Positions 1-64,000 of a stretch of 64,000 nt of DNA are shown in pieces. The DNA is taken from contig OY997645.1 of the NCBI GenBank assembly GCA_963921795.1, positions 27,350,159 to 27,414,158 of the forward strand, given 5' to 3'. A program made the position numbers and the translations under genes. Positions within the stretch are counted from its first letter, which is position 1; every line of letters begins with the position of its first letter. Origin of the DNA: Nannobrachium achirus (lineage: Eukaryota > Chordata > Actinopteri > Myctophiformes > Myctophidae). Under the pieces are notes generated by a model that worked only from the letters and a program-made list of their open reading frames with translations, did not search any database and had not been told where the DNA came from.

Positions 1-230
1 GGGCTAGTGAAAGTTATAGGTACTGTATGGTTTGTGCGATATGAAATCTAAGCTAACCTATTAATCACGGTATTCCATCATATTCAAGTGAAGTGACTCC
101 AAGTCACTTCAGTTTAGAGCACAGAGTGGAGTGTGTGCGTCTGTGACCCAGCTGATCCTCGTTGACGCATAGTTAATGCATCAAAGAAGGCAATTATGTG
201 TCTGCAGTGTCCCCTTGGGTTTCTGACAAT

Positions 231-264
231 GCGGCCCCCTGATAAATTTAGTTGAATACCCCTG
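231..264. mobile_element. hAT-like element, terminal fragment
   Basis: The stretch ends TTTAGTTGAATACCCCTG, which reads on the other strand as CAGGGGTATTCAACTAAA, a terminal inverted repeat type common in fish hAT elements. The same end occurs at 29165 and near 30053. Its partner end is not visible, so the element may extend beyond the left edge of the window or be truncated. Confidence 0.45.
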
Positions 265-341
265 ATGTAGGCTGCCGACACAGTTCGGTATTGTAATTAG
301 ATCTGAAATCCTTCAAAAATATGGCTTCCATAACACAGTGG

Positions 342-622
342 GGCGGCATAGCTCAGGGGTAGAGAAACCGTTATTAGAGCACGAAGGGTTCCCGAAGGGT
401 TCTCAGTTCGAATCCGGGCTCCCCCTGAGTTAATGTCGAAGGGTCCTTGGGCAAGACTCTGAACCCCATTGCTCCCGGTGAGCTGGTTGGTGCCTTGAAT
501 GGTTTCCTCCGCCACCGGTGTATGAATGTGTGCGTGAATGGGTGAATGTAATGCACAATCTCTGTAAAGCGCTTTGGATAAAAGCGCTATATAAATGCAC
601 CATTTACCATTTTACCATTTAC
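342..622 (+). mobile_element. tRNA-derived SINE, near full length
   Basis: The head is tRNA-like. An A-box-like TAGCTCAGGGGT lies at 349-360 and a B-box-like AGTTCGAATCC at 405-415, as in an internal RNA polymerase III promoter. A conserved body follows (TCCTTGGGCAAGACTCTGAACCCC, then CCGGTGTATGAATGTGTG). The tail has GCGCTTTGGATAAAAGCGC followed by ATATAAATGC and ATTTACCAT-type short repeats. Relatives of the body occur in reverse at 12055-12197 and 39716-39962. It is a retroposon, not a functional tRNA gene: the cloverleaf is degraded and the body is fused to a long tail. Confidence 0.85.
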
Positions 623-1355
623 ACACATTCCACTTGACATACAGCTGTGCATGTGAATCAAACTTACTATACCACTAAATCTTTTGAAGTCTTCCCCAGT
701 TAGATATGCATTTCAACAGAAGCCTATTATCTTTTCCAAACAAAATTGTGCTCATGAAGACATGGGGAAGATCATTTTGATTGTGAGTTTTCGGGAGTTC
801 TTTTATGTCTGTAGTCTCACAAGCCAGCCTCTGTTTCACTCTTGTGTCTGAAACTATAGTAAAAAGTGTATAAGAAAAAGTGCCTGAAAAATCGTATAAA
901 TCTCCCAATATGTGTCAAGTGGGACTAAACTCAGAGATTAAATCTGCTGGTGGCTCATGTTTTATCAGCAGTCACATTGCCCTTGGTGGGACCTCCTGTT
1001 ACTTAAGCTGAGCACCGCTTGTGGACATGTGTGCCGTTCTTGAAAATGTATCAACCTTTATAAGAAAGAGAGATGTCTGACTTCAAAGCATGTCTGACAG
1101 TACAACCCATTCCAAGGCTATTTTAGCACCCCACCAAGGCAAATGAAGTCGTTAATATTCTGAGTGCAAAAGTACAGCTTTAAGCATCATGGGCTCTGGA
1201 AGCTCCATCACTGTAATTAACTTGTCTTCACCAAAAATAAAAGCCTGTTCAAAAACATCTTGATTATTTACAAAATTAATATGAAATGGCAATTACACCA
1301 TAATTTACACAAATCTGTATTTATCAGGAGAGGCAAGTCTAGAATAGATGGCTTC
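623..1355. other. Unique sequence, nothing recognised
   Basis: AT-rich DNA with no terminal repeats, no tandem arrays and no reading frame of convincing composition. I see no gene or RNA signal. Confidence 0.5.
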
Positions 1356-1359
1356 ATTT

Positions 1360-1556
1360 AGATGGGTGGAGGTTGTGGATTAGCAGACAAGGAGTGTGTG
1401 TGGAAAATTTCACATGGATAGGGGCAACGATGGCGGAGATATAGGGCAGAAGTGTGACGTGACGTGAGAGACTGACTGACTGACTGACTGACGGACAGAC
1501 AGACAGACAGGCGGTGGAGATTTTATAGTAACTGCGACCTGACGGTCGCAATAATG
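1360..1556 (-). mobile_element. HINE-like family 1, 5' fragment (copy E)
   Basis: Read on the minus strand, it starts at the palindromic GCGACCGTCAGGTCGC and runs through CCACCGCCTGTCTGTCTG, a run of CTGT/CAGT repeats, and a segment matching the start of copy D at 55571 (tatctcc, then cacacacactcc and acaacctcc). The 3' part is missing, so this is a truncated copy. Confidence 0.7.
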
Positions 1557-1565
1557 AAAAAGCGA

Positions 1566-1612
1566 AACGTTGACATTTCGAGATATAAGGTTTCTTTCTG
1601 ACCGCAGTGATG
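1566..1612. mobile_element. Terminal repeat of the CGTTGCTGTCGGG MITE family
   Basis: GAGATATAAGGTTTCTTTCTGACCGCAGTG matches the right terminal inverted repeat of the MITEs at 51876-52100 and 60561-60780 (GGAGATATGAGGTTTCTGCCCGACAGCAACG). No left end is visible because the flank is the HINE copy at 1360-1556. Confidence 0.5.
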
Positions 1613-1842
1613 TAATGTTCCACTAATGCCAGTTCTAAAAGAAGACAATTGAAAGGTTAAAAATATATAGGCAGAGAAGCTAAGCTACATATTCATTTGT
1701 ATGTTATTGCGACTGAAGGTCGTTGAGAAATGTCGTAGCTTGTCCGTCAGTACAGGAAGTGAGCTTGTCCGTCTTTCAGTCAGTAGAGGAAGTGATGTCA
1801 CGTGACATCACCTCATCAAAAATCTAACCCTGGATATTCATA

Positions 1843-1880
1843 CTGTCACTGTGACATCACAGGTGATATCACAGTGACAG
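1843..1880. repeat. Palindrome inside HINE copy A
   Basis: CTGTCACTGTGACATCAC and its complement CTGTCACTGTGATATCAC face each other with almost no loop, giving about 18-bp arms with one mismatch. Confidence 0.8.
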
Positions 1881-1932
1881 TCCATATATGGGTATCCCTT
1901 TTATGCCCATATATGAAGATCCCTGATGTCAT

Positions 1933-1934
<2 letters not shown>

Positions 1935-1996
<62 letters not shown>
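1935..1996. repeat. (AT)n microsatellite, about 31 units
   Basis: Pure AT dinucleotide run directly after CCCTGATGTCATTG, within the HINE copy A interior. Confidence 0.98.
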
Positions 1997-1999
<3 letters not shown>

Positions 2000-2440
2000 T
2001 GGCCAGACGGCCATGGCCCATATCTGTGTGGCTGGTTCAGATAGGGATCTCCATGTAAGGGCATAAAATATATTGTATGTATATTATCATTAATAAATGA
2101 TAAAATAAAATAGAAAGTCCATATATGGTCATTCCCAGAAACAAAATCTATGTTATACCCATATATGGAGATTTCTGATTTGATCAATCCCTAGCCGAAA
2201 ATGTTAATATTAAGTATGTATATGGATATATATTAATAAAGGATAAATAAATAAAATGTACATATACAGTATGGGCATTCCCAGATGATGCTCTGTTAGG
2301 GTACCCCCTTATGCCCATACATGGAGATCCCCAGGCATCAAACCCAGGCCCTAACTCGCCAAGGCCCTGCTTGGCTTTACTAATTAACATATGTTTTATG
2401 CCCATATGTGGAGATTCCTATATATTATCAATATATATCC

Positions 2441-2526
2441 ATAATTTAGCAAGGCTTCTGACTCTAGTCTTGTTTTGTTTTGTTAAAGTTTGGATTCGTT
2501 GTTGCAGGAGCTGGATATTTCTTGAT
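2441..2526 (+). repeat. 86-bp dispersed block, copy 1
   Basis: The block starts ATAATTTAGCAAGGCTTCTG and ends CTGGATATTTCTTGAT. It recurs at 3671-3756 with a single visible difference (CGTTG against TGTTG). Its origin is unknown. It is either a small interspersed element or a remnant of a segmental duplication around the two HINE copies. Confidence 0.85.
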
Positions 2527-2550
2527 AATCTCCTTAATACATTATCAATA

Positions 2551-2971
2551 TTAAAGGAGTAGTTCACCACTTTTCAACCTGTCTTCATATAATAGGTCCT
2601 CACTAATGTTCATGATAAAATATCACAATTTTTTTCTACTCAGTCCAAGTCTCCTAGGAGAGCTGTGGGAAGTTCAGAATCCATCGTCTTGTGACTGTTT
2701 TCCCCCAAAAAAATGTCATCAATATTTTTGAAAAAAATATTTCGATTTTTAATATCGCGAGAACAATGGCTTCCACTTTAAAATTGCAACTTTTCAGGAA
2801 TAGAAAGCCTGCGGTTTCTATAAGCTGGATTGGTAATCGATGATGTCACAAGACTATGGGTTTCTGACCAGCCCACAGCCCTCCTCTGAGAAAAAAAAAA
2901 AAGAAAAGCTATTTTTGAGTGAGGACCAATTATATGAACATAGGTTGAAAAGTGGTGGAGTGCCCCTTTAA
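2551..2971. mobile_element. TTAA-flanked MITE, piggyBac-like
   Basis: It is 421 bp, starting TTAAAGGAGTAGTTCACCAC and ending AGTGCCCCTTTAA. The terminal inverted repeats extend about 50 bp (ACCACTTTTCAACCT shared exactly) with a few mismatches, and TTAA sits at both ends, the target of piggyBac-type elements. There is no coding capacity. Right-end relatives lie at 5312-5374 and 29497-29554. Confidence 0.8.
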
Positions 2972-3515
2972 TCAAGGATATTATGTTATCAATATTAAGG
3001 ACATATCTGGGAATGCCCATATTTGGTAATGCCCATATATGGGCATGTTTTGACATAACATGGTTGACTATTATGCAGGGGTCTCCATATATGAGTAACT
3101 GGTCCCATATACATCACTGGCCAGATGGCCAAGAATTGGTCACATGTCACCCTGAGGTGTCTTACTAGTAAATATTGTACATGTATGAATTAGTACTGTG
3201 AATTATGTGTTCTTTATAAACCTGTGATGTTTTCACAGTTTTGCATTCCAATGAAAATACATTTTTTTTTTTTTCACATATCCCTTAATGACATTGTAGA
3301 TAAAAAAAAGTGAAAACACATTCTTCACAATGTTCCCAATATTGTGCTGGCTTTGGGTGTGCCAAATTAGTTTTGCTTTTACATATTTTTGTTGTTTTTA
3401 ATTGTTACTTTAAAATCGTCTCCTGAAACTGAAACCTGAAACCTGCTCATTGCAATTAGGGGGTTGTCCCTATATGTTCCCCAGGTTCTCCAGTATAATA
3501 TTAACTCATATTGCT

Positions 3516-3580
3516 GAGGACCCCCTGGAACCCCCTCAAGGATCCCAGGGGGTCCCCGAACCCCACTTTGAGAACCACTG
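3516..3580. mobile_element. hAT-like MITE, one end only
   Basis: It ends CCCCACTTTGAGAACCACTG, the complement of the CAGTGGTTCTCAAAGTGGGG terminus seen complete at 26679-26792. The preceding CCCCTGGAACCCCCTCAAGG fits the subterminal part. The other end was not found. Confidence 0.6.
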
Positions 3581-3670
3581 CAGTACAACATTTAAGCTAC
3601 GAATGAGAGCGCAGGGCTCTAAGATTGCAGTGTCAGTTAGTTCTCATCCCTTTTGTCCAGTTGGGTGTAA

Positions 3671-3756
3671 ATAATTTAGCAAGGCTTCTGACTCTAGTCT
3701 TGTTTTGTTTTGTTAAAGTTTGGATTTGTTGTTGCAGGAGCTGGATATTTCTTGAT
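3671..3756 (+). repeat. 86-bp dispersed block, copy 2
   Basis: Near-identical to 2441-2526. It lies between HINE copies A and B, not within either. Confidence 0.85.
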
Positions 3757-3807
3757 GAGTTGGTGTCAATAAAAAAACACATCAATAAGCTCTCAATGTG
3801 CTTATTG

Positions 3808-4367
3808 ATTGCGACTGAAGGTTGCAGTTTACTATGAGAAACGTCAAGCTTGTCTCCGTGTGTGTACACATTTTTACGGTCTATGGATTTGCTGCTCTGA
3901 CATCATGCGCTGATGTCACTGTGATGACACATCCGGCACATCTTGAATTGTCCACGTATCCGTGCATCTCTGAAGGTCACGCCTGACGTGAAGATCCCTG
4001 ATGTCATCAACATACATCACTGGCCAGATGGCCAAGACATGGCCCATATCTGTGTGGCTGGTTCAGATAGGGTTCTCCTTGTATGCGCATGAAAGGGATT
4101 GTATGTTGAGATGTCATGGGAACCACTCTAACAGAATCCCTTTTATGCCCATACATGGAGATCCCTGATGTCATCAATGCCATATCTGTGTGGCTGGTTC
4201 AGACAGTGATCTCCATGTATGGGCATAAAAGGGATGTACCTTATACAGTACATGGATCTCCATAATATGGAGATTATATGGGTAACTGGTCCGATATACT
4301 TGGCCAGATGGCGACTCAGGGTGACATGCGACCTCGCCCTTTATGTCGCCCTGAGGCGTCTTACTAG
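3808..4367 (+). mobile_element. HINE-like family 1, copy B
   Basis: It starts GCGACTGAAGGTTGC at 3811. It ends with the hairpin CGCC-CTGA-GGCG (4347-4358), TCTTACTAG and T. The subterminal ATGCGACCT is the complement of the 5' AGGTCGCA motif of intact copies, the asymmetric inverted repeat expected of HINEs. Compared with copy A, the second stem pair is G-C here and A-T there, so the stem is preserved by paired changes. The interior repeats TATGCCCATACATGGAGAT and CACTGGCCAGATGGCC blocks. Confidence 0.7.
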
Positions 4368-4369
4368 TA

Positions 4370-5184
4370 TATAAATGTGAAAATTGCACGATGACTAAGT
4401 ATATACTGTAGGTTGTCATAGAATAAAATATTTTGAGTCATTTTAAATCATTGATGTTTGATCACTAACATACATTTGAAATTAACAGATTATGAACTCT
4501 TAACTGGTTTACATCATTCAGAAAAAAATCCTTTTGTGAAATGAAAGGGGCAGAGGGAGAAATGATAGTCTACCGATGCTGAGTAATTAGATTAGGACAA
4601 TAATAGGATTCAATGCATTTCATTGTCCTCTGTGGCAGATATTTTAATAGGAGATGAGACCCTACCATGCCATTAGCCAGATGGGTTGGAGCAACTTAAT
4701 CTCCAAACAATGAATGCAATGGAGCAAATGACCTAATTAGCTTCATAATACAGGACATACCACATAGTGAGTTGCAAATGAAGAAATTGTCATTGTGGTT
4801 CTCTGTTAAATGTAATTATACTTGCACATTAGAATAAAATAGACATACTTTGTGTCGAGAGATCCATGTCACAAACTGGCCATGCTCAAAGTTGCTCAAA
4901 GTACTGTAAATAGGGTCAATATTAAGTGGCAATCTATTCACGACTTTGGACATTATTGTATACTATAACCATACAACTTTACAGTTAAGGCTTTTATTTT
5001 TAGACTGTGTTTGTTTATACTTCGTCCAAAGTTATTCAGGCGTTTTGACCGTAGTCCGTACCTGAATAATTGAGTCAATATTGCCTCAATTGAATCAATC
5101 CTCCAGGCACTATTCATCTTGTGTACTTGAGAGTACATATTTTGTTCTGGTTCCTGATACATTATAGCAACAATAAAAATATAG
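4370..5184. other. Unique DNA; possible conserved non-coding element near 4540-4800
   Basis: No repeat ends are seen. The part around 4540-4800 is moderately AT-rich with several TAATTAG-type homeodomain-like motifs (GTAATTAGATTAGG, CCTAATTAGC) and no tandem structure. That composition resembles vertebrate conserved non-coding elements, but conservation cannot be judged here. Confidence 0.25.
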
Positions 5185-5265
5185 TGCGTGTGTGTGTGTG
5201 TGTGCTTGCGTGCATGCGTGCATGCGTGCGTGCGTGCATGCGCGTGCGACGTGCGTGTGTGTGTG
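5185..5265. repeat. Degenerate (GT/GC)n purine-pyrimidine array
   Basis: Alternating GT units that pass into TGCG/TGCA units. This alternating pattern could adopt Z-DNA. Confidence 0.9.
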
Positions 5266-5311
5266 TACACTGACCGAGTAGAATTATTTTTGCTATTTTT
5301 TATAGTGAATA

Positions 5312-5374
5312 TTAGTGATGAGGACAATTATACTGTATGAAGATAGGTTGAAAAGTGGTGAAGTTGTCCTTTAA
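5312..5374. mobile_element. TTAA MITE, right-end fragment
   Basis: GATAGGTTGAAAAGTGGTG followed by a CCTTTAA-type end matches the right end of the MITE at 2551-2971 and ends at TTAA (5371-5374). Confidence 0.65.
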
Positions 5375-5519
5375 TCCCAGCCTCAGTGTACAGTATAATT
5401 ATCTACAGTAACACAGTCCAACTTTACTTTTTGTTGCCAGTGGCTAAAATAGCAGTGTCTTGGACATTACCAACCGCAGGTAAAACCCGGGAAGAGAATG
5501 AGCTACGCTCTCACTTCCC

Positions 5520-5715
5520 TGAAATACAGACCACTGAATTGCCCTTGAGCAAGGCACTTAACCCCAAAAACCACTCCAATTTTGCTGCTCACTGGCCAAC
5601 AATATACAGACCGTTGTTGTACTGGGTACTGTAGCTCCCGGGTGTAACTGTGAGTGTGAAGCAGGGCATTGCTGACGCTGAGCATTCGTGCTCAGCGAAC
5701 CTACCCTGGCTGAAC
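5520..5715 (+). mobile_element. SINE body fragment
   Basis: TTGCCCTTGAGCAAGGCACT followed by TAACCCC is the conserved body shared by many fish SINEs and also appears in reverse near 63330. The tRNA-like head is not visible upstream. Confidence 0.5.
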
Positions 5716-5923
5716 AAAGGTTCAAAAAGAAAGACAACTTGGACTGCTCATTGCTGGTCCCTTGGAAGGCTGGCCTAAGGAATCAAATGTCCCTAACTGG
5801 CCTCTGGCCTCTCGTACCGGTAGGCCTACAGCTGGCCCTAATGGACTAACTAAGAGAGCTTAATGAACACTACAACATACTGTACCACAGGAATACTGGT
5901 CTTTATTGCATTCCCATGGTACT

Positions 5924-5972
5924 CTGTGTGCGTGCGTGTTTGAGTGCGTGCGTGCGTGCGTGCGTGCGTGTG
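5924..5972. repeat. (GTGC)n short tandem repeat
   Basis: GTGCGTGC units with a GTTTGA interruption. Confidence 0.9.
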
Positions 5973-7460
<1,488 letters not shown>

Positions 7461-7462
7461 TA

Positions 7463-7755
7463 AGTCTGGCTGGCGACACTACACTTGCGTTCCCACTTTG
7501 ATCTGCAGGGTTGCACTGAGCGTCTCATCGAATAGACGTGTTTCAGCGAGTCGCGTGGAAAAATGTTCATCTCATTCCAACTCTTGACACAGGCGGGCAT
7601 CTGCGTGAGTCAAGCGGGAACGCCACAATTTCACGGGATCGCGCCCGCTTGTTGCTACGCCTGTCAGATTGCCTGCACCCCCCCTACCTGAACGCAGGGC
7701 AGGCCTCTCAATGAAAATGAATCACTAGTCTCTCCCCGTGTGAAAAGCCATTTAG
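7463..7755. mobile_element. Harbinger-like MITE, degraded
   Basis: A GC-rich island in AT-rich DNA with TTTCACGGGATCGCGCCCGC and TCAATGAAAATGAATCACTAG, both matched in the better preserved copy at 62457-62767. The outer ends are hard to place, so coordinates are approximate. A third relative is at 28089-28380. Confidence 0.55.
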
Positions 7756-8435
7756 ATATGTTTCCATTACCAAATGCACTACGAAGGGTAATATAATTTG
7801 GACTCCAGGTATTTGATGATACTTAAATCACAGCTAAGGTATAATTTAGTGGTGACCATTTTTACATAATTACCATGGGTGTTTTTTATTGACTCTGGTT
7901 ATAAGTATTTAACAAGTGTGCCTGTGTGGATGTTGCATCTGATGTTCATTTTAAACTAAAATGAGTTACAAGAGCATCAGCATGACAAACCTGTCCAATC
8001 ATAAGACCCTTGAGATTTGACAAGTCATGCCCTTCATGCAGTAGCTGTTAATTATGCGTTAATGGTTTAGGATGTCTTTAATTTCAATCTTAATAACTTC
8101 CCTTTTCCCCTCAAGCACTTAAGTAAATGCAGGAGATTAGCAGTCATGTTGAAGAGATATCTCTAAAGGTGACAGCAATGTGACTTTTCAGGGGACATAA
8201 AAACTGGTACCATGCAGGGATTCTAATGTGCTTGATAATGGTTTCAGAAATGAGTGCAATTTATAAAGTGAAAAGGAAGATACAGCGGAGATCTAAACCC
8301 TCCTTGTACTGTTTGTGTGACAACCCCTAGCTTTGGATTTAATCTCCTACATAACTAGAATAAGACGCTACATGGACCGCATGTCTTTGCCAGGCGGGGT
8401 GGCCTGCAGGCTCGGTGTGGGAGGAATTTTCAGCC
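7756..8435. other. Unique DNA; possible conserved non-coding element near 7940-8290
   Basis: No mobile-element ends. The block contains TTAATTATGCGTTAATGG and other TAAT-core motifs and low-complexity-free sequence, a composition compatible with a regulatory element. This is inference from base composition alone. Confidence 0.25.
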
Positions 8436-8439
8436 CTGG

Positions 8440-8605
8440 GATTTGCATCAGACCGGCCCTATGCGAGCGCGCGTAGCGCGCGAGCAAAAACATTTTGAGC
8501 ATTATTTATTAATTAATTGTCAAAATTGAGCATTATTTATTAATTAATTGTCAATTTTTCACTTGAGCACCCCCTCCTCAAAATGAACGGTTCCAACGCC
8601 ACACT
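8440..8605. mobile_element. Possible hAT-like element end with a small tandem duplication
   Basis: The stretch ends TTCCAACGCCACACT after GAGCACCCCCTCCTCA, resembling the CAGTGGCG-type ends of fish hAT MITEs. It begins with the CG-rich near-palindrome GCGCGCGTAGCGCGCG. Inside, a 31-bp unit containing GAGCATTATTTATTAATTAA is tandemly doubled (8495-8525 and 8526-8556). Confidence 0.4.
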
Positions 8606-8835
8606 AAAAACGGACCCCAAAAGACTGTGAAAATTGATGACTCATCACTAAACCATCATTTTGAGTGGCCATTTCTTGCCCAATGAATGTTTTTCGTGCA
8701 AAACAAATGCTTGCAATGGATTCCGAATAATTAAAAACCCCTAGTTTGATCCCTCACATCCCACTTAAAGCAGATTTTTTTGGGAGTCATTTTTTCCTTT
8801 ATATTATAGTGTATAGTAAGTGAAGGTAGGTAGGT

Positions 8836-9255
8836 CGTTTTCAAAACTTTGCCCTGATGGGATTCCTTGGGACTTTTTTTCTCTCACTAAGGATATAATG
8901 AGGATACAGAATCAGTTGAGTTTGCTACTATTGCAATTTGTTTTAGGTTTAGCCTAATTTTGGCCTAAAATTACTGGACTATAAGCATTATGTTTTGGAT
9001 TGAACTGTTTGAACATAATGCATAGGCTATCCACAAATGTAGGGCCGTTTTCAAAACTTTGCCCTGATGGGATTCCTTGGGACTTTTTTTCTCTCACTAA
9101 GGATATAATGAGGATACAGAATCAGTTGAGTTTGCTACTATTGCAATTTGTTTTAGGTTTAGCCTAATTTTGGCCTAAAATTACTGGACTATAAGCATTA
9201 TGTTTTGGATTGAACTGTTTGAACATAATGCATAGGCTATCCACAAATGTAGGGC
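8836..9255 (+). repeat. Perfect tandem duplication, 2 x 210 bp
   Basis: Unit 1 is 8836-9045 and unit 2 is 9046-9255. I compared them line by line and saw no difference. The unit starts CGTTTTCAAAACTTTGCCCT and ends CACAAATGTAGGGC. It has no terminal repeats and no credible reading frame. Perfect identity means a very recent duplication, an active repeat-number variant, or an assembly error. Confidence 0.95.
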
Positions 9256-10350
9256 CAACTTGCACAAATACTGTACATTAATTACTGTAGGCTACCCACA
9301 TTACCATTTGCGCATTGGCGTGACATGTTAAGGTAATAAATTAGGATACTCACAAGTTATATTGTGGATACAATACAAGCAGTGGATGCTGTCCCAGCGT
9401 CTGGTTTAATAAGACAGGACAGCCTTTTGGGGAAGTTGACATAATTGCTCCTCAGATATATTCCATTCAAGGTAACGTTTTAACGTGTCCAGCTGTCCAC
9501 ATGACATGTTTCATCTGACTGGATGCGACCATAGGATGCGACAGACCAGTGTTGCGTCCATGTTTGTTGTTGCCATCTTAAAATGAGCGTGCATTCTTGT
9601 TAATTAGTGGTTTTACTCACAAATGCTCTCTCGTTTGAAAGGCTCTGTGATGTATTCTAACTAATAACAACTTGTTTTGATAGTCCATCCAACAACTAAA
9701 CTGCGCGCCTAGCTCGTATTACAAAGTGAAGCCAATCGGTGTGCAGCGTCACAGGCACAGCGACAGCGTGATAGAGGGGGCCCATTGAGGGGGGCTTCCG
9801 ATAGAGTGTCATTCACATATGAGCGTCATTTATTTGGACTGAGATTTACTGGCAGTCGGAGTCCCCCCTGGCAACAGGACATAGGCAGAACTAGCACGTT
9901 ACAGAAAGGGGGCCCCAATGGGGGTTTCTGATGGGTTTCTGATGGACGACGACGGCCGAGGCCCGTTTCAATTGAAACACTGCAGTGACCTGCAGCGGCC
10001 CGCTCGCCGGACTCCCCCTAGCGGCCCAGCGGGGAAATCCCCGGTTTCCCAGACGCTCACGCCGACGGTGGTGGCCTGCCCTGGGCTATGTCAGTCACGC
10101 CCACAAATCTTGGAAGCTGATTACAGACAAACAGTATGGAATATGAAAACCCTGTTTGACATTGTTTTTCATTGTCACAAGATAATTGGGACAAAAAAGA
10201 GTATACAATATTTCTGCAATAAACTCTGACATTTGTAGTATTTGTGGCGGCCACTGTGGGATTAATGTTGTTGTTATGAGGCCCCTTAATGTTTGATTCA
10301 AATTCGGAGTAGATCAGACAGTGTTAATGTTTTCGTGTCTTCCTTGGCCT
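9256..10350. other. Unique DNA with a GC-rich patch, no gene recognised
   Basis: The patch 9770-10090 is GC-rich and repeats GGGGGCCC-type motifs (GAGGGGGCCCATTGAG; AAGGGGGCCCCAATGG) about 130 bp apart. The open frame across it lacks any recognisable domain and is not called. Confidence 0.35.
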
Positions 10351-10354
10351 AGTG

Positions 10355-10420
10355 CAGGGGCAGGCAACCTTCCGCTCTAATCTAGACTGACTCTCAGGCA
10401 GCTGGCCCTTTTCCAGTGGC
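10355..10420 (+). mobile_element. Possible hAT-like left end
   Basis: CAGGGGCAGGCAACCTTCCG resembles the CAGGGG ends of hAT elements. No matching right end was found. Confidence 0.3.
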
Positions 10421-10975
10421 TTGGGCAAAAATTAAGAAAGATTTGAATTAATATTTATTATTTTTGAAGGCCTAAAGTTATTCTTGCATTCTTCTATTGT
10501 AATATATGTGTAGCCTATACAACAAATAAAAATAAAAATAAAAGTCTTGAATGAAAATACAGAATTTAATAAAGCTTGGGCAGGTTTGTTTGTTCCCACC
10601 ACCAGCGCTGCCGCCGTACTGGTATGCTGATCTGCAGAGAATTTAGCAAACAACAAAAAAAGTAACATAAATTAAAAACACAAAAAACAGTAGGTTATAT
10701 TTAGCCTAGTACTGTATCTGCTGCTCCAAACAAAAAATTTCTCTGTTGATTGTAAAGGTTGCTACCCCACTAGGCCCTAGTGGGAGTAGTATACATGCTG
10801 AATTTGCCCCAGTGATGTTTAAGATTAGCTCCACACACACGCAGACAGACAGATGGACGGACACATGGACAGGGGCCTCCTTGTTCCTGTGGTGTCCCTG
10901 TGTTTGTGATAGGATGGAGCTGTTGTAGAGCAGCCTGTCCTCATTACCAGACAAGGTAATTATACAAGATTATTG
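10421..10975. other. Unique DNA, nothing recognised
   Basis: AT-rich. It includes short CAGACAGACAG and A-rich runs only. Confidence 0.35.
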
Positions 10976-11245
10976 TCTCCGCCAGGCCGAAAGGCATGGC
11001 CGAGACTATGTTTTGCACCCTGTCCGTCCGTCCCTGTGTGTGATCCTTGTGTCTGTCTGTTCATGTTTGCAGCGAAACTGTGCACACTGCACACTCTATA
11101 TGGTTTTGCCCCGATTAAAATCCCATACAAATCACATGGATGGACCCTTTGTCAGATCCAGGTATAGGCATAATAATATGCCTCTTCTTTCTCCCCCAAT
11201 GTGGGACTGGGGGTGGTGGCGCGTTGTCCTTCCACCTGGACAGTA
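10976..11245 (+). mobile_element. Possible HINE-like fragment, 5' region
   Basis: CCGCCAGGCCGAAAGGCATG followed by TATGTTTTGCACC and GTCCGTCCGTCC / GTCTGTCTGT has the order seen at the start of family 3 (17633 and 46995): a G/C-rich palindromic head, an ATTATGTTTT-like string, then CTGT repeats. No CTAG terminus is found. Confidence 0.35.
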
Positions 11246-11246
11246 G

Positions 11247-11355
11247 CAATGGGTCGTTTGTGAGTGATTCGTTCAAAATAACTAGTTTGTTAACGTGAAC
11301 GTGAACAAACTCGTTCACTTCCTGAAACTGTTAAGTTCACGCTTTCGTTCATGCC
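11247..11355. mobile_element. hAT-like MITE fragment (CAATGGGTCGTT type)
   Basis: CAATGGGTCGTTTGTGAGTG followed by ATTCGTTCA, then alternating GTTCACGTT/AACGTGAAC-like motifs and a CGTTCATG end. This matches a widespread fish hAT MITE type rich in self-complementary GAACGA/TCGTTC motifs. Confidence 0.5.
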
Positions 11356-12054
11356 CCCCGTCCCCTCCCCCATACACAGAATGGGAGGGTGCGCTGTACT
11401 CGCACTGAAATAATTCTCTGCCTCTGTGAGCCTGATGGATGGGGAAATGGGTTATACAATGTTCTATTTATTAACCCTTGTGTAATGACGAGGAGATGAG
11501 GGCAAGGTGAGATACTGTAACTGACCAAATAAGAATTAATTGCCAAGTTCCCCGATGGTGACATAATTGTAAAACATAAATCACGATTAATAATAAGCCA
11601 TAATAATCTATCTATCTATCTATCGCTACCTCTAGAAGGTGCCCTGTCACCTCAAATTCACATTCAATATGTTTTTTATTCATTAACTTATTCATTCAAA
11701 ATTTTTCCCTCCATTGGATAGTGTTGATTGTTGTGTGCGAGATCTTTAGAGAGACAGACCGACAAAACACATCATCATTGTAAATGCTCCTTGTAAATAG
11801 AGGGTGCGTTTGGAAATACACTCTGAGAATCTGCTCCATTTACAGAGCATTCTGGTTTTGATGTCATACAGGCTACCCTGATATAATGAATTTTCCAACG
11901 GCATTACACCAACCGCTCCAAACGGCCACAGAGCATTCACTCTCGTAGTGTAGTTCTGAATGCCTCCTAGCCCTAATTCAATTCCCCCCTTTCTAATCTG
12001 TAGCAATCCTACATACAGGTAGAAGACAAATGAGAGAGGTGGAGGCACAGATAT
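11356..12054. other. Unique DNA with a small (ATCT)n run
   Basis: A five-unit ATCT run lies at 11606-11624. The rest has no recognisable feature. Confidence 0.4.
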
Positions 12055-12192
12055 TATCCAAGGTGCTTTACATTGATGTGCATTACGTTCATCCATTCAT
12101 ACACCGATGGCGCAGGAAACCATGCAAAGAACAAACCTGCTCATCGGGAGCAATTAGGGGTTCAGCGTCTTGCTCAAGGACACTTTGACATT

Positions 12193-12197
<5 letters not shown>
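12055..12197 (-). mobile_element. SINE, reverse orientation, head lost
   Basis: Read in reverse it follows the body and tail of the SINE at 342-622 (GGTGTATGAATG..., then AAGCACCTTGGATAAT). The tRNA-like head is replaced by the GT microsatellite that starts where the body ends. Confidence 0.7.
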
Positions 12198-12258
<61 letters not shown>

Positions 12259-12312
12259 GCGTGCGCACGCGCACACGTGTGCGTGCTCGACTCGTGTGTG
12301 CATGTGTGTGTG
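12196..12312. repeat. (GT)n array grading into GTGC palindromic repeats
   Basis: About 58 bp of pure GT, then GCGTGCGCACGCGC and related alternating units to 12312. Confidence 0.95.
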
Positions 12313-13426
12313 ACGCAACAGCACCACTTGGTCATCAGCGGTATTGCAGCTCATACTTAGACTACATACACGCATACTAACCCACACGCATACTAAAGCT
12401 GGTTTGTTTGCACACGGCTGTGTTTTATTTTGTTGCGAAATGCGTTTTTCAGGGCAAGGAGAGAGAGAGAGATAGAGAGAGCAAGGGACCCAGTGATCCG
12501 AAAATAAATACGAAACGGGCGGCAGTGTGCAAACGTGATTTGCATAACGTGAGGTTGATTTCTCTATTTACGTGCTCCCAAATTCGCTCCTATATTCGTC
12601 CGAAAAAACGCAGCAACGACCTTAACCCACACACATAGTAACCTACAGATTCACGCTAAGAAGACGGTGTACCACTGCTCAAAAGTAACGCTGTTGTTTG
12701 GTAGCAATTTCTGTTACGTAGGGAGAAGAGAGTGGGAGAGAGCCTATTTCACTCATGTAATAACCCGTCCATTGCCAAAACCTGAACGCACTGATAACAC
12801 GCAAGTGCACATCATGACTTCACCTTGATGAATCCAAATCCAATACAAACATACTGTAGCTACTAATTATTCAGTATTACCTTAACTATATTGTAACTGT
12901 ACTGTATTTCACTATATTTCCCAGACATTAGCAGTAGCTACTGCATCAGTAGTTACAGTTCAGACATCCCCAGACGGGGCAGCAGAGTGCAAAGCTTTTG
13001 TGTCAAAGAATTTGAATCGTGGTGACTTCTGTGTTTCAGTGAGGTAACCTGGAGATGTATTGTGCAAGTTGCAGCGCTAATCTCTGATGAAGTCTAAAAC
13101 AGGGAATTAGGCTGCCACACACACATTTTGAAAGTTCCTATCTCAGTCTCCATTTTATAGCTTTTGAGTATTCTGGAGGTGTAGGCAAGGATATTTGGAG
13201 GTGAGTTTAATTAGAAAACCACTCCCTCCGCAGTGCTGACAAAAGAATGCATAACGGCTTGATGAAGCAAGTACTGTAAGCAACTTTGTAAGCTTTTTAT
13301 GGATTTGACAACTTTACTTCAACTACTGAATCTTGCTTCCCAAAGGGAGGACAACACAATAAGATTTCAATGACTATGACAATGAATCTAGCATTTAATA
13401 TTTAAAAAATCACACCCGTGTGAACT
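12313..13426. other. Unique DNA, nothing recognised
   Basis: A short GA-rich run at 12459-12481 is the only simple sequence. No terminal repeats, no credible frame. Confidence 0.4.
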
Positions 13427-13573
13427 GAGCGGTGGAGGCCTGCGCACCTTGAGGTATATACAGGGGTTGAGGTATACTGTATGTAGTAGAAGTAAAACTA
13501 TTGGAAATACTCAAGTAAAGTACAAATACCTTAAAATGATCTAATCCAACTCTCTGCAGGGCTAGTGAAATTT

Positions 13574-13701
<128 letters not shown>

Positions 13702-13755
13702 AGCCTCTTCTGGGCTTGTGTTGGCCTCAATGACCCCTGACTGATTGACCCCTTG

Positions 13756-13881
<126 letters not shown>

Positions 13882-14119
13882 CCGCCGGCCACCCACCCAC
13901 ATAGCCACGGACGTAAAGCCAATCACAGGAGCGGCTTCCACCGCTCAAAAAAATATATCATGGTATTTTTTCTTTAAAACCTTGAAAAAAAGAAATGTTA
14001 TTGTGATACCGACAACTAGGATCTTCAAGTATACTTGTTAGTTTCATTGATACAAGCTGGAACTCAATCAATTGATTTATCAGTAAAATAAACATGCTCT
14101 GAAAATGGGGTCAGATTGC

Positions 14120-14182
14120 GCACTGCAAACATTTTTGAGATTTTCAAGTGGGTCCTGATCAAGAAAAGGTTGGGAACCACTT
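14120..14182 (-). mobile_element. hAT-like end fragment (CAGTGGTTCCCAACC type)
   Basis: On the minus strand it reads GTGGTTCCCAACCTTTTCTT then GATCAGGACCCACTTG. It matches the starts at 57568 and, in reverse, 63208. Confidence 0.6.
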
Positions 14183-15916
14183 GGTTAGACCATCAGATAA
14201 TTCAGCTGTTCAGGTGTTATTACAGTCTTTCAGTCTCTTAAAATCAGATTATTTAGTAAATTGTCCTCAGAAAGTTTAGGATTCAGTTTTATTTTGTAGA
14301 ATTATCACATTATTCACATGGAACAACATAACATTTCAACCTTGAGTGCAGAGCAGACACTATACAGTATGATACTTAGTGTACGGTACTTACAGATACT
14401 GTGTACGTTTCTGTATGTGTATGCAAGTCTGTGTTTGCATGTGCTTGTAGGCTACAGTACAGTTTGTGGATTTGGATGCTTAACCCATTCAGGCCGGGAA
14501 CACATTTTAATGTAGTACAGTACATGTACAGTATGTAGCAACATATTTGTTTTTGTAATTCTTTAATTATATTTGACTTTTTTCAGAAAAATTTGGTCAG
14601 ACCTAAATACAAGAGGACGCCATTGCTTTATCTTCTTCTTGGAGAGAGCCAGCAAGTGTTACAGTAACTGACCATAAACAAAGAGAGCAGTGCAGATCTT
14701 GGTCAAATGTTGATGACACCACCATGTAATGGAACTGGTCCAAACATAATGGCATCTTATCATGATTGTAATGGTTTCATGTTTATTATATAATCTAAAC
14801 AATATCATTTTCAGAAACAGCTGTTTCCATTCAGGAGTTAGGAACAGTAAGGCTTCATTGTCAACTAACTGTATTGTTTCCTTTGCAACTCTATAAGGTT
14901 AATACTAATACAGCAAAATCTGAGGGGCAGATGGGTGACATGACATTTCGTCGACCCGACAGACACCTTTTCACCGAAGCATAACTTGAGCTTAAGCTGC
15001 CATTCTACTTCTAATATGATAAGACTCTGCTTGTTGAAAATGTCTTTACATTTCTTACACAGCAGAAGCATGGGGGTTCTTGCGAGTCCGCAGCTATTCT
15101 CTCGAAGCACTCACATGAAGCTAAGCAGAGAGGTGACCTCTCTCTTCTGATGTGCCGTTCAGGTATGAATCAGACGGCCAGCTGTGACGGCTGATCATGG
15201 AAGCTGTCAGCCAGGAAACTTTTCAAGGCAGTGCGGGTTCATCGCCAACTGCTTCCAGCAAGATTGATGCCAGGAGTGCTCTGAAGGATTGCTCTTTGGT
15301 ACAGTCATTGGGCACAGAGATTGAGGCTCACCTATGGCAAAGCAATGGTGACATCATTCATTTCCGGGGAATTACTTGAAGAGAGAAGGGGTAGAGAACA
15401 CAGGACTTTATTTGATCAGTCCTGATTAATCAGGTTTTGGACTGAGCTTATGCACAGTAGAACAGAAGAGCTTTTAGCTGACTTTAGTGTTGTGCTGAAA
15501 GTCATCATTGAATGCTGGTTGTTTGTTGTTAGAACACCACGGTATCCCAAAAATATGTGCTATTGTTGGCCTTGAAATACTGCTGTGAATAAATGATGTA
15601 TACTGTACATTGCCACCCTTAGATCTTTGATAAAAATAAGTAATAAGACAGTGCTTAAATATGTGTATTTCATGTCATGTCACATCCTGTCACATCCCCC
15701 CTCCCCCCTTTTCAGTTATAGACGTATTTGTTTACCAGTGATAACGGTATGAATTAATTATCAGCTAATGTTTGGTCATAGTACATCCCTATCTTGGTAC
15801 TATAGGGATAATTATCAGTCAGGCTGATACATATGTACTGTAGGACCTTACTGCAAGTACATTTTTACAAGATAAAAATAAAAACAAGCCATTGTCATAG
15901 ATAGAGTGGATGGTTT

Positions 15917-15919
<3 letters not shown>
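14183..15919. other. Long unique stretch, no gene recognised
   Basis: No mobile-element ends. Repeated short TACAGTACA motifs near 14450-14540. The frames at 14865-15110 and 15197-15379 lack domain-like composition and splice context, so they are not called. Confidence 0.4.

Positions 15920-15981
<62 letters not shown>
15920..15981. repeat. (CT)n microsatellite, about 30 units
   Basis: Pure CT run. Confidence 0.98.
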
Positions 15982-15984
<3 letters not shown>

Positions 15985-17632
15985 TTCTATAATTGGTCTA
16001 TGTATTTTCTTTCTTTGGGCCATCAAAGTGAGTGGCAGCCAGGGGTTTTTGTGGATGGTTTTCCAAACAATTATTTTACCAGGATGAACGATTAGCTTCG
16101 TAAACAAATTCCTCCACATGTTCCAGAATGGAGGACTGAAGGTCATCCATCTGTCTGGCTCCATTTTTTCCTGTGCTTTGTTGTTGAGTTGCTTTTCCAA
16201 TATGTGAGGAGAATCATTCCGTTCAATACACCGGCTGCCCCGGCACTACTGCTTGGCACAGTGATAAATCACAACAGAGAGAAAGAACTTTATTTGCATT
16301 CAGCTACCATCCACTTTTGAAGCCACAGATTTGGAATTGAATTTATTTCCCCCTCCCAGCTCTCTTTCTCTTCAGTAAAAGGCTATGATCTCAGAGCTCA
16401 AAGTTATCTACCTTGTTTTCCCTGGAAAACCTGATTCGGCTTGAATTTGTTAACACCCAGTGGACATTTGCATGCCTATGTAAACACTTCTTGGAGCTCT
16501 CTCTATGCTCCCAGCGCAGGCGGCTGGGCGGATGTCGCGATGCTGCCGTTTGCACAAACACATTACAAAGTGCAAACGGTCATATGCGTCACTATAAGTT
16601 ACAGTGATTACGACCGAGACAAGAGAGGGGCCGGGGCAGACCCAGAGGATGCAACCCTCCGCCGGATTTTTGGAAGATAAACAGCAGGGCATGTGGCAGG
16701 GATGTTGACAGGCTCCCTCCTGGCATCGCAGCCTGGGAAGGGAATCTATCATGTCAGAGAGGCCATCGCCTCCAGCTCCACAACACCCGCTCCAGACTGC
16801 TCCGTCTGCCTACGCACACTCCCACATGAGCCTGCTCCGCTCAAGGGCTGGCCCCTTCCACTTGACCGCTCTCGGTGGTGGAGAGGGTGCACACACTCCC
16901 TGTGACAGTGGCACTCTGTTGTCCTCTAGGAGATGGAGTTCAACATTCCAACCTGTCTCTCCACTGCGCGCTGGCCCGCATCAAGCCGTCTGTGCTGTGA
17001 CCTTCATGTCCGACGAGCCGAGGTGGAACACAGGAGAGATTGCAAAATTATCTTCAATTTCACCTAATGGGGGTACATTATAGAATACAAAACGTGACAT
17101 CTTGACATCTTTATTTATTTTCTCGTTTTAAGCAAATGAATGGCAATTGTGTAATCATCTGTGAGTCAAATGAGTCGACAGTCTCAGATGTAGCGCCAGG
17201 CTAATCTGCTTTGCTTCATCCGTTTTGAAAATGAGTGACAGAGTGCTGATAAACGGTTGGGCCATTGGTTCATCTGAACATGAGCAAAGGGATTTTCTCT
17301 CTGAATATGAATCATAACATTATGCAACCATTCAAGACACAATTAACTGTTGTTTTTTTTTGTTCTTTTTGTTTGAGTTCTGTCAGTTATATTTTCAATG
17401 TTTTTAATCGTGCAGTACTGCTGGTGTCATATGGATTCAGACTAAATTACTATTTTCATGGGCAGAAACATGTTTTGCATGGTGCATGGTCTTCCTTTTC
17501 CTTTTAATTCCATACAATGCATGTCATATTCCACATTAGACATGAGGAATACCTTTATTTTAATGATGTATCAACAAGGCATAAGTCCTACAGAATGTTC
17601 CCACTTCACTTGAGCCCCAAATACGACCTTGG
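15982..17632. other. Unique stretch, moderately GC-rich middle, no gene recognised
   Basis: 16490-17030 is richer in GC and has several overlapping open frames on both strands, none with a recognisable domain. Multi-frame openness here reflects low stop density. No splice-site pattern convinces me. Confidence 0.35.
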
Positions 17633-18085
17633 AAAGGCCAAAGGCGAGGGATTATGTTTTCACTCCTGTGAGTCTGTCTTGAACTGTCTGTCTGTCATTC
17701 TGTGAGCAGCTATTCTCGGGCACTGCTAGACTGAAATTGAGCATGCACACTCAAGGAAGTACCTTCAACCCCAAGGTGGCGCTATAACAGGCTGCATCAC
17801 GTTTTGGCCTATAACTCTTGAACCATAGGGTTTACCTTCACATGTTTTTTTCCCTGGATTCCTTGGATTATGGCACAACTCCCCATATATGCCCTAATTC
17901 CACCTGTCAAGATCTTCTGTTTTCTTCTAAACACACTTTCTGCTCGACATTTAGTCCAAAACGTTTGCAAATCAGTACACAGTATCTCTGTGATCATGTG
18001 ATCAAGATGTATCTTTCAGATTTGTCAGATTCCATTCCGATTGGCTACGACAGGCCCGTTTTGCACAAAAAACCTCAAATCATGG
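17633..18085 (+). mobile_element. HINE-like family 3, truncated copy
   Basis: It begins GGCCAAAGGCGAGGGATTAT then GTTTTCAC and a CTGTCTGT run. It shares with 46995-47460 the strings CGGGCAC(T/C)GCT, GCAAATCAGTACACA, TATCTCTGTG/AGATCATGTGA-type and TTCCGATTGGCTACGA. It contains GGTGGCGCTATAACAGG, typical of the interior. The 3' hairpin and CTAG are missing. Confidence 0.6.
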
Positions 18086-18121
18086 GACCCATCTGGTGCA
18101 AATAATCTCTCCCTTTTAGCT

Positions 18122-18250
18122 AACGGTTATGAAAAACGTTCAAAATGGTCATCCTACAGTAGCCTATATACCAACCACCCAAGATTATTATAATTTCATG
18201 GAATGTGTTCCTGGGCCACAAGAAAACACCCCACGGGCCAAATTTGGCCC
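18122..18250. mobile_element. hAT-like element, right-part fragment
   Basis: AACGTTCAAAATGGTCAT, CCAAGATTATTA, GGAATGTGTTCC and GGGCCACAAGAAAAC occur in the same order at 29935-30040 in the larger element 29165-30053. Here the terminus is lost. Confidence 0.65.
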
Positions 18251-21200
18251 ACAGACAGCCAGTGTGAACTGTCAGATGTAGCTGTTTTTTCGCTGTTTTG
18301 GGGTTTTGCTTTGCACCGGATAAACTACAATGTCTGCTCAGCCATGAATTCAACCAATTCATCCGCAGCAACTGTGTGTGGTGGCTGAGTTTCATCCATG
18401 CTTGACATGGCAAGATTCTTAAACACTTGAACCCTATATACTTTGTTGACCGTATTCCTCCAGGGGTCCATACTTTCCTGCACTGTTAGGTCAGCTGCTG
18501 TATAACCCCTAGGGAAGATACGGCAGCTGACTGATCAGTGCAAGTTTAACATCCTCTCTGTCCTTCTATCGCTCCCCTCACCCAGAGCAAATAAAGGCTA
18601 ATAGCATATATCCATACAGATATAATGGAGTTGGTGCTAAGACTAACCTGGAGCCTGTCTTGTGCATGCTTAAAATAGAACAGTGAAAAAGAACTGCAGG
18701 CAGGGTTCTAAACTACCCCCACACTAAGGCAGAGTGTGACAGTATTCAATATGGATGTTCTTATTGTGATTGCTATAATCGCTAAGATCACTACCATGCT
18801 GTAACTTCAGACCACCGATTTTATACTCTGCTGGCACCATTAAATATTATTTACATTCTCATGATTGGGGCTTGAATAAAGGCATTATACTATGAACGAT
18901 TGATTTGAACTTTCGAATAATTGCTCCAGCCTCCCTTAAAAGATGGCTATTACAGTGTGCAGTAATGAGCAGCGTGCAGTATTGCATTCAAGAACCTTAG
19001 GCACTACTGCTGGTCACAGATTGCTTTAGGCACAGACATCCTGACTCACTAGGCCTAATGAAGCGTCTTGCACTGCTATGACAATCTACTTAATTTCCAC
19101 ACTATGAATGTGTTGACTGAGTGGAGGCCCTTTGTTAAGCCTAATTTATACTTTGCTGGACTTCCGTGTCGCTTGCTGCAGATAAGTAATTGATTTTCAA
19201 CTTTGAAGCATTGTGCCACATTTTTCATACTGTAGTACGTTCACTGAGTACAATGTTGTTGTTGTTGTTACCGCTTTGTTGATGTTACGGACATTCACAT
19301 TCACATTTGATACATATATTTTAGAAATACACAGAATATGTAAGGCATTTTTGCCACGCTATACAGTAGATCTCCTCACATTGGAACAATGGGAAAACCC
19401 TCACTAAGTATACGTAGGTACGGAGATCTGTTCCCGTTCCCCCTTACTACAGATGACGCCACTGGCCCAAAATAGAGTCCCTCTTCATAACTGAACAACT
19501 CTTGGTTTACTATACATGACCGTGTCCGTGACCCAGCATATAATACAGTATGAATGTGTCATTTTCTCCTTATTTGATCACAGGATGAGAGAGCGCTTTA
19601 GCAGCTGTCATCACACACTTCTGTTTGTCTTGGCGTTTGAAACATTGTTATAGAAATGCATTACCGCCCTTCATTAAACTGAGACCAATCAGAGGTAGGA
19701 TTATGTAAATGAGTTGTGATATGAGATTGGGTATGGCCAGGACGGAGAGAGGCCAGTGCCAGGAAGAGCTGGCATGGACTGGAAGCTCTCACTTAGAGCC
19801 AAGTGACTCTGGCTCCATGCAGCGGAGAACATGTGTTGGTCTCCATGCTGGAGTTACTTTGCATTTTCACTCCTGACAGTCTTCATGATCCATTTGGAAA
19901 TGTCTGAGGTAATTGGGGGATATGCCAGGACGGAGATGAAAAGATAGTGATTAGCTCTTTCTGGGGAATGCTTTTTTTTTCTATTCTTTTTTCCTACAAC
20001 TTCAGGGTAATGGTCCAATTTTTTACGAGAATAGCAATGCAAAAAAATCTATCAAGCAGTGGCCTTATCCATCTTCTTGTTTATTTTGTATTTAAATTTT
20101 TATCACATCAGACTGGATGGGTTAGACAGATAGCTGTTCTCTCTCTCTCTAACACGCACCCACACACGCACGGCCGCACACACACAGTTGTTTGGTGTTT
20201 GGAACCATTGTAATTAATCTACCCTGGCTGTTATTTCAGAAGGAAATCTGAACCTGAAAGATAAGCCAAGCACCACAGTCCTTTGAAATAAAGGAAGGGG
20301 ATGAATTAAATACATACTTTGGCACCCGGGCCGCATGAGCCATTCCAAACCGTCTAATTCAGCGCTTTATGATAACATTTAAGTGGCCTCCTCCTGTCAG
20401 CTGTAAGAGAGAGCTGTACCTGCACATTAGCTCTGAGTGTCTGCTCACTTCCCCACACAATAAAGATGGACATCATCCCAAGTGGATGCCACCAGGCACA
20501 TTTTTAATATTCCTGCCATGGAGAAGAGGGCTTCATAAGGTGCATCAGCATCTCTGAGTCCGTGGATGTCCAGAGGAGTAAAGCTCCACAGGGCTGAAGG
20601 TAATAGCAATATTGCCTGCAGCTCTACCAGGGGACAGAATGAGCACTGCCTCAGGCCATTGTCAGGAGAGGCGGGGGGTGAGCTTAGCATTGTGTCACGG
20701 CTACTGTATGAGAATCACTTCCTCCAGATCCCCCCCAAACAGAAAGGGAGAATCCTCAAAGGTCAAGTTAAGTAAGAGCTGTTGCTCTAATAAAGCTTTA
20801 GATGACAACAGATGTAAATAAATGCGCTCTTGTTTGGGGAAATTAGACGGTGTCAATTACACAAATGCTCACCTGACACTCGCTTCCCAGCCCTGAGATT
20901 CCATCAGGTCTCTTTGGGACGCTCACACTGTGACAGGGCATCTCATATGGATGGCTGTGTAAAACAAGGACAACATTAACGTTGACTGATGTGCTCAGTA
21001 TCTATAATTAAACTGAACATCATCCCTAGGGGTGGATATATATCAGGAAAGATGAGCCAGGCTACGGGCCGGCATGGAACAACATGAAATAATGCCGTTG
21101 GCTGTTAACACTTCGCCATGGAGCCACAGATCACTGTGTGCAAGCCCTCGTGGCATCATAGACCACCAGTGGGCAGTGGACATTATTACAGAGACGCCAG

Positions 21201-21859
21201 CGGCTCTGGGTTGTGATATAGTTTACCCTGTGGATGTGCTGCGCGGAGAGAGAGGAGCTATTTTTCTTTTATGGTCAGTCTGTCAGTGATATATTGTTCA
21301 TAATTCAAAATGAGTGGAAATGTGTGGCGTTTCTTTGTAGCTTTTAACGTCTTTCACAACAGGGTGTTGTTTGCCTATGTCTTTTTAACTGCGCAGCTCT
21401 TTCAAATCCTTTGAAACTGCAGAATGTGATCCTTTTAAACTATGTGTTGGAAGGCTTGTGATAAACAAAAGAATCTGAATCATGTACAGTAATCCAAAGC
21501 AATAACACCATCATGTACTGTACTATTTAAGTTGTTTCCTTGTATTCATAATTATTTCTTTACAATTCTCCTTAGCATCAGAATAAGCACAAGCCTATCC
21601 AGCCACAACCTGGGAAAAGAGAGTGGTAGGAACGAGGATGGTTTTGGTTGAGGTATAATTGAGAGCTCCAGAGGACTGCCTGAGCGCTCTGTGAAGGATG
21701 AAATAGAGGTTACTTTAAGTAATGGTACTCACTCCAGCTCAGGATCGAAAGAAGAAGCTAACTGCAGTAGACAATGTGCCACTGACATTTTGGTAAAGCT
21801 GACTTCGTTTTGCATTGTCATTATGTGAATTTGAAACGTGTGTTCAATGGTTCTTTCCC
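18251..21859. other. Longest mostly unique stretch; possible regulatory DNA
   Basis: Across 3.6 kb I see no terminal repeats, only a short CT/CA patch near 20136-20187. Blocks near 19570-19900 and 20330-20780 have balanced composition. No frame has a recognisable domain. The low repeat density compared with the rest of the window suggests constraint, but this is inference. Confidence 0.3.
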
Positions 21860-22379
21860 TTAAAGTTATACTATGTAACTTTTTTTATAAAACATATCTT
21901 AAAATTGTCCTAACTATTAAATCGCTAAAGTTTTAGAACCCCCACTCCGTTAATTTCAGCCCCAAAAGCCTTTTCTTTATATGTTTTCTACTTAGCCTTG
22001 ACAGGGGCGGGATTTCCCGGCAAAATGACGTCATCTGCATCATCCGTATAGGTTGTGTATACGTTGGCCAATCACATTGCGGATCATACACACATGATAC
22101 ACTACCGGCCAATCACAGCGCAGATCATACACTGCCGGGCTCTTCAGGAAGTACACTGCAGTGTTTACACTGGTCTAGGAGTCTAGCATGTAACTCCCCA
22201 ACCGCTGCTCGTAGAGGTACACGAGAGACCTCTATGAATGCGTCTCGGCGAGGCGAGGTGGACACGGTGGTCTGAAGGCCCGGTCCGCGGCGAAAAACGG
22301 ACGAAAAAAGCAGACGCGACCGCGGTTTGCTCTACCGCTACTGACCACTAGTTGAGCAACTTACACAGTATAGCTTTAA
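21860..22379. mobile_element. TTAA-flanked MITE with GC-rich core
   Basis: 520 bp with TTAAAGTTATACTATGTAAC at the left and, on the other strand, TTAAAGCTATACTGTGTAAG at the right (17 of 20 matching). TTAA at both ends suggests piggyBac-type mobilisation. The core includes GCCAATCACA doublets and a GC-rich block (GGTCCGCGGCGAAAAACGG). No transposase frame. Confidence 0.85.
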
Positions 22380-22600
22380 TTATTTCATGAGAGAAGTTGG
22401 CGAGAAGTTTAGCATAAAAAATTAAAAGCACGTCAGCTAAATTGAGGAGCATCAGAGGATTTGGTACAGTTTGACATTGCTGTAACATCCCAAACAACCA
22501 AAAGGTCTAGTTTTTCTTTGTGGAAGCTTGTAGGCACAAGAGCTAGTTAATGGTAAACGGGGCAACTGCTGCTACTCTGCTTTTTTTTTTACCAGCTATA

Positions 22601-22685
22601 GAGGACTGCTCTAAAATAATAATCATAATAAAGAACAGCTTGGAGGCTGCTCTAAAATAATAATCATAATAAAGAACAGCTTGGA
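22601..22685 (+). repeat. Tandem duplication, 2 x 41 bp
   Basis: CTGCTCTAAAATAATAATCA followed by TAATAAAGAACAGCTTGGAG is repeated with period 41, essentially without change. Confidence 0.9.
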
Positions 22686-22926
22686 GTACACCTACATGAC
22701 AGAGAGATAGACATACGTCCATCCCAACCCTGTATCATACCTTTAGGAGACCATGCACTCTAGAGCAAACAGTCAAAGTTCATACTAGGCCTACTTCTCT
22801 CAAGCTTGTACAGTGTGCTCTTGGGAGGGTGCACAATCTGCAGATGGTGCCTTTTGGTGCGACTCACAGCCTACGATTTATATTCGTAGAAAGGGTCTGG
22901 ATCAGTGGACTGGCCCCTGTTCTCAT

Positions 22927-23302
22927 AGCTCTTTTCAACTACAAGAACTAAGCGAACCAGGCTGTGCCAACCATCTAACATATTTAACATACTTTTTCTC
23001 CCCCATCCATACGCTATGCTTCCATTTCAGAAGGTTCTCAGAACCTAATTTGGTCCATGTTCAGAAGGCACTAACCCTGATTTGGAAACACAGAACATAG
23101 AAATTGTCCTTTAAAATGTTTTCTGAAATAGCAAAAATAGCTGAACTATGATCGCCTTTTATTCAAATGTTATACTGCCCGCGTCCCTGATTCTGGCTAT
23201 AATCGAAACGTAAACAGAAATACCCATCACAGAAGTTCACAGGTTCTGGAAAGTTTCAGGTTATGGAAGGTTCTGGGTTAGCCTTCGTAGTGGAAAAGAG
23301 CC
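22927..23302. mobile_element. MITE with GGCTCTTTTCCACTAC ends
   Basis: Left end AGCTCTTTTCAACTACAAG. The right end on the other strand is GGCTCTTTTCCACTACGAAG. The interior has repeated GGTTCT/AGAACC motifs facing each other. A second left end is at 26250. No clear target duplication was identified. Confidence 0.6.
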
Positions 23303-23941
23303 ATTAGCAGTTCATCAAACTCTCTTCGAGTGTCCTCCTCTCGCCTTGCCTCCAGGGTGCTCCAAGGTACTTGGCAGCAGGAAGATGACTGTACTCATGC
23401 CCATCACTAATAATCTGGTGCCCATTTTTGACAGAGCAGGATAATGACCATAATAATGTCAGTTTATCCCCAACTGCTTCAGTAGACCAGTTAATTTAAG
23501 TCTGTGGCTTGCTACCATCTATACGACGGAAAGGCGCACATACCGTGTGTGACCTTACAGGTTCTCATTACTTACCCTGGAGGAGGAAGAGAGAAGGGTT
23601 GAAATGGGTCACACCCCATAACCCTCCTGATGTCCATCCATCTTTATGCACAAAGCTCATTGACTATAAAATATAGTGTTTGTCAAATTGTCTGTGTGGT
23701 TACAAATGAAAGGAGCGGCAAGTGATATTTTGGTATAAAAAAGAAAAAAAAGAAGAAGAAAAGTGTTAAAAAGGTCTATATTCTGATAGTTATTATTGCT
23801 ATAGAGTTTGTTCAGTAACACAACTCTCCTCATCAGCAGTTCTGTTTTGTTATTTGGTCTACTTTTGAGGGGACAGACATGTTCATCTATACAGAGATAC
23901 AGACAAACTCTTGTTATAGATGCTGCTATTGCAGACAGGAA
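23303..23941. other. Unique DNA, nothing recognised
   Basis: No repeat ends. An A-rich run lies at 23738-23762. Confidence 0.4.
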
Positions 23942-24046
<105 letters not shown>

Positions 24047-25143
24047 TCCATGTTTCTGACAGTAAAGGAGCGCTGTCTGATATACCATACAGAGCCACCA
24101 TGTAAGAAATGAGGGTGGTGTCTTGGCTGGTGGGTTTGAGGATTTAGTGTACCGAGTCACTGCTATGAATCCTGGGAAACCAAGGCTCAATCCTTTTATT
24201 GAAGGAGAACATTTGTGCTGTGCTGATCATACCGTCTAGCAGAACTTGAGAGACGTTGCGCCTGTGTGACTTTCACCAAAATTGGATACTGTCCTTGTCC
24301 TTGGAATCATTGGCTCTTTTCAGAAACGTTGGAATTGATTCCATCTGCCACTTTCTCAAGCTCAAATTAAATTGAACTGACAGAATGAACGTGGCAGAGG
24401 AAGAAAATATGTCATTCATCAAAGAATATTGAACGTACTACAGTAGTATGTGTGACATTACCATGCAAATGTATGGTCCCCAAAAACGAAACCCCCTACA
24501 GCTAAAATATGGCATAGTCCAATTCCTATTTGTCTAAAGCAATAGAACATACCGGTAGGTTCCTGCGAGGACAGACACTGTCCTGACTCCTGAGGAGTCT
24601 GTCCGAAGACTGTTTTAAAGTGTGCAGCTTGGGCCCACACAGGAACTGGTCCAAAGTGTCTTCGCCACAATGTCTCTGACTCTGAGACATTCATTAGACC
24701 TCTCTTTCCGCTGTCGAGACCTGCTCAGATGCCTGTGTATGCTATAGCAGTTTTGTCAAGCCAAGATGGTGGTGTCAGAAATAATGGTACAGAAGGCGTA
24801 GGGGAGGAAAAGTGCAACCAGAGCACTTTCTCTCTTTCCCTCCAAAAGAGGAATAATGAAGTACATGGTCCATGTTCCCCCTGGGAAGTGTAATTTGGTT
24901 TGCACACCTGACAGTCTCTTCCATGCATTCGCTTCTCGGGAGCAAAGAACATGATTTATTTGCTCTGCTATTTTTGTCTGACCTAATTGGACATTATGCA
25001 CATCACATCCATGACATGTGTGAATGTACCCAAAGTATATTGAAGTTAAATATTTTCCCCATGAGGCAGAAAGCGGGACTACACTGTCAGACATGTCAGC
25101 AGAGCAAAAACTATGCTAATTGTCCTTATTTATTACATTATAG
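24047..25143. other. Unique DNA, no gene recognised
   Basis: Several short open frames on both strands (largest 24872-25255) have no domain-like features. No repeats seen. Confidence 0.4.
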
Positions 25144-25461
25144 CGCTGCTGTCGGGTGGAAACCTTGTATGTTCAAAACCGAAATTGATCCATTGTACTG
25201 TTGTTCCATTGTAGTATTTAGTCACAAACTCTTGTTAATACGTTTCATTAGTTAAATGTAAAAAGAAGAAGAAAAAAAACACTGATAGACTAGTAGAAAG
25301 ATAGAAATAGTCCCTGTTTGACTGAAACAGTTCAAAAATAGACAGATCTACAAGCTCACAACTTTTCATATGAAGTATAAATTGGGTTCCATTCATTTAT
25401 ATTTAAAAGAAAATCATAACAAGATGAAATGGAGATACAAGGTTTCTGTCTGATAATATGT
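25144..25461. mobile_element. CGTTGCTGTCGGG MITE with inner hairpin arm
   Basis: Left end CGCTGCTGTCGGGTGGAAAC. The right end reads in reverse as ATCAGACAGAAACCTTGTAT, matching through G-to-A type differences. Inside is the left arm of the recurrent hairpin (ATAGACAGATCTACAAGCTC at 25338), without its right arm. Relatives: 51876-52100, 60561-60780. Confidence 0.65.
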
Positions 25462-26249
25462 GTTTGGTGGTGTTGCGTTTAAAAATAGCAGCACATCCTG
25501 CAGATAAGGCAGCATTAACGGATTCTTTGCCCCGCACCATGATTTATTACTGGCACACATGGTGTGCAATCCTTCCATAGCTCCATAACTCAAGGGAAGA
25601 CAATACTCATTTCATGTGTTTATAGACTAAAATAAGTATTGGGGGAGGGGGGTGTTTGAAAAGCTGTGTGGTCCCTTCTGTTTTGGCCCTTATTTGGCCA
25701 AGTTGTCTGTTGTATTCCACCACATGGAATGAGAAAAACTAAAGGTTGGAACTTCACAGGACCAGAAACAAAAGTGGACAACATAATTTACTGTCTTTTA
25801 AACATCGACTGAAGGGGTTAACTGCCACGTTGTCCTTAACTTTTAACGTGGGGACGTGCATGCACATCGCGCACCATCTGTGCACAGATCATGTACCAGG
25901 CGTGTGTAGACCCGATCACAGCTTTCAAATAAAAAAAATCATCGCTGTCTCTGTCTGCTACTGTGTACATGGAAGCTAACGGTAGCTGCGCCATGGTCCC
26001 GCCCCCAACCGGATACGGAAACCATATCCGTCCAGAACCGGAAATGCGACCGGAAGCACTTCTGGTCGGTTGATTAGACACCCGATTACCGATAAAACAT
26101 CGATTTTACTTTAAAAATGTTTTATAGCGATTAAAGCATATTAAAGTCTCGGGATTATCGGGCCCGGCAGAGAGGAACATAGGGATTTTCTCAGGACTAT
26201 CGGGAGAGGCGGTAAATGAGTTAAGTGACCGATGACAAACACTTGTCAT
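25462..26249. other. Unique DNA, nothing recognised
   Basis: A small inverted motif CCGGATACGGAAACC / ATATCCGTCCAGAACCGG lies near 26009-26041. No gene signal. Confidence 0.4.
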
Positions 26250-26340
26250 GGCTCTTTTCCACTACGAAGTGTAATCCTAATCCAGAACATAAAACTAACC
26301 CAAAACGTTCCAGAACCCATGAAGTTCTGTGAATTTTACT
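26250..26340. mobile_element. MITE left end (GGCTCTTTTCCACTAC family)
   Basis: GGCTCTTTTCCACTACGAAG followed by AACC/GTTCCAGAACCC motifs mirrors the right end of 22927-23302. The right end was not found. Confidence 0.5.
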
Positions 26341-26360
26341 TACGTCAACAAAAAAAAATA

Positions 26361-26478
26361 ACCTGCTTCTCCTACAGTATATCCCCGTTTCTATGTGCTC
26401 GTGGATAAAGTGATTTTCTCTCCTGCTAGCCAGGGATGTAAACCATTTACGCCAACAGAAACATGCTAGTTCCACTGG
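26361..26478 (+). repeat. Dispersed block, copy 1 (about 120 bp)
   Basis: Starts ACCTGCTTCTCCTACAGTAT and ends CCAACAGAAACATGCTAGTT. It recurs at 27420-27549 with an extra 13 bp (TGCCTGTCCTTTC-like) inside. Family unknown. Confidence 0.8.
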
Positions 26479-26678
26479 TGTCTCATTTATGAAGCTAAAA
26501 TCATTTCTGCATAAATTGTTAGTGAGTAGATTTACTACTTTTGGGATTCGTCCAAATTTTAATTGACTGTTAATAATAATAAAAATAACTCATTGTAGAG
26601 AGAGAATTATGCAGCATCTTTGAGCCAAACTGAACAATGTCTCATTTGTTCTTATTGTTATGATTTAGGTGGCCTTCT

Positions 26679-26792
26679 CAGTGGTTCTCAAAGTGGGGTC
26701 CAGGAAGGGGATCCAAATGGACCCTTAATTAACTGGTCTGTAACTCTGAGAGTTATGGGGGTCCTTGAAATCAAAATGTTTGAGAACCACTG
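26679..26792. mobile_element. hAT-like MITE, complete mini copy, 114 bp
   Basis: Begins CAGTGGTTCTCAAAGTGGGG and ends TGTTTGAGAACCACTG, perfect 13-bp outer inverted repeats. The body has GGACCCTTAATTAACTGG and GGGGGTCCTTGAAATC. No clear 8-bp target duplication is seen in the flanks. Confidence 0.8.
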
Positions 26793-26802
26793 CAGTTTGC
26801 AA

Positions 26803-26840
26803 CCCATTGTGAGCTTGTAGATCGGCTATTTTCACTATTT
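26803..26840. repeat. Recurrent hairpin element, right arm only
   Basis: CATTGTGAGCTTGTAGATCG then GCTATTTTCAC. The left arm is absent; it adjoins the hAT MITE at 26679-26792. Confidence 0.75.
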
Positions 26841-26921
26841 TTAACGTTTTTGAAATGATTATTGCCTAAAGTAACATTCCCAAAATATAGGATATTTATT
26901 ATTGATTGATTATTTATTTTT

Positions 26922-27157
26922 GAGCGGTGGTCACACCGTCTCCATAGCGTGGCCGTGTGTGTATCCGTGTGTGTGTGTGTGTCTGTCTGTCTGTATGTAG
27001 CCTGTGGTGTATGTAGCCTGCTATACCTTTTTTGACCACACATGTTAAGGGAGGGGCGCTGTTGTTCAGGCCAGGCCAGGCACACTCACACTCACATTCA
27101 CACACACAAATACACACACACGCACGCACGCACACACACACACAGCCTCCACCGCTC
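26922..27157. mobile_element. MITE-like element with GT/CA arrays
   Basis: Bounded by GAGCGGTGG and CCACCGCTC as in 13427-13946. Interior: GT-rich array, CTGT run, then GACCACACATGTTAAGGGAG and GGGCGCTGTTGTTCAGGCC, shared in reverse with 48995-49045, then a CA array. Confidence 0.55.
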
Positions 27158-27419
27158 AGTTCACAGTTCAAGTGTGATTTTTTTAAGAATATTGATTATC
27201 AATTATTTTGTATAATCGATTAAATAAATTTGTTTAATTGACCGTTGAACCCCTATACATGTGAATATTATGTAATCGAAAATGGTGTTTATGAAGACAT
27301 TTACAAACATTCAAAGGAATATCTCTAAATGAGACTTGTTTTGTGGAAGTCTCATGCTCTCATGTGGAATAGGACTTCAACCTGCCAGTGACAGATATGC
27401 TGTTTATGCACCTTAAATA

Positions 27420-27549
27420 ACCTGCTTCTCCTACAGTATATCCCTGTTTCTATGTGCTCCTGGATAAACTGATTTTCTGCCTGTCCTTTCTCTCCTGCGA
27501 GCCAGTGATGTAAGGCATTTACACCAACAGAAACATGCTAGTTCCAGTG
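27420..27549 (+). repeat. Dispersed block, copy 2
   Basis: Second copy of 26361-26478. Confidence 0.8.
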
Positions 27550-27711
27550 CTATCTGGCGGTTTCCTTGATCCGTTTGACAATTAACACTTCAATTCTAAA
27601 GACTTTCTTTGGGATTAGCCTATATGAGGTCTATCCTTGGCCCACTCCTTTTTTCCCGCTACACGAAATCTCTTTGCCAAAAATAGCAGCTTGCATAAAC
27701 TTCCTCTTTGG

Positions 27712-28088
27712 CAGTGGTGTAAAGTAACTAAGTACTGTACAGGAGTACAGGAGTATTTTCAATTTTCAGTACTTGTACTTCTACTCTACTACATCTCAAG
27801 GACAAATATTGTACTTTTACTCCACTACATTTAGGCTATTTGAAAACTTTAGTACATATACTGTGAGCGATTATAAAACATTCATTATTCCACTTTAGCC
27901 CTATTTTATACATAGGATATTTGACAATAGCTGATCTTCAAGCTGCTACGCGTTGTGAGCTTGTAGATCTGCTATTTTCAAACATTTTAGTACTTTTACT
28001 TTTGGTACTTTAAGTATATTTTGATTACAATACTTTTGTACTTTTACTCAAGTAGCTACAATTTGAATTCTGGACTTTTACTTGTAAG
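27712..28088 (+). mobile_element. hAT-like MITE (GTACTTTTACT type), right side truncated
   Basis: Starts CAGTGGTGTAAAGTAACTAA then GTACT, followed by CTACTCTACTACATCTCA and TTTTACTCCACTACATTT, ending GGACTTTTACTTGTAA. This is a very common fish hAT MITE type. It carries an inserted or captured hairpin at 27921-27981 and is interrupted at TAA (28088) by the next element. Confidence 0.8.
27921..27981. repeat. Recurrent hairpin element, short copy
   Basis: TTGACAATAGCTGATCTTCA opposite TGTAGATCTGCTATTTTCAA, with a shortened middle containing GCTACGCGTTGTGAG. Confidence 0.8.
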
Positions 28089-28380
28089 GCTGCACCCACA
28101 CCAAAATATGGTCGCCAGCAGATAAACTCTTTTGGTGCGCGGCTGACTAAAAATGCAGAGAGTGCATTCTGTCCCAAAGCAGCAACGCGCCTGTCAGTCA
28201 CTTCCAGAACCCTCCCCATTCCGCCTTCGACTCACCCGATTGGACAGAGGAGAAAAAAACGGCGCACCAGCATAAACGCAAGGTCGGCGTGGCGCGCAGA
28301 TCTCCTCCACTGACATGAAAACGCCCCCTTCCTATTGAAATGCTTCGGCGGAACGCGGAGTGTGTGTGTGTGTGTGCATA
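28089..28380. mobile_element. Harbinger-like MITE with GT expansion
   Basis: A GC-rich segment inserted directly after TAA in the hAT at 27712-28088. It starts GGCTGCACCCACACC. Towards its right it has TATTGAAATGCTTCGGCGGA followed by GTGTG repeats, equivalent to the ATTGAAAATGAATTACTAG...GCGG...GTGTGCA end of 62457-62767. The GT run has expanded at the end. Confidence 0.5.
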
Positions 28381-28690
28381 TTTGTGCGTGCGCACAAGTG
28401 TGGGATCTCTGCTTGTGTGTTGTGTCAGATGGGGGGGCTCCAAGGAAGCACTGCTCTAGATGTGGATATAGCTCTGGTCCATCTGGAACATTGTGGAATA
28501 AATGAGGGTAGAATTAAGTGTTGGTATTAATCATGTGATATAATGTCGACGTCATCAGTATCAAGCATGTGGGATTTTAATGGCTTCATGGTGGGTTGTA
28601 GAGAAGATAGTCCGACAGCGTTTGCAAAGGAGAATATACGGAGCCAAACATTTTAGCTCAAGACCCAAAAGAGAAATTAGACATCTGCCC
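28381..28690. other. Unique DNA, nothing recognised
   Basis: No repeat or coding signal. Confidence 0.35.
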
Positions 28691-28695
28691 GGGAA

Positions 28696-28777
28696 CTAGT
28701 GAAAATAGCTGATCTACAAGCTCACAACTTGTTGTTTGTGCCGCATTGTGAGCTTGTAGATCTTGTATCTTCACTGA
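28696..28777. repeat. Recurrent hairpin element, complete
   Basis: ACTAGTGAAAATAGCTGATC, TACAAGCTCACAAC, a 15-base loop, then TTGTGAGCTTGTAGATC and TATCTTCACT. Arms are about 33 bp with a few mismatches. Confidence 0.85.
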
Positions 28778-29164
28778 GAAACAGTGTTCGACACTCTCAA
28801 AGTTACAAATGGATAAATTATCAAAGGATTAACAGGATGTTGCATGTTGTCACTGTTGGGCAGAAACCGTAAGTCCAAAGGCGGGAGAAATAACCTGTGT
28901 TCTGATTGGAATAAAATGTGGTATTATAGTCACAAGCTCTTTCACAAGTACTTTGCTTAGATAGTTATGAAACCCAAAGAAACAGTAAACCACTTTAAAC
29001 AAGGTGTCCCTATGTCATCATAGGTATACATCTTATAAACTTCAAAACCTTTCAAAATGTATCTACAGTACAAGCTACAAATGTGTGCAGCTTATAGATA
29101 TTTTAGCTAATATGGTAGATATTTAGCTACTTTTGTGTGACAAATACCATACAGTACTGTAGCA
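28778..29164. other. Unique DNA, nothing recognised
   Basis: AT-rich, no repeat ends. Confidence 0.35.
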
Positions 29165-30053
29165 CAGGGCTATTCAACTACCGGTAGGTTGGGCAGGGGG
29201 CCACAATTGTAAAATTACTTAAAGTCTGGGGTCACAAGACAAAAAAGAAAAGTTAATGGTTTAACCGGAAACTGTGTATGAGTTTTGAGTACAGTTCGTC
29301 CATTACATCCCATCTCCCTCAAATTGTAGCTACCTATTTCTGAGTTTTGAGTGTGACTCCAATCACCCAATAGCGTCATGATGCTCTAACTCTCAACTAA
29401 TGGTTCATGAAACACATCATGAGAGCTGGTGCTCTCCTTCTCTCTCTGAACTGTCCAAAGACGAAAGTAGACAGAAATGGTCCAATCTTATAATGAGCAT
29501 AGTGAGGACCAATTATATGAAGATAGGCTGAAAATCTGTTACGAGGTCTTTTAACATGCCATCTCCATCGATTTGTAGCTATTTCTGAGTTGTGGGTGGA
29601 TTTTGACCATCAAATCAAAGAAAGAATTTTCCATGTACATCCATTAGCTTTTACACATTCGTATGTTCCATTCAATCTCTCAAGAGCGTCCCGGGCTGAA
29701 TGACATGATGCTGTGACTCTCAACAGAGAGTTCCATACAAACACGGAAACACTTTCACCATGCCAGCTTGGCTCCACTACTCTACCGGTATGTCACTATG
29801 AACATAATGTCCATTATCATCCTATAGGACCTATAGCACAACAATGGACACCATGTTGTACTATAGCACACAATGGCCCCTTAATTATTAACCATTAACG
29901 AATAACGAGTTTTGGTTAACGTAATGAAAAGCATTCAAAATGGTCATGCTTTTCAACCAACCATCCAAGATTATTAGATTTTTTTTTTGTAATATGGAAT
30001 GTGTTCCAGGGCCACAAGAAAACTCCCCACGGGCCGCCAGTTGAATATCACTG
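29165..30053. mobile_element. hAT-like non-autonomous element, about 890 bp
   Basis: Left end CAGGGCTATTCAACTACCGG. The right end on the other strand is CAGTGATATTCAACTGGCGG, followed by CCCGTGGGGAG. Fragments of the same family lie at 231-264 and 18122-18250. A TTAA MITE fragment (29497-29554) is embedded. No transposase frame. The 8-bp flanks agree only in part (shared TGTAG), so no target duplication is claimed. Confidence 0.65.
29497..29554. mobile_element. TTAA MITE, right-end fragment
   Basis: GTGAGGACCAATTATATGAA then GATAGGCTGAAAATC and a TTTTAA end match the right end of 2551-2971. Confidence 0.6.
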
Positions 30054-30151
30054 ATGTAGGGCTTTCAATCTATTGTTTATTTAATTTTCCAAACTTGCGG
30101 CCAGTTTGGGCAAGTTGCAAAAGTTGCCAACCAAGCCTGGGAGCCTACAGG

Positions 30152-30429
30152 CAGTTCTCAAAGTGGGGGGGTCTGGGGACCCTCAGAGGTACTTGGGGTT
30201 GGGGGGGGGGGGGGGGGGGGGGTACAGAGAGGTCCCCAGCTATAAAGATATACTTTACATCAAAAATCTGCCTCACCTCTTCTATTGTACGGCTATTATA
30301 AATTGCAGATGTACAAGCTTGTAGATCGGCTGTAAAACAAAATAAAAGAAAATATTTTCTGGTGGAGGTCCATGAACAAATACATATTCATTTGGTGGTC
30401 CTTGACATGAAAAGGTTTGAGAACCACTG
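30152..30429. mobile_element. hAT-like MITE (CAGTGGTTCTCAAAG type), 278 bp
   Basis: Left end CAGTTCTCAAAGTGGGGGGG (the TGG of the consensus shortened). Right end AAAAGGTTTGAGAACCACTG. It contains a 22-base G run (30201-30222) and a reduced hairpin core at 30301-30336 (GCAGATGTACAAGCTTGTAGATCGGC). Confidence 0.75.
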
Positions 30430-30954
30430 ATCCGCAGTATGGTACTCTCAGAATACTCTGGTCATTAACACTTCGACTGCCTTAACTAATGTAGATTAGC
30501 TGCCAAGGCTTTTTCCTATTGTACCGGTATTTACCAGAATTTCAGTGGCTCCGTCGGGTGTTCCCGTCCACGACAGCTGAAAGTATTTTCTTTTCCAGCC
30601 GTTTTGACCTAACGCGCGATATGGGAAAAGAAGCAGAGATATATCAATGTTTCTGCAGCCAGGATGAATACGATTCAATGGGCGCCGGAAGTCGCCAGAT
30701 GTAGTATTCTGTGAGGCATCATGGGAATCTAGTCTTGTTTTTGCTAACTCCCGGACGCGGCAGCGCAGGGGCTATCGGTTACCATGGTAACCAGTTAACA
30801 TGTATGTGAATGTGATAACGGGGCCGCGGCACTTCACAGGGGGGAATCGTTAGCACGTGTGGGAATGTGTCATCTCATGTGTTAATAAGTGAACATTTTG
30901 ATGTTTCAACCAAATACTGTAGGAGGGGTTCAGGTTCAATATGATGGATTTTTT
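30430..30954. other. Unique DNA, nothing recognised
   Basis: No repeat ends or domain-like frames. Confidence 0.35.
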
Positions 30955-31343
30955 TTTTAGGCCGTGACCCCCAAAATAAACATATATGAACTGGGGACCC
31001 CCACCCTGACAAGCACTTGGAATTGTAGGTATTACATTTAATGTGACTCGGTTCTACAGATAAATATTGTGAAAATAGACGATCTACATGCTCAAAACGC
31101 CACAGAACGTGAGGCGTTCTGAGCATTTAGATCTGCTAGTTTCACAATGTTCGCCTCTTGCTTACTTAATATTTGACCTTTGGCCAGTTTGGTATTAAAG
31201 AAGTCCTTAAATTGTCACTTTATAAATATGCAGATACCCTGTATACACTTATACTATGTGTTGGTTTATTTACCATTGAGTGAGAAAAAAATCACACTAA
31301 GCTAATCATCTGGGGATCCCACAAAATAATTTGGGAACCACTG
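30955..31343. mobile_element. hAT-like MITE, left end eroded
   Basis: Right end TTTGGGAACCACTG. The left side has CCGTGACCCCC and GGGGACCCCC strings as in related copies, but a clean CAGTGG start is not visible. It encloses the hairpin at 31066-31149. Confidence 0.5.
31066..31149. repeat. Recurrent hairpin element, complete
   Basis: ATTGTGAAAATAGACGATCT, ACATGCTCAAAACGCC opposite GGCGTTCTGAGCATTTAGAT and CTGCTAGTTTCACAAT. Arms about 36 bp. Confidence 0.85.
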
Positions 31344-31535
31344 ATTTAAATAAGTTACTATAAAAAAGAATTCCTTTCCATATGATAAAACAAATGTGTA
31401 AAATAATCAGTTACAAACCATTTACATTTTGCATGCCTTAAATTGCATTGTCCATTTAGACAATCTTGCAGAATCAATGGGCCAATTGATTAACATGCTA
31501 CAATACTGCACATGAATTCTTTCATAAAACACATT

Positions 31536-31811
31536 GGGCCCTTTCTTCCACCCGGTGCAAGTTGGACATCGCTAAATAGCCGCGCAACTATCATTGCTAT
31601 TTTCCAACCGACGCAATTGTAATTTTCATGCCCAAGCACCCACGCTGCATAACCAAATGGTATTGCACTTATTTAGCGCCCATGGGTTTGTTAGTCGTTA
31701 GATAACATGCCGTTTAACTAGCAATATTGGAGGGGAATGGGGAAACCACCCAGATGCAAATTTGCAGACTGCGTTCTTTACCCCCCCGGGGCCTAGATGT
31801 AAATAGGGCCC
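31536..31811. mobile_element. MITE with GGGCCCT ends
   Basis: Left end GGGCCCTTTCTTCCACCCGG. The right end on the other strand is GGGCCCTATTTACATCTAGG. The GCGCAACTATC / GACGCAATTG interior fits a degraded GC-rich MITE. Superfamily uncertain. Confidence 0.55.
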
Positions 31812-31899
31812 TTCATGTTTTCTTAATATAATTCATTATGATGGTTAGATCATTATTGCTCTTATGGTTTTATTAGATTTTCCAGACATTCAATATTTT

Positions 31900-31902
<3 letters not shown>

Positions 31903-31994
<92 letters not shown>

Positions 31995-32327
31995 ACAGTT
32001 AGTTTGAGATTCAGTTAGATTGAGACCAGGAGCGCTCCTTGTGCGGCACGGGGCGGGGCGGAGCAAGCGGTGGCTTTGATCCACACACGCTTTGATGTGT
32101 GCCAACAATGGAGCGTCGTCAGGATAGCGCCTCACCCCACGGAGGTTAGGGTTAGGGTTAGGGTCAGGCAAAGTTTTACAGAGGTTAAGGTTGATTATGC
32201 AGAATTACACAGGTGTGTTGATAAGTGACTATCAAAGTGAATTGATCAGGTGGTGGTAGGGGGGTGTGGTGAACTACAAAACAAGCGCTCCTACCCTAAC
32301 CTAACTGAGTTACCCAAACTAACTGTA

Positions 32328-32410
<83 letters not shown>
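31903..32410. mobile_element. MITE bounded by mirror-image (TA)n(TG)n arrays
   Basis: Order: (TA)n 31903-31956, (TG)n to 31993, CACAGTTAGTTTGAGATTCA, interior, CTAACTGAGTTACCCAAACT, AACTGTAACACACACA, (TA)n 32338-32410. The inner inverted repeats also share AGGAGCGCT / AGCGCTCCT. The microsatellites are therefore part of, or grew symmetrically on, the element ends. No coding. Confidence 0.7.
32145..32164 (+). repeat. Short telomere-like (TTAGGG)3 run
   Basis: GTTAGGGTTAGGGTTAGGG inside the MITE; three units only, so a chance or slippage product is likely. Confidence 0.7.
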
Positions 32411-32413
<3 letters not shown>

Positions 32414-33607
32414 TTGTGTTAAGGGTGCACTGGCGATAAGCCTTGTGACAATCTCTGCTCAGTCTATGATTTCCCTCAGTGAATGTCCCAAGATCCTTAC
32501 ATTCTGGCCTTCAAGAGTACAATAAGGGTGTTAGCCTTGATGAGGCATTGAATTTAATTACCCTACCTATTAGATTTGCTCTCTTGGCCGTGAAGAGTTG
32601 AATGCACCTATATCTCAAAACTACTCTGAACACAGAAAGAACCGTATAATTCCGAGCTTGCAAGGTTAATCTCTCTCGACATCCAACTCTGGGCAATCAA
32701 TCCGTGCAGTAGAGGAGTAGTCACACTGTCCATCTTGTGAGGAGTCTGATGGAGGGCTCAGCCAGGGACATCACTTATCTGACACACCCAGCCCTACCCC
32801 CAGCATTGTCACAGCGCTATAGCCTCCCCCCAGGGACAGAAATGAAACCGGGGCTACGCCGTGTGAATAGCTCCCCTCCCATATGATGTATCCATCACTA
32901 TAGACGCGTAGTAATCCGCATACATTAGTTGTGGTCTTTTACGGTGGAGATGTTTGAATGAAGGTTGGTTCATTAAAGCACCCGGGCACACCTGGTCTTT
33001 GAAACGTGCTGTAAACAAAAGCCTGAGTGATAGCTAGCACGGAGGAGTATTTTGTAGTCAAGGGCATTTTTTTTTGGGCCTGACTGTGATGCATGCCGAA
33101 CTGACAATGCTGATAAAATGGAAGCTCTTGTTTTTCTGTCAACACGGGGGTATGAGCAAATCTGATTGTTAGTCTATGAAGGAACTATCGGCAAGACTGT
33201 CATAGATATCAGCTTTGACAGCTCAAAATTACCCGTTGCATTGGAGGCAGAGAAACAAGTGAAAGAGACACTTGTTTCGGACATATTGCTGAAATCAGAA
33301 CATGCTGAAGTTGTTATATCGAGAATGAGAGAGGCCAGCCCCCAACTTCACCAGTCAATACTCATATATTTCCTGTTTCCTCTAGAGTATAAAGTAAAGC
33401 CATTAATACATAATTGAATACAGGGGGGAAATACTGCAATACAAACAACAGGCCCTGCGAGACCCATTTGTGTGAGTTACTTGGGATAAACAAAACATAA
33501 GAACTTGGTGTTAAAGAGGTTAGAGTAATCCATTCTGTGGAGAAAGTGTCCATTGACATGAACTATACTTCAGATCATGTTTGATTTTTGATTTGTTTAT
33601 TTATTAT
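32411..33607. other. Unique DNA with one weak exon-like frame
   Basis: No repeat ends. The plus-strand frame 33166-33417 has soluble-protein-like composition (e.g. EAEKQVKETLVSDILLKSEH) but no ATG at its start, no clear splice donor after it, weak acceptor context and no recognised homology. I do not call it a gene. Confidence 0.3.
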
Positions 33608-34104
33608 TATTGCGACCGTAGGTCGCAGTTAACTATGGAAACAGGCGCATCTTGTCCGTATGTCCATGAGTGAGTGAGTGAGTGAGTGAGTGAGTGAGTC
33701 ATGTCTATAGCTGCTTGACCTGTTTGACATTGTGACATCACATTGTTGTGACATCACCTCATCAAAGATCAAACCCTGGATATCCATACATGATTTCCAT
33801 ATACAGTATGGGAGCTGAACTCTACATCTGATTCCCAGATGATGCCCTTTTAGGGCAACCACACTAATAGAATCCCTTTTATGCTCATCAATATTAAGCC
33901 CATATCTAGTAATGCCCATATAATAGAATCCCTTTTATGCCATCAATATTAAGCCCATATCTGGGAATGCCCATATATGGATATATTGTGTCAGTATAAC
34001 CAGTCCAACTTAAACAACCAACCGCAACTCGAATCACACTTGCAAATGAATTCCGTCCTGTGCAAATTCCGTCCTGCGCTTTTCTCCCTTAGGCGTCTTA
34101 CTGG
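33608..34104 (+). mobile_element. HINE-like family 1, copy C
   Basis: Starts at the perfect palindrome GCGACC-GTA-GGTCGC. It runs through CTTGTCCGTATGTCCATGAG, a (GAGT)n run (33667-33699), GTGACATCACCTCATCAAAG, and degenerate TTTATGC(C/T)CAT units shared with copies A and B. It ends GGCGTCTTACTGG then T. It is flanked on both sides by TTATTATTATT. Confidence 0.75.
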
Positions 34105-35814
34105 TTATTATTATTATTAAACCCTGTGAACTTTGTTTTTAATTATTCACTGTCCTAAGTCCATTCTCTCAGATCAGGCAACTGGTGGTTTTGAGGAACA
34201 TGATTGTGGCGTGAGAACATTTAATGACTAATATCTCAGTTCACAATGTCTTGACTTGATTAACTCCTCCATAGAGTGAATGAGGTTATGGGCCTTATCA
34301 GGAGGCATTGTGCCTCTGAGCTGTTTGCTGTTTTCCTTTGCCAGTCATGTACAGTAGACCCTCATATTGATGGCTGGGGTCCAGGAGGCTAAACCAATAT
34401 TACAGTTTTTAATGGCAGCAGTGCAGATGATATGCCAGAGCGCCCCCCCCCCCCATTCAGCTCTCTGAAACCTTTGTTCTTCCTGCCTCCAAGCAGGCAT
34501 GCCTTTAATCAACTTCCAGACCTTGTGCAGAGGATTTACAGATAGCACGATGAAACCAAACCGACTGAACTGAAGGGGTGTGTGCACCATGGACTTAGAA
34601 TAACACTCCCTAAAAAAATGATCATTTTTATTTCAATTACTCACCCCATGTTGCCTGGAATGGCCAAAAGAAGACGTTTTTTATTTTACTCGCATGCCTT
34701 CACAGAGACAGAGCTCCCAAAAATGTGTAGTACTCGAGAGGTTTATTTAGCAATATCTTATTTGTAATAGTTGTATGTGGGATGGACTAGAAAGTTCACT
34801 CCTTTTAATACAGGTCTCCACCAGGCTGGATTGACGACCTAGGGCTTGTCAGTCATGCCCTTTCGGAATATGAAAAATCGAACTGATACATCTTGATTAC
34901 ATGATAATATGTACAGAGTTGTCTGAGTTTTTAATAAAATCGGTAGGAGTAGTAGCAAAGAAAATGCAAAATGGAATCATGTACGACCTACAACATGAAA
35001 CGGCCTGTTTTATTACACTTGTCTCAATAGCGTTCTCACCTATGGGAACAGTGCCTTCTGGCGGTGTTACAAAGGCGCTGTTCGATAGGTGTGAGCGCTA
35101 TCTCACCAAGCTTATAAAAACCGAGGTTATATACATAACTTCTAGTTTTAGCGCCACTATGAGGCTGATTTGAAAAAGGTGGGCCTACTGGGAGTGTATA
35201 TGCAAAGCGTCAACACTGAATGGTCCAATGTTGGCAGAATTCAGACAAACGGACAGGAACGAAAACATACGGTAGTCTCTGGCCTCTCTGAACTATAATG
35301 TGTTGCAGATGGTTGTCATTTTTGGAAGATCTGTTCTCCATGAAGGCAGGCATGTAAAACGTTTTATATTCGGGCATTCCAGGATAGAAGGAAAGTAACT
35401 TATTCAAAAAAGATATTTCCTGTTTACATACTGTAGCTTTACAATATCTAAGCTTCTTGTGGAGTCGCCCTTCCAGCAACTCATGTCTCCTTTCTTACCC
35501 CCTGGCTCTCATTCAGCCTGTTAAGGCATAATTTTAGGTGAACGGACAGAAGTGGTGCAAGAGCGCTGCGTTGACAGATGAGGTGTTTTGTTCGTAGCTG
35601 AAGATATCAGTGGTGATCTAGGCGAAAACAACAGATTACACATGATGGATGAACAGCGGAGACTGCTGCTTTGGGCGCATGATGCTCCAAACAGATTATT
35701 GTAATGAGTGGAATGTTAATATCCTTTTAGAAAGTACTCAATGAATCTCTCTTTATCTTGTGACTGGATATTATAATAAAAAGAAAAATGCATATGCATT
35801 GAATGTGGTTTCAT
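34105..35814. other. Mostly unique DNA; a few unplaced repeat-like strings
   Basis: ATTTCAATTACTCACCCCAT near 34630 and the inverted strings ACCTATGGGAAC / GTTCGATAGGT near 35040-35085 look like parts of dispersed fish repeats, but I cannot delimit elements. No gene recognised. Confidence 0.35.
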
Positions 35815-37406
35815 TGTGGGCTCGCCTATAAGGCGAGCACACTTTAGATATTGTCAATATTTATTTATTTATTCCTAGATCAAGTTCTCCTCAAAACTTT
35901 GGTTCCTTTCTACTCCTACATACTTAGTGAGAAAATGAAAATAAAAACATCAATGTGTTCAGCTTACTGTGGCGAAGTGTGCTATTACTTTTTACAGCAA
36001 TCGGCCAAATGGTGGCGCTGTAGGAAGCCTTCGAAAGTGCGATCTTTGAACAGGTATAGCTCATGCTGTGTTATACATACAGCCATGAAACCTGTATACA
36101 CTTATGCGTCTCCTCATGCCGAACAACTTTTACCCTCTAACTTTTGACCTCTGACCTTTAGGTCTCCCACAATTCGGAATTATATGAAAAACAGTAAAAA
36201 TCTATCTCCTCCTGGGATTTTCGCGTCAAGTGCACACAACTTTTTCACATGAACTTTGGACCAATACCTATACAGTCTATGTGGTGAGAAGTTTGTACGT
36301 TAAACCATAAATTTTTAATAATTCAATTCATATTGCGGTTTTATGCAAATTATTATTCTGCCTCTAAATCAAACATGCAAAGTGTTACTTTCATGGCATT
36401 TGGCAAACATGTAGAGGGTTAGTCCAAATATCACTGAAACCAATCTTATTCCAATTAGCCAAAGGGGGGCGCTATACGAAGCGTTTGAAAATTCAAACTT
36501 CAAACGGGCATAAGTCTTGACTCGTTTCGTTTGAAGACATGCAACTTGTTACACGCGTGCTTTGACTCAAGCGGAAGACATCTGTGTTGTTGTTAAGTAA
36601 GCTCCGCCCTTAGATTTTCCGCCAATTTGAGCAGTTTGTAAAACGCGTAAACCCGTTTTTATTCTGAAATTTTCGCGTCACGTGCACAAATCTTTTTTTA
36701 CGTGAACTTTGGACCGATATCTAAAGATCTGTCAGATTGGATTTCTTTAAAATTGAAACATGCTTTTTTAAATAATTCAATGAATATTGCATTTTTATGC
36801 AAATTATTCTTCTGCCTCTAAATCATACATGCAAAGTAGCATGTTCATGGCATTTGGCAAAGATGTAGAGTGTTATTCCAAATATCACTAAAACCAATCA
36901 TACCCCAATTGGCCAAAGGGGGGCGCTATATCATTTTGAGCAGTTTGTGAAACGCTTAAAACCGTTTTTATTCTAGGATTTCTTTTTAGCAATTTGCATG
37001 AAATATTCTACACACAATCAAAGGACCTTTATCTAATATGCCTATGAAGTGCACACACAAAAAAAATATAATAATAATTATAAATATAGCTGCAAGCAGC
37101 GATAAAGTGGCCAAGGCCAAAAACACCTCAAATCATGAACACAGCCTGGGATGTGCGTGACATCTTGCAAGCACATTCCCAATAGGTCAAGGAACAGATA
37201 CCAACCTTCTCACATTGGCCTGTTATAGCGCCACCAGCGGGTCAACTTTTGCACAACACATTTTTGGAACAAAATGGACCAATCTTTGACGTCAGTAACG
37301 TCAAAGAGAGCACTGCCTGCGATCTTGACATTTTGTGCTTTTATAGCCATTGTTTTCTGGCTTGAAGCGAGCCCACAATTGTTTCGAAGGAACAATATTT
37401 TTCTAG
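35815..37406 (+). mobile_element. HINE-like family 2, full length, about 1.6 kb
   Basis: 5' end TTGTGGGCTCGCC with the perfect palindrome GCTCGCC-TATAA-GGCGAGC. The 3' side has subterminal GCGAGCCCACA, the complement of the 5' TGTGGGCTCGC, then hairpin ATTGTT-TCGAAGG-AACAAT (37378-37396), ATTTTT, CTAG (37403-37406) and T. This asymmetric inverted repeat plus stem-loop is the Helentron/HINE arrangement. The interior has three tandem units of about 454 bp, each with GGCCAAA(G/T)GG(G/T)GGCGCT (near 36001, 36456 and 36910); the third runs into a segment starting TAGCTGCAAGCAGCGAT. No helicase frame. Confidence 0.8.
36213..36935 (+). repeat. Internal tandem units of the family 2 HINE
   Basis: 36213-36486 and 36665-36935 align throughout (TTTTCGCGTCA, ACTTTGGACC, TGCCTCTAAATCA, GGCATTTGGCAAA). 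Period is 454 bp, visible also back to 36007. Confidence 0.85.
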
Positions 37407-37765
37407 TTTTAGTTCATATTGGATAAGAAATTCGACAACACAGGAGTAATGCATAAAGATGGACACCAATGCAAGGATAAAATAGCGACAGATTGAGAGA
37501 GTGAAAGACAGGGAGAGAAAAGGAGATAAGAAGAAAGGAAGCGTAGTGAGATAAGAGAGGTTAGGTTGGATGGCTCATTTTCAAAATACATTTTATTGAA
37601 TTAAAAGAGGACATATTCACCAGACAGACTCGTAAAATGATCTGTCAACCATGTCAGACGACAACATTTTTGTTGGCCAATGCGGTTGTCCAGTGACGTT
37701 ACGTATAAACGTTTAGTCTCAGATTCAATTGGATTGGACCTTTTGAGGGAAAGGCTGTTCCCACG

Positions 37766-37960
37766 GTGGGCTCGCTGAAAGGCGAGACCAGTATGTTATA
37801 CCAAATCTTTATAGGCCAAGTTTATTCTCCTCAAAAAATACAGTACATAGGCAGGGCCCTTAGCCAATGAGGAGCAGCATTCTTGGTGTCATCACCACCA
37901 ACAAGTGCAACCTGATATAAATGACAACAACACGTGGGCTTGAGACCAGTATGTTAGTTA
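37766..37960 (+). mobile_element. HINE-like family 2, 5' part
   Basis: GTGGGCTCGC-TGAAA-GGCGAG palindrome, then GACCAGTATGTTATACCAA and GCAGGGCCCTTAGCCAATGA. The latter two strings are repeated at 43272-43375. The 3' end is not found nearby; the giant inverted repeat begins 75 bp downstream. Confidence 0.7.
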
Positions 37961-38928
37961 TATCAGTATTGTGAGGCGCGCTACACACATTTGCGACAGC
38001 TATCGTGTCAGAAAGAGGGGGGGAGGGGGAGGTCCAATGCATTGTCAATGAAAGGTTGTTTGGTGTTTTGTCGCTGCCGTGTCTCAAGCTATAATCCAGT
38101 ATCTGACTTAAAGTCCTGTTCGCAATTTGGTGTTAGGGGAGTTTCTCACCTGAACTGAGTCAGTGGGTCCCTAGACATGAATAATCACAGAGGTGCTCGT
38201 CCGCCATAGTGCCAGGAATGGCGCAATGGCCAAATCAAATATGGCCACCAATCGGCTATGATGAAAATCTAACTTTTCTGTTTCTGGGTGTATATGCACG
38301 TGTAATACCTCCATTTGGACTAATTGGGGTGTGGGGAATTCATTTCTGATATTGTTTTGACCATTTTGGGTGATTTGGACCTCAAAAGGTCATGGTCAAG
38401 GTCATTTTGCTATTCCGAAGACCGTGGGCCATAACTTGGCCATTGTTAGGAGTAAAAACAGGTGCAGTAGGTCTAAATCAACTAATGCTGACATGTATAA
38501 TTCATTTCTGACATTGTTTTGACCATTAAGGATCATCTTGTCTTTGAAATATCAATGTCAATGCCATTTTTCAAAAACGATTTTGTTCATTACTTGCACT
38601 TTTATAGTATTTTTTGTAAGTTTGTTACTATTTTATAGTAAGTTTGTTTTGTTTAGAACAAAAAACATACTAGTGAGAAATACAACAACTAAACACCCAC
38701 ATTTAACTTTAAAGGGGGGTTTTAAATGAGTGTTTAAATGAGCAAATAAGACTATTTACAAATAAAAGTGACAAATAAAATTACACAACAAAATAACACA
38801 CAAAATTAAATAACAATTTCCCTCAAAGTGCACCATATTGTGATTGTGTGCATGCAAGTTAGTATGAGGTGTTTTTACAGGATGGATTTGTCATTGTTCC
38901 ATGGCAAAATATGATGCACAGAACTTCA

Positions 38929-39570
38929 TCAGTTTCGAGTGTCTTGCTTCAGACATGGCAGGAGTGTACTAAAGTCAAAGTCCTCCTTCCATCCATCAGA
39001 GCTTGACATTGACTTTTTGAGGCAGTTGTCCTTTGGACAAGTATATTTCCCATTCACTTGTCCGGGGACAAAAGTCACTTGACCCCCCTTTCTCCCTCCA
39101 CTCCATAGTATGGGCACTTGTCACAGACAACAGGACAAGCCTTTATGTCATGCCCTGTTCCATGTTCCATTGGTTCTAGTCTTTCCTCAGGTTCCTTGGC
39201 TGTTGCAAGCAGGTGGCAAGAAATGCGCTAGAAAGGTGCCTTGTTGGTCTCAGCAGTTGTACTTCTCTGCTACCAATGCTGTGTCTTGTTCTGTCAAGGT
39301 CTTTGACTCTCCAAAGTTTGTTAGATATTGTACTTGGTCAGAAGCCATAACTACATGTTTAATCCTCACCTGGCCCATGCAGTCATCTCCTGTCTCCAAG
39401 GCATATGTGCTTTGATCACTGTCTTGGCTAGTGGTGCTCCAAGATGAGACTGCTTGATGCAGTTTAGTGCCATACTGCTGCCAGATCTCCTTCATCCCCA
39501 GTGCTTGGAAATATGGGGTGTAGTATAGCAGTAATGTGAAGGAGACTACAACTCTCTGGGGTCCGCTCAT
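38929..39570 (-). pseudogene. Unrecognised reading-frame remnant, left arm
   Basis: The minus-strand frame 39570-39250 encodes 106 residues ending KTLTEQDTALVAEKYNC. A separate downstream frame (39117-38929) contains YTCPKDNCLKKS, a possible CxxxxC pair. The two are separated by stops. The C-terminal 27 residues match the right-arm frame at 25 positions. No known domain is recognised. It is likely a decayed gene of the inverted-repeat element, duplicated by the palindrome, not a host gene. Confidence 0.4.
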
Positions 39571-39715
39571 AGTTAGGTTAGTGAAGGTTAGGGATAGGCT
39601 TAGTTATAATGGAGGCTGTACATGCACCAGGTGTCAGCCTCCTCAATCCTATTCAAGATGTCTGGGATCTCTTCTCCACTAGCGACATCATCAACAGAGA
39701 CAACAGAGCTGATAA

Positions 39716-39962
39716 TGGTAAATGGACTGCATTTACAGTATATAGCGCTCTTCTCCAAAGCGCTGTACAATCTATTTCACATTCGCCCAACAAACACATT
39801 CACACATACATTCACACCATGAAACCATGCAAGGTGCTCATCGGGAGCAGTTAGGGGTTCAGTGTCTTGCTTAAGGACACTTCGACAAATAAGCAGGAGG
39901 AGCCAGAAATCGACCCTGGAACCTTCAGATTCCAAGGCAGCTGTTCTACCTACATCGCCACA
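39716..39962 (-). mobile_element. SINE inserted near the centre of the palindrome
   Basis: In reverse it reads: tRNA-like head GTAGGTAGAACAGCTGCCTT, B-box-like GGTTCCAGGGTCGAT, body with GTGTCCTTAAGCAAGACACT then GAACCCC, and tail GAGAAGAGCGCTATA...AATGCAGTCCATTTACCA. It is the same family type as 342-622. Because only the left side of the palindrome has it, insertion came after the inversion formed. Confidence 0.8.
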
Positions 39963-40170
39963 AGCTTGAATGGACACCATATTCCGAACACACAGCTGGA
40001 GAGCTGTTTGTTCTCCTCAGACACCCAGAATTTGTAAAGTTGATGAGGGATGGGTGCGTCTGTCGACTCTGTTATCTCTGATGATGATGAGTGGCTCCCT
40101 GCAAAAGGGGCTGGAGGTGAAGAGATCCCAAAGTTTGAACTAGATTGGAGAGGCTGTCACCAAACTGCTG

Positions 40171-40575
40171 GTGCATGTGGAGTCAACTGGCCCTATTATA
40201 ACTAAACCTACCCATAACCCTTACCTAATTGAGGGAATAATGGGTCGCCAGGATTATGAGTGGACCCCAGAGAGTTGTCGTAGTGATACTTCCAAGCACT
40301 GGGGATTAAGTAGATCTGGTAGCAGTATGGCACTAGGTGTGCAGCGGCACATGCTTCTACAGCATCAAGCAGTCTCTCATCTTGGAGCACCACTAGCCAA
40401 GACAGTGATCAGGGGACATATGCCTTGGAAACTGGAGATGACTGCATGGGCCAGGTGGGGGACTAAGCATGCAGCTATGGCTTCTGACCGAATACAATAT
40501 CTAACAAACTTTGGAGAGGCAAAGACCTTGACAGAACAAGACACAGCATTGGTAGCAGAGAAGTACAACTGCTGA
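40171..40575 (+). pseudogene. Unrecognised reading-frame remnant, right arm
   Basis: 134-residue frame on the plus strand, the mirrored counterpart of the left-arm frame, again ending KTLTEQDTALVAEKYNC. It extends further upstream (YEWTPESCRSDTSKHWG) than the left-arm frame, which diverges by indels in that part. A later frame (40666-40887) covers the segment where the left arm has extra sequence. No domain recognised. Confidence 0.4.
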
Positions 40576-41609
40576 GACCAACAAGGCACCTTTCTAGTGC
40601 ATGTCTTGCCACCTGCTTGCAACAGCCAAGGAACCTGAGGAAAGACTAGAACCAATGGAACATGGATGGATGCAAGGAACACTTCGACTCTCGAGGATAT
40701 GGCTACCTTGCTGATGGATATCGGTGCATCATATTTTGCCATGGAACAATGGCAAATACATCCTGTAAAAACACATCATACTAACTTGGATGCACACAAT
40801 CACAATATGGTGCACTTTGAGGGAAATTGTTATTTAATTTTGTGTGTGCTTTTGTTGTGTGATTTTATTTGTCACTTTTATTCATAAATAGTCTTATTTG
40901 CTCATTTAAACACCCATTTAAAACCCCCCTTTAAAGTTAAATGTGGATGTTTACTTGTTGTATTTCTCACTAGTATGTCTTTTGTTATAAACAAAACAAA
41001 CGTAATATAAAATAGTAACAAACTTACAAAAAATACTATAAAAGTGCAAGTAATGAACACAATCGTTTTTGAAAAATGGCATTGAAATTTATATTTCAAA
41101 GACAAGATGATCCTTAATGGTCAAAACAATGTCAGAAATGAATTATACATGTCAGCATTAGTTGATTTAGACCTACTGCACCTGTTTTTACTCCTAACAA
41201 TGGCCAAGTTATGGCCCACGGTCTTCGGAATAGCAAAATGACCTTGACCATGACCTTTTGAGGTCCAAATCACCCAAAATGGTCAAAACAATATCAGAAA
41301 TGAATTCCTCACACCCCAATTAGTCCAAATGGAGGTATTACACGTGCATATACACCCAGAAACAGAAAAGTTAGATTTTCATCATAGCCGATTGGTGGCC
41401 ATATTTGATTTGGCCATTGCGCCATTCCTGGCACTATGGCGGACGAGCACCTCTGTGATTATTCATGTCTAGGGACCCACTGACTCAGTTCAGGTGAGAA
41501 ACTCCCCTAACACCAAATTGCGAACAGGACTTTAAGTCAGATACTGTATTAGCTAGCTTGAGACACGGCAACGACGAAAAACCAAACAACCTTGCATTGA
41601 CAATGCATT

Positions 41610-42061
41610 AGTACGGCGCCCCCAGTGGCCATTCTCAGACGATGTTTCACGCATATGTGTGAGTCCAGCCTCACAGTTCGCTCCTCGCGGCTCCTTATGG
41701 CCGCGTGTAGCTACGCCACACAGACAGTCAGTCCTCTCATATCTTATATTACATTTGTAAACTGCAGCCAGCGGTTTTTGTTTGTTTGTCAGTTTGTCAG
41801 TCAGACACGACCAAATCCAGCACTCCAATTGGCTATAACGTCCGCCCAGTCCAGGGGATCTTAACGTCCGCCCAGCCCATGGATCTGTAACCCTACACCA
41901 GCCCATACAACAACGGGCGCGCAGCAGCGACAGCCTGCATTCTGCTACCTCCCCTCCTCTGTCCCTCTGCTCTCAAGACAAGTAGGAATAGGGAAGAAAT
42001 AGCCAACCAGCAACCAAGCTTTTCTTCTGGAATTAACAAACTAGAATCCACTGTTACTGGG
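41610..42061. other. Unique DNA, nothing recognised
   Basis: Contains the near repeat AACGTCCGCCCAG(T/C)CCA twice (41838 and 41863). No gene signal. Confidence 0.35.
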
Positions 42062-42104
42062 CTAGCTAGCCGAGAGCCTGTAGCTAGCTAGCCGAGAGCC
42101 TGTA
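42062..42104 (+). repeat. Tandem duplication, 2 x 22 bp
   Basis: CTAGCTAGCCGAGAGCCTGT repeated with period 22. Confidence 0.9.
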
Positions 42105-42114
42105 TCTTACAAGA

Positions 42115-42147
42115 AGTTCGCGGCCCTTCGGGCCACTCACCTCTAGA
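42115..42147 (+). mobile_element. Helitron-like 3' end, plus orientation
   Basis: GGCCC-TTCG-GGGCC-type hairpin (GCGGCCCTTCGGGCC), then ACTCACCTCTAG. A stem-loop followed within about ten bases by CTAG is the Helitron 3' signature. The following base is A, not T. Its mirror image lies at 42491-42530. Confidence 0.45.
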
Positions 42148-42162
42148 GTTCACAGCAAGATA

Positions 42163-42327
<165 letters not shown>

Positions 42328-42490
42328 GCTAAAATGAAAACATTGAAATAATGAAAATAAAACATTGGCAGGCCTATTATAGTAACAATAATAACACAAT
42401 TAGGCCAAAACTTTTTTTTATTCAAAAAACTTTTTTTTTTTTCAAATTTTCTTTTTAATTTAAAAAAAAAAAAAAAAGCGGGCGTGGACT

Positions 42491-42530
42491 CTAGATGTGA
42501 GCGGCCCGTAGGGGCCGCGAACCTCTAGTG
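42491..42530 (-). mobile_element. Helitron-like 3' end, minus orientation
   Basis: On the minus strand: GTTCGCGGCCCCTACGGGCC then GCTCACATCTAG. Perfect 7-bp stem GCGGCCC/GGGCCGC with loop CTAC. It faces the copy at 42115-42147 across the microsatellite. Confidence 0.5.
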
Positions 42531-42683
42531 CTGTACACTACACTCCTCGCAGCCCCTGGAACCACACAGACACACATACACTGGACACTGCAAAGGTTTC
42601 AATGTGACAAGGTGGACTGAAAGCTTTGGCTGCTCTGTGGACACTTGCGCTTAGTTTATTGCACACACGGCTGTAGGCCTTCT

Positions 42684-43271
42684 TGTCACGTTCTGGACTT
42701 TAGTTTTGAACTTTGAGGCGCTGCCTTAGTATTTGAGTTTTGGACTTTAAACCGTGTTGCTGTTTTGGTTTGTTCCTGTATCTAGTCTTGTATTTTCTGT
42801 TACACTGTGTCTTTTGGTTTTGTATTTTATTTTGTAGATGGTACCCAGTGTTTCCTGTTCTGCCCCTGTAGTTGTATCCTGTCTTGTCTCACCTACCTTG
42901 ATTAGTTATGTTCTCCTCCTGTGTCCTGTTATGCCCCAGCCAATCCCAGTGTTGAGTGTATTTTGAGTTCACCTGTGTCTAGTTGTCCTGTGTATTTATA
43001 CTCCCCTGTGTGTTCTGTTCTTTGTCGGTTCGTTGTCGTAAGTAATGGTTTACCCTGTCTTTGTTTAGTTGTTAAATCCTGTGTATTTGCTATAGTCCTC
43101 GAGTACTTTGTATCTCAGAACCTTTCTCTTCCCCCTTAGTTTTCCCAGTATAGTTTTCCCCTTTCCCTGTATTGCCTTTGTTTGTCAATAAACAGCCTTG
43201 CATCTTCTCTGGTTTGCCTGTACTGTTCGTTCTGCACTTGAGTCCGAAACCTTCGGAACCACACCGTGACA
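42684..43271 (+). mobile_element. Solo LTR, Gypsy-like
   Basis: 588 bp beginning TGTCACG and ending CGTGACA, an inverted terminal pair with TG...CA ends. A TATTTATA box lies at 42993-43000 and an AATAAA polyadenylation signal at 43187-43192, 79-84 bp before the end, the expected U3-R-U5 order. No adjacent internal region, primer-binding site or gag/pol frame, and no matching 4-5 bp flank duplication (CTTCT against AGTAT). So it is a solo LTR or the remnant of a rearranged copy. Confidence 0.75.
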
Positions 43272-43447
43272 AGTATGTAATACCAAAACGTTATATACTT
43301 TATATACTTTTATTCTCCTAAAGAAAGTGACTGACAGTACAAAGGCAGGGCCCTTAGCCAATGAGGAGCAGCCAAAGGGTAGATATTTGTGCCCATACAT
43401 GGTGTTCCATGCGAGCCCACACTGTTTCGTAGGAACAGTATTTCTAG
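43272..43447 (+). mobile_element. HINE-like family 2, 3' part
   Basis: AGTATGTAATACCAAA and GCAGGGCCCTTAGCCAATGA match 37793-37875. The end has GCGAGCCCAC, hairpin ACTGTT-TCGTAGG-AACAGT (43421-43439), ATTT, CTAG and T. Compared with the full-length copy, one stem pair is C-G in place of T-A: a compensatory change. The left boundary is exactly the LTR end. Confidence 0.75.
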
Positions 43448-43489
43448 TTATTTTTGATCCACCTGCTGTGAGTGTTTTTCTATCTAGCC

Positions 43490-43602
43490 CAGTGTTCCCC
43501 AACCTGTGGGGCGGGGCCCGCTGGCGAGCCATGAGGATAATGTAAGTGAGCCCCCAAACAATGTACAAAACTCTTAAAAGGTAGGGTAAGCGATTTTCTT
43601 TA
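43490..43602 (+). mobile_element. hAT-like left end
   Basis: CAGTGTTCCCCAACCTGTGG then GGCGGGGCCC. The body string TGAGGATAATGTAAGTGAGC is close to one at 60935. Interrupted by the mini HINE at 43603. Confidence 0.5.
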
Positions 43603-43700
43603 TTGTGGGCACGTATGTTATCTTCATTATTTCTTTATATATCAGTCAAGTTCTCCACAAACTTTGTACTGACAGTACAGTATAGGAACAGTATTTCTAG
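43603..43700 (+). mobile_element. HINE-like family 2, 98-bp deletion derivative
   Basis: Starts TTGTGGGCACG and ends TAGGAACAGTATTTCTAG then T, keeping both family ends with almost nothing between (CAAGTTCTCCACAAACTTTG is the 5' interior). The 5' hairpin arm and most of the 3' stem are lost. Confidence 0.65.
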
Positions 43701-44204
43701 TTTAAGATAAGCGTTAAATATCTCTATATTCTGTTAGTACTCCAATGCACTCGCACTCGTTCTCCCTCACTCACTCACTGTGATAGAGTGTTTGTTCAGT
43801 AACACCATGTCTCTCCAGCTCTTTAACGTAAAATACATTTTCAGGTCCAGGATACTAATGTTATCCTATCAGGAAGAAGAACTCAGACAGGAAGGATACA
43901 GATTAAACAAGTGCAAGTGGAAGTCATGACACAAAGAAATGAGCAGACAAAATTGGAACTGGAACACTATAAAAACTAGACTGCACTTTGTCGAGGTGCC
44001 AACTTGCACCTTGTATCAGGTCGCACTTGTAGGGTGCATCACCCTACTTGCGTGTCAGCAGAGCACACAAGTAGGTTGATGATAGTGGTCCGTGGGTATG
44101 TGGCGCGAATTGACACACTGTCGAGGTGCCAACATGTGCCTTGTATCAGGCAGGGGGAGGCATTATAGAGACCAGGATTACTGCATGTTTTTGTGAGGGT
44201 ATCT
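43701..44204. other. Unclassified, with a short direct repeat
   Basis: TGTCGAGGTGCCAAC(T/A)TG followed by CCTTGTATCAGG occurs at 43989 and 44118 (period about 129). Possibly the far part of the adjacent SINE or another element. Confidence 0.4.
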
Positions 44205-44407
44205 ACCCTAGGAGACACGTGGAGAACATGCAAACTCCACACAGAAAGGCCCTTTCGCCAACCCCACCTAGGGTGTGGGTGCTGATGTCGCAGAGGAGAG
44301 AACACGCCCCCAGCGCCCAGCCGCCCACAACGTCCCCTGGCAGGAATCGAACCCAGGACCTTCTAGATGTGAGGCGACAGCACTACCGACTGCGCCACCG
44401 TGTCCCT
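44205..44407 (-). mobile_element. V-SINE-like element, reverse orientation
   Basis: In reverse: tRNA-like head with GGTGGCGCAGTCGGTAGTGC (A box) and GGTCCTGGGTTCGATTCCTG (B box), then GGAGTTTGCATGTTCTCC, the central string shared by the V-SINE superfamily. The 3' tail beyond 44205 is not clear. Confidence 0.75.
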
Positions 44408-45095
44408 AGAAGGTTAACACAAATAAACAACCAAAAACATTGTCGTAATTCCAGTAAAACAAATAATTAATTTAATTTTACATTTCTTTAAGTATTTAAA
44501 CAAATTCTACCTTCTTTCTATAGCCAATGGTACCAGAATGTAACTTGTGCACAAAACAATCTTTGACTTTTAGATACATTTTGCGTGACATTATGCATAT
44601 AATTCCAGCCTCTATTCACTGTGACATGTTGTGGAAAGACTATCCCTCAGAGCACAACTTTGATGATAGCTTGTGATGGCCTGTCCAGGTGCTAGAATAA
44701 CATTAGACTTGCTGGACAGGTGGCAGTGGGAGAGAGGAGGGCTAGGAGGCGCCATAATGAGGAGATGCCAGCTAGACCCCCATCTGTTGCCATGCACACA
44801 ACTCTGATCTATTAAATTGCTGTGCTCTCAAGTTTTGTTACAGACGAGGACCTGTCTGCTCTTCCAAAGTGTGCAAAGTTTCTACTATCTTGAGGCCATA
44901 GCAGGTCACCTGTTCAAACAAACACAGCATTACTTTGCTCCTCGCTGGGTGCTAAGTAATGTCTGTGTGGGTTGACAAGGTATGATGGTTCTGTTGATGA
45001 CTTCTCTCTTGTTTTGCTTTAATGATGGCCGGGAACTTGTGTTGGACAGTATCCCTCCTCTCCCTACCCTTTGGAAAAGTCAGAAAGGTTTTGTT
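44408..45095. other. Unique DNA, nothing recognised
   Basis: No repeat ends or domain-like frames. Confidence 0.4.
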
Positions 45096-45537
45096 TGTTT
45101 CCTTTATTTATTCAGGGGAGCCCATTGAGAGCAAGCTCTCTTTTTCAAGGACACCCTGATTACAACATAAAAACAATACAGCAATGAACAGAACAACAAA
45201 CAATAGAATCAAAATACAACAACATACAACATCAGAGATACACATAAACAGTTTTTACATAAAACAGGTACACTCCCTATGTAGAGTGTCCTCAAGCATC
45301 ACTTTAAATGCCTCTAGTGAAACCAATCGAGACAGTTTGAGCGAATCCTGAAGCTTTTCCCATTTGTGTGGAGCATAGTGCATAAAGGCAGTCTTTCCTT
45401 GCTCAATGTTCATACGTGGACAGGTATATCTAATGTGCGCCTGTGCGCGTGTTGAATGTCCTGTGACTTTTAGATCTAAAGGTGAGGATAGATACAGAGG
45501 TAGTTTACCACACAAGGCCTTATAAATAAATAACATA
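45096..45537 (-). pseudogene. 5'-truncated LINE, end of ORF2 and 3' UTR
   Basis: The minus-strand frame 45536-45258 has the pattern of the C-terminal tail of non-LTR retrotransposon ORF2 proteins: KALCGKLPLYLSS, RMNIEQGKTAFMHYAPHKWE, then LSRLVSLEAFKVMLEDTLHR and a Cys pair. The stop is followed by about 160 bp of 3' UTR ending AATAAATAAAGGAAACAAAC, an A-rich short repeat tail. The catalytic domain is absent, so it is dead on arrival. Clade (CR1/L2/Rex-like) cannot be fixed. Confidence 0.75.
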
Positions 45538-45546
45538 CAATGTTGC

Positions 45547-45598
45547 TCTCTGCGAACTTCAAGAGATGGCCATCTCTGCGAACTTCAAGAGATGGCCA
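45547..45598 (+). repeat. Tandem duplication, 2 x 26 bp
   Basis: TCTCTGCGAACTTCAAGAGA then TGGCCA, repeated without change immediately before the GT array. Confidence 0.92.
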
Positions 45599-45609
45599 TA
45601 TAGAAAAGT

Positions 45610-46165
<556 letters not shown>

Positions 46166-46205
46166 CGCGCTGTGAGTTTGTAGATCGGCTATTTCCACTA
46201 TTTTT
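46166..46205. repeat. Recurrent hairpin element, right arm only
   Basis: GCGCTGTGAGTTTGTAGATC then GGCTATTTCCACT. Confidence 0.7.
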
Positions 46206-46994
46206 CGAAAATGTATGAACATTTATCAACATTATGTAATAATTGTGACAGGTAATAATTGTGACAGGCCTACTGTGCCGTGAACGCAGCCAGTTGAGCT
46301 CGTATGGACGGCCGGCCAAGGCCAAGCCGAAGGCACCGCAGATAATTCAAACCTCTGGTCTCTGCAGTGCAGGAGAACAGGAACTTTACCCATCACCGCT
46401 GAGCACACCTTTCTAGTTTTGTAATTAATTGCACCGGCAAATGTACAATGTAATAAGTCATGCATATTGCCTCTAACAAGACTAAATCAATGATCAATGC
46501 ATAGTATTTTCTCTCTCTCTCCCTCTCTCGCTCTCGCTCTCGAAATCTAGTAATAATCATAATGAGAATCCCTGTTTATCTCTCTTGGGGGCTCTGCTTA
46601 GTTTTCATTATGATGGGGTTGGAGGTGATGAAGAGAACCTTTTGTAAAATATTACATTGTTATTGGGAGTATTGATGAAATATAAATCGCATAATAACCA
46701 TAGAACACCTTCCTCCAATATCAATAAATATCACAACATTTTCTGCTTGTCAGACCACATTTCAAATTGTGTAGTTGATGTTTCATCACATTGGATTGCA
46801 TGGTAACAAGGGAGTCAAACTAGAACAGTTATTTTCAGCTGACATTTTCAAGTATTTCATAAATCTGACACAGTACAGAACAGTGTGTCTGACTCTGCAG
46901 ACATCTCATCCACACACACAGTACACATACTGTATAATATGTGGTCACAATCTCACCTCTCTCCTTTCATATTCACACCCTGAACTGACATAAT
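46206..46994. other. Mostly unique DNA
   Basis: A duplicated GGTAATAATTGTGACAGG motif (46234-46268) and a CT-rich run (46510-46540). No gene recognised. Confidence 0.35.
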
Positions 46995-47460
46995 TTAGGG
47001 TTAGGCAAGGGATAATGTTTTCATCTGTCAGTCTGTCTGTCAGTCTGTAAACAGCTCATCTCGGGCACCGCTGGACTGATCGGCATGAAACTAAGAAGCC
47101 AAAGATGAACCTCCAAAAAATGTTCTGTTACCACTCCCAAAGATGTTGTCCAAACCTCATGCAAATCAGTACACATTATCTCTGTAGTCATGTGACCAAG
47201 ACGTTTCTGTGTCAGATTTCTCATATTCCATTCCGAATGGCTACGATTGGCTTCCAAAGTTTGCAGGAGTAGCCTGTTTTGCACATAATGCCCAAACAAT
47301 GAACACAACTTCTGATTGCTGTGGAACTTTGCATGCACATACCCACAAGGCCAAGGAAATACTGTCACGCTATCTTTTTTTATTCTGCCTCATGGTGGTG
47401 CTATAACAGATCACACCACAGCCAGGAAACCTGTCCTGGTGGGGATCTGCACTTTTCTAG
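46995..47460 (+). mobile_element. HINE-like family 3, with 3' terminus
   Basis: Begins GGCAAGGGATAATGTTTTCA and a CAGTCTGTCTGT run. It shares its interior with 17633-18085. The end carries GGTGGTGCTATAACAG, hairpin CCAGGA-AACCTG-TCCTGG (47423-47440), CTGCACTTTT, CTAG (47457-47460) and T. Confidence 0.7.
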
Positions 47461-48876
47461 TTTATACTACTGTATACTGTTGACCATGAAATGACTATCG
47501 CACACCAACAGTTTGGTAAAACAATGTTAATACATGGTAAAAGGTGGCCTACTTTTGTGACCATTGTCCCTGAGGTTCAAGCCGCAATTGCAGCCCTCAC
47601 CTGTACGTCACACCGACCAATATACCTGTATATGGAGATCCCTGATGTCATTAGTATATGCCCCTATATGGGCATATGATGGGGTTATGTCTGAGTCGTG
47701 ACTATATAATTATGCTTATGTCTGAGTAATAGGTCCGCCCTTCCATTAGCCAATTTGATAGGATATAGGATGCCCATTCAGTAGCCATGAGACTGAAACA
47801 CGTAAAGGCTGTTTTGTCAAGGCAAATACTTTCTCTCCTTAATGCCACTCAGCAGGAAATATTTTTACCCAAAATTGCATTTAATGACTATTTCTAAAAG
47901 CAGCTGGACACAGAATCATTACATTAGACACAGCTTGCTGCTGCCTCATTTAAACACCACAAAATATTACAATATGAAAATCAAAGCATTTACATGCTTC
48001 ACAGGGGGTCAGTATATCTTCCTGAAAGTTTACTGCTGTGTACAACAGCTAGAACTGATAGACTTTTACCTGCCCCTTAAAACAGCATTGTGTGATAATC
48101 TGCCCCTACTGATGCATAAGGGGAATTGTTTAATAACAAGACAGTTCTTCTCTGTGGCACATCTGCCTGGCTCGCCATCTATTGTCTATCAAATAAATAC
48201 TTCACACAGACACGGCAGGGTACGGCAGCTAAAGCCAGTAAAACCTTTTCAGTTTTGTAACTAGTTCACAAAAAAGTTACAGTACACACACACATCCATT
48301 TTAGCACTGGTGCAGGAAAATACAAGCTACAAGATAAGAAATGAAAGTCAATAGATTGCTGCTCGACCACATTTACAAATTGGGACCACATTTTTGGTCA
48401 AAACCTTCAACAAATCTGGCAGGAGCTCTGGGAAGGGAGCCTGAAATGTTTAGGAGCTTAGAGTTGGGCTGGTTTTTGACATGCTGGGTGGGGCTTGGAT
48501 GACCAACGTGTGCACATACTGAACTTGTGGGTATCATTATGTCTCAATGAAACCTTCATACAGCGAATATTTTAGGCATTGTAGGCATTGTTAGGCACAG
48601 TGCCTACAAAATATTCATGCAATATTTGTAACATTATTACAAACTAGCCCTTACCCGTTCAAAGATATGAGCTCCGAAATGATGTGCAGTGTGTGGATTA
48701 TGGGATGTGCACTGTGCACACAGTATATGAGGGATGGAAAGTAACTTTAACTGGTGCTTGCATGCTAATATGTAGGAGCATCAATGTAAGAAATACCCGT
48801 TCCATTTAACGGCTACAGAGATACTGTGTACCGATCTGCATGATTTTGGACAACATCTGTAACAGGGCCAGAACCA
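47461..48876. other. Mostly unique; one small family 1 HINE unit
   Basis: TATATGGAGATCCCTGATGT near 47630-47680 is a stray family 1 interior unit. The plus-strand frame 47842-48264 (140 residues) is the longest non-repeat frame in the window. It lacks domain features, is AT-rich and has no homologue I recognise, so it is not called. Confidence 0.35.
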
Positions 48877-48942
48877 CCACCCCCCCGCCCGCCCGCCTGC
48901 CCGCCTGCACACACACACACTCCCCCCCCCCCCCCCCCCCCC

Positions 48943-48981
<39 letters not shown>

Positions 48982-49045
48982 TTGTGTGTGATTGTGCATG
49001 GCCTGAACAACAGCGCCCCTCCCTTAACATGTGTGGTCACAAAAG
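48877..49045. repeat. C-rich run, (GT)n array and shared MITE segment
   Basis: CCCGCCCGCC units, a CA run, about 22 C, then GT. The end (GGCCTGAACAACAGCGCCCC, TTAACATGTGTGGTC) is the complement of 27027-27072 in the MITE 26922-27157, so this is probably a third, truncated family member. Confidence 0.75.
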
Positions 49046-50261
49046 GTACTGTAGGCTAAATAGATATAGATACACCATAAAAATGCAATTATACAGCATA
49101 CGATTTGTGAAAGTGACAAACGGGCTTCACAGTTATGTCAGGTGTGTTCATATGCTGATGGTGATGCGATTTCAGATCAATTGCTCCAGCCACTGAGGAG
49201 AAACGCGGTTTCAGACAGACACTCAGACAGACAGACATTCGCAAAATTATAGTATAGATATTGCAAATATATCCAGATATTACATCTTGTAAATACAATG
49301 TATTATTCCTCTTCTCCATTGCTGTTGTACTGTTATTATATTTGCCTTGTAGGAAAAATCTTATCAACCTTTCACCTACAATAATACTGTACTGTGCCAC
49401 ATTTTTATATTGCCAAATTTGAATTTGACACTAAACAGGTTTATTTTTTATTTCAAGGCCCATTTCATTGTTACAATACAGATCATTCTCAGCTAATTTC
49501 AACTCCTTTCCTTTTTAATCACAACAGTGTTGGCAAACGGGGATGATTTATGAAGCAGCTTTTTCACATGAAGTAGGAAGTGTGTGCCTCTAAAAGGCTC
49601 ACACATGACACTTTCAGAATGTGAACAGATTCATCAAATTGGATTATCTTTGTGTCCCAAAGTACTCTCCAGAGGTTGACCTTCTTTAGAATTCCATCAC
49701 TGGAACATAGAACACAACTGTGAGTGTGTTTTGAAAGATAAGGACTGATATGCCAGGAGAATGACAAAGGGTTTGCAGGTGTCGTAACGCGTGTCTGTGT
49801 CTGTGCACGCGTGCATGTGTCTTGCATGGGGCTGTGTATACTACAGTATATGGATGACATGGCACTAGCCTTAGTATTGCCACAGAGCATTTATATGAAT
49901 TACATTAGTAGAAGGGTTAGTCACACATGAAAGCCTGCGCTTACCAGTTTCCGGCACATAATGACCATCAGAATTTCGACTCCAGTTCTCCCCCCGTTTT
50001 CATCTGTTTAATGCCTCAGTGGCAGCTGTTGAATATAAGTCTGACATGACAGACCGGTGACGAATCAAAGTGCAGAATCTTGACCTAACAGTTCATTCAA
50101 TTATGCGTTCAACTTCACCCAACACAATTTCCATAAATAGTGTCGAAACTAATTTTGCTCAGAGAGAAAGATTTTATTCATTAGATGTGACATGTACTTT
50201 TGCTCATAGAGAGCCGCATTATCTGCACGCTGCAGCTTGGAATCCTCCGCACACAAAATAA
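49046..50261. other. Unique DNA, nothing recognised
   Basis: A short (CAGA)n run at 49214-49236. No gene recognised. Confidence 0.4.
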
Positions 50262-50407
50262 GGACAGAGCAGGGACGTGCTGGCCATTGGGAAAAGCGGG
50301 ACAACTCCCGAACGGCCGGTTCAAAATTCCGGCCGGTCCAAGCCGGCCATTAGGAAAAAATTAAACTGTTTGCACAAAAGTAAAAATTTAACTGTTTTCA
50401 CAAAAGT

Positions 50408-50486
50408 AGTGAAAACAGCCGATCCACAAGCACACAACGCCTCGCACCGCGAGGCGTTGTGTGCTTGTAGATCTGCTGTTTTCACT
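50408..50486. repeat. Recurrent hairpin element, best preserved copy
   Basis: AGTGAAAACAGCCGATCCAC, AAGCACACAACGCCTCGC, loop ACCG, then the complement. 38-bp arms with two mismatches. The RNA or single strand would form a very stable hairpin. Confidence 0.93.
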
Positions 50487-50521
50487 AGTTTAAATCATTT
50501 TTTAAATGATAAATACAAAAC

Positions 50522-50563
50522 AAACGGTTTTGGACATACAAGGTTTCCACCCGACAACGACGA
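50522..50563. mobile_element. CGTTGCTGTCGGG MITE, one end
   Basis: GGTTTTGGACATACAAGGTT then TCCACCCGACAACGACG, the complement of the left ends at 25144 and 51876. The opposite end is missing. Confidence 0.65.
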
Positions 50564-50730
50564 AATATAACTAATGTAATTGGCCCACTGGCTTGTCACT
50601 TGTCATGATCTGAAATGGCAAATCTTTGAGTAGCAGCAGCTACTATATCTCTCTCTATAGCGCGCATCGAGGGCCTCTCCAATTCTTTTCCCGGGCTGAA
50701 TCAGGGGCCCAGCACGTCCCTGGGACAGAG

Positions 50731-51389
50731 GCAATTCCTTTCACCTCCTAACTTCCCCCCACTATCCAGAATCACAACATATTGCTGGCTCTTTGGACAT
50801 CCGCCAGGATACAGGGCTTAGTTACATCTAAGGACATGTACAGATGTAGGCCAAACAGGATTAATCACCACTGTATCTATGTTGTCACAATATACTGTAA
50901 TCTCTTATCCCACTAATTGCTTTAATAGATCGGAAATGTAACACAGCGATATACTGTACTTCGCAGATATAAACTCTCCACTGCTGCTTTCATCACATCT
51001 CCCCTGAGATAGCTTCAAACAATCTTAAGATGTACTTTGAATGTTAATGGACCCCAACGAGTTCATTCAGTAAGCTTTAGTGGAACTTTTTACCTGATCA
51101 CCACAAAGAGGGTGGTGGAATGTAATTTCTGCAACAGTATAGTAACCTCCGTCTTCAATATTTTATTGATAGTTATTATTGAATTACTGAGAGTTAATCT
51201 TCACCAGTATATGTAAATACAACTTGAAAACGTTCAAGAATGGCTATTTTGGTCAGAGTTTTACTATTAACTCTATACTGTAGGCTACCTAAGGCACATA
51301 GAAAGTAGATACATTTTGTACCAAATGAAAGACCTCATGAAAACCAAATCATGTCTAATAATAACCATTTTATTAAAAAGAAAATATCA
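50731..51389. other. Unique DNA, nothing recognised
   Basis: No feature seen. Confidence 0.4.
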
Positions 51390-51459
51390 AATCGGTGTCC
51401 ATGGCCTAATGCATATCAAATTGAGGGTCCTAGAAATGAAAAGGGATGAGAATCACTGG
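51390..51459. mobile_element. hAT-like MITE, right end
   Basis: GGTGTCCATGGCCTAATGCA followed by GGGTCCTAGAAATGAAAAGG and GATGAGAATCACTG, a diverged form of the ...GGTTTGAGAACCACTG end. Confidence 0.5.
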
Positions 51460-51871
51460 AATAGATACAGAAATGGGACTAATTAGGAAATATTTAATAC
51501 AACACAGAAGTAGGCTCAGAGCTGCGGGGGATAGTCATTTCCCTTGTGTGGACAATGAAGATATGAGGTCTGATGTTGTCGTCATCATGCCTGACTGAAG
51601 CCAGAGGTGAAGAGGAGGAGTGGTTACGTGCAAAAGGCCATTCTCCTGGGAGCTGGCAGATAAAGACTTAGGAAGGTTGAATCCTGGATTGCCTAAAGCA
51701 GGGAGTCTGGCCCTCATCTGCATGCACAGTGCTTGTACCAGTCACTGGTGCAGGCACATTTAATGTCATGCAATTTTCTGTGACACAAGGACGTTTGATT
51801 CAGAGTAGAGGGAAGAATAAAGGCGCTCGCTACAAAATCGCTTTTAACGGAGATGTTCATGTCCATATAAT
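51460..51871. other. Unique DNA, nothing recognised
   Basis: No feature seen. Confidence 0.35.
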
Positions 51872-51875
51872 ATAG

Positions 51876-52100
51876 CGTTGTTGTCGGGTGGAAACCCTGT
51901 ATGTCCAAAACCTTAGTTTTGTATTCATCATTTTAAAAATGATTTAAAATTGTGAAATATAGCTGATCTGCTATTTTCACTAGATTTGTGCGACAGTCTT
52001 TTATGATGAATCGGGGCTTTACTTTACAAAAAAAATAATAAATAAATAAAAATTACAAATGTGAAACTTGGGGATACGAGGTTTCTTCCTGACAGTGACG
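51876..52100. mobile_element. CGTTGCTGTCGGG MITE, complete, 225 bp
   Basis: Left end CGTTGTTGTCGGGTGGAAAC. The right end on the other strand is CGTCACTGTCAGGAAGAAAC. The flanking ATAG on both sides (51872-51875, 52101-52104) may be a 4-bp target duplication. A collapsed hairpin core GTGAAATATAGCTGATCTGC then TATTTTCAC lies near its centre. Confidence 0.75.
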
Positions 52101-52104
52101 ATAG

Positions 52105-53777
52105 ACTAATATACCGCATGTAATTGAATCGGCACAGAACACAACATAGTTAATGTATTAAATAGCTTGTAATTACCATGTCAAGCATGATTGTATATAA
52201 TATTTTATATATTGTAAGGAAGTCGTTTCTCTTGGTGTCCCTGCCATCAGGCATGAATACATAACAAATATATCTCCATTCAGGAGGGAAGCTTAATGAA
52301 GCCCTGCCGGGCGAAGCGTTGTTCACTTTTGGTTCAAATAAAAAAAAAAGACAGGAGAGCAGTTTATCGGGTGCGGACAATCCGGACATTCCTTTTTTCT
52401 TCACTTCTCTCCATTCAGGACATTACACGATGGATTGTGTCAGCAAAGCTTGCAGGCTTATCAAAGACCCTACCCATCCCAATCACGGACTGTTTCAGAT
52501 GCCATAGGACCAAGGGCAGAACATTGTTAAATTGCTTTTCCCCCCGGAAAGTCAGGCTTATGAACGAACAAGGAGAAAAGAAAAAAATAAGCGTAGCTTG
52601 GGAAACTCTAAGACTCTCTAGATCAGCTATTTATGCCACATGACACTGTTGTAGACAAAGTATAAAATGGGACTTAAGTGGTCAATTTACTTATTGAGGC
52701 ACAATGTTACAAAAGTAACTTACAGTACTAGAGTTGCTGACATTTAATGGTATTTGATACTCCAACATGGACAGAAAAAAACATTTCAAGGTAATTACGA
52801 TTCATTTGTTAGCTTTTCAAACCCCTAACAGAGATATTATATATTTTTTTAACCACACAATAATGATTTAAAAGCCCATCCTTCCACCGAAAACCATGTT
52901 TTGTCTGGTGTGGTTAATGTGTTTGCTATATGCCTGCAAAATTTGGAAGTCATTCATAGTCAGTCGGAATGGCATGACAAATCTGACACATGCATGCACG
53001 TCTGTACACCGGGTGTTATATGCTTTGATGAGATTGGTTGCATATGACATCACACTACATAAGCATTCTCTGTTAGTGTGCCCTGAGTTAAACCACAAAA
53101 CAATATAATACAGAAGATTTTTGGTGGAGTGGATCTTTTAAATATGTTTTCCAGCATTTATCACAATATTATGATTTATCCAGAGCAAAAGAGAAAAAAG
53201 ACATACATCAAAAGACTTGAAAGATAGTGATATGTATATCATACTTTATCCTACTGTACTGTATGTTTTGCATCTTGAAACATGCTATCTATCTTGTAGT
53301 TAAACTCTCCACGGTCATGTACTTACAGACACATGGCTTTCAGTTTCACTATAAATTCCTCCGGGGTCTTATTTATCTTCCACCACATGAGATCAAGTTT
53401 TCTCAATCACTGTTGCCTGTCCTCCCATGCTTCTTTTTGACCTAACTGGAAAGGGACATTCACTGGGGTTTCTTACATGAGGTACCTCGATTGGAACATA
53501 GAAGAAACACAATGAGAAAATTGAAGTTGGAATTTGATTGTGGCGCAGTCAGGAGACTGTTATGCTACCCTTCAGATTGTACCAGAAAACTTGTTTAACT
53601 TGTAGTGTTTCGATGAGAGCAGAGTGCACAAAAAAGTGTCTGATTTTGTGCATGCCAGAAGGAGCAACGGAAAAAGTCTTGAGTTGGTCCAGTGGGAGTT
53701 ACTGGTCTTTGTTGGAGAGTTGACTCTTTTATCTGGATTATTCATTTAGCGGCTAAATGAATTTTAGCCCTATCCCT
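52105..53777. other. Mostly unique DNA, no gene recognised
   Basis: GAAGCCCTGCCGGGCGAAGC near 52298 is a small hairpin of the kind found in dispersed elements. Frames here lack domain features. Confidence 0.35.
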
Positions 53778-54094
53778 CACTTTGGTTCTCAAAGTGGGGT
53801 TTAGGGACCCTCAGGGTTCCTTGAGGGCATCACAGGGGGGGAGTGGGACTGAGTTACTACAAGGTGGAGGGGCCTTAATTACTTTATACTTTACCTATTG
53901 AAAAATAGCAGATATACAAGCTCTGTGCTGCGCTACAAGCTTGTACTGTAGATCTGTTATTTTTTGAAGCGAACATTTGTAATTCAAATTTTTCTTCTGG
54001 GGGGTCCCTGGAACTAAATATTTTGAGATGGGGGTCCGTGGCCAAATACATATCATTTTTGGGTCCTTCACATGAAAATGTTTGAGCACCACTG
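53778..54094. mobile_element. hAT-like MITE with internal hairpin, 317 bp
   Basis: Left end CACTTTGGTTCTCAAAGTGG. Right end ATGTTTGAGCACCACTG. The hairpin at 53899-53967 (AAATAGCAGATATACAAGCT opposite AGCTTGTACTGTAGATCTG) sits in the middle. Confidence 0.75.
53899..53967. repeat. Recurrent hairpin element inside a hAT MITE
   Basis: TTGAAAAATAGCAGATATAC and its partner ending TGTTATTTTTTG. Confidence 0.8.
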
Positions 54095-54163
54095 ACATAG
54101 GTTTTTCAAAAAACCTTAGAAGCATTTGAAATATTCAAAGACTTGCACAAACTTTAACGATTT

Positions 54164-55157
54164 TTCAAAAATAGCAGACCTACAAGCTTTGATTGATTGA
54201 TTGAAGGCTTTATTAGAAGTTTGCATAGGAAAAGGTACAGTTTCATGACGGTACAGTTCACTGGTACAAGGTCTACTAAAAGGAGATCCATGAAAAGACT
54301 AAGCTTATTTCCACTGGAAACCATTGAAGTATCTCATATAACATTGAATGTCAGACAAATAGAACACAGTACTATGCAGTAGATATGTAAAGAAAAACAA
54401 AAAAGAAAACAGTAAGTCTAAACAAACAGTATATACAAAGAAAGGGGCAGGGGAGGGTAGGGTTGGGCTAGGTTAGTTTTTTTACCAGTTGCGAACGGCT
54501 GCTGCCTGTAAGTGGTTTTTCAGGGCAATTTTAAAGGATTCTAGTGATCCACACTCCTTTATGACCTTCGGTAAGGCTTTCCACATTTTGGTGGTATAGC
54601 AGAAAAAAGAGTTTGACCCTTTGTTGGTTTTGACTCTGGGTTGAAAGTGATCTGTGGCGCTGCCTCTGGTGTTGTAATTATGGACATCCTTAATGTTTAT
54701 AAAGTATTTTGACAGGTACTTGGGTATCATAGTGGTGTAGTGTATCTTGTAGGCCTACACCAGGCCCATTGCAAGTTGCTGTACTCTGTCATCTACTCTG
54801 AGCCACCCCACTCTTAACTGGTGAGTAGCAGTGAGGTGAGTCTGATAGGGAAGGTAGGACCCTAATTAGTTTATTTTGGGCTGTTTGGAGTTTAGTTTTC
54901 AGGGCTTGTGGGGCGTCACGATACCATACGTGGACTCCGTAGTCAAAGAGGGGCTGGATTATTGCACCAGCTATGGTCTTCAGTGTGTTGAAATTGACCA
55001 TTGGGGCGATCCTCTGTAGGAAACGAGTTTGTTGGTTGATTTTATTTATTACTTTAGAAGTCATCTTTTCACTGGAAAGATTAGCTTCAAGGATACATTG
55101 AGCTCGCTGCACGACACTCGGTGCCGTGCTGTGAGCTTGTATATCTGCTATTTTTCA
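54164..55157. repeat. Recurrent hairpin element, split by a LINE
   Basis: The left arm TTCAAAAATAGCAGACCTAC then AAGCT ends at 54188. The right arm starts at 55101 (AGCTCGCTGCACGACACTCG) and runs TGTGAGCTTGTATATCTGCT then ATTTTTCA. AGCT flanks the inserted LINE on both sides. Confidence 0.8.
54189..55100 (-). pseudogene. 5'-truncated LINE with ORF2 C-terminal region
   Basis: Minus-strand frames 55112-54789 and 54730-54482 together resemble the region after the reverse-transcriptase catalytic core. The first has KMTSKVINKINQQTRFLQRI, IIQPLFDYGVHVWYRDAP and LQTAQNKLIRVL. The second has NYNTRGSATDHFQPRVKT and KMWKALPKVIKECGSLESFK. They are broken by frameshifts around 54840-54735. The 3' UTR ends in a (CAAT)n-like tail (54190-54204 in reverse). 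The first frame runs a few codons into the flanking hairpin at its 5' end. Inactive, short-patch truncated copy; Rex/L2/CR1-like by its tail. Confidence 0.8.
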
Positions 55158-55299
55158 ATAGCTAAAGCACAAAATAATGCATAATAATGCATTCCCTGTC
55201 TAAATGGCTTAAACCCCCTCCCCCTATGAAGAACATTCATGGGGTCCCGCAGTGGATCCTTGTACCCAGGGCCCAGAATTTGGTGCGACACCCATGCTT

Positions 55300-55425
55300 G
55301 AGGGGGTTCCAAATGGACCCTTAGAGGTTTGTAACTGTGAGAATGGAACGAGATGCTGTCCATTTATTTTGTACACTCAGAGTTATGCATGGGGTCCTTG
55401 AAATTCTCAAGTTTGAGAACCACTT
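55300..55425. mobile_element. hAT-like MITE, right part
   Basis: GGGTTCCAAATGGACCCTTA, GTTATGCATGGGGTCCTTGA and the end CAAGTTTGAGAACCACTT follow the complete copy at 26679-26792, with an extra 40 bp in the middle. Confidence 0.65.
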
Positions 55426-55488
55426 CCCCATAGAGCTGGGTGCGTTGTTGGCCCCTGCTTATACAGTACTTTGAACCCCATCAAAAAC

Positions 55489-56644
55489 CAGTGGTATGAA
55501 GTAACTAAGTACATTTACTCAAGTACTGTACTTACAGTAAGTACAGTTTTGAGATATTTTAACCTTTTCTAATTGCGACCGTAGGTCGCATTTACTATCA
55601 AAACCTCCACCGGCTGTCCGTCCGTCCGTCTGTCTGTCACACGTCACACGTCACACTTTTGCCCTGCTCATATCTCCACAACCGTTGCCCCCATCCATGC
55701 CAAATTTTGCACACACACTCCTTACCTGCCAAACTACAACCTCCAAGGACCCCCGGAGCTCCAGGGACCTGGGGGACCCCCAGGTATAAAAAATGACCAA
55801 ATGTGCAAAAATGACCACCCCAACGGGGCTGCTCACAGGGATTTCCTGGGGACCACCCACTCCTGGTGCTCCAGAACGGATGCAAAAGTGGTGGCGCCCC
55901 CAGTGGAGGACCCCCTCCACTGCAGCTCACATAAAATGCCGTAACTCGGGCTAGGAGCGTCCGGGAGAGCCGGGGCCGGTACCTATTCGTCCACCAAGGC
56001 AACGCGGAGACCCCACCCCTCATTTCTCACATGGCCCTCTTCTAGCGCCACCTTCAGGCCGATTTTTAAAACACATTTTTGGACACTGCTCCTACAGTTT
56101 TTGCCCTAAAATCACGCACATCGCTACACAGTATGTCTACACTCATCCCATCAACATGAATCTGTCCCATATAGCGCCACCTTCAGGCCGATTTTTAAAA
56201 ACACATTTTTGGACACTGCTCCTACAGATTTTGCCCTAAAATCACGAAAATCACCACACAGTATGTCTACACTCATGTCATCAACATGGATCAGGAAGAT
56301 TTTGGAAAAACACATTTTTGCCCTATTTGTGGCGATAATAGGGAGTCTTACTGGTTTTCAGTAGTTTTACTTCTACTCCACTACACCTCAGAGGCACATT
56401 TTATACTTTTACTCCACTATAATTATTTGACAACTTAAATTTCTGGTTACTTTGTAGATTTGGATTATTATTACAAAACATACATTACCCACATACATTT
56501 ATATTTAGGCCATTTGAAATTAGCTGATTTTTTGTACTTAAGTAAATGAGCAATTCCGGACTTTTACTTGTATACTATTTCTACATTGCAGTATTGATAC
56601 TTTTACTTACGTAAAAATAAAATAAAAAGCTTTTACCACCACTG
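55489..56644 (+). mobile_element. hAT-like MITE (GTACTTTTACT type), split by a HINE
   Basis: The left piece 55489-55570 starts CAGTGGTATGAAGTAACTAA then GTAC. The right piece 56355-56644 has CTACTCCACTACACCTCA, TTTTACTCCACTA and ends TTTTACCACCACTG. Together they are one element matching 27712-28088 and its missing right side. Confidence 0.85.
55571..56354 (+). mobile_element. HINE-like family 1, copy D
   Basis: Starts at GCGACC-GTA-GGTCGC, followed by a CCGTCCGTCTGTC run and CATATCTCCACAACCGTTGC. It ends GGGAGTCTTACTGG then T. The interior has two 129-bp tandem units (56043-56171 and 56172-56300), each starting TAGCGCCACCTTCAGGCCGA. Its insertion in a known element makes both boundaries exact. 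Confidence 0.85.
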
Positions 56645-56950
56645 CTATTCACAGAACTGTCTGACAGGTGTGGGAGTAGTACCAATGTGATACATTAAAG
56701 GCTGTTCAACAACTGATTGAACGATTCAACCCTGATTGAACCCATCCTCACTAATGAATCTCCAAATGAGTGAGTTGATTTGCTCATACAGTAGTTACAG
56801 ATTCTAATAAAAATTAGAAACAATGTGTGTGTGCCTGCGTGCATGCGTATGCAAAATTATAAAGTATTTAAGAGTGCAGTTTATTTTTAATACCCTATGC
56901 ACTGCTATATGAAACTTTTGACAAAGGATTTTCCAGAACAAATATCAATA

Positions 56951-57029
56951 GCAAAAATAGCAGATCTACAAGCTCACAACAGGTCACATCACTACGCGTC
57001 ATGAGTTTATAGATCTGCTATTTTCACTG
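56951..57029. repeat. Recurrent hairpin element, complete
   Basis: AAAAATAGCAGATCTACAAG then CTCACAAC, opposite GTCATGAGTTTATAGATCTG and CTATTTTCAC. Confidence 0.85.
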
Positions 57030-57129
57030 TATTTGAAATAGGGCTTAAGTGGTTCATTCATAACCCTTCCTAGAAATGTACCGGTAGTAGAGTCGAAAGT
57101 ACAATATGTGTCTTTGAAATGCACAGTGA

Positions 57130-57206
57130 AAATAAAACAATAAAATAATCAAGTGAAGTACAGATACTCACAAAAAGTACATTACTCAAGTAAATGTCCA
57201 CCACTG
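57130..57206. mobile_element. hAT-like MITE, right end (GTACTTTTACT type)
   Basis: AAGTGAAGTACAGATACTCA, AAAAAGTACATTACTCAAGT and the end GTCCACCACTG. Confidence 0.6.
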
Positions 57207-57567
57207 CGTGTGTGAGTGCGTGCATGCATGCGTGTGACTGTGATGAAGTGGTTCCCAGACATGGGGTTTACTTGTGGCCTCTTCATCCCGTGGGCGGTTG
57301 TTGTGTGACACTGGAAGAGGGAATGTTTTGACCCCCTGTTGCGCTCAGCGGATGGACAGAGGCCAGGCTCCCGGTGTGTTAGAGGACAAACCTCTCAGTG
57401 GTTGGTTAAACTAATCACCATAGGGACCTGGTCCTTCTGCTTCTTCTTGGGCCTGCAGCTCCGCTTCAGAAATAGCTCTGACAGCAAAATGAATGGACTC
57501 TGTTCAAACACACCAGAGAGCCTGAGAGCCTCGCGTGACACAGCCACAGGTAATCAACCGCCTAAAG

Positions 57568-57665
57568 CAGTGGTTCCCAACCTTTTCTGGACCAGGGCCC
57601 ACTTGAATATCTCGAAAGCGTTTGTGGCCCACCCATCTGAACAGGTGGGGTCCACTCGAAGATAC
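57568..57665 (+). mobile_element. hAT-like left end (CAGTGGTTCCCAACC type)
   Basis: CAGTGGTTCCCAACCTTTTC then TGGACCAGGGCCCACTTG. Related ends lie at 14182 and 63208 in the opposite orientation. Confidence 0.65.
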
Positions 57666-58516
57666 CGAAAGTGACGGGTGGTCCGCGACTGTCCATGACT
57701 AATCTAACTAATCTAAATTACCGGACCGATCAGTGCCAGATTTATGGTATACCACTTGACTATAGGCCAAGGAAGTACCTCCTCTAGTCTGTTCATCAAG
57801 AGTTCAATGCGCACAGTCGATTTGAATCGATTTGCGATACTTATTTACGTCCATTTGAATGGCGGTCAATGCGCAAAACGGTTTCAGACCCCTGGCGTGT
57901 ATTTGGTGCCCCGTGGCTATTTGCCCCCGGGCGGCTATTTACCGTAGCCAGACATTTAGTTCCTACTTTTTGCATAATTTGTAAAGGTTTTAACACTAGA
58001 TTCATGCTCAAGCATATTCTACATACAGTACATTACATTAGATAGCTACCACTGATTTTCTACTGTCCCAGATTTAAAGGGAATTGAATACGAGATTTAG
58101 CCTCACCCAACAGAACTACATTCTACTACTCATATCATTTATGGTACAAGTACAATTTCCCTACAGTGCTGGTTATTTCCCTAAGAATTGCTGCATTTTA
58201 CAGTTGCATACGGTATTATTAATTTGAAAACATGTCATTGTGCTTTTCAAAGTTACAGTAATACTGCTCCGCTACATTTTCAGCCTTTGTAAAAGCCTGA
58301 AGATCACCTCACATTAAATTAAATGTCTGGAACACTGAAATATAGCTATTAAAATGCCAGACTAAAGCTTTTCAATGACAAATCACAAGAGGTGTGAGTT
58401 TCCTGGTTCAGAACGGTTAGCACTATTCAGAATAAATCCCAGCAAGGTTTAAAAGCTTCAACAAATATTCTCTGAGTGCACATAGTTAGGCTTGATGTAT
58501 ACTGTGTGGGTGTCAC
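57666..58516. other. Unique DNA, nothing recognised
   Basis: No feature seen. Confidence 0.35.
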
Positions 58517-58614
58517 ACACAAAAATAGTGGATCTTCAAGCTCACATTAAGCTCACAAGCTCACAATGCGTCACAGCAAGACGCATTGTGAGCTTGTAGA
58601 TCGGCATTTTTTGG
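58517..58614. repeat. Recurrent hairpin element with internal stutter
   Basis: CAAAAATAGTGGATCTTCAA then GCTCACATTAAGCTCACAAG, CTCACAATGCGTC opposite GACGCATTGTGAGCTTGTAG and ATCGGCATTTTTTG. The left arm has AGCTCACA three times, the right once. Confidence 0.85.
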
Positions 58615-60560
58615 TGCATGACTCACATGCATGTGAATCAGGCATTATCTCTCAAGTCATTGTCTCTGCACCGAAGAGAATAACACTTCTCTAAATGTTA
58701 AGAGAATTATTTTTCAGAAATATTAATTTACATTTTGAAGAATATAGGAATATATAATACATGAAAGATTCTGAGGCAGTGTGCGATTTACCATAACAAA
58801 GGATTTAGATTATTCAAGTAAGCTATTTGTATGCAAGTAATTTGAATACATATGTGCATGTTCACACAACAAATAAAACAGGTTCTTTTGTTTAACCTGT
58901 AAACATATTGATATGCATGCAGCAGCAAAGTATTTTATGTGTACCAATATTTATTTTCAGTGAAGGTCCTCTTAGGAATGTCAGTGTTATGATGAAATAC
59001 ATTGATATGCTTGCCAATTGCTGGCAAACATTTCCAGTTTACAGAAAGGGAAGTCTTATCGTGGTGTCTGACTTTGCCAACACCGTAGCTGAGTGGATAG
59101 GCCGTCTGGGAATCCTGCTACTTCTCTCACTAAACAAAAACACCAAAAACAAGTCCTAGTACACATTTGCTTTAAAGTTAAATGACTGTGTTAGGGGAAC
59201 AGAAATTGATAGCTTACCAACATCAGTGCAATGTGAGTGATGACAATTACATCAGTAGGTAAAACAAAAACAAAAAAGTAAACCTGGACTATTTTTTTTA
59301 TATCTTTTGGCAGGATCTGCTTTGTTAGTGTTTATGTGCTAAAAGTGTGATTTTGAGACCTGTGTTTTGCAATACAATGAGAGTGAGTGGAATCACTATT
59401 TCTGGTGTGTTGCTTTCAGAGCACAGTGATAACTAGAAAATGTTGTAAAACACTACAGCATGCCATGCTGACATGTATGGTTTCTCAAGTCATTCATTTG
59501 TAACTCACATTTAACGTTCAACTTTAAATGTGCTTGTAGTAAAACAAAAGAATATCTTTATGTACCTCAGCCACATCTGCATTCAGCTTAATAGAACCAA
59601 TGGTGCCAATAATAAGTTGTTGAATACTGTATGTCTACATTTTAGCAAGCGAGGCAACTGAATCAAAATCACTGTTGTTCAGCCACATACGGTACTGTAC
59701 TGAAGGTTCTTCAGGAGTAGACTTTCTCTAAGGTAGGGGGAAAGGACTAATACATTACCCATTACTGTTAATTGGAACCCTGGTGGGAGTGAAAATATGG
59801 TTTTGTTCTCTTTTGCTACATGTGAGGGAAATAGAGATTGAGAAAGCCACTGAAACATACTGTAAGTACTGTATAGGCCACACCTCAACAGAGTGTTAAT
59901 TTAAGAGTATACAAAAGTAGCCAATATGGATCTGTCCATTATAAGGCCATCTTTTGTGAATTGTTAAAACTATGTGGGTTGGGATGCCAATGGCCTAGTA
60001 GTGATTTAAGGTGCATACCACATAGGCTCTATTATTGCAGTGAATCGAGGTTTAGTTTTCAGAGGCCGACAACCTTTTCTGCGTTCAATTCTGTCTCTAA
60101 CTGTTTCCTGACACTCTTCCACTGTACTATCCAATAAAGGCAGAGAATCCCAAAACATATCTTTGTGGGTTAATTCCTTTAATCACAATGTGGAAGCTCA
60201 AAATTTTTTCCATATTGACATTTTGTGTGAGTGACACTCAGTCATACCCTGTACCCTGCTATGTAAGGACTTGTGTGAAAGTGTAAAAACATTAACACTC
60301 TGCTACCTGGTGTTTCCTCTCCTTCCCCCAATTCTAACCTGGTGTTTCCTTTCCTTTCCCCCTAATGCTAACAGTGGCTGCGACAAAAAACAAAGTGAAA
60401 GGTGAGTTATCTGCTCTATTTGCTCTGCTGCATGATTTATGTTGGACACGGTTCCCAATAGAACACGTTTCATATCATTCTTTTTATCTCCCTGTGGAGC
60501 CCAGGGAGCATTACCATACGTCACCTCCTGGCGGAAGCCAATTTAGGGATTTTTTTTATT
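58615..60560. other. Long unique stretch, no gene recognised
   Basis: GTAGCTGAGTGGATAGGCCG at 59085 is A-box-like but has no B box downstream, so no tRNA or SINE is called. Otherwise nothing seen. Confidence 0.4.
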
Positions 60561-60780
60561 CTAAGCTGTCGTGTGGAAACCTCATATGTCCAAAACGATT
60601 CCAAAAATAAAATACAGAAAAAAATAAATAATAATAAACGCATCACAATGTGTTGGGAGCTCTTAGATCAGCTATTTTTGCTAGTCTACTTTTGTATGAA
60701 ACGATAGTATGACGCGCTAATTCGCAGGGAAAAAACAAAGTAGAAATATGGAGATATGAGGTTTCTGCCCGACAGCAACG
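60561..60780. mobile_element. CGTTGCTGTCGGG MITE with hairpin remnant
   Basis: Left end CTAAGCTGTCGTGTGGAAAC then CTCATATGTCC. The right end on the other strand is CGTTGCTGTCGGGCAGAAAC then CTCATATCTCC. The middle has GGGAGCTCTTAGATCAGCTA then TTTTTGC, a degraded hairpin arm. Confidence 0.75.
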
Positions 60781-60919
60781 TGCTATTGCACCTTTATTTA
60801 CCCAAGAAATGTTTGCTGATCATGCAAGTTTATCAACAGGGCAGGTACACCAAGTACACAGTACATTTCTCAGTGTTTCATTTAACTGAGAGAGAATGGT
60901 TCCATGTTGTGCACCCTAA

Positions 60920-60990
60920 CCCTAACCCTGGGCTGTGAGGATATTGCAAGTGGGCCCCCAAATAATTGACAAAAGGTTTTTTTTTTCTTT
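60920..60990. mobile_element. hAT-like fragment related to 43490
   Basis: TGTGAGGATATTGCAAGTGG then GCCCCCAAATAATTGACAAA follows TGAGGATAATGTAAGTGAGC at 43530. No terminus kept. Confidence 0.5.
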
Positions 60991-62299
60991 TTCTTTTAGA
61001 TAAAAAAAACAAGAATTGACACATTGTCAATACATAAGCTGGTCACATTTGGGTTAAAAAGGCGGGGACGTTTAACAATGTTACCATAATGCTTTGAATG
61101 AGCGTGACAAAGTGAACATATAACTGACTGACTATTGTGGGATGAAATCTGCAGTAGACGGCTGTGAATTGCTGTAAGTGGCATCTCTTTGATATTGAAG
61201 TAGGACTGTCATCTAAGGGGTAGCCTACTGTCATTTTAAAAAGTAATCTTACAATACTAGTTAATATGTTTATGATGTCATTGTGAGAATGTGCTATAGT
61301 GTTGTAGTCAAGTCCACCTAAAGTGTCCAAGTCAAGTCCAAGTCCTAGGGGGTTCGAGTCCGTTTTGTCTTATTAAAAAAAAGGACAAATAAGACTTGGA
61401 CTTGGACTATATGTAGTACAATATCCCAAATCACAGACGATAATTATCCAGTCTAATATCATGATATGGATACAAAAATAATATGAATTTAAAAATAATT
61501 ATAGATTATAGGTCTACTACTGTAATCTATAACATTTTTAAACATTGCTGTTATAGCTGTGTCATTGTAATAAAGCTGCATGATTATGGCAAAACTTATA
61601 TTATCAAACAAAATCTTATTTTAATATTTTTTAATAAAAGCTAAAATAAATAAATAAGGTTTCCCTATTCAAACACATAGCAGTACGTGCATGTCTGCAT
61701 TTCATTGTTTAAGGTGAGAAATGTACCTTATGTCATTAGTCTGATGCCTTCAAGTATATGCAAAGCAAAAAAATACCCCATGTTACTGCTTCAAGTTGTT
61801 TAACCTCTCTACAGAGACTTACAATGTTACACTTCTCTCTATTGATCAGTGCACTTTAAAACGTTCGGACGAGGCTTAACGAGTTGTAATAGGCTACACC
61901 TGGAAAGACAAAAAGAGAAAAGACGTCAATTCTTAATCCAGCGGTACGGGTGGATTAATGATCACAAAGGCTGTGTTTGGAATTGGAAGCTGTGTAGGCC
62001 TACTGTTTAAATAAGGACTTATTTATTTGGGAACATGTCGAGGATGTCCTGCAGGCTGCAGGTAAGAGGAAAGCAGAGAGAGTTGTCTGTTGGCGAAAAA
62101 AGAACTTTTGGGAACTTGCTTGCTGCTGCTGCTGCTGCTGCTGAGCGGATCGGGGCTCTGCGTGTGTGCCTGTGTGTGTGTGCGTGCGTGCGTGCGACTG
62201 TGTGTGCCTATCAGATGCGCATCAGATAATTCAGATATGCTCCAAACATTAATAGGCTATATACCATTAAAACCAAAGTAACGAGCCTGTTTTGAAAAT
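60991..62299. other. Mostly unique DNA, no gene recognised
   Basis: A (CTG)n run of six to seven units (62121-62142) and GT/GC-rich array (62158-62205). The small frames across them are repeat artefacts. Confidence 0.4.
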
Positions 62300-62453
62300 G
62301 TAGCAGAGTAAAAGTACAGATACTTGTGTTAAAATGTAACGGATAAAAGTAAAAAGTACTCAGACAAATAACTACTCAGTAAAGTACAAAGTACTGAAAA
62401 AAGTACTTTGTTACAGTAACAAAGTATTTGTACTTCGTTACTTCCCATCTCTG
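62300..62453. mobile_element. hAT-like element end (CAGAGATGGGAAGTAAC type)
   Basis: Ends TACTTCGTTACTTCCCATCT then CTG; the other strand begins CAGAGATGGGAAGTAACGAA. The body is full of GTAC/AAGTACTTTGTTAC self-complementary motifs. Confidence 0.65.
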
Positions 62454-62456
62454 TAA

Positions 62457-62767
62457 GGCGCTCTACAGACGGACAGCGGTTGCCGCCGGGGCTCCCGCTT
62501 GGATCTGCGAGGACCGCGCCGCGGTGATACACAAACACACTCGCTCTTTGAGTAAACGCTGCGCGGTATTTCACAAAGATGAACACAATCCATCTCTCAC
62601 CGCCCGCGTACGCATGCACAAACGAGCACGCTCGCGGGGATTTTCACGGGACTGCGCCCGCTCGCCTCGCCGCCTCTAAACTTCGCTGCGCGGACGAAAT
62701 AGCCGCCCGCCACTCATTGAAAATGAATTACTAGCAGGCGGTGACCGCGTACCGTGTGCAATCCCCT
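62457..62767. mobile_element. Harbinger-like MITE with TAA duplication
   Basis: TAA at 62454-62456 and 62768-62770 flank it. The ends GGCGCTCTACAGACGG and, on the other strand, AGGGGATTGCACACGG are diverged inverted repeats; GCGG follows both. GC-rich, no coding. It is the best copy of the family at 7463 and 28089. Confidence 0.7.
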
Positions 62768-62770
62768 TAA

Positions 62771-62851
62771 CTGAGTACATCTACAGTGCAGTATTGATAC
62801 TTTTACGATACTTTTACTTAAGTAAAACATTTGAGTACTTTTTCCAACAGC
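62771..62851. mobile_element. hAT-like MITE, right end (GTACTTTTACT type)
   Basis: CAGTATTGATACTTTTACGA, TACTTTTACTTAAGTAAAAC and the end GAGTACTTTTTCCAACAG correspond to the right end at 56600-56644. Confidence 0.6.
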
Positions 62852-63149
62852 TAATTTTCCCCATAGCCTGGAGGAGCGGTAACTGCTATTGGCCCAGTTC
62901 TTTCCCCCCATTGTCTAGAAGGGCACTCCTGGGGTACTGTCCTGCGATTGGCCCTTAGCTCTACCATGTGGCATGAATAGCCTATCCAGAAGAGGTAATC
63001 AATGGTCGTCAAAGAAAATGAGCTGATTACCGAAGCTGGTGGCCCAGCTTAAAAATGTTTCGTATATTGTTCCAAGTCTGCCACGCGGCTACCATTCGGT
63101 TGCTGTGTTAAGTGATCAGATGAGTGGGCTTTGGGGGCGGCATGGTTGG
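62852..63149. other. Unique DNA, nothing recognised
   Basis: No feature seen. Confidence 0.3.
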
Positions 63150-63208
63150 GGATAATGATTTTGAAATGTTCGAGTGGGCGATGATCCGGAAAAGGTTGAG
63201 AACCACTG
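63150..63208 (-). mobile_element. hAT-like end (CAGTGGTTCTCAACC type)
   Basis: On the minus strand it begins CAGTGGTTCTCAACCTTTTC then CGGATCATCGCCCACTCG. Related to 57568. Confidence 0.65.
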
Positions 63209-63295
63209 CTTTGGACTGTACACCATTTAAAACACATCTGAGTTACAAATGAAGAAATGAACAGGATTTTACTGTCATTCTTCCCCTGGTGCTGT

Positions 63296-63375
63296 GCTGA
63301 CAGAGCTGCTCTGCTGCAGTGGCTGGGGGCTAAGTGCCTTGTTCAAGGGCACTTCAGCTGGGATTGTTTAGGGAG
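63296..63375 (-). mobile_element. SINE body fragment, reverse
   Basis: In reverse: CAGCTGAAGTGCCCTTGAAC then AAGGCACTTAGCCCCCAGCC, the conserved SINE body also at 5540. Confidence 0.55.
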
Positions 63376-64000
63376 TTTGTAGAATTAATCCATTTCCATT
63401 TAGACCATTTCCCCATTGAGACTTCCCTAGCTACGCTGTGACTTGTGACCACAACGTTTATTAAATTTTGTATTCACTATTACTCCTAAAAATCATATTA
63501 CGTTATTGATTATTGATAAGACAAGTGACTTACTGACTCACTAGAGAGTTACAGTATAGTATGGTACAGCCTAAGTCGTAGTCCCAGTAGGCTATTCATA
63601 AAATCAGTAACTAAAGCTAAAGTTATCTGCAACTTTAGTTTCACTTTATTTGTCACATCACAAGTTCACAAGTGTAAAAGAATGGGTGAAATAAATGTCC
63701 ATACAAGCTACCAAAGGATTACATACTGTAAATAATTAAAACAGCACACAGCTCAACATAGTCTGAAAGTAGCGATGAGCAGACACTCGCACCTTTGTGC
63801 ACGCCGGAATGCACGGTCTGCGCCACTGTGCCGAAACAGTGGTCTCATCAAACCTATCATGGAATGTGGAACCGATGTGACCATGTTGACTTGAGAGTTG
63901 AGTTAATGGTACTGATACCGTATAGTATGTGGCACTATGATTACTATTTCAAATTGGCCTGTCTTCAGTCTGGGAAACCTTTTGAAATTTACAACAAATT
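63376..64000. other. Unique DNA to the window edge
   Basis: No feature seen. Confidence 0.35.

Follow-up and report, generated by a model that had tools for sequence, protein, structure and literature searches.

A young palindromic foldback transposon family in Nannobrachium achirus, probably derived from an Academ-like transposase gene

The window analyzed here, i.e., the whole 64,000-nucleotide stretch of the Nannobrachium achirus genome (C8:27350159-27414158 in the 1.66-Gb assembly), carries a 3,460-bp palindrome that is most probably (a probability of about 0.87) a non-autonomous foldback DNA transposon, the arms of which are 3' ends of an Academ-like gene joined head-to-head and which would be mobilized in trans. 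Hence, it is an ordinary kind of thing, a foldback transposon, in an unusual family, for which a likely transposase relative can be named, with a recent burst of copies.

Results

Structure of the palindrome

The initial annotation proposed a giant inverted repeat at positions 38036-41609, and both blastn of the region against itself and repeat finding demonstrated that the inverted repeat is real. Positions 38036-38932 aligned with 41609-40711 at 96.6% identity over 899 columns and 39159-39514 with 40666-40286 at 87.9% over 381 columns; repeat finding on the window returned a single arm pair of 841 nt (97%) and further inner pairs at 92-96%. The borders had to be moved, however: when the ends of the window copy were aligned with those of 20 others fetched from the genome, the element was placed at 38092-41551, starting with TAATMCAGTATCTGRCTT. 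The outermost 56-58 bp of the proposed interval belong to a separate, older palindromic MITE. Nearly all of the element is made up of two inverted arms of approximately 1.5-1.6 kb each, which are 97-100% identical over the outer ~525 bp, 72-83% identical in the junction-proximal blocks, and uneven (86-100%) in between. Contrary to the previous statement that no transposon terminus could be recognized, the element has defined termini (TAATMCAGTATCTG) and target-site duplications, in the window copy the 4-bp motif GCTA at 38088-38091 and 41552-41555 (both read on the plus strand).

When the window flanks were joined without the element, they formed a 243-bp near-palindrome, matched at 88-95% identity by 40 scored places of 1,206 candidates. 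The element thus interrupts an older palindromic MITE of ~243 bp near the center of the MITE, the halves of which lie outside the element at 37970-38091 and 41554-41675. All four uninterrupted MITE relatives that were read have nine extra central bases in comparison with the joined window flanks, so the exact target inside the GCTA-rich center is uncertain. Another dispersed repeat, a direct repeat of ~60 bp (84% identical), was noticed on both sides of the element, at 37821-37878 and 43309-43372.

As stated in the initial annotation, each arm contains an open frame ending KTLTEQDTALVAEKYNC, and the two frames lie on opposite strands, 39250-39603 on the minus and 40144-40575 on the plus strand, both directed outward. 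Pfam searches with five window frames assigned the mirrored frames to no family and gave one sub-threshold match, to another window frame. Comparison of a window frame with viral and prokaryote collections revealed no confirmed relative, and scanning the window for Rfam families and tRNA genes gave no match. The unpaired part consists of a middle of ~109 bp (39953-40061), close to the loop of ~105 bp in the initial annotation, plus an insert of ~235 bp (39718-39952). The insert includes a dispersed, SINE-like repeat at 39714-39913; related pieces are present in the window at 408-611 and 12113-12190, and one copy became fixed within the palindrome.

Copies, ends, and target duplications

When the genome was searched with a 565-bp piece of the left arm, 40 of 1,929 candidate places were scored and listed. 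Both arms were present in all 20 loci fetched, 12 of which were chosen with both arms listed and eight with one arm listed. The exact 25-bp end pattern occurred 569 times genome-wide (289 forward and 280 reverse) and the control pattern did not occur in either orientation. Among the first 100 listed ends (contigs 1-4), 74 formed 37 pairs, 32 of them spanning 3.2-3.6 kb, and the remaining 26 had no exact partner within 12 kb.

Target duplications were examined at 24 loci and counted at 22, with L028 and L049 left out as no partner end was recognized. Identical 3-bp flanks bordered 19 of the 22 copies with two recognizable ends; the three other cases were the window copy with its 4-bp GCTA, L018 with no duplication, and L051 with palindromic flanks. 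The check suggested in the initial annotation, a search for further copies with common outer ends and flank duplications, thus gave a positive result.

Two long end pairs were considered as autonomous candidates and rejected: L050 (7,495 bp) turned out to be a palindromic copy with an internal duplication and inserts, and L051 (8,161 bp) a palindromic copy with a nested retrotransposon. A third long end pair (C3:16249716-16256739) is a candidate judging by its end positions, and L046 was discarded as a partial copy adjoining unrelated sequence. The nested frame in L051 (C3:3758540-3766860) is Pao/BEL-like (DUF1759, Peptidase_A17). The flanks of this locus are perfectly palindromic for at least 40 bp, consistent with a second insertion inside a palindrome or with a rearranged end.

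Eleven copies (the window copy, L009-L016, L018, and L019) differed pairwise by only 0.0-0.2%, and the remaining ten aligned copies diverged from them by 2.2-2.8%. The young eleven had 17 polymorphic columns, all of them singletons, as expected from a recent burst from one source. The near-identity of these copies suggests that the palindromic element spread recently.

A full-length relative of the mirrored frames

The element C10:12518397-12525322 is 6,926 bp long, bordered by a CAT/CAT target duplication and by terminal inverted repeats (TIRs) of 569 bp (98.8% identical), and it contains a single 1,671-codon open frame. The best match of the second of two Academ probe peptides (at least 150 matches each) lies in this frame. 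In tblastn against the single element, with composition statistics off, the C10 protein matched both arms: identity was 65% over 102 columns in the left frame 39250-39603 (E 3e-33) and 60% over 88 columns in the right frame 40144-40575 (E 9e-24). The mirrored frames are therefore parts of a decayed transposase gene with a full-length open relative in the same genome, and the element, named in the initial annotation as the best candidate in the window for an undescribed one, is not of an unknown kind.

The similarity extends beyond the gene, since the flank of the C10 frame matches the palindrome terminus. Over the outer ~227 columns, the C10 element and the arms differ at two places. Over the full 425-bp terminus common to both elements (38092-38516 on the plus and 41127-41551 on the minus strand), the palindrome is only 89-90% identical to either end of the C10 element. 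Counted block by block, the coding part has 3-30 differences from C10 that are common to both arms, and the terminal block that follows has 21. Two 3' non-coding blocks of 150 columns, where the alignment is poor, have 79 and 89. The divergence of the terminus and of these non-coding blocks indicates that the C10 element is a relative and not the direct parent of the palindrome.

The first 500 codons of the C10 frame were found at three genome places only: C10 itself, an 89% copy with an 876-codon frame, and an 86% copy with a stop. Judged by exact ends, palindromic copies are approximately a hundredfold more common than such places. Neither of two other candidates was retained: L054, the second match of the second probe, had no significant match to the element, and the C17 protein alone matched it weakly (E 0.043). 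The searches with the helper proteins in the viral and prokaryote collections revealed no confirmed relative.

A common junction

The blastn map and alignment allowed us to lay the palindrome out on C10 coordinates. The left arm (38092-39717, minus strand) runs from 6926 down to ~5323 and is followed by the ~235-bp insert; then comes a one-sided segment (39953-40061, minus strand) from 5315 down to 5206, with the head-to-head junction at ~40061, and the right arm (40061-41551, plus strand) runs from ~5326 up to 6926. Each arm therefore comprises about the last fifth of the C10 frame, with deletions, together with the terminus. The same 123 nt of the C10 frame are missing from both arms. A complete transposase frame is absent from the palindrome; what is left of it are two indel-bearing fragments, of 117 and 143 codons.

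The position of the insert and the junction (5206 | 5326-5333) were common to the window copy and all ten other copies mapped, which represent all divergence groups. A single head-to-head junction in all mapped copies implies that the palindrome probably formed in one founding event.

Outward-facing pairs of probe matches

Among the 150 matches listed for each of the two Academ-like probes, neighbors less than 6 kb apart faced outward in 10 and 25 cases and inward in none for either probe, with three and zero same-strand pairs. The 35 outward pairs were judged from match position and strand alone. Eight of the 35 had a spacing of 1,337-1,345 bp and probably belong to one family, so the pairs are not independent. 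The prevalence of outward over inward pairs (35 versus 0) raises the idea that the palindromic architecture may recur.

Relation to Academ

Academ elements are defined by an XPG-like nuclease in the transposase, which also has a cysteine-rich C-terminal segment. The motif order of the mirrored frames resembles that of Academ transposases, and the two probe peptides, presumably Academ transposases, found the open frames of C10 and C17. The C10 protein and the C17 protein (1,493-codon frame) are related at 21% identity over 1,180 columns (E 1e-35); EEADTR, DTD, and TGxD are conserved between them and several C-terminal cysteines align. These may correspond to the XPG-type motifs and the Academ-type cysteine segment, respectively. 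Pfam assigned the C-terminal 628 residues of the C10 protein to no family and gave only a sub-threshold DUF6589 match for the C17 protein, and no XPG-like fold was matched in either protein in the Pfam and PDB searches; the label "Academ-like" and not Academ is used on this account. The C17 locus (L052, C17:11576000-11583500) represents a second Academ-like lineage, and other open frames of 1,499-1,503 codons appeared among the listed matches of the first Academ probe.

Zator, another superfamily considered here, has an ISAzo13-like transposase. PMC10045372 gives target duplications of 3 or 4 bp for AcademX, 9 or 10 bp for AcademH, and 3 bp for Zator. The duplications of the palindrome (3 bp in 19 of 22 copies, 4 bp in one) fit AcademX and Zator and do not fit AcademH, and the CAT/CAT duplication of the C10 element fits AcademX as well.

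Discussion

How the palindrome could be formed and moved

The presented data fit a route in which one inverted duplication would have made the palindrome, perhaps through a strand or template switch in gap repair; PMC4168063 proposes that defective copies of Galileo arise by such a template switch. The nearly identical outer ends may be recognized by the transposase that the 6.9-kb element, or a close unseen relative, encodes, and the palindrome would then be moved in trans by a C10-type transposase. The remnant frames would yield no working protein, and the long hairpin RNA would be a by-product at most.

The outward-facing pairs, seen in two Academ-like lineages of this genome, allow a broader speculation, which we find rather unlikely, that such transposons produce inverted dimers of the gene 3' end again and again and not by a single accident. 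The transposition mechanism itself, in which a structure-specific nuclease would act at a folded end, might keep creating mobile palindromes that outnumber the few full-length copies.

Alternative explanations

Apart from its unusual shape, nothing suggests that the palindrome is an isolated inverted duplication or was produced by the assembly, and with both arms present in every fetched locus and target duplications in most copies, such an origin is hardly credible. The arms have diverged by up to 28% near the center, as might be expected if two single-armed elements had landed next to each other, facing in opposite directions. The single junction that the window copy has in common with the ten others mapped argues against two insertions, as do the identical 123-nt deletion in both arms and the lack of any terminus or target duplication seen between them, which makes this scenario very improbable. 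A locus retained for its function, either as a source of a hairpin RNA processed into small RNAs or of a small protein encoded by the mirrored frames, finds some support in the long hairpin predicted for the central 1.2 kb (-634.5 kcal/mol, a value without a shuffle control at such length) and in the frame kept intact in several copies. Strong folding is expected of any palindrome, however, the left and right frames differ by indels and frame changes, and stops interrupt the frame in many other copies; we thus regard a retained function as quite unlikely. Double-stranded RNA formed by a transcript through the palindrome is physically plausible. Going by the sequence, mobility appears to be the only supported function of the locus.

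There is some chance, a minor one in our estimation, that the same foldback element descends from a parent outside Academ, which would then belong to Zator, to a different superfamily that also makes 3-bp duplications, or to one not yet named. The duplication length is not decisive, as Zator likewise produces 3 bp, the XPG nuclease was not recognized in the helper protein by Pfam or PDB, the C17 relative reached only the sub-threshold DUF6589 match, and the Academ identity leans partly on motif resemblance. In favor of Academ-like parentage are the 3- or 4-bp duplications reported for AcademX and the discovery, with the Academ probes, of C10 and C17 frames that are mutually related over 1,180 columns.

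Relation to known systems and significance

The non-autonomous, Academ-like foldback transposon shares with AcademX the length of the target duplications and, in C10, the large single open frame, and it may share the motifs and the C-terminal cysteines as well. It differs in being a palindromic derivative without a transposase. A parallel in architecture is provided by extended-TIR copies of Galileo, a Drosophila element of the P superfamily, in which the final piece of the transposase frame was recruited into long TIRs, exceeding 500 bp in one copy, and other elements were inserted in the TIRs (PMC4168063). The transposase family is different, and the 7-8 bp duplications of Galileo and the P superfamily (PMC4168063) contrast with the mostly 3-bp ones found here. 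PMC4168063 described the recruitment of the frame end into TIRs as a trait known until then from Galileo alone. A similar outcome is encountered here in another transposase family, where it defines a young, high-copy family. Tetris foldback elements likewise have very long TIRs, a short middle, and no complete frame, and no autonomous copy was found according to PMC4079207, unlike the present case, in which the genome contains an open-frame relative whose ends are almost identical. The literature searched by title and the beginning of the abstract, a set outside Repbase Reports and most subscription papers, contained no Academ foldback family.

Foldback elements are often orphans, the transposase of which is not known. 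The coexistence in one genome of the palindrome, a full-length open-frame relative, a common junction, and a recent burst makes both the route of formation and the moving enzyme testable. If the C10 transposase works, N. achirus would provide a candidate for an Academ-like system that was active in an animal genome until recently.
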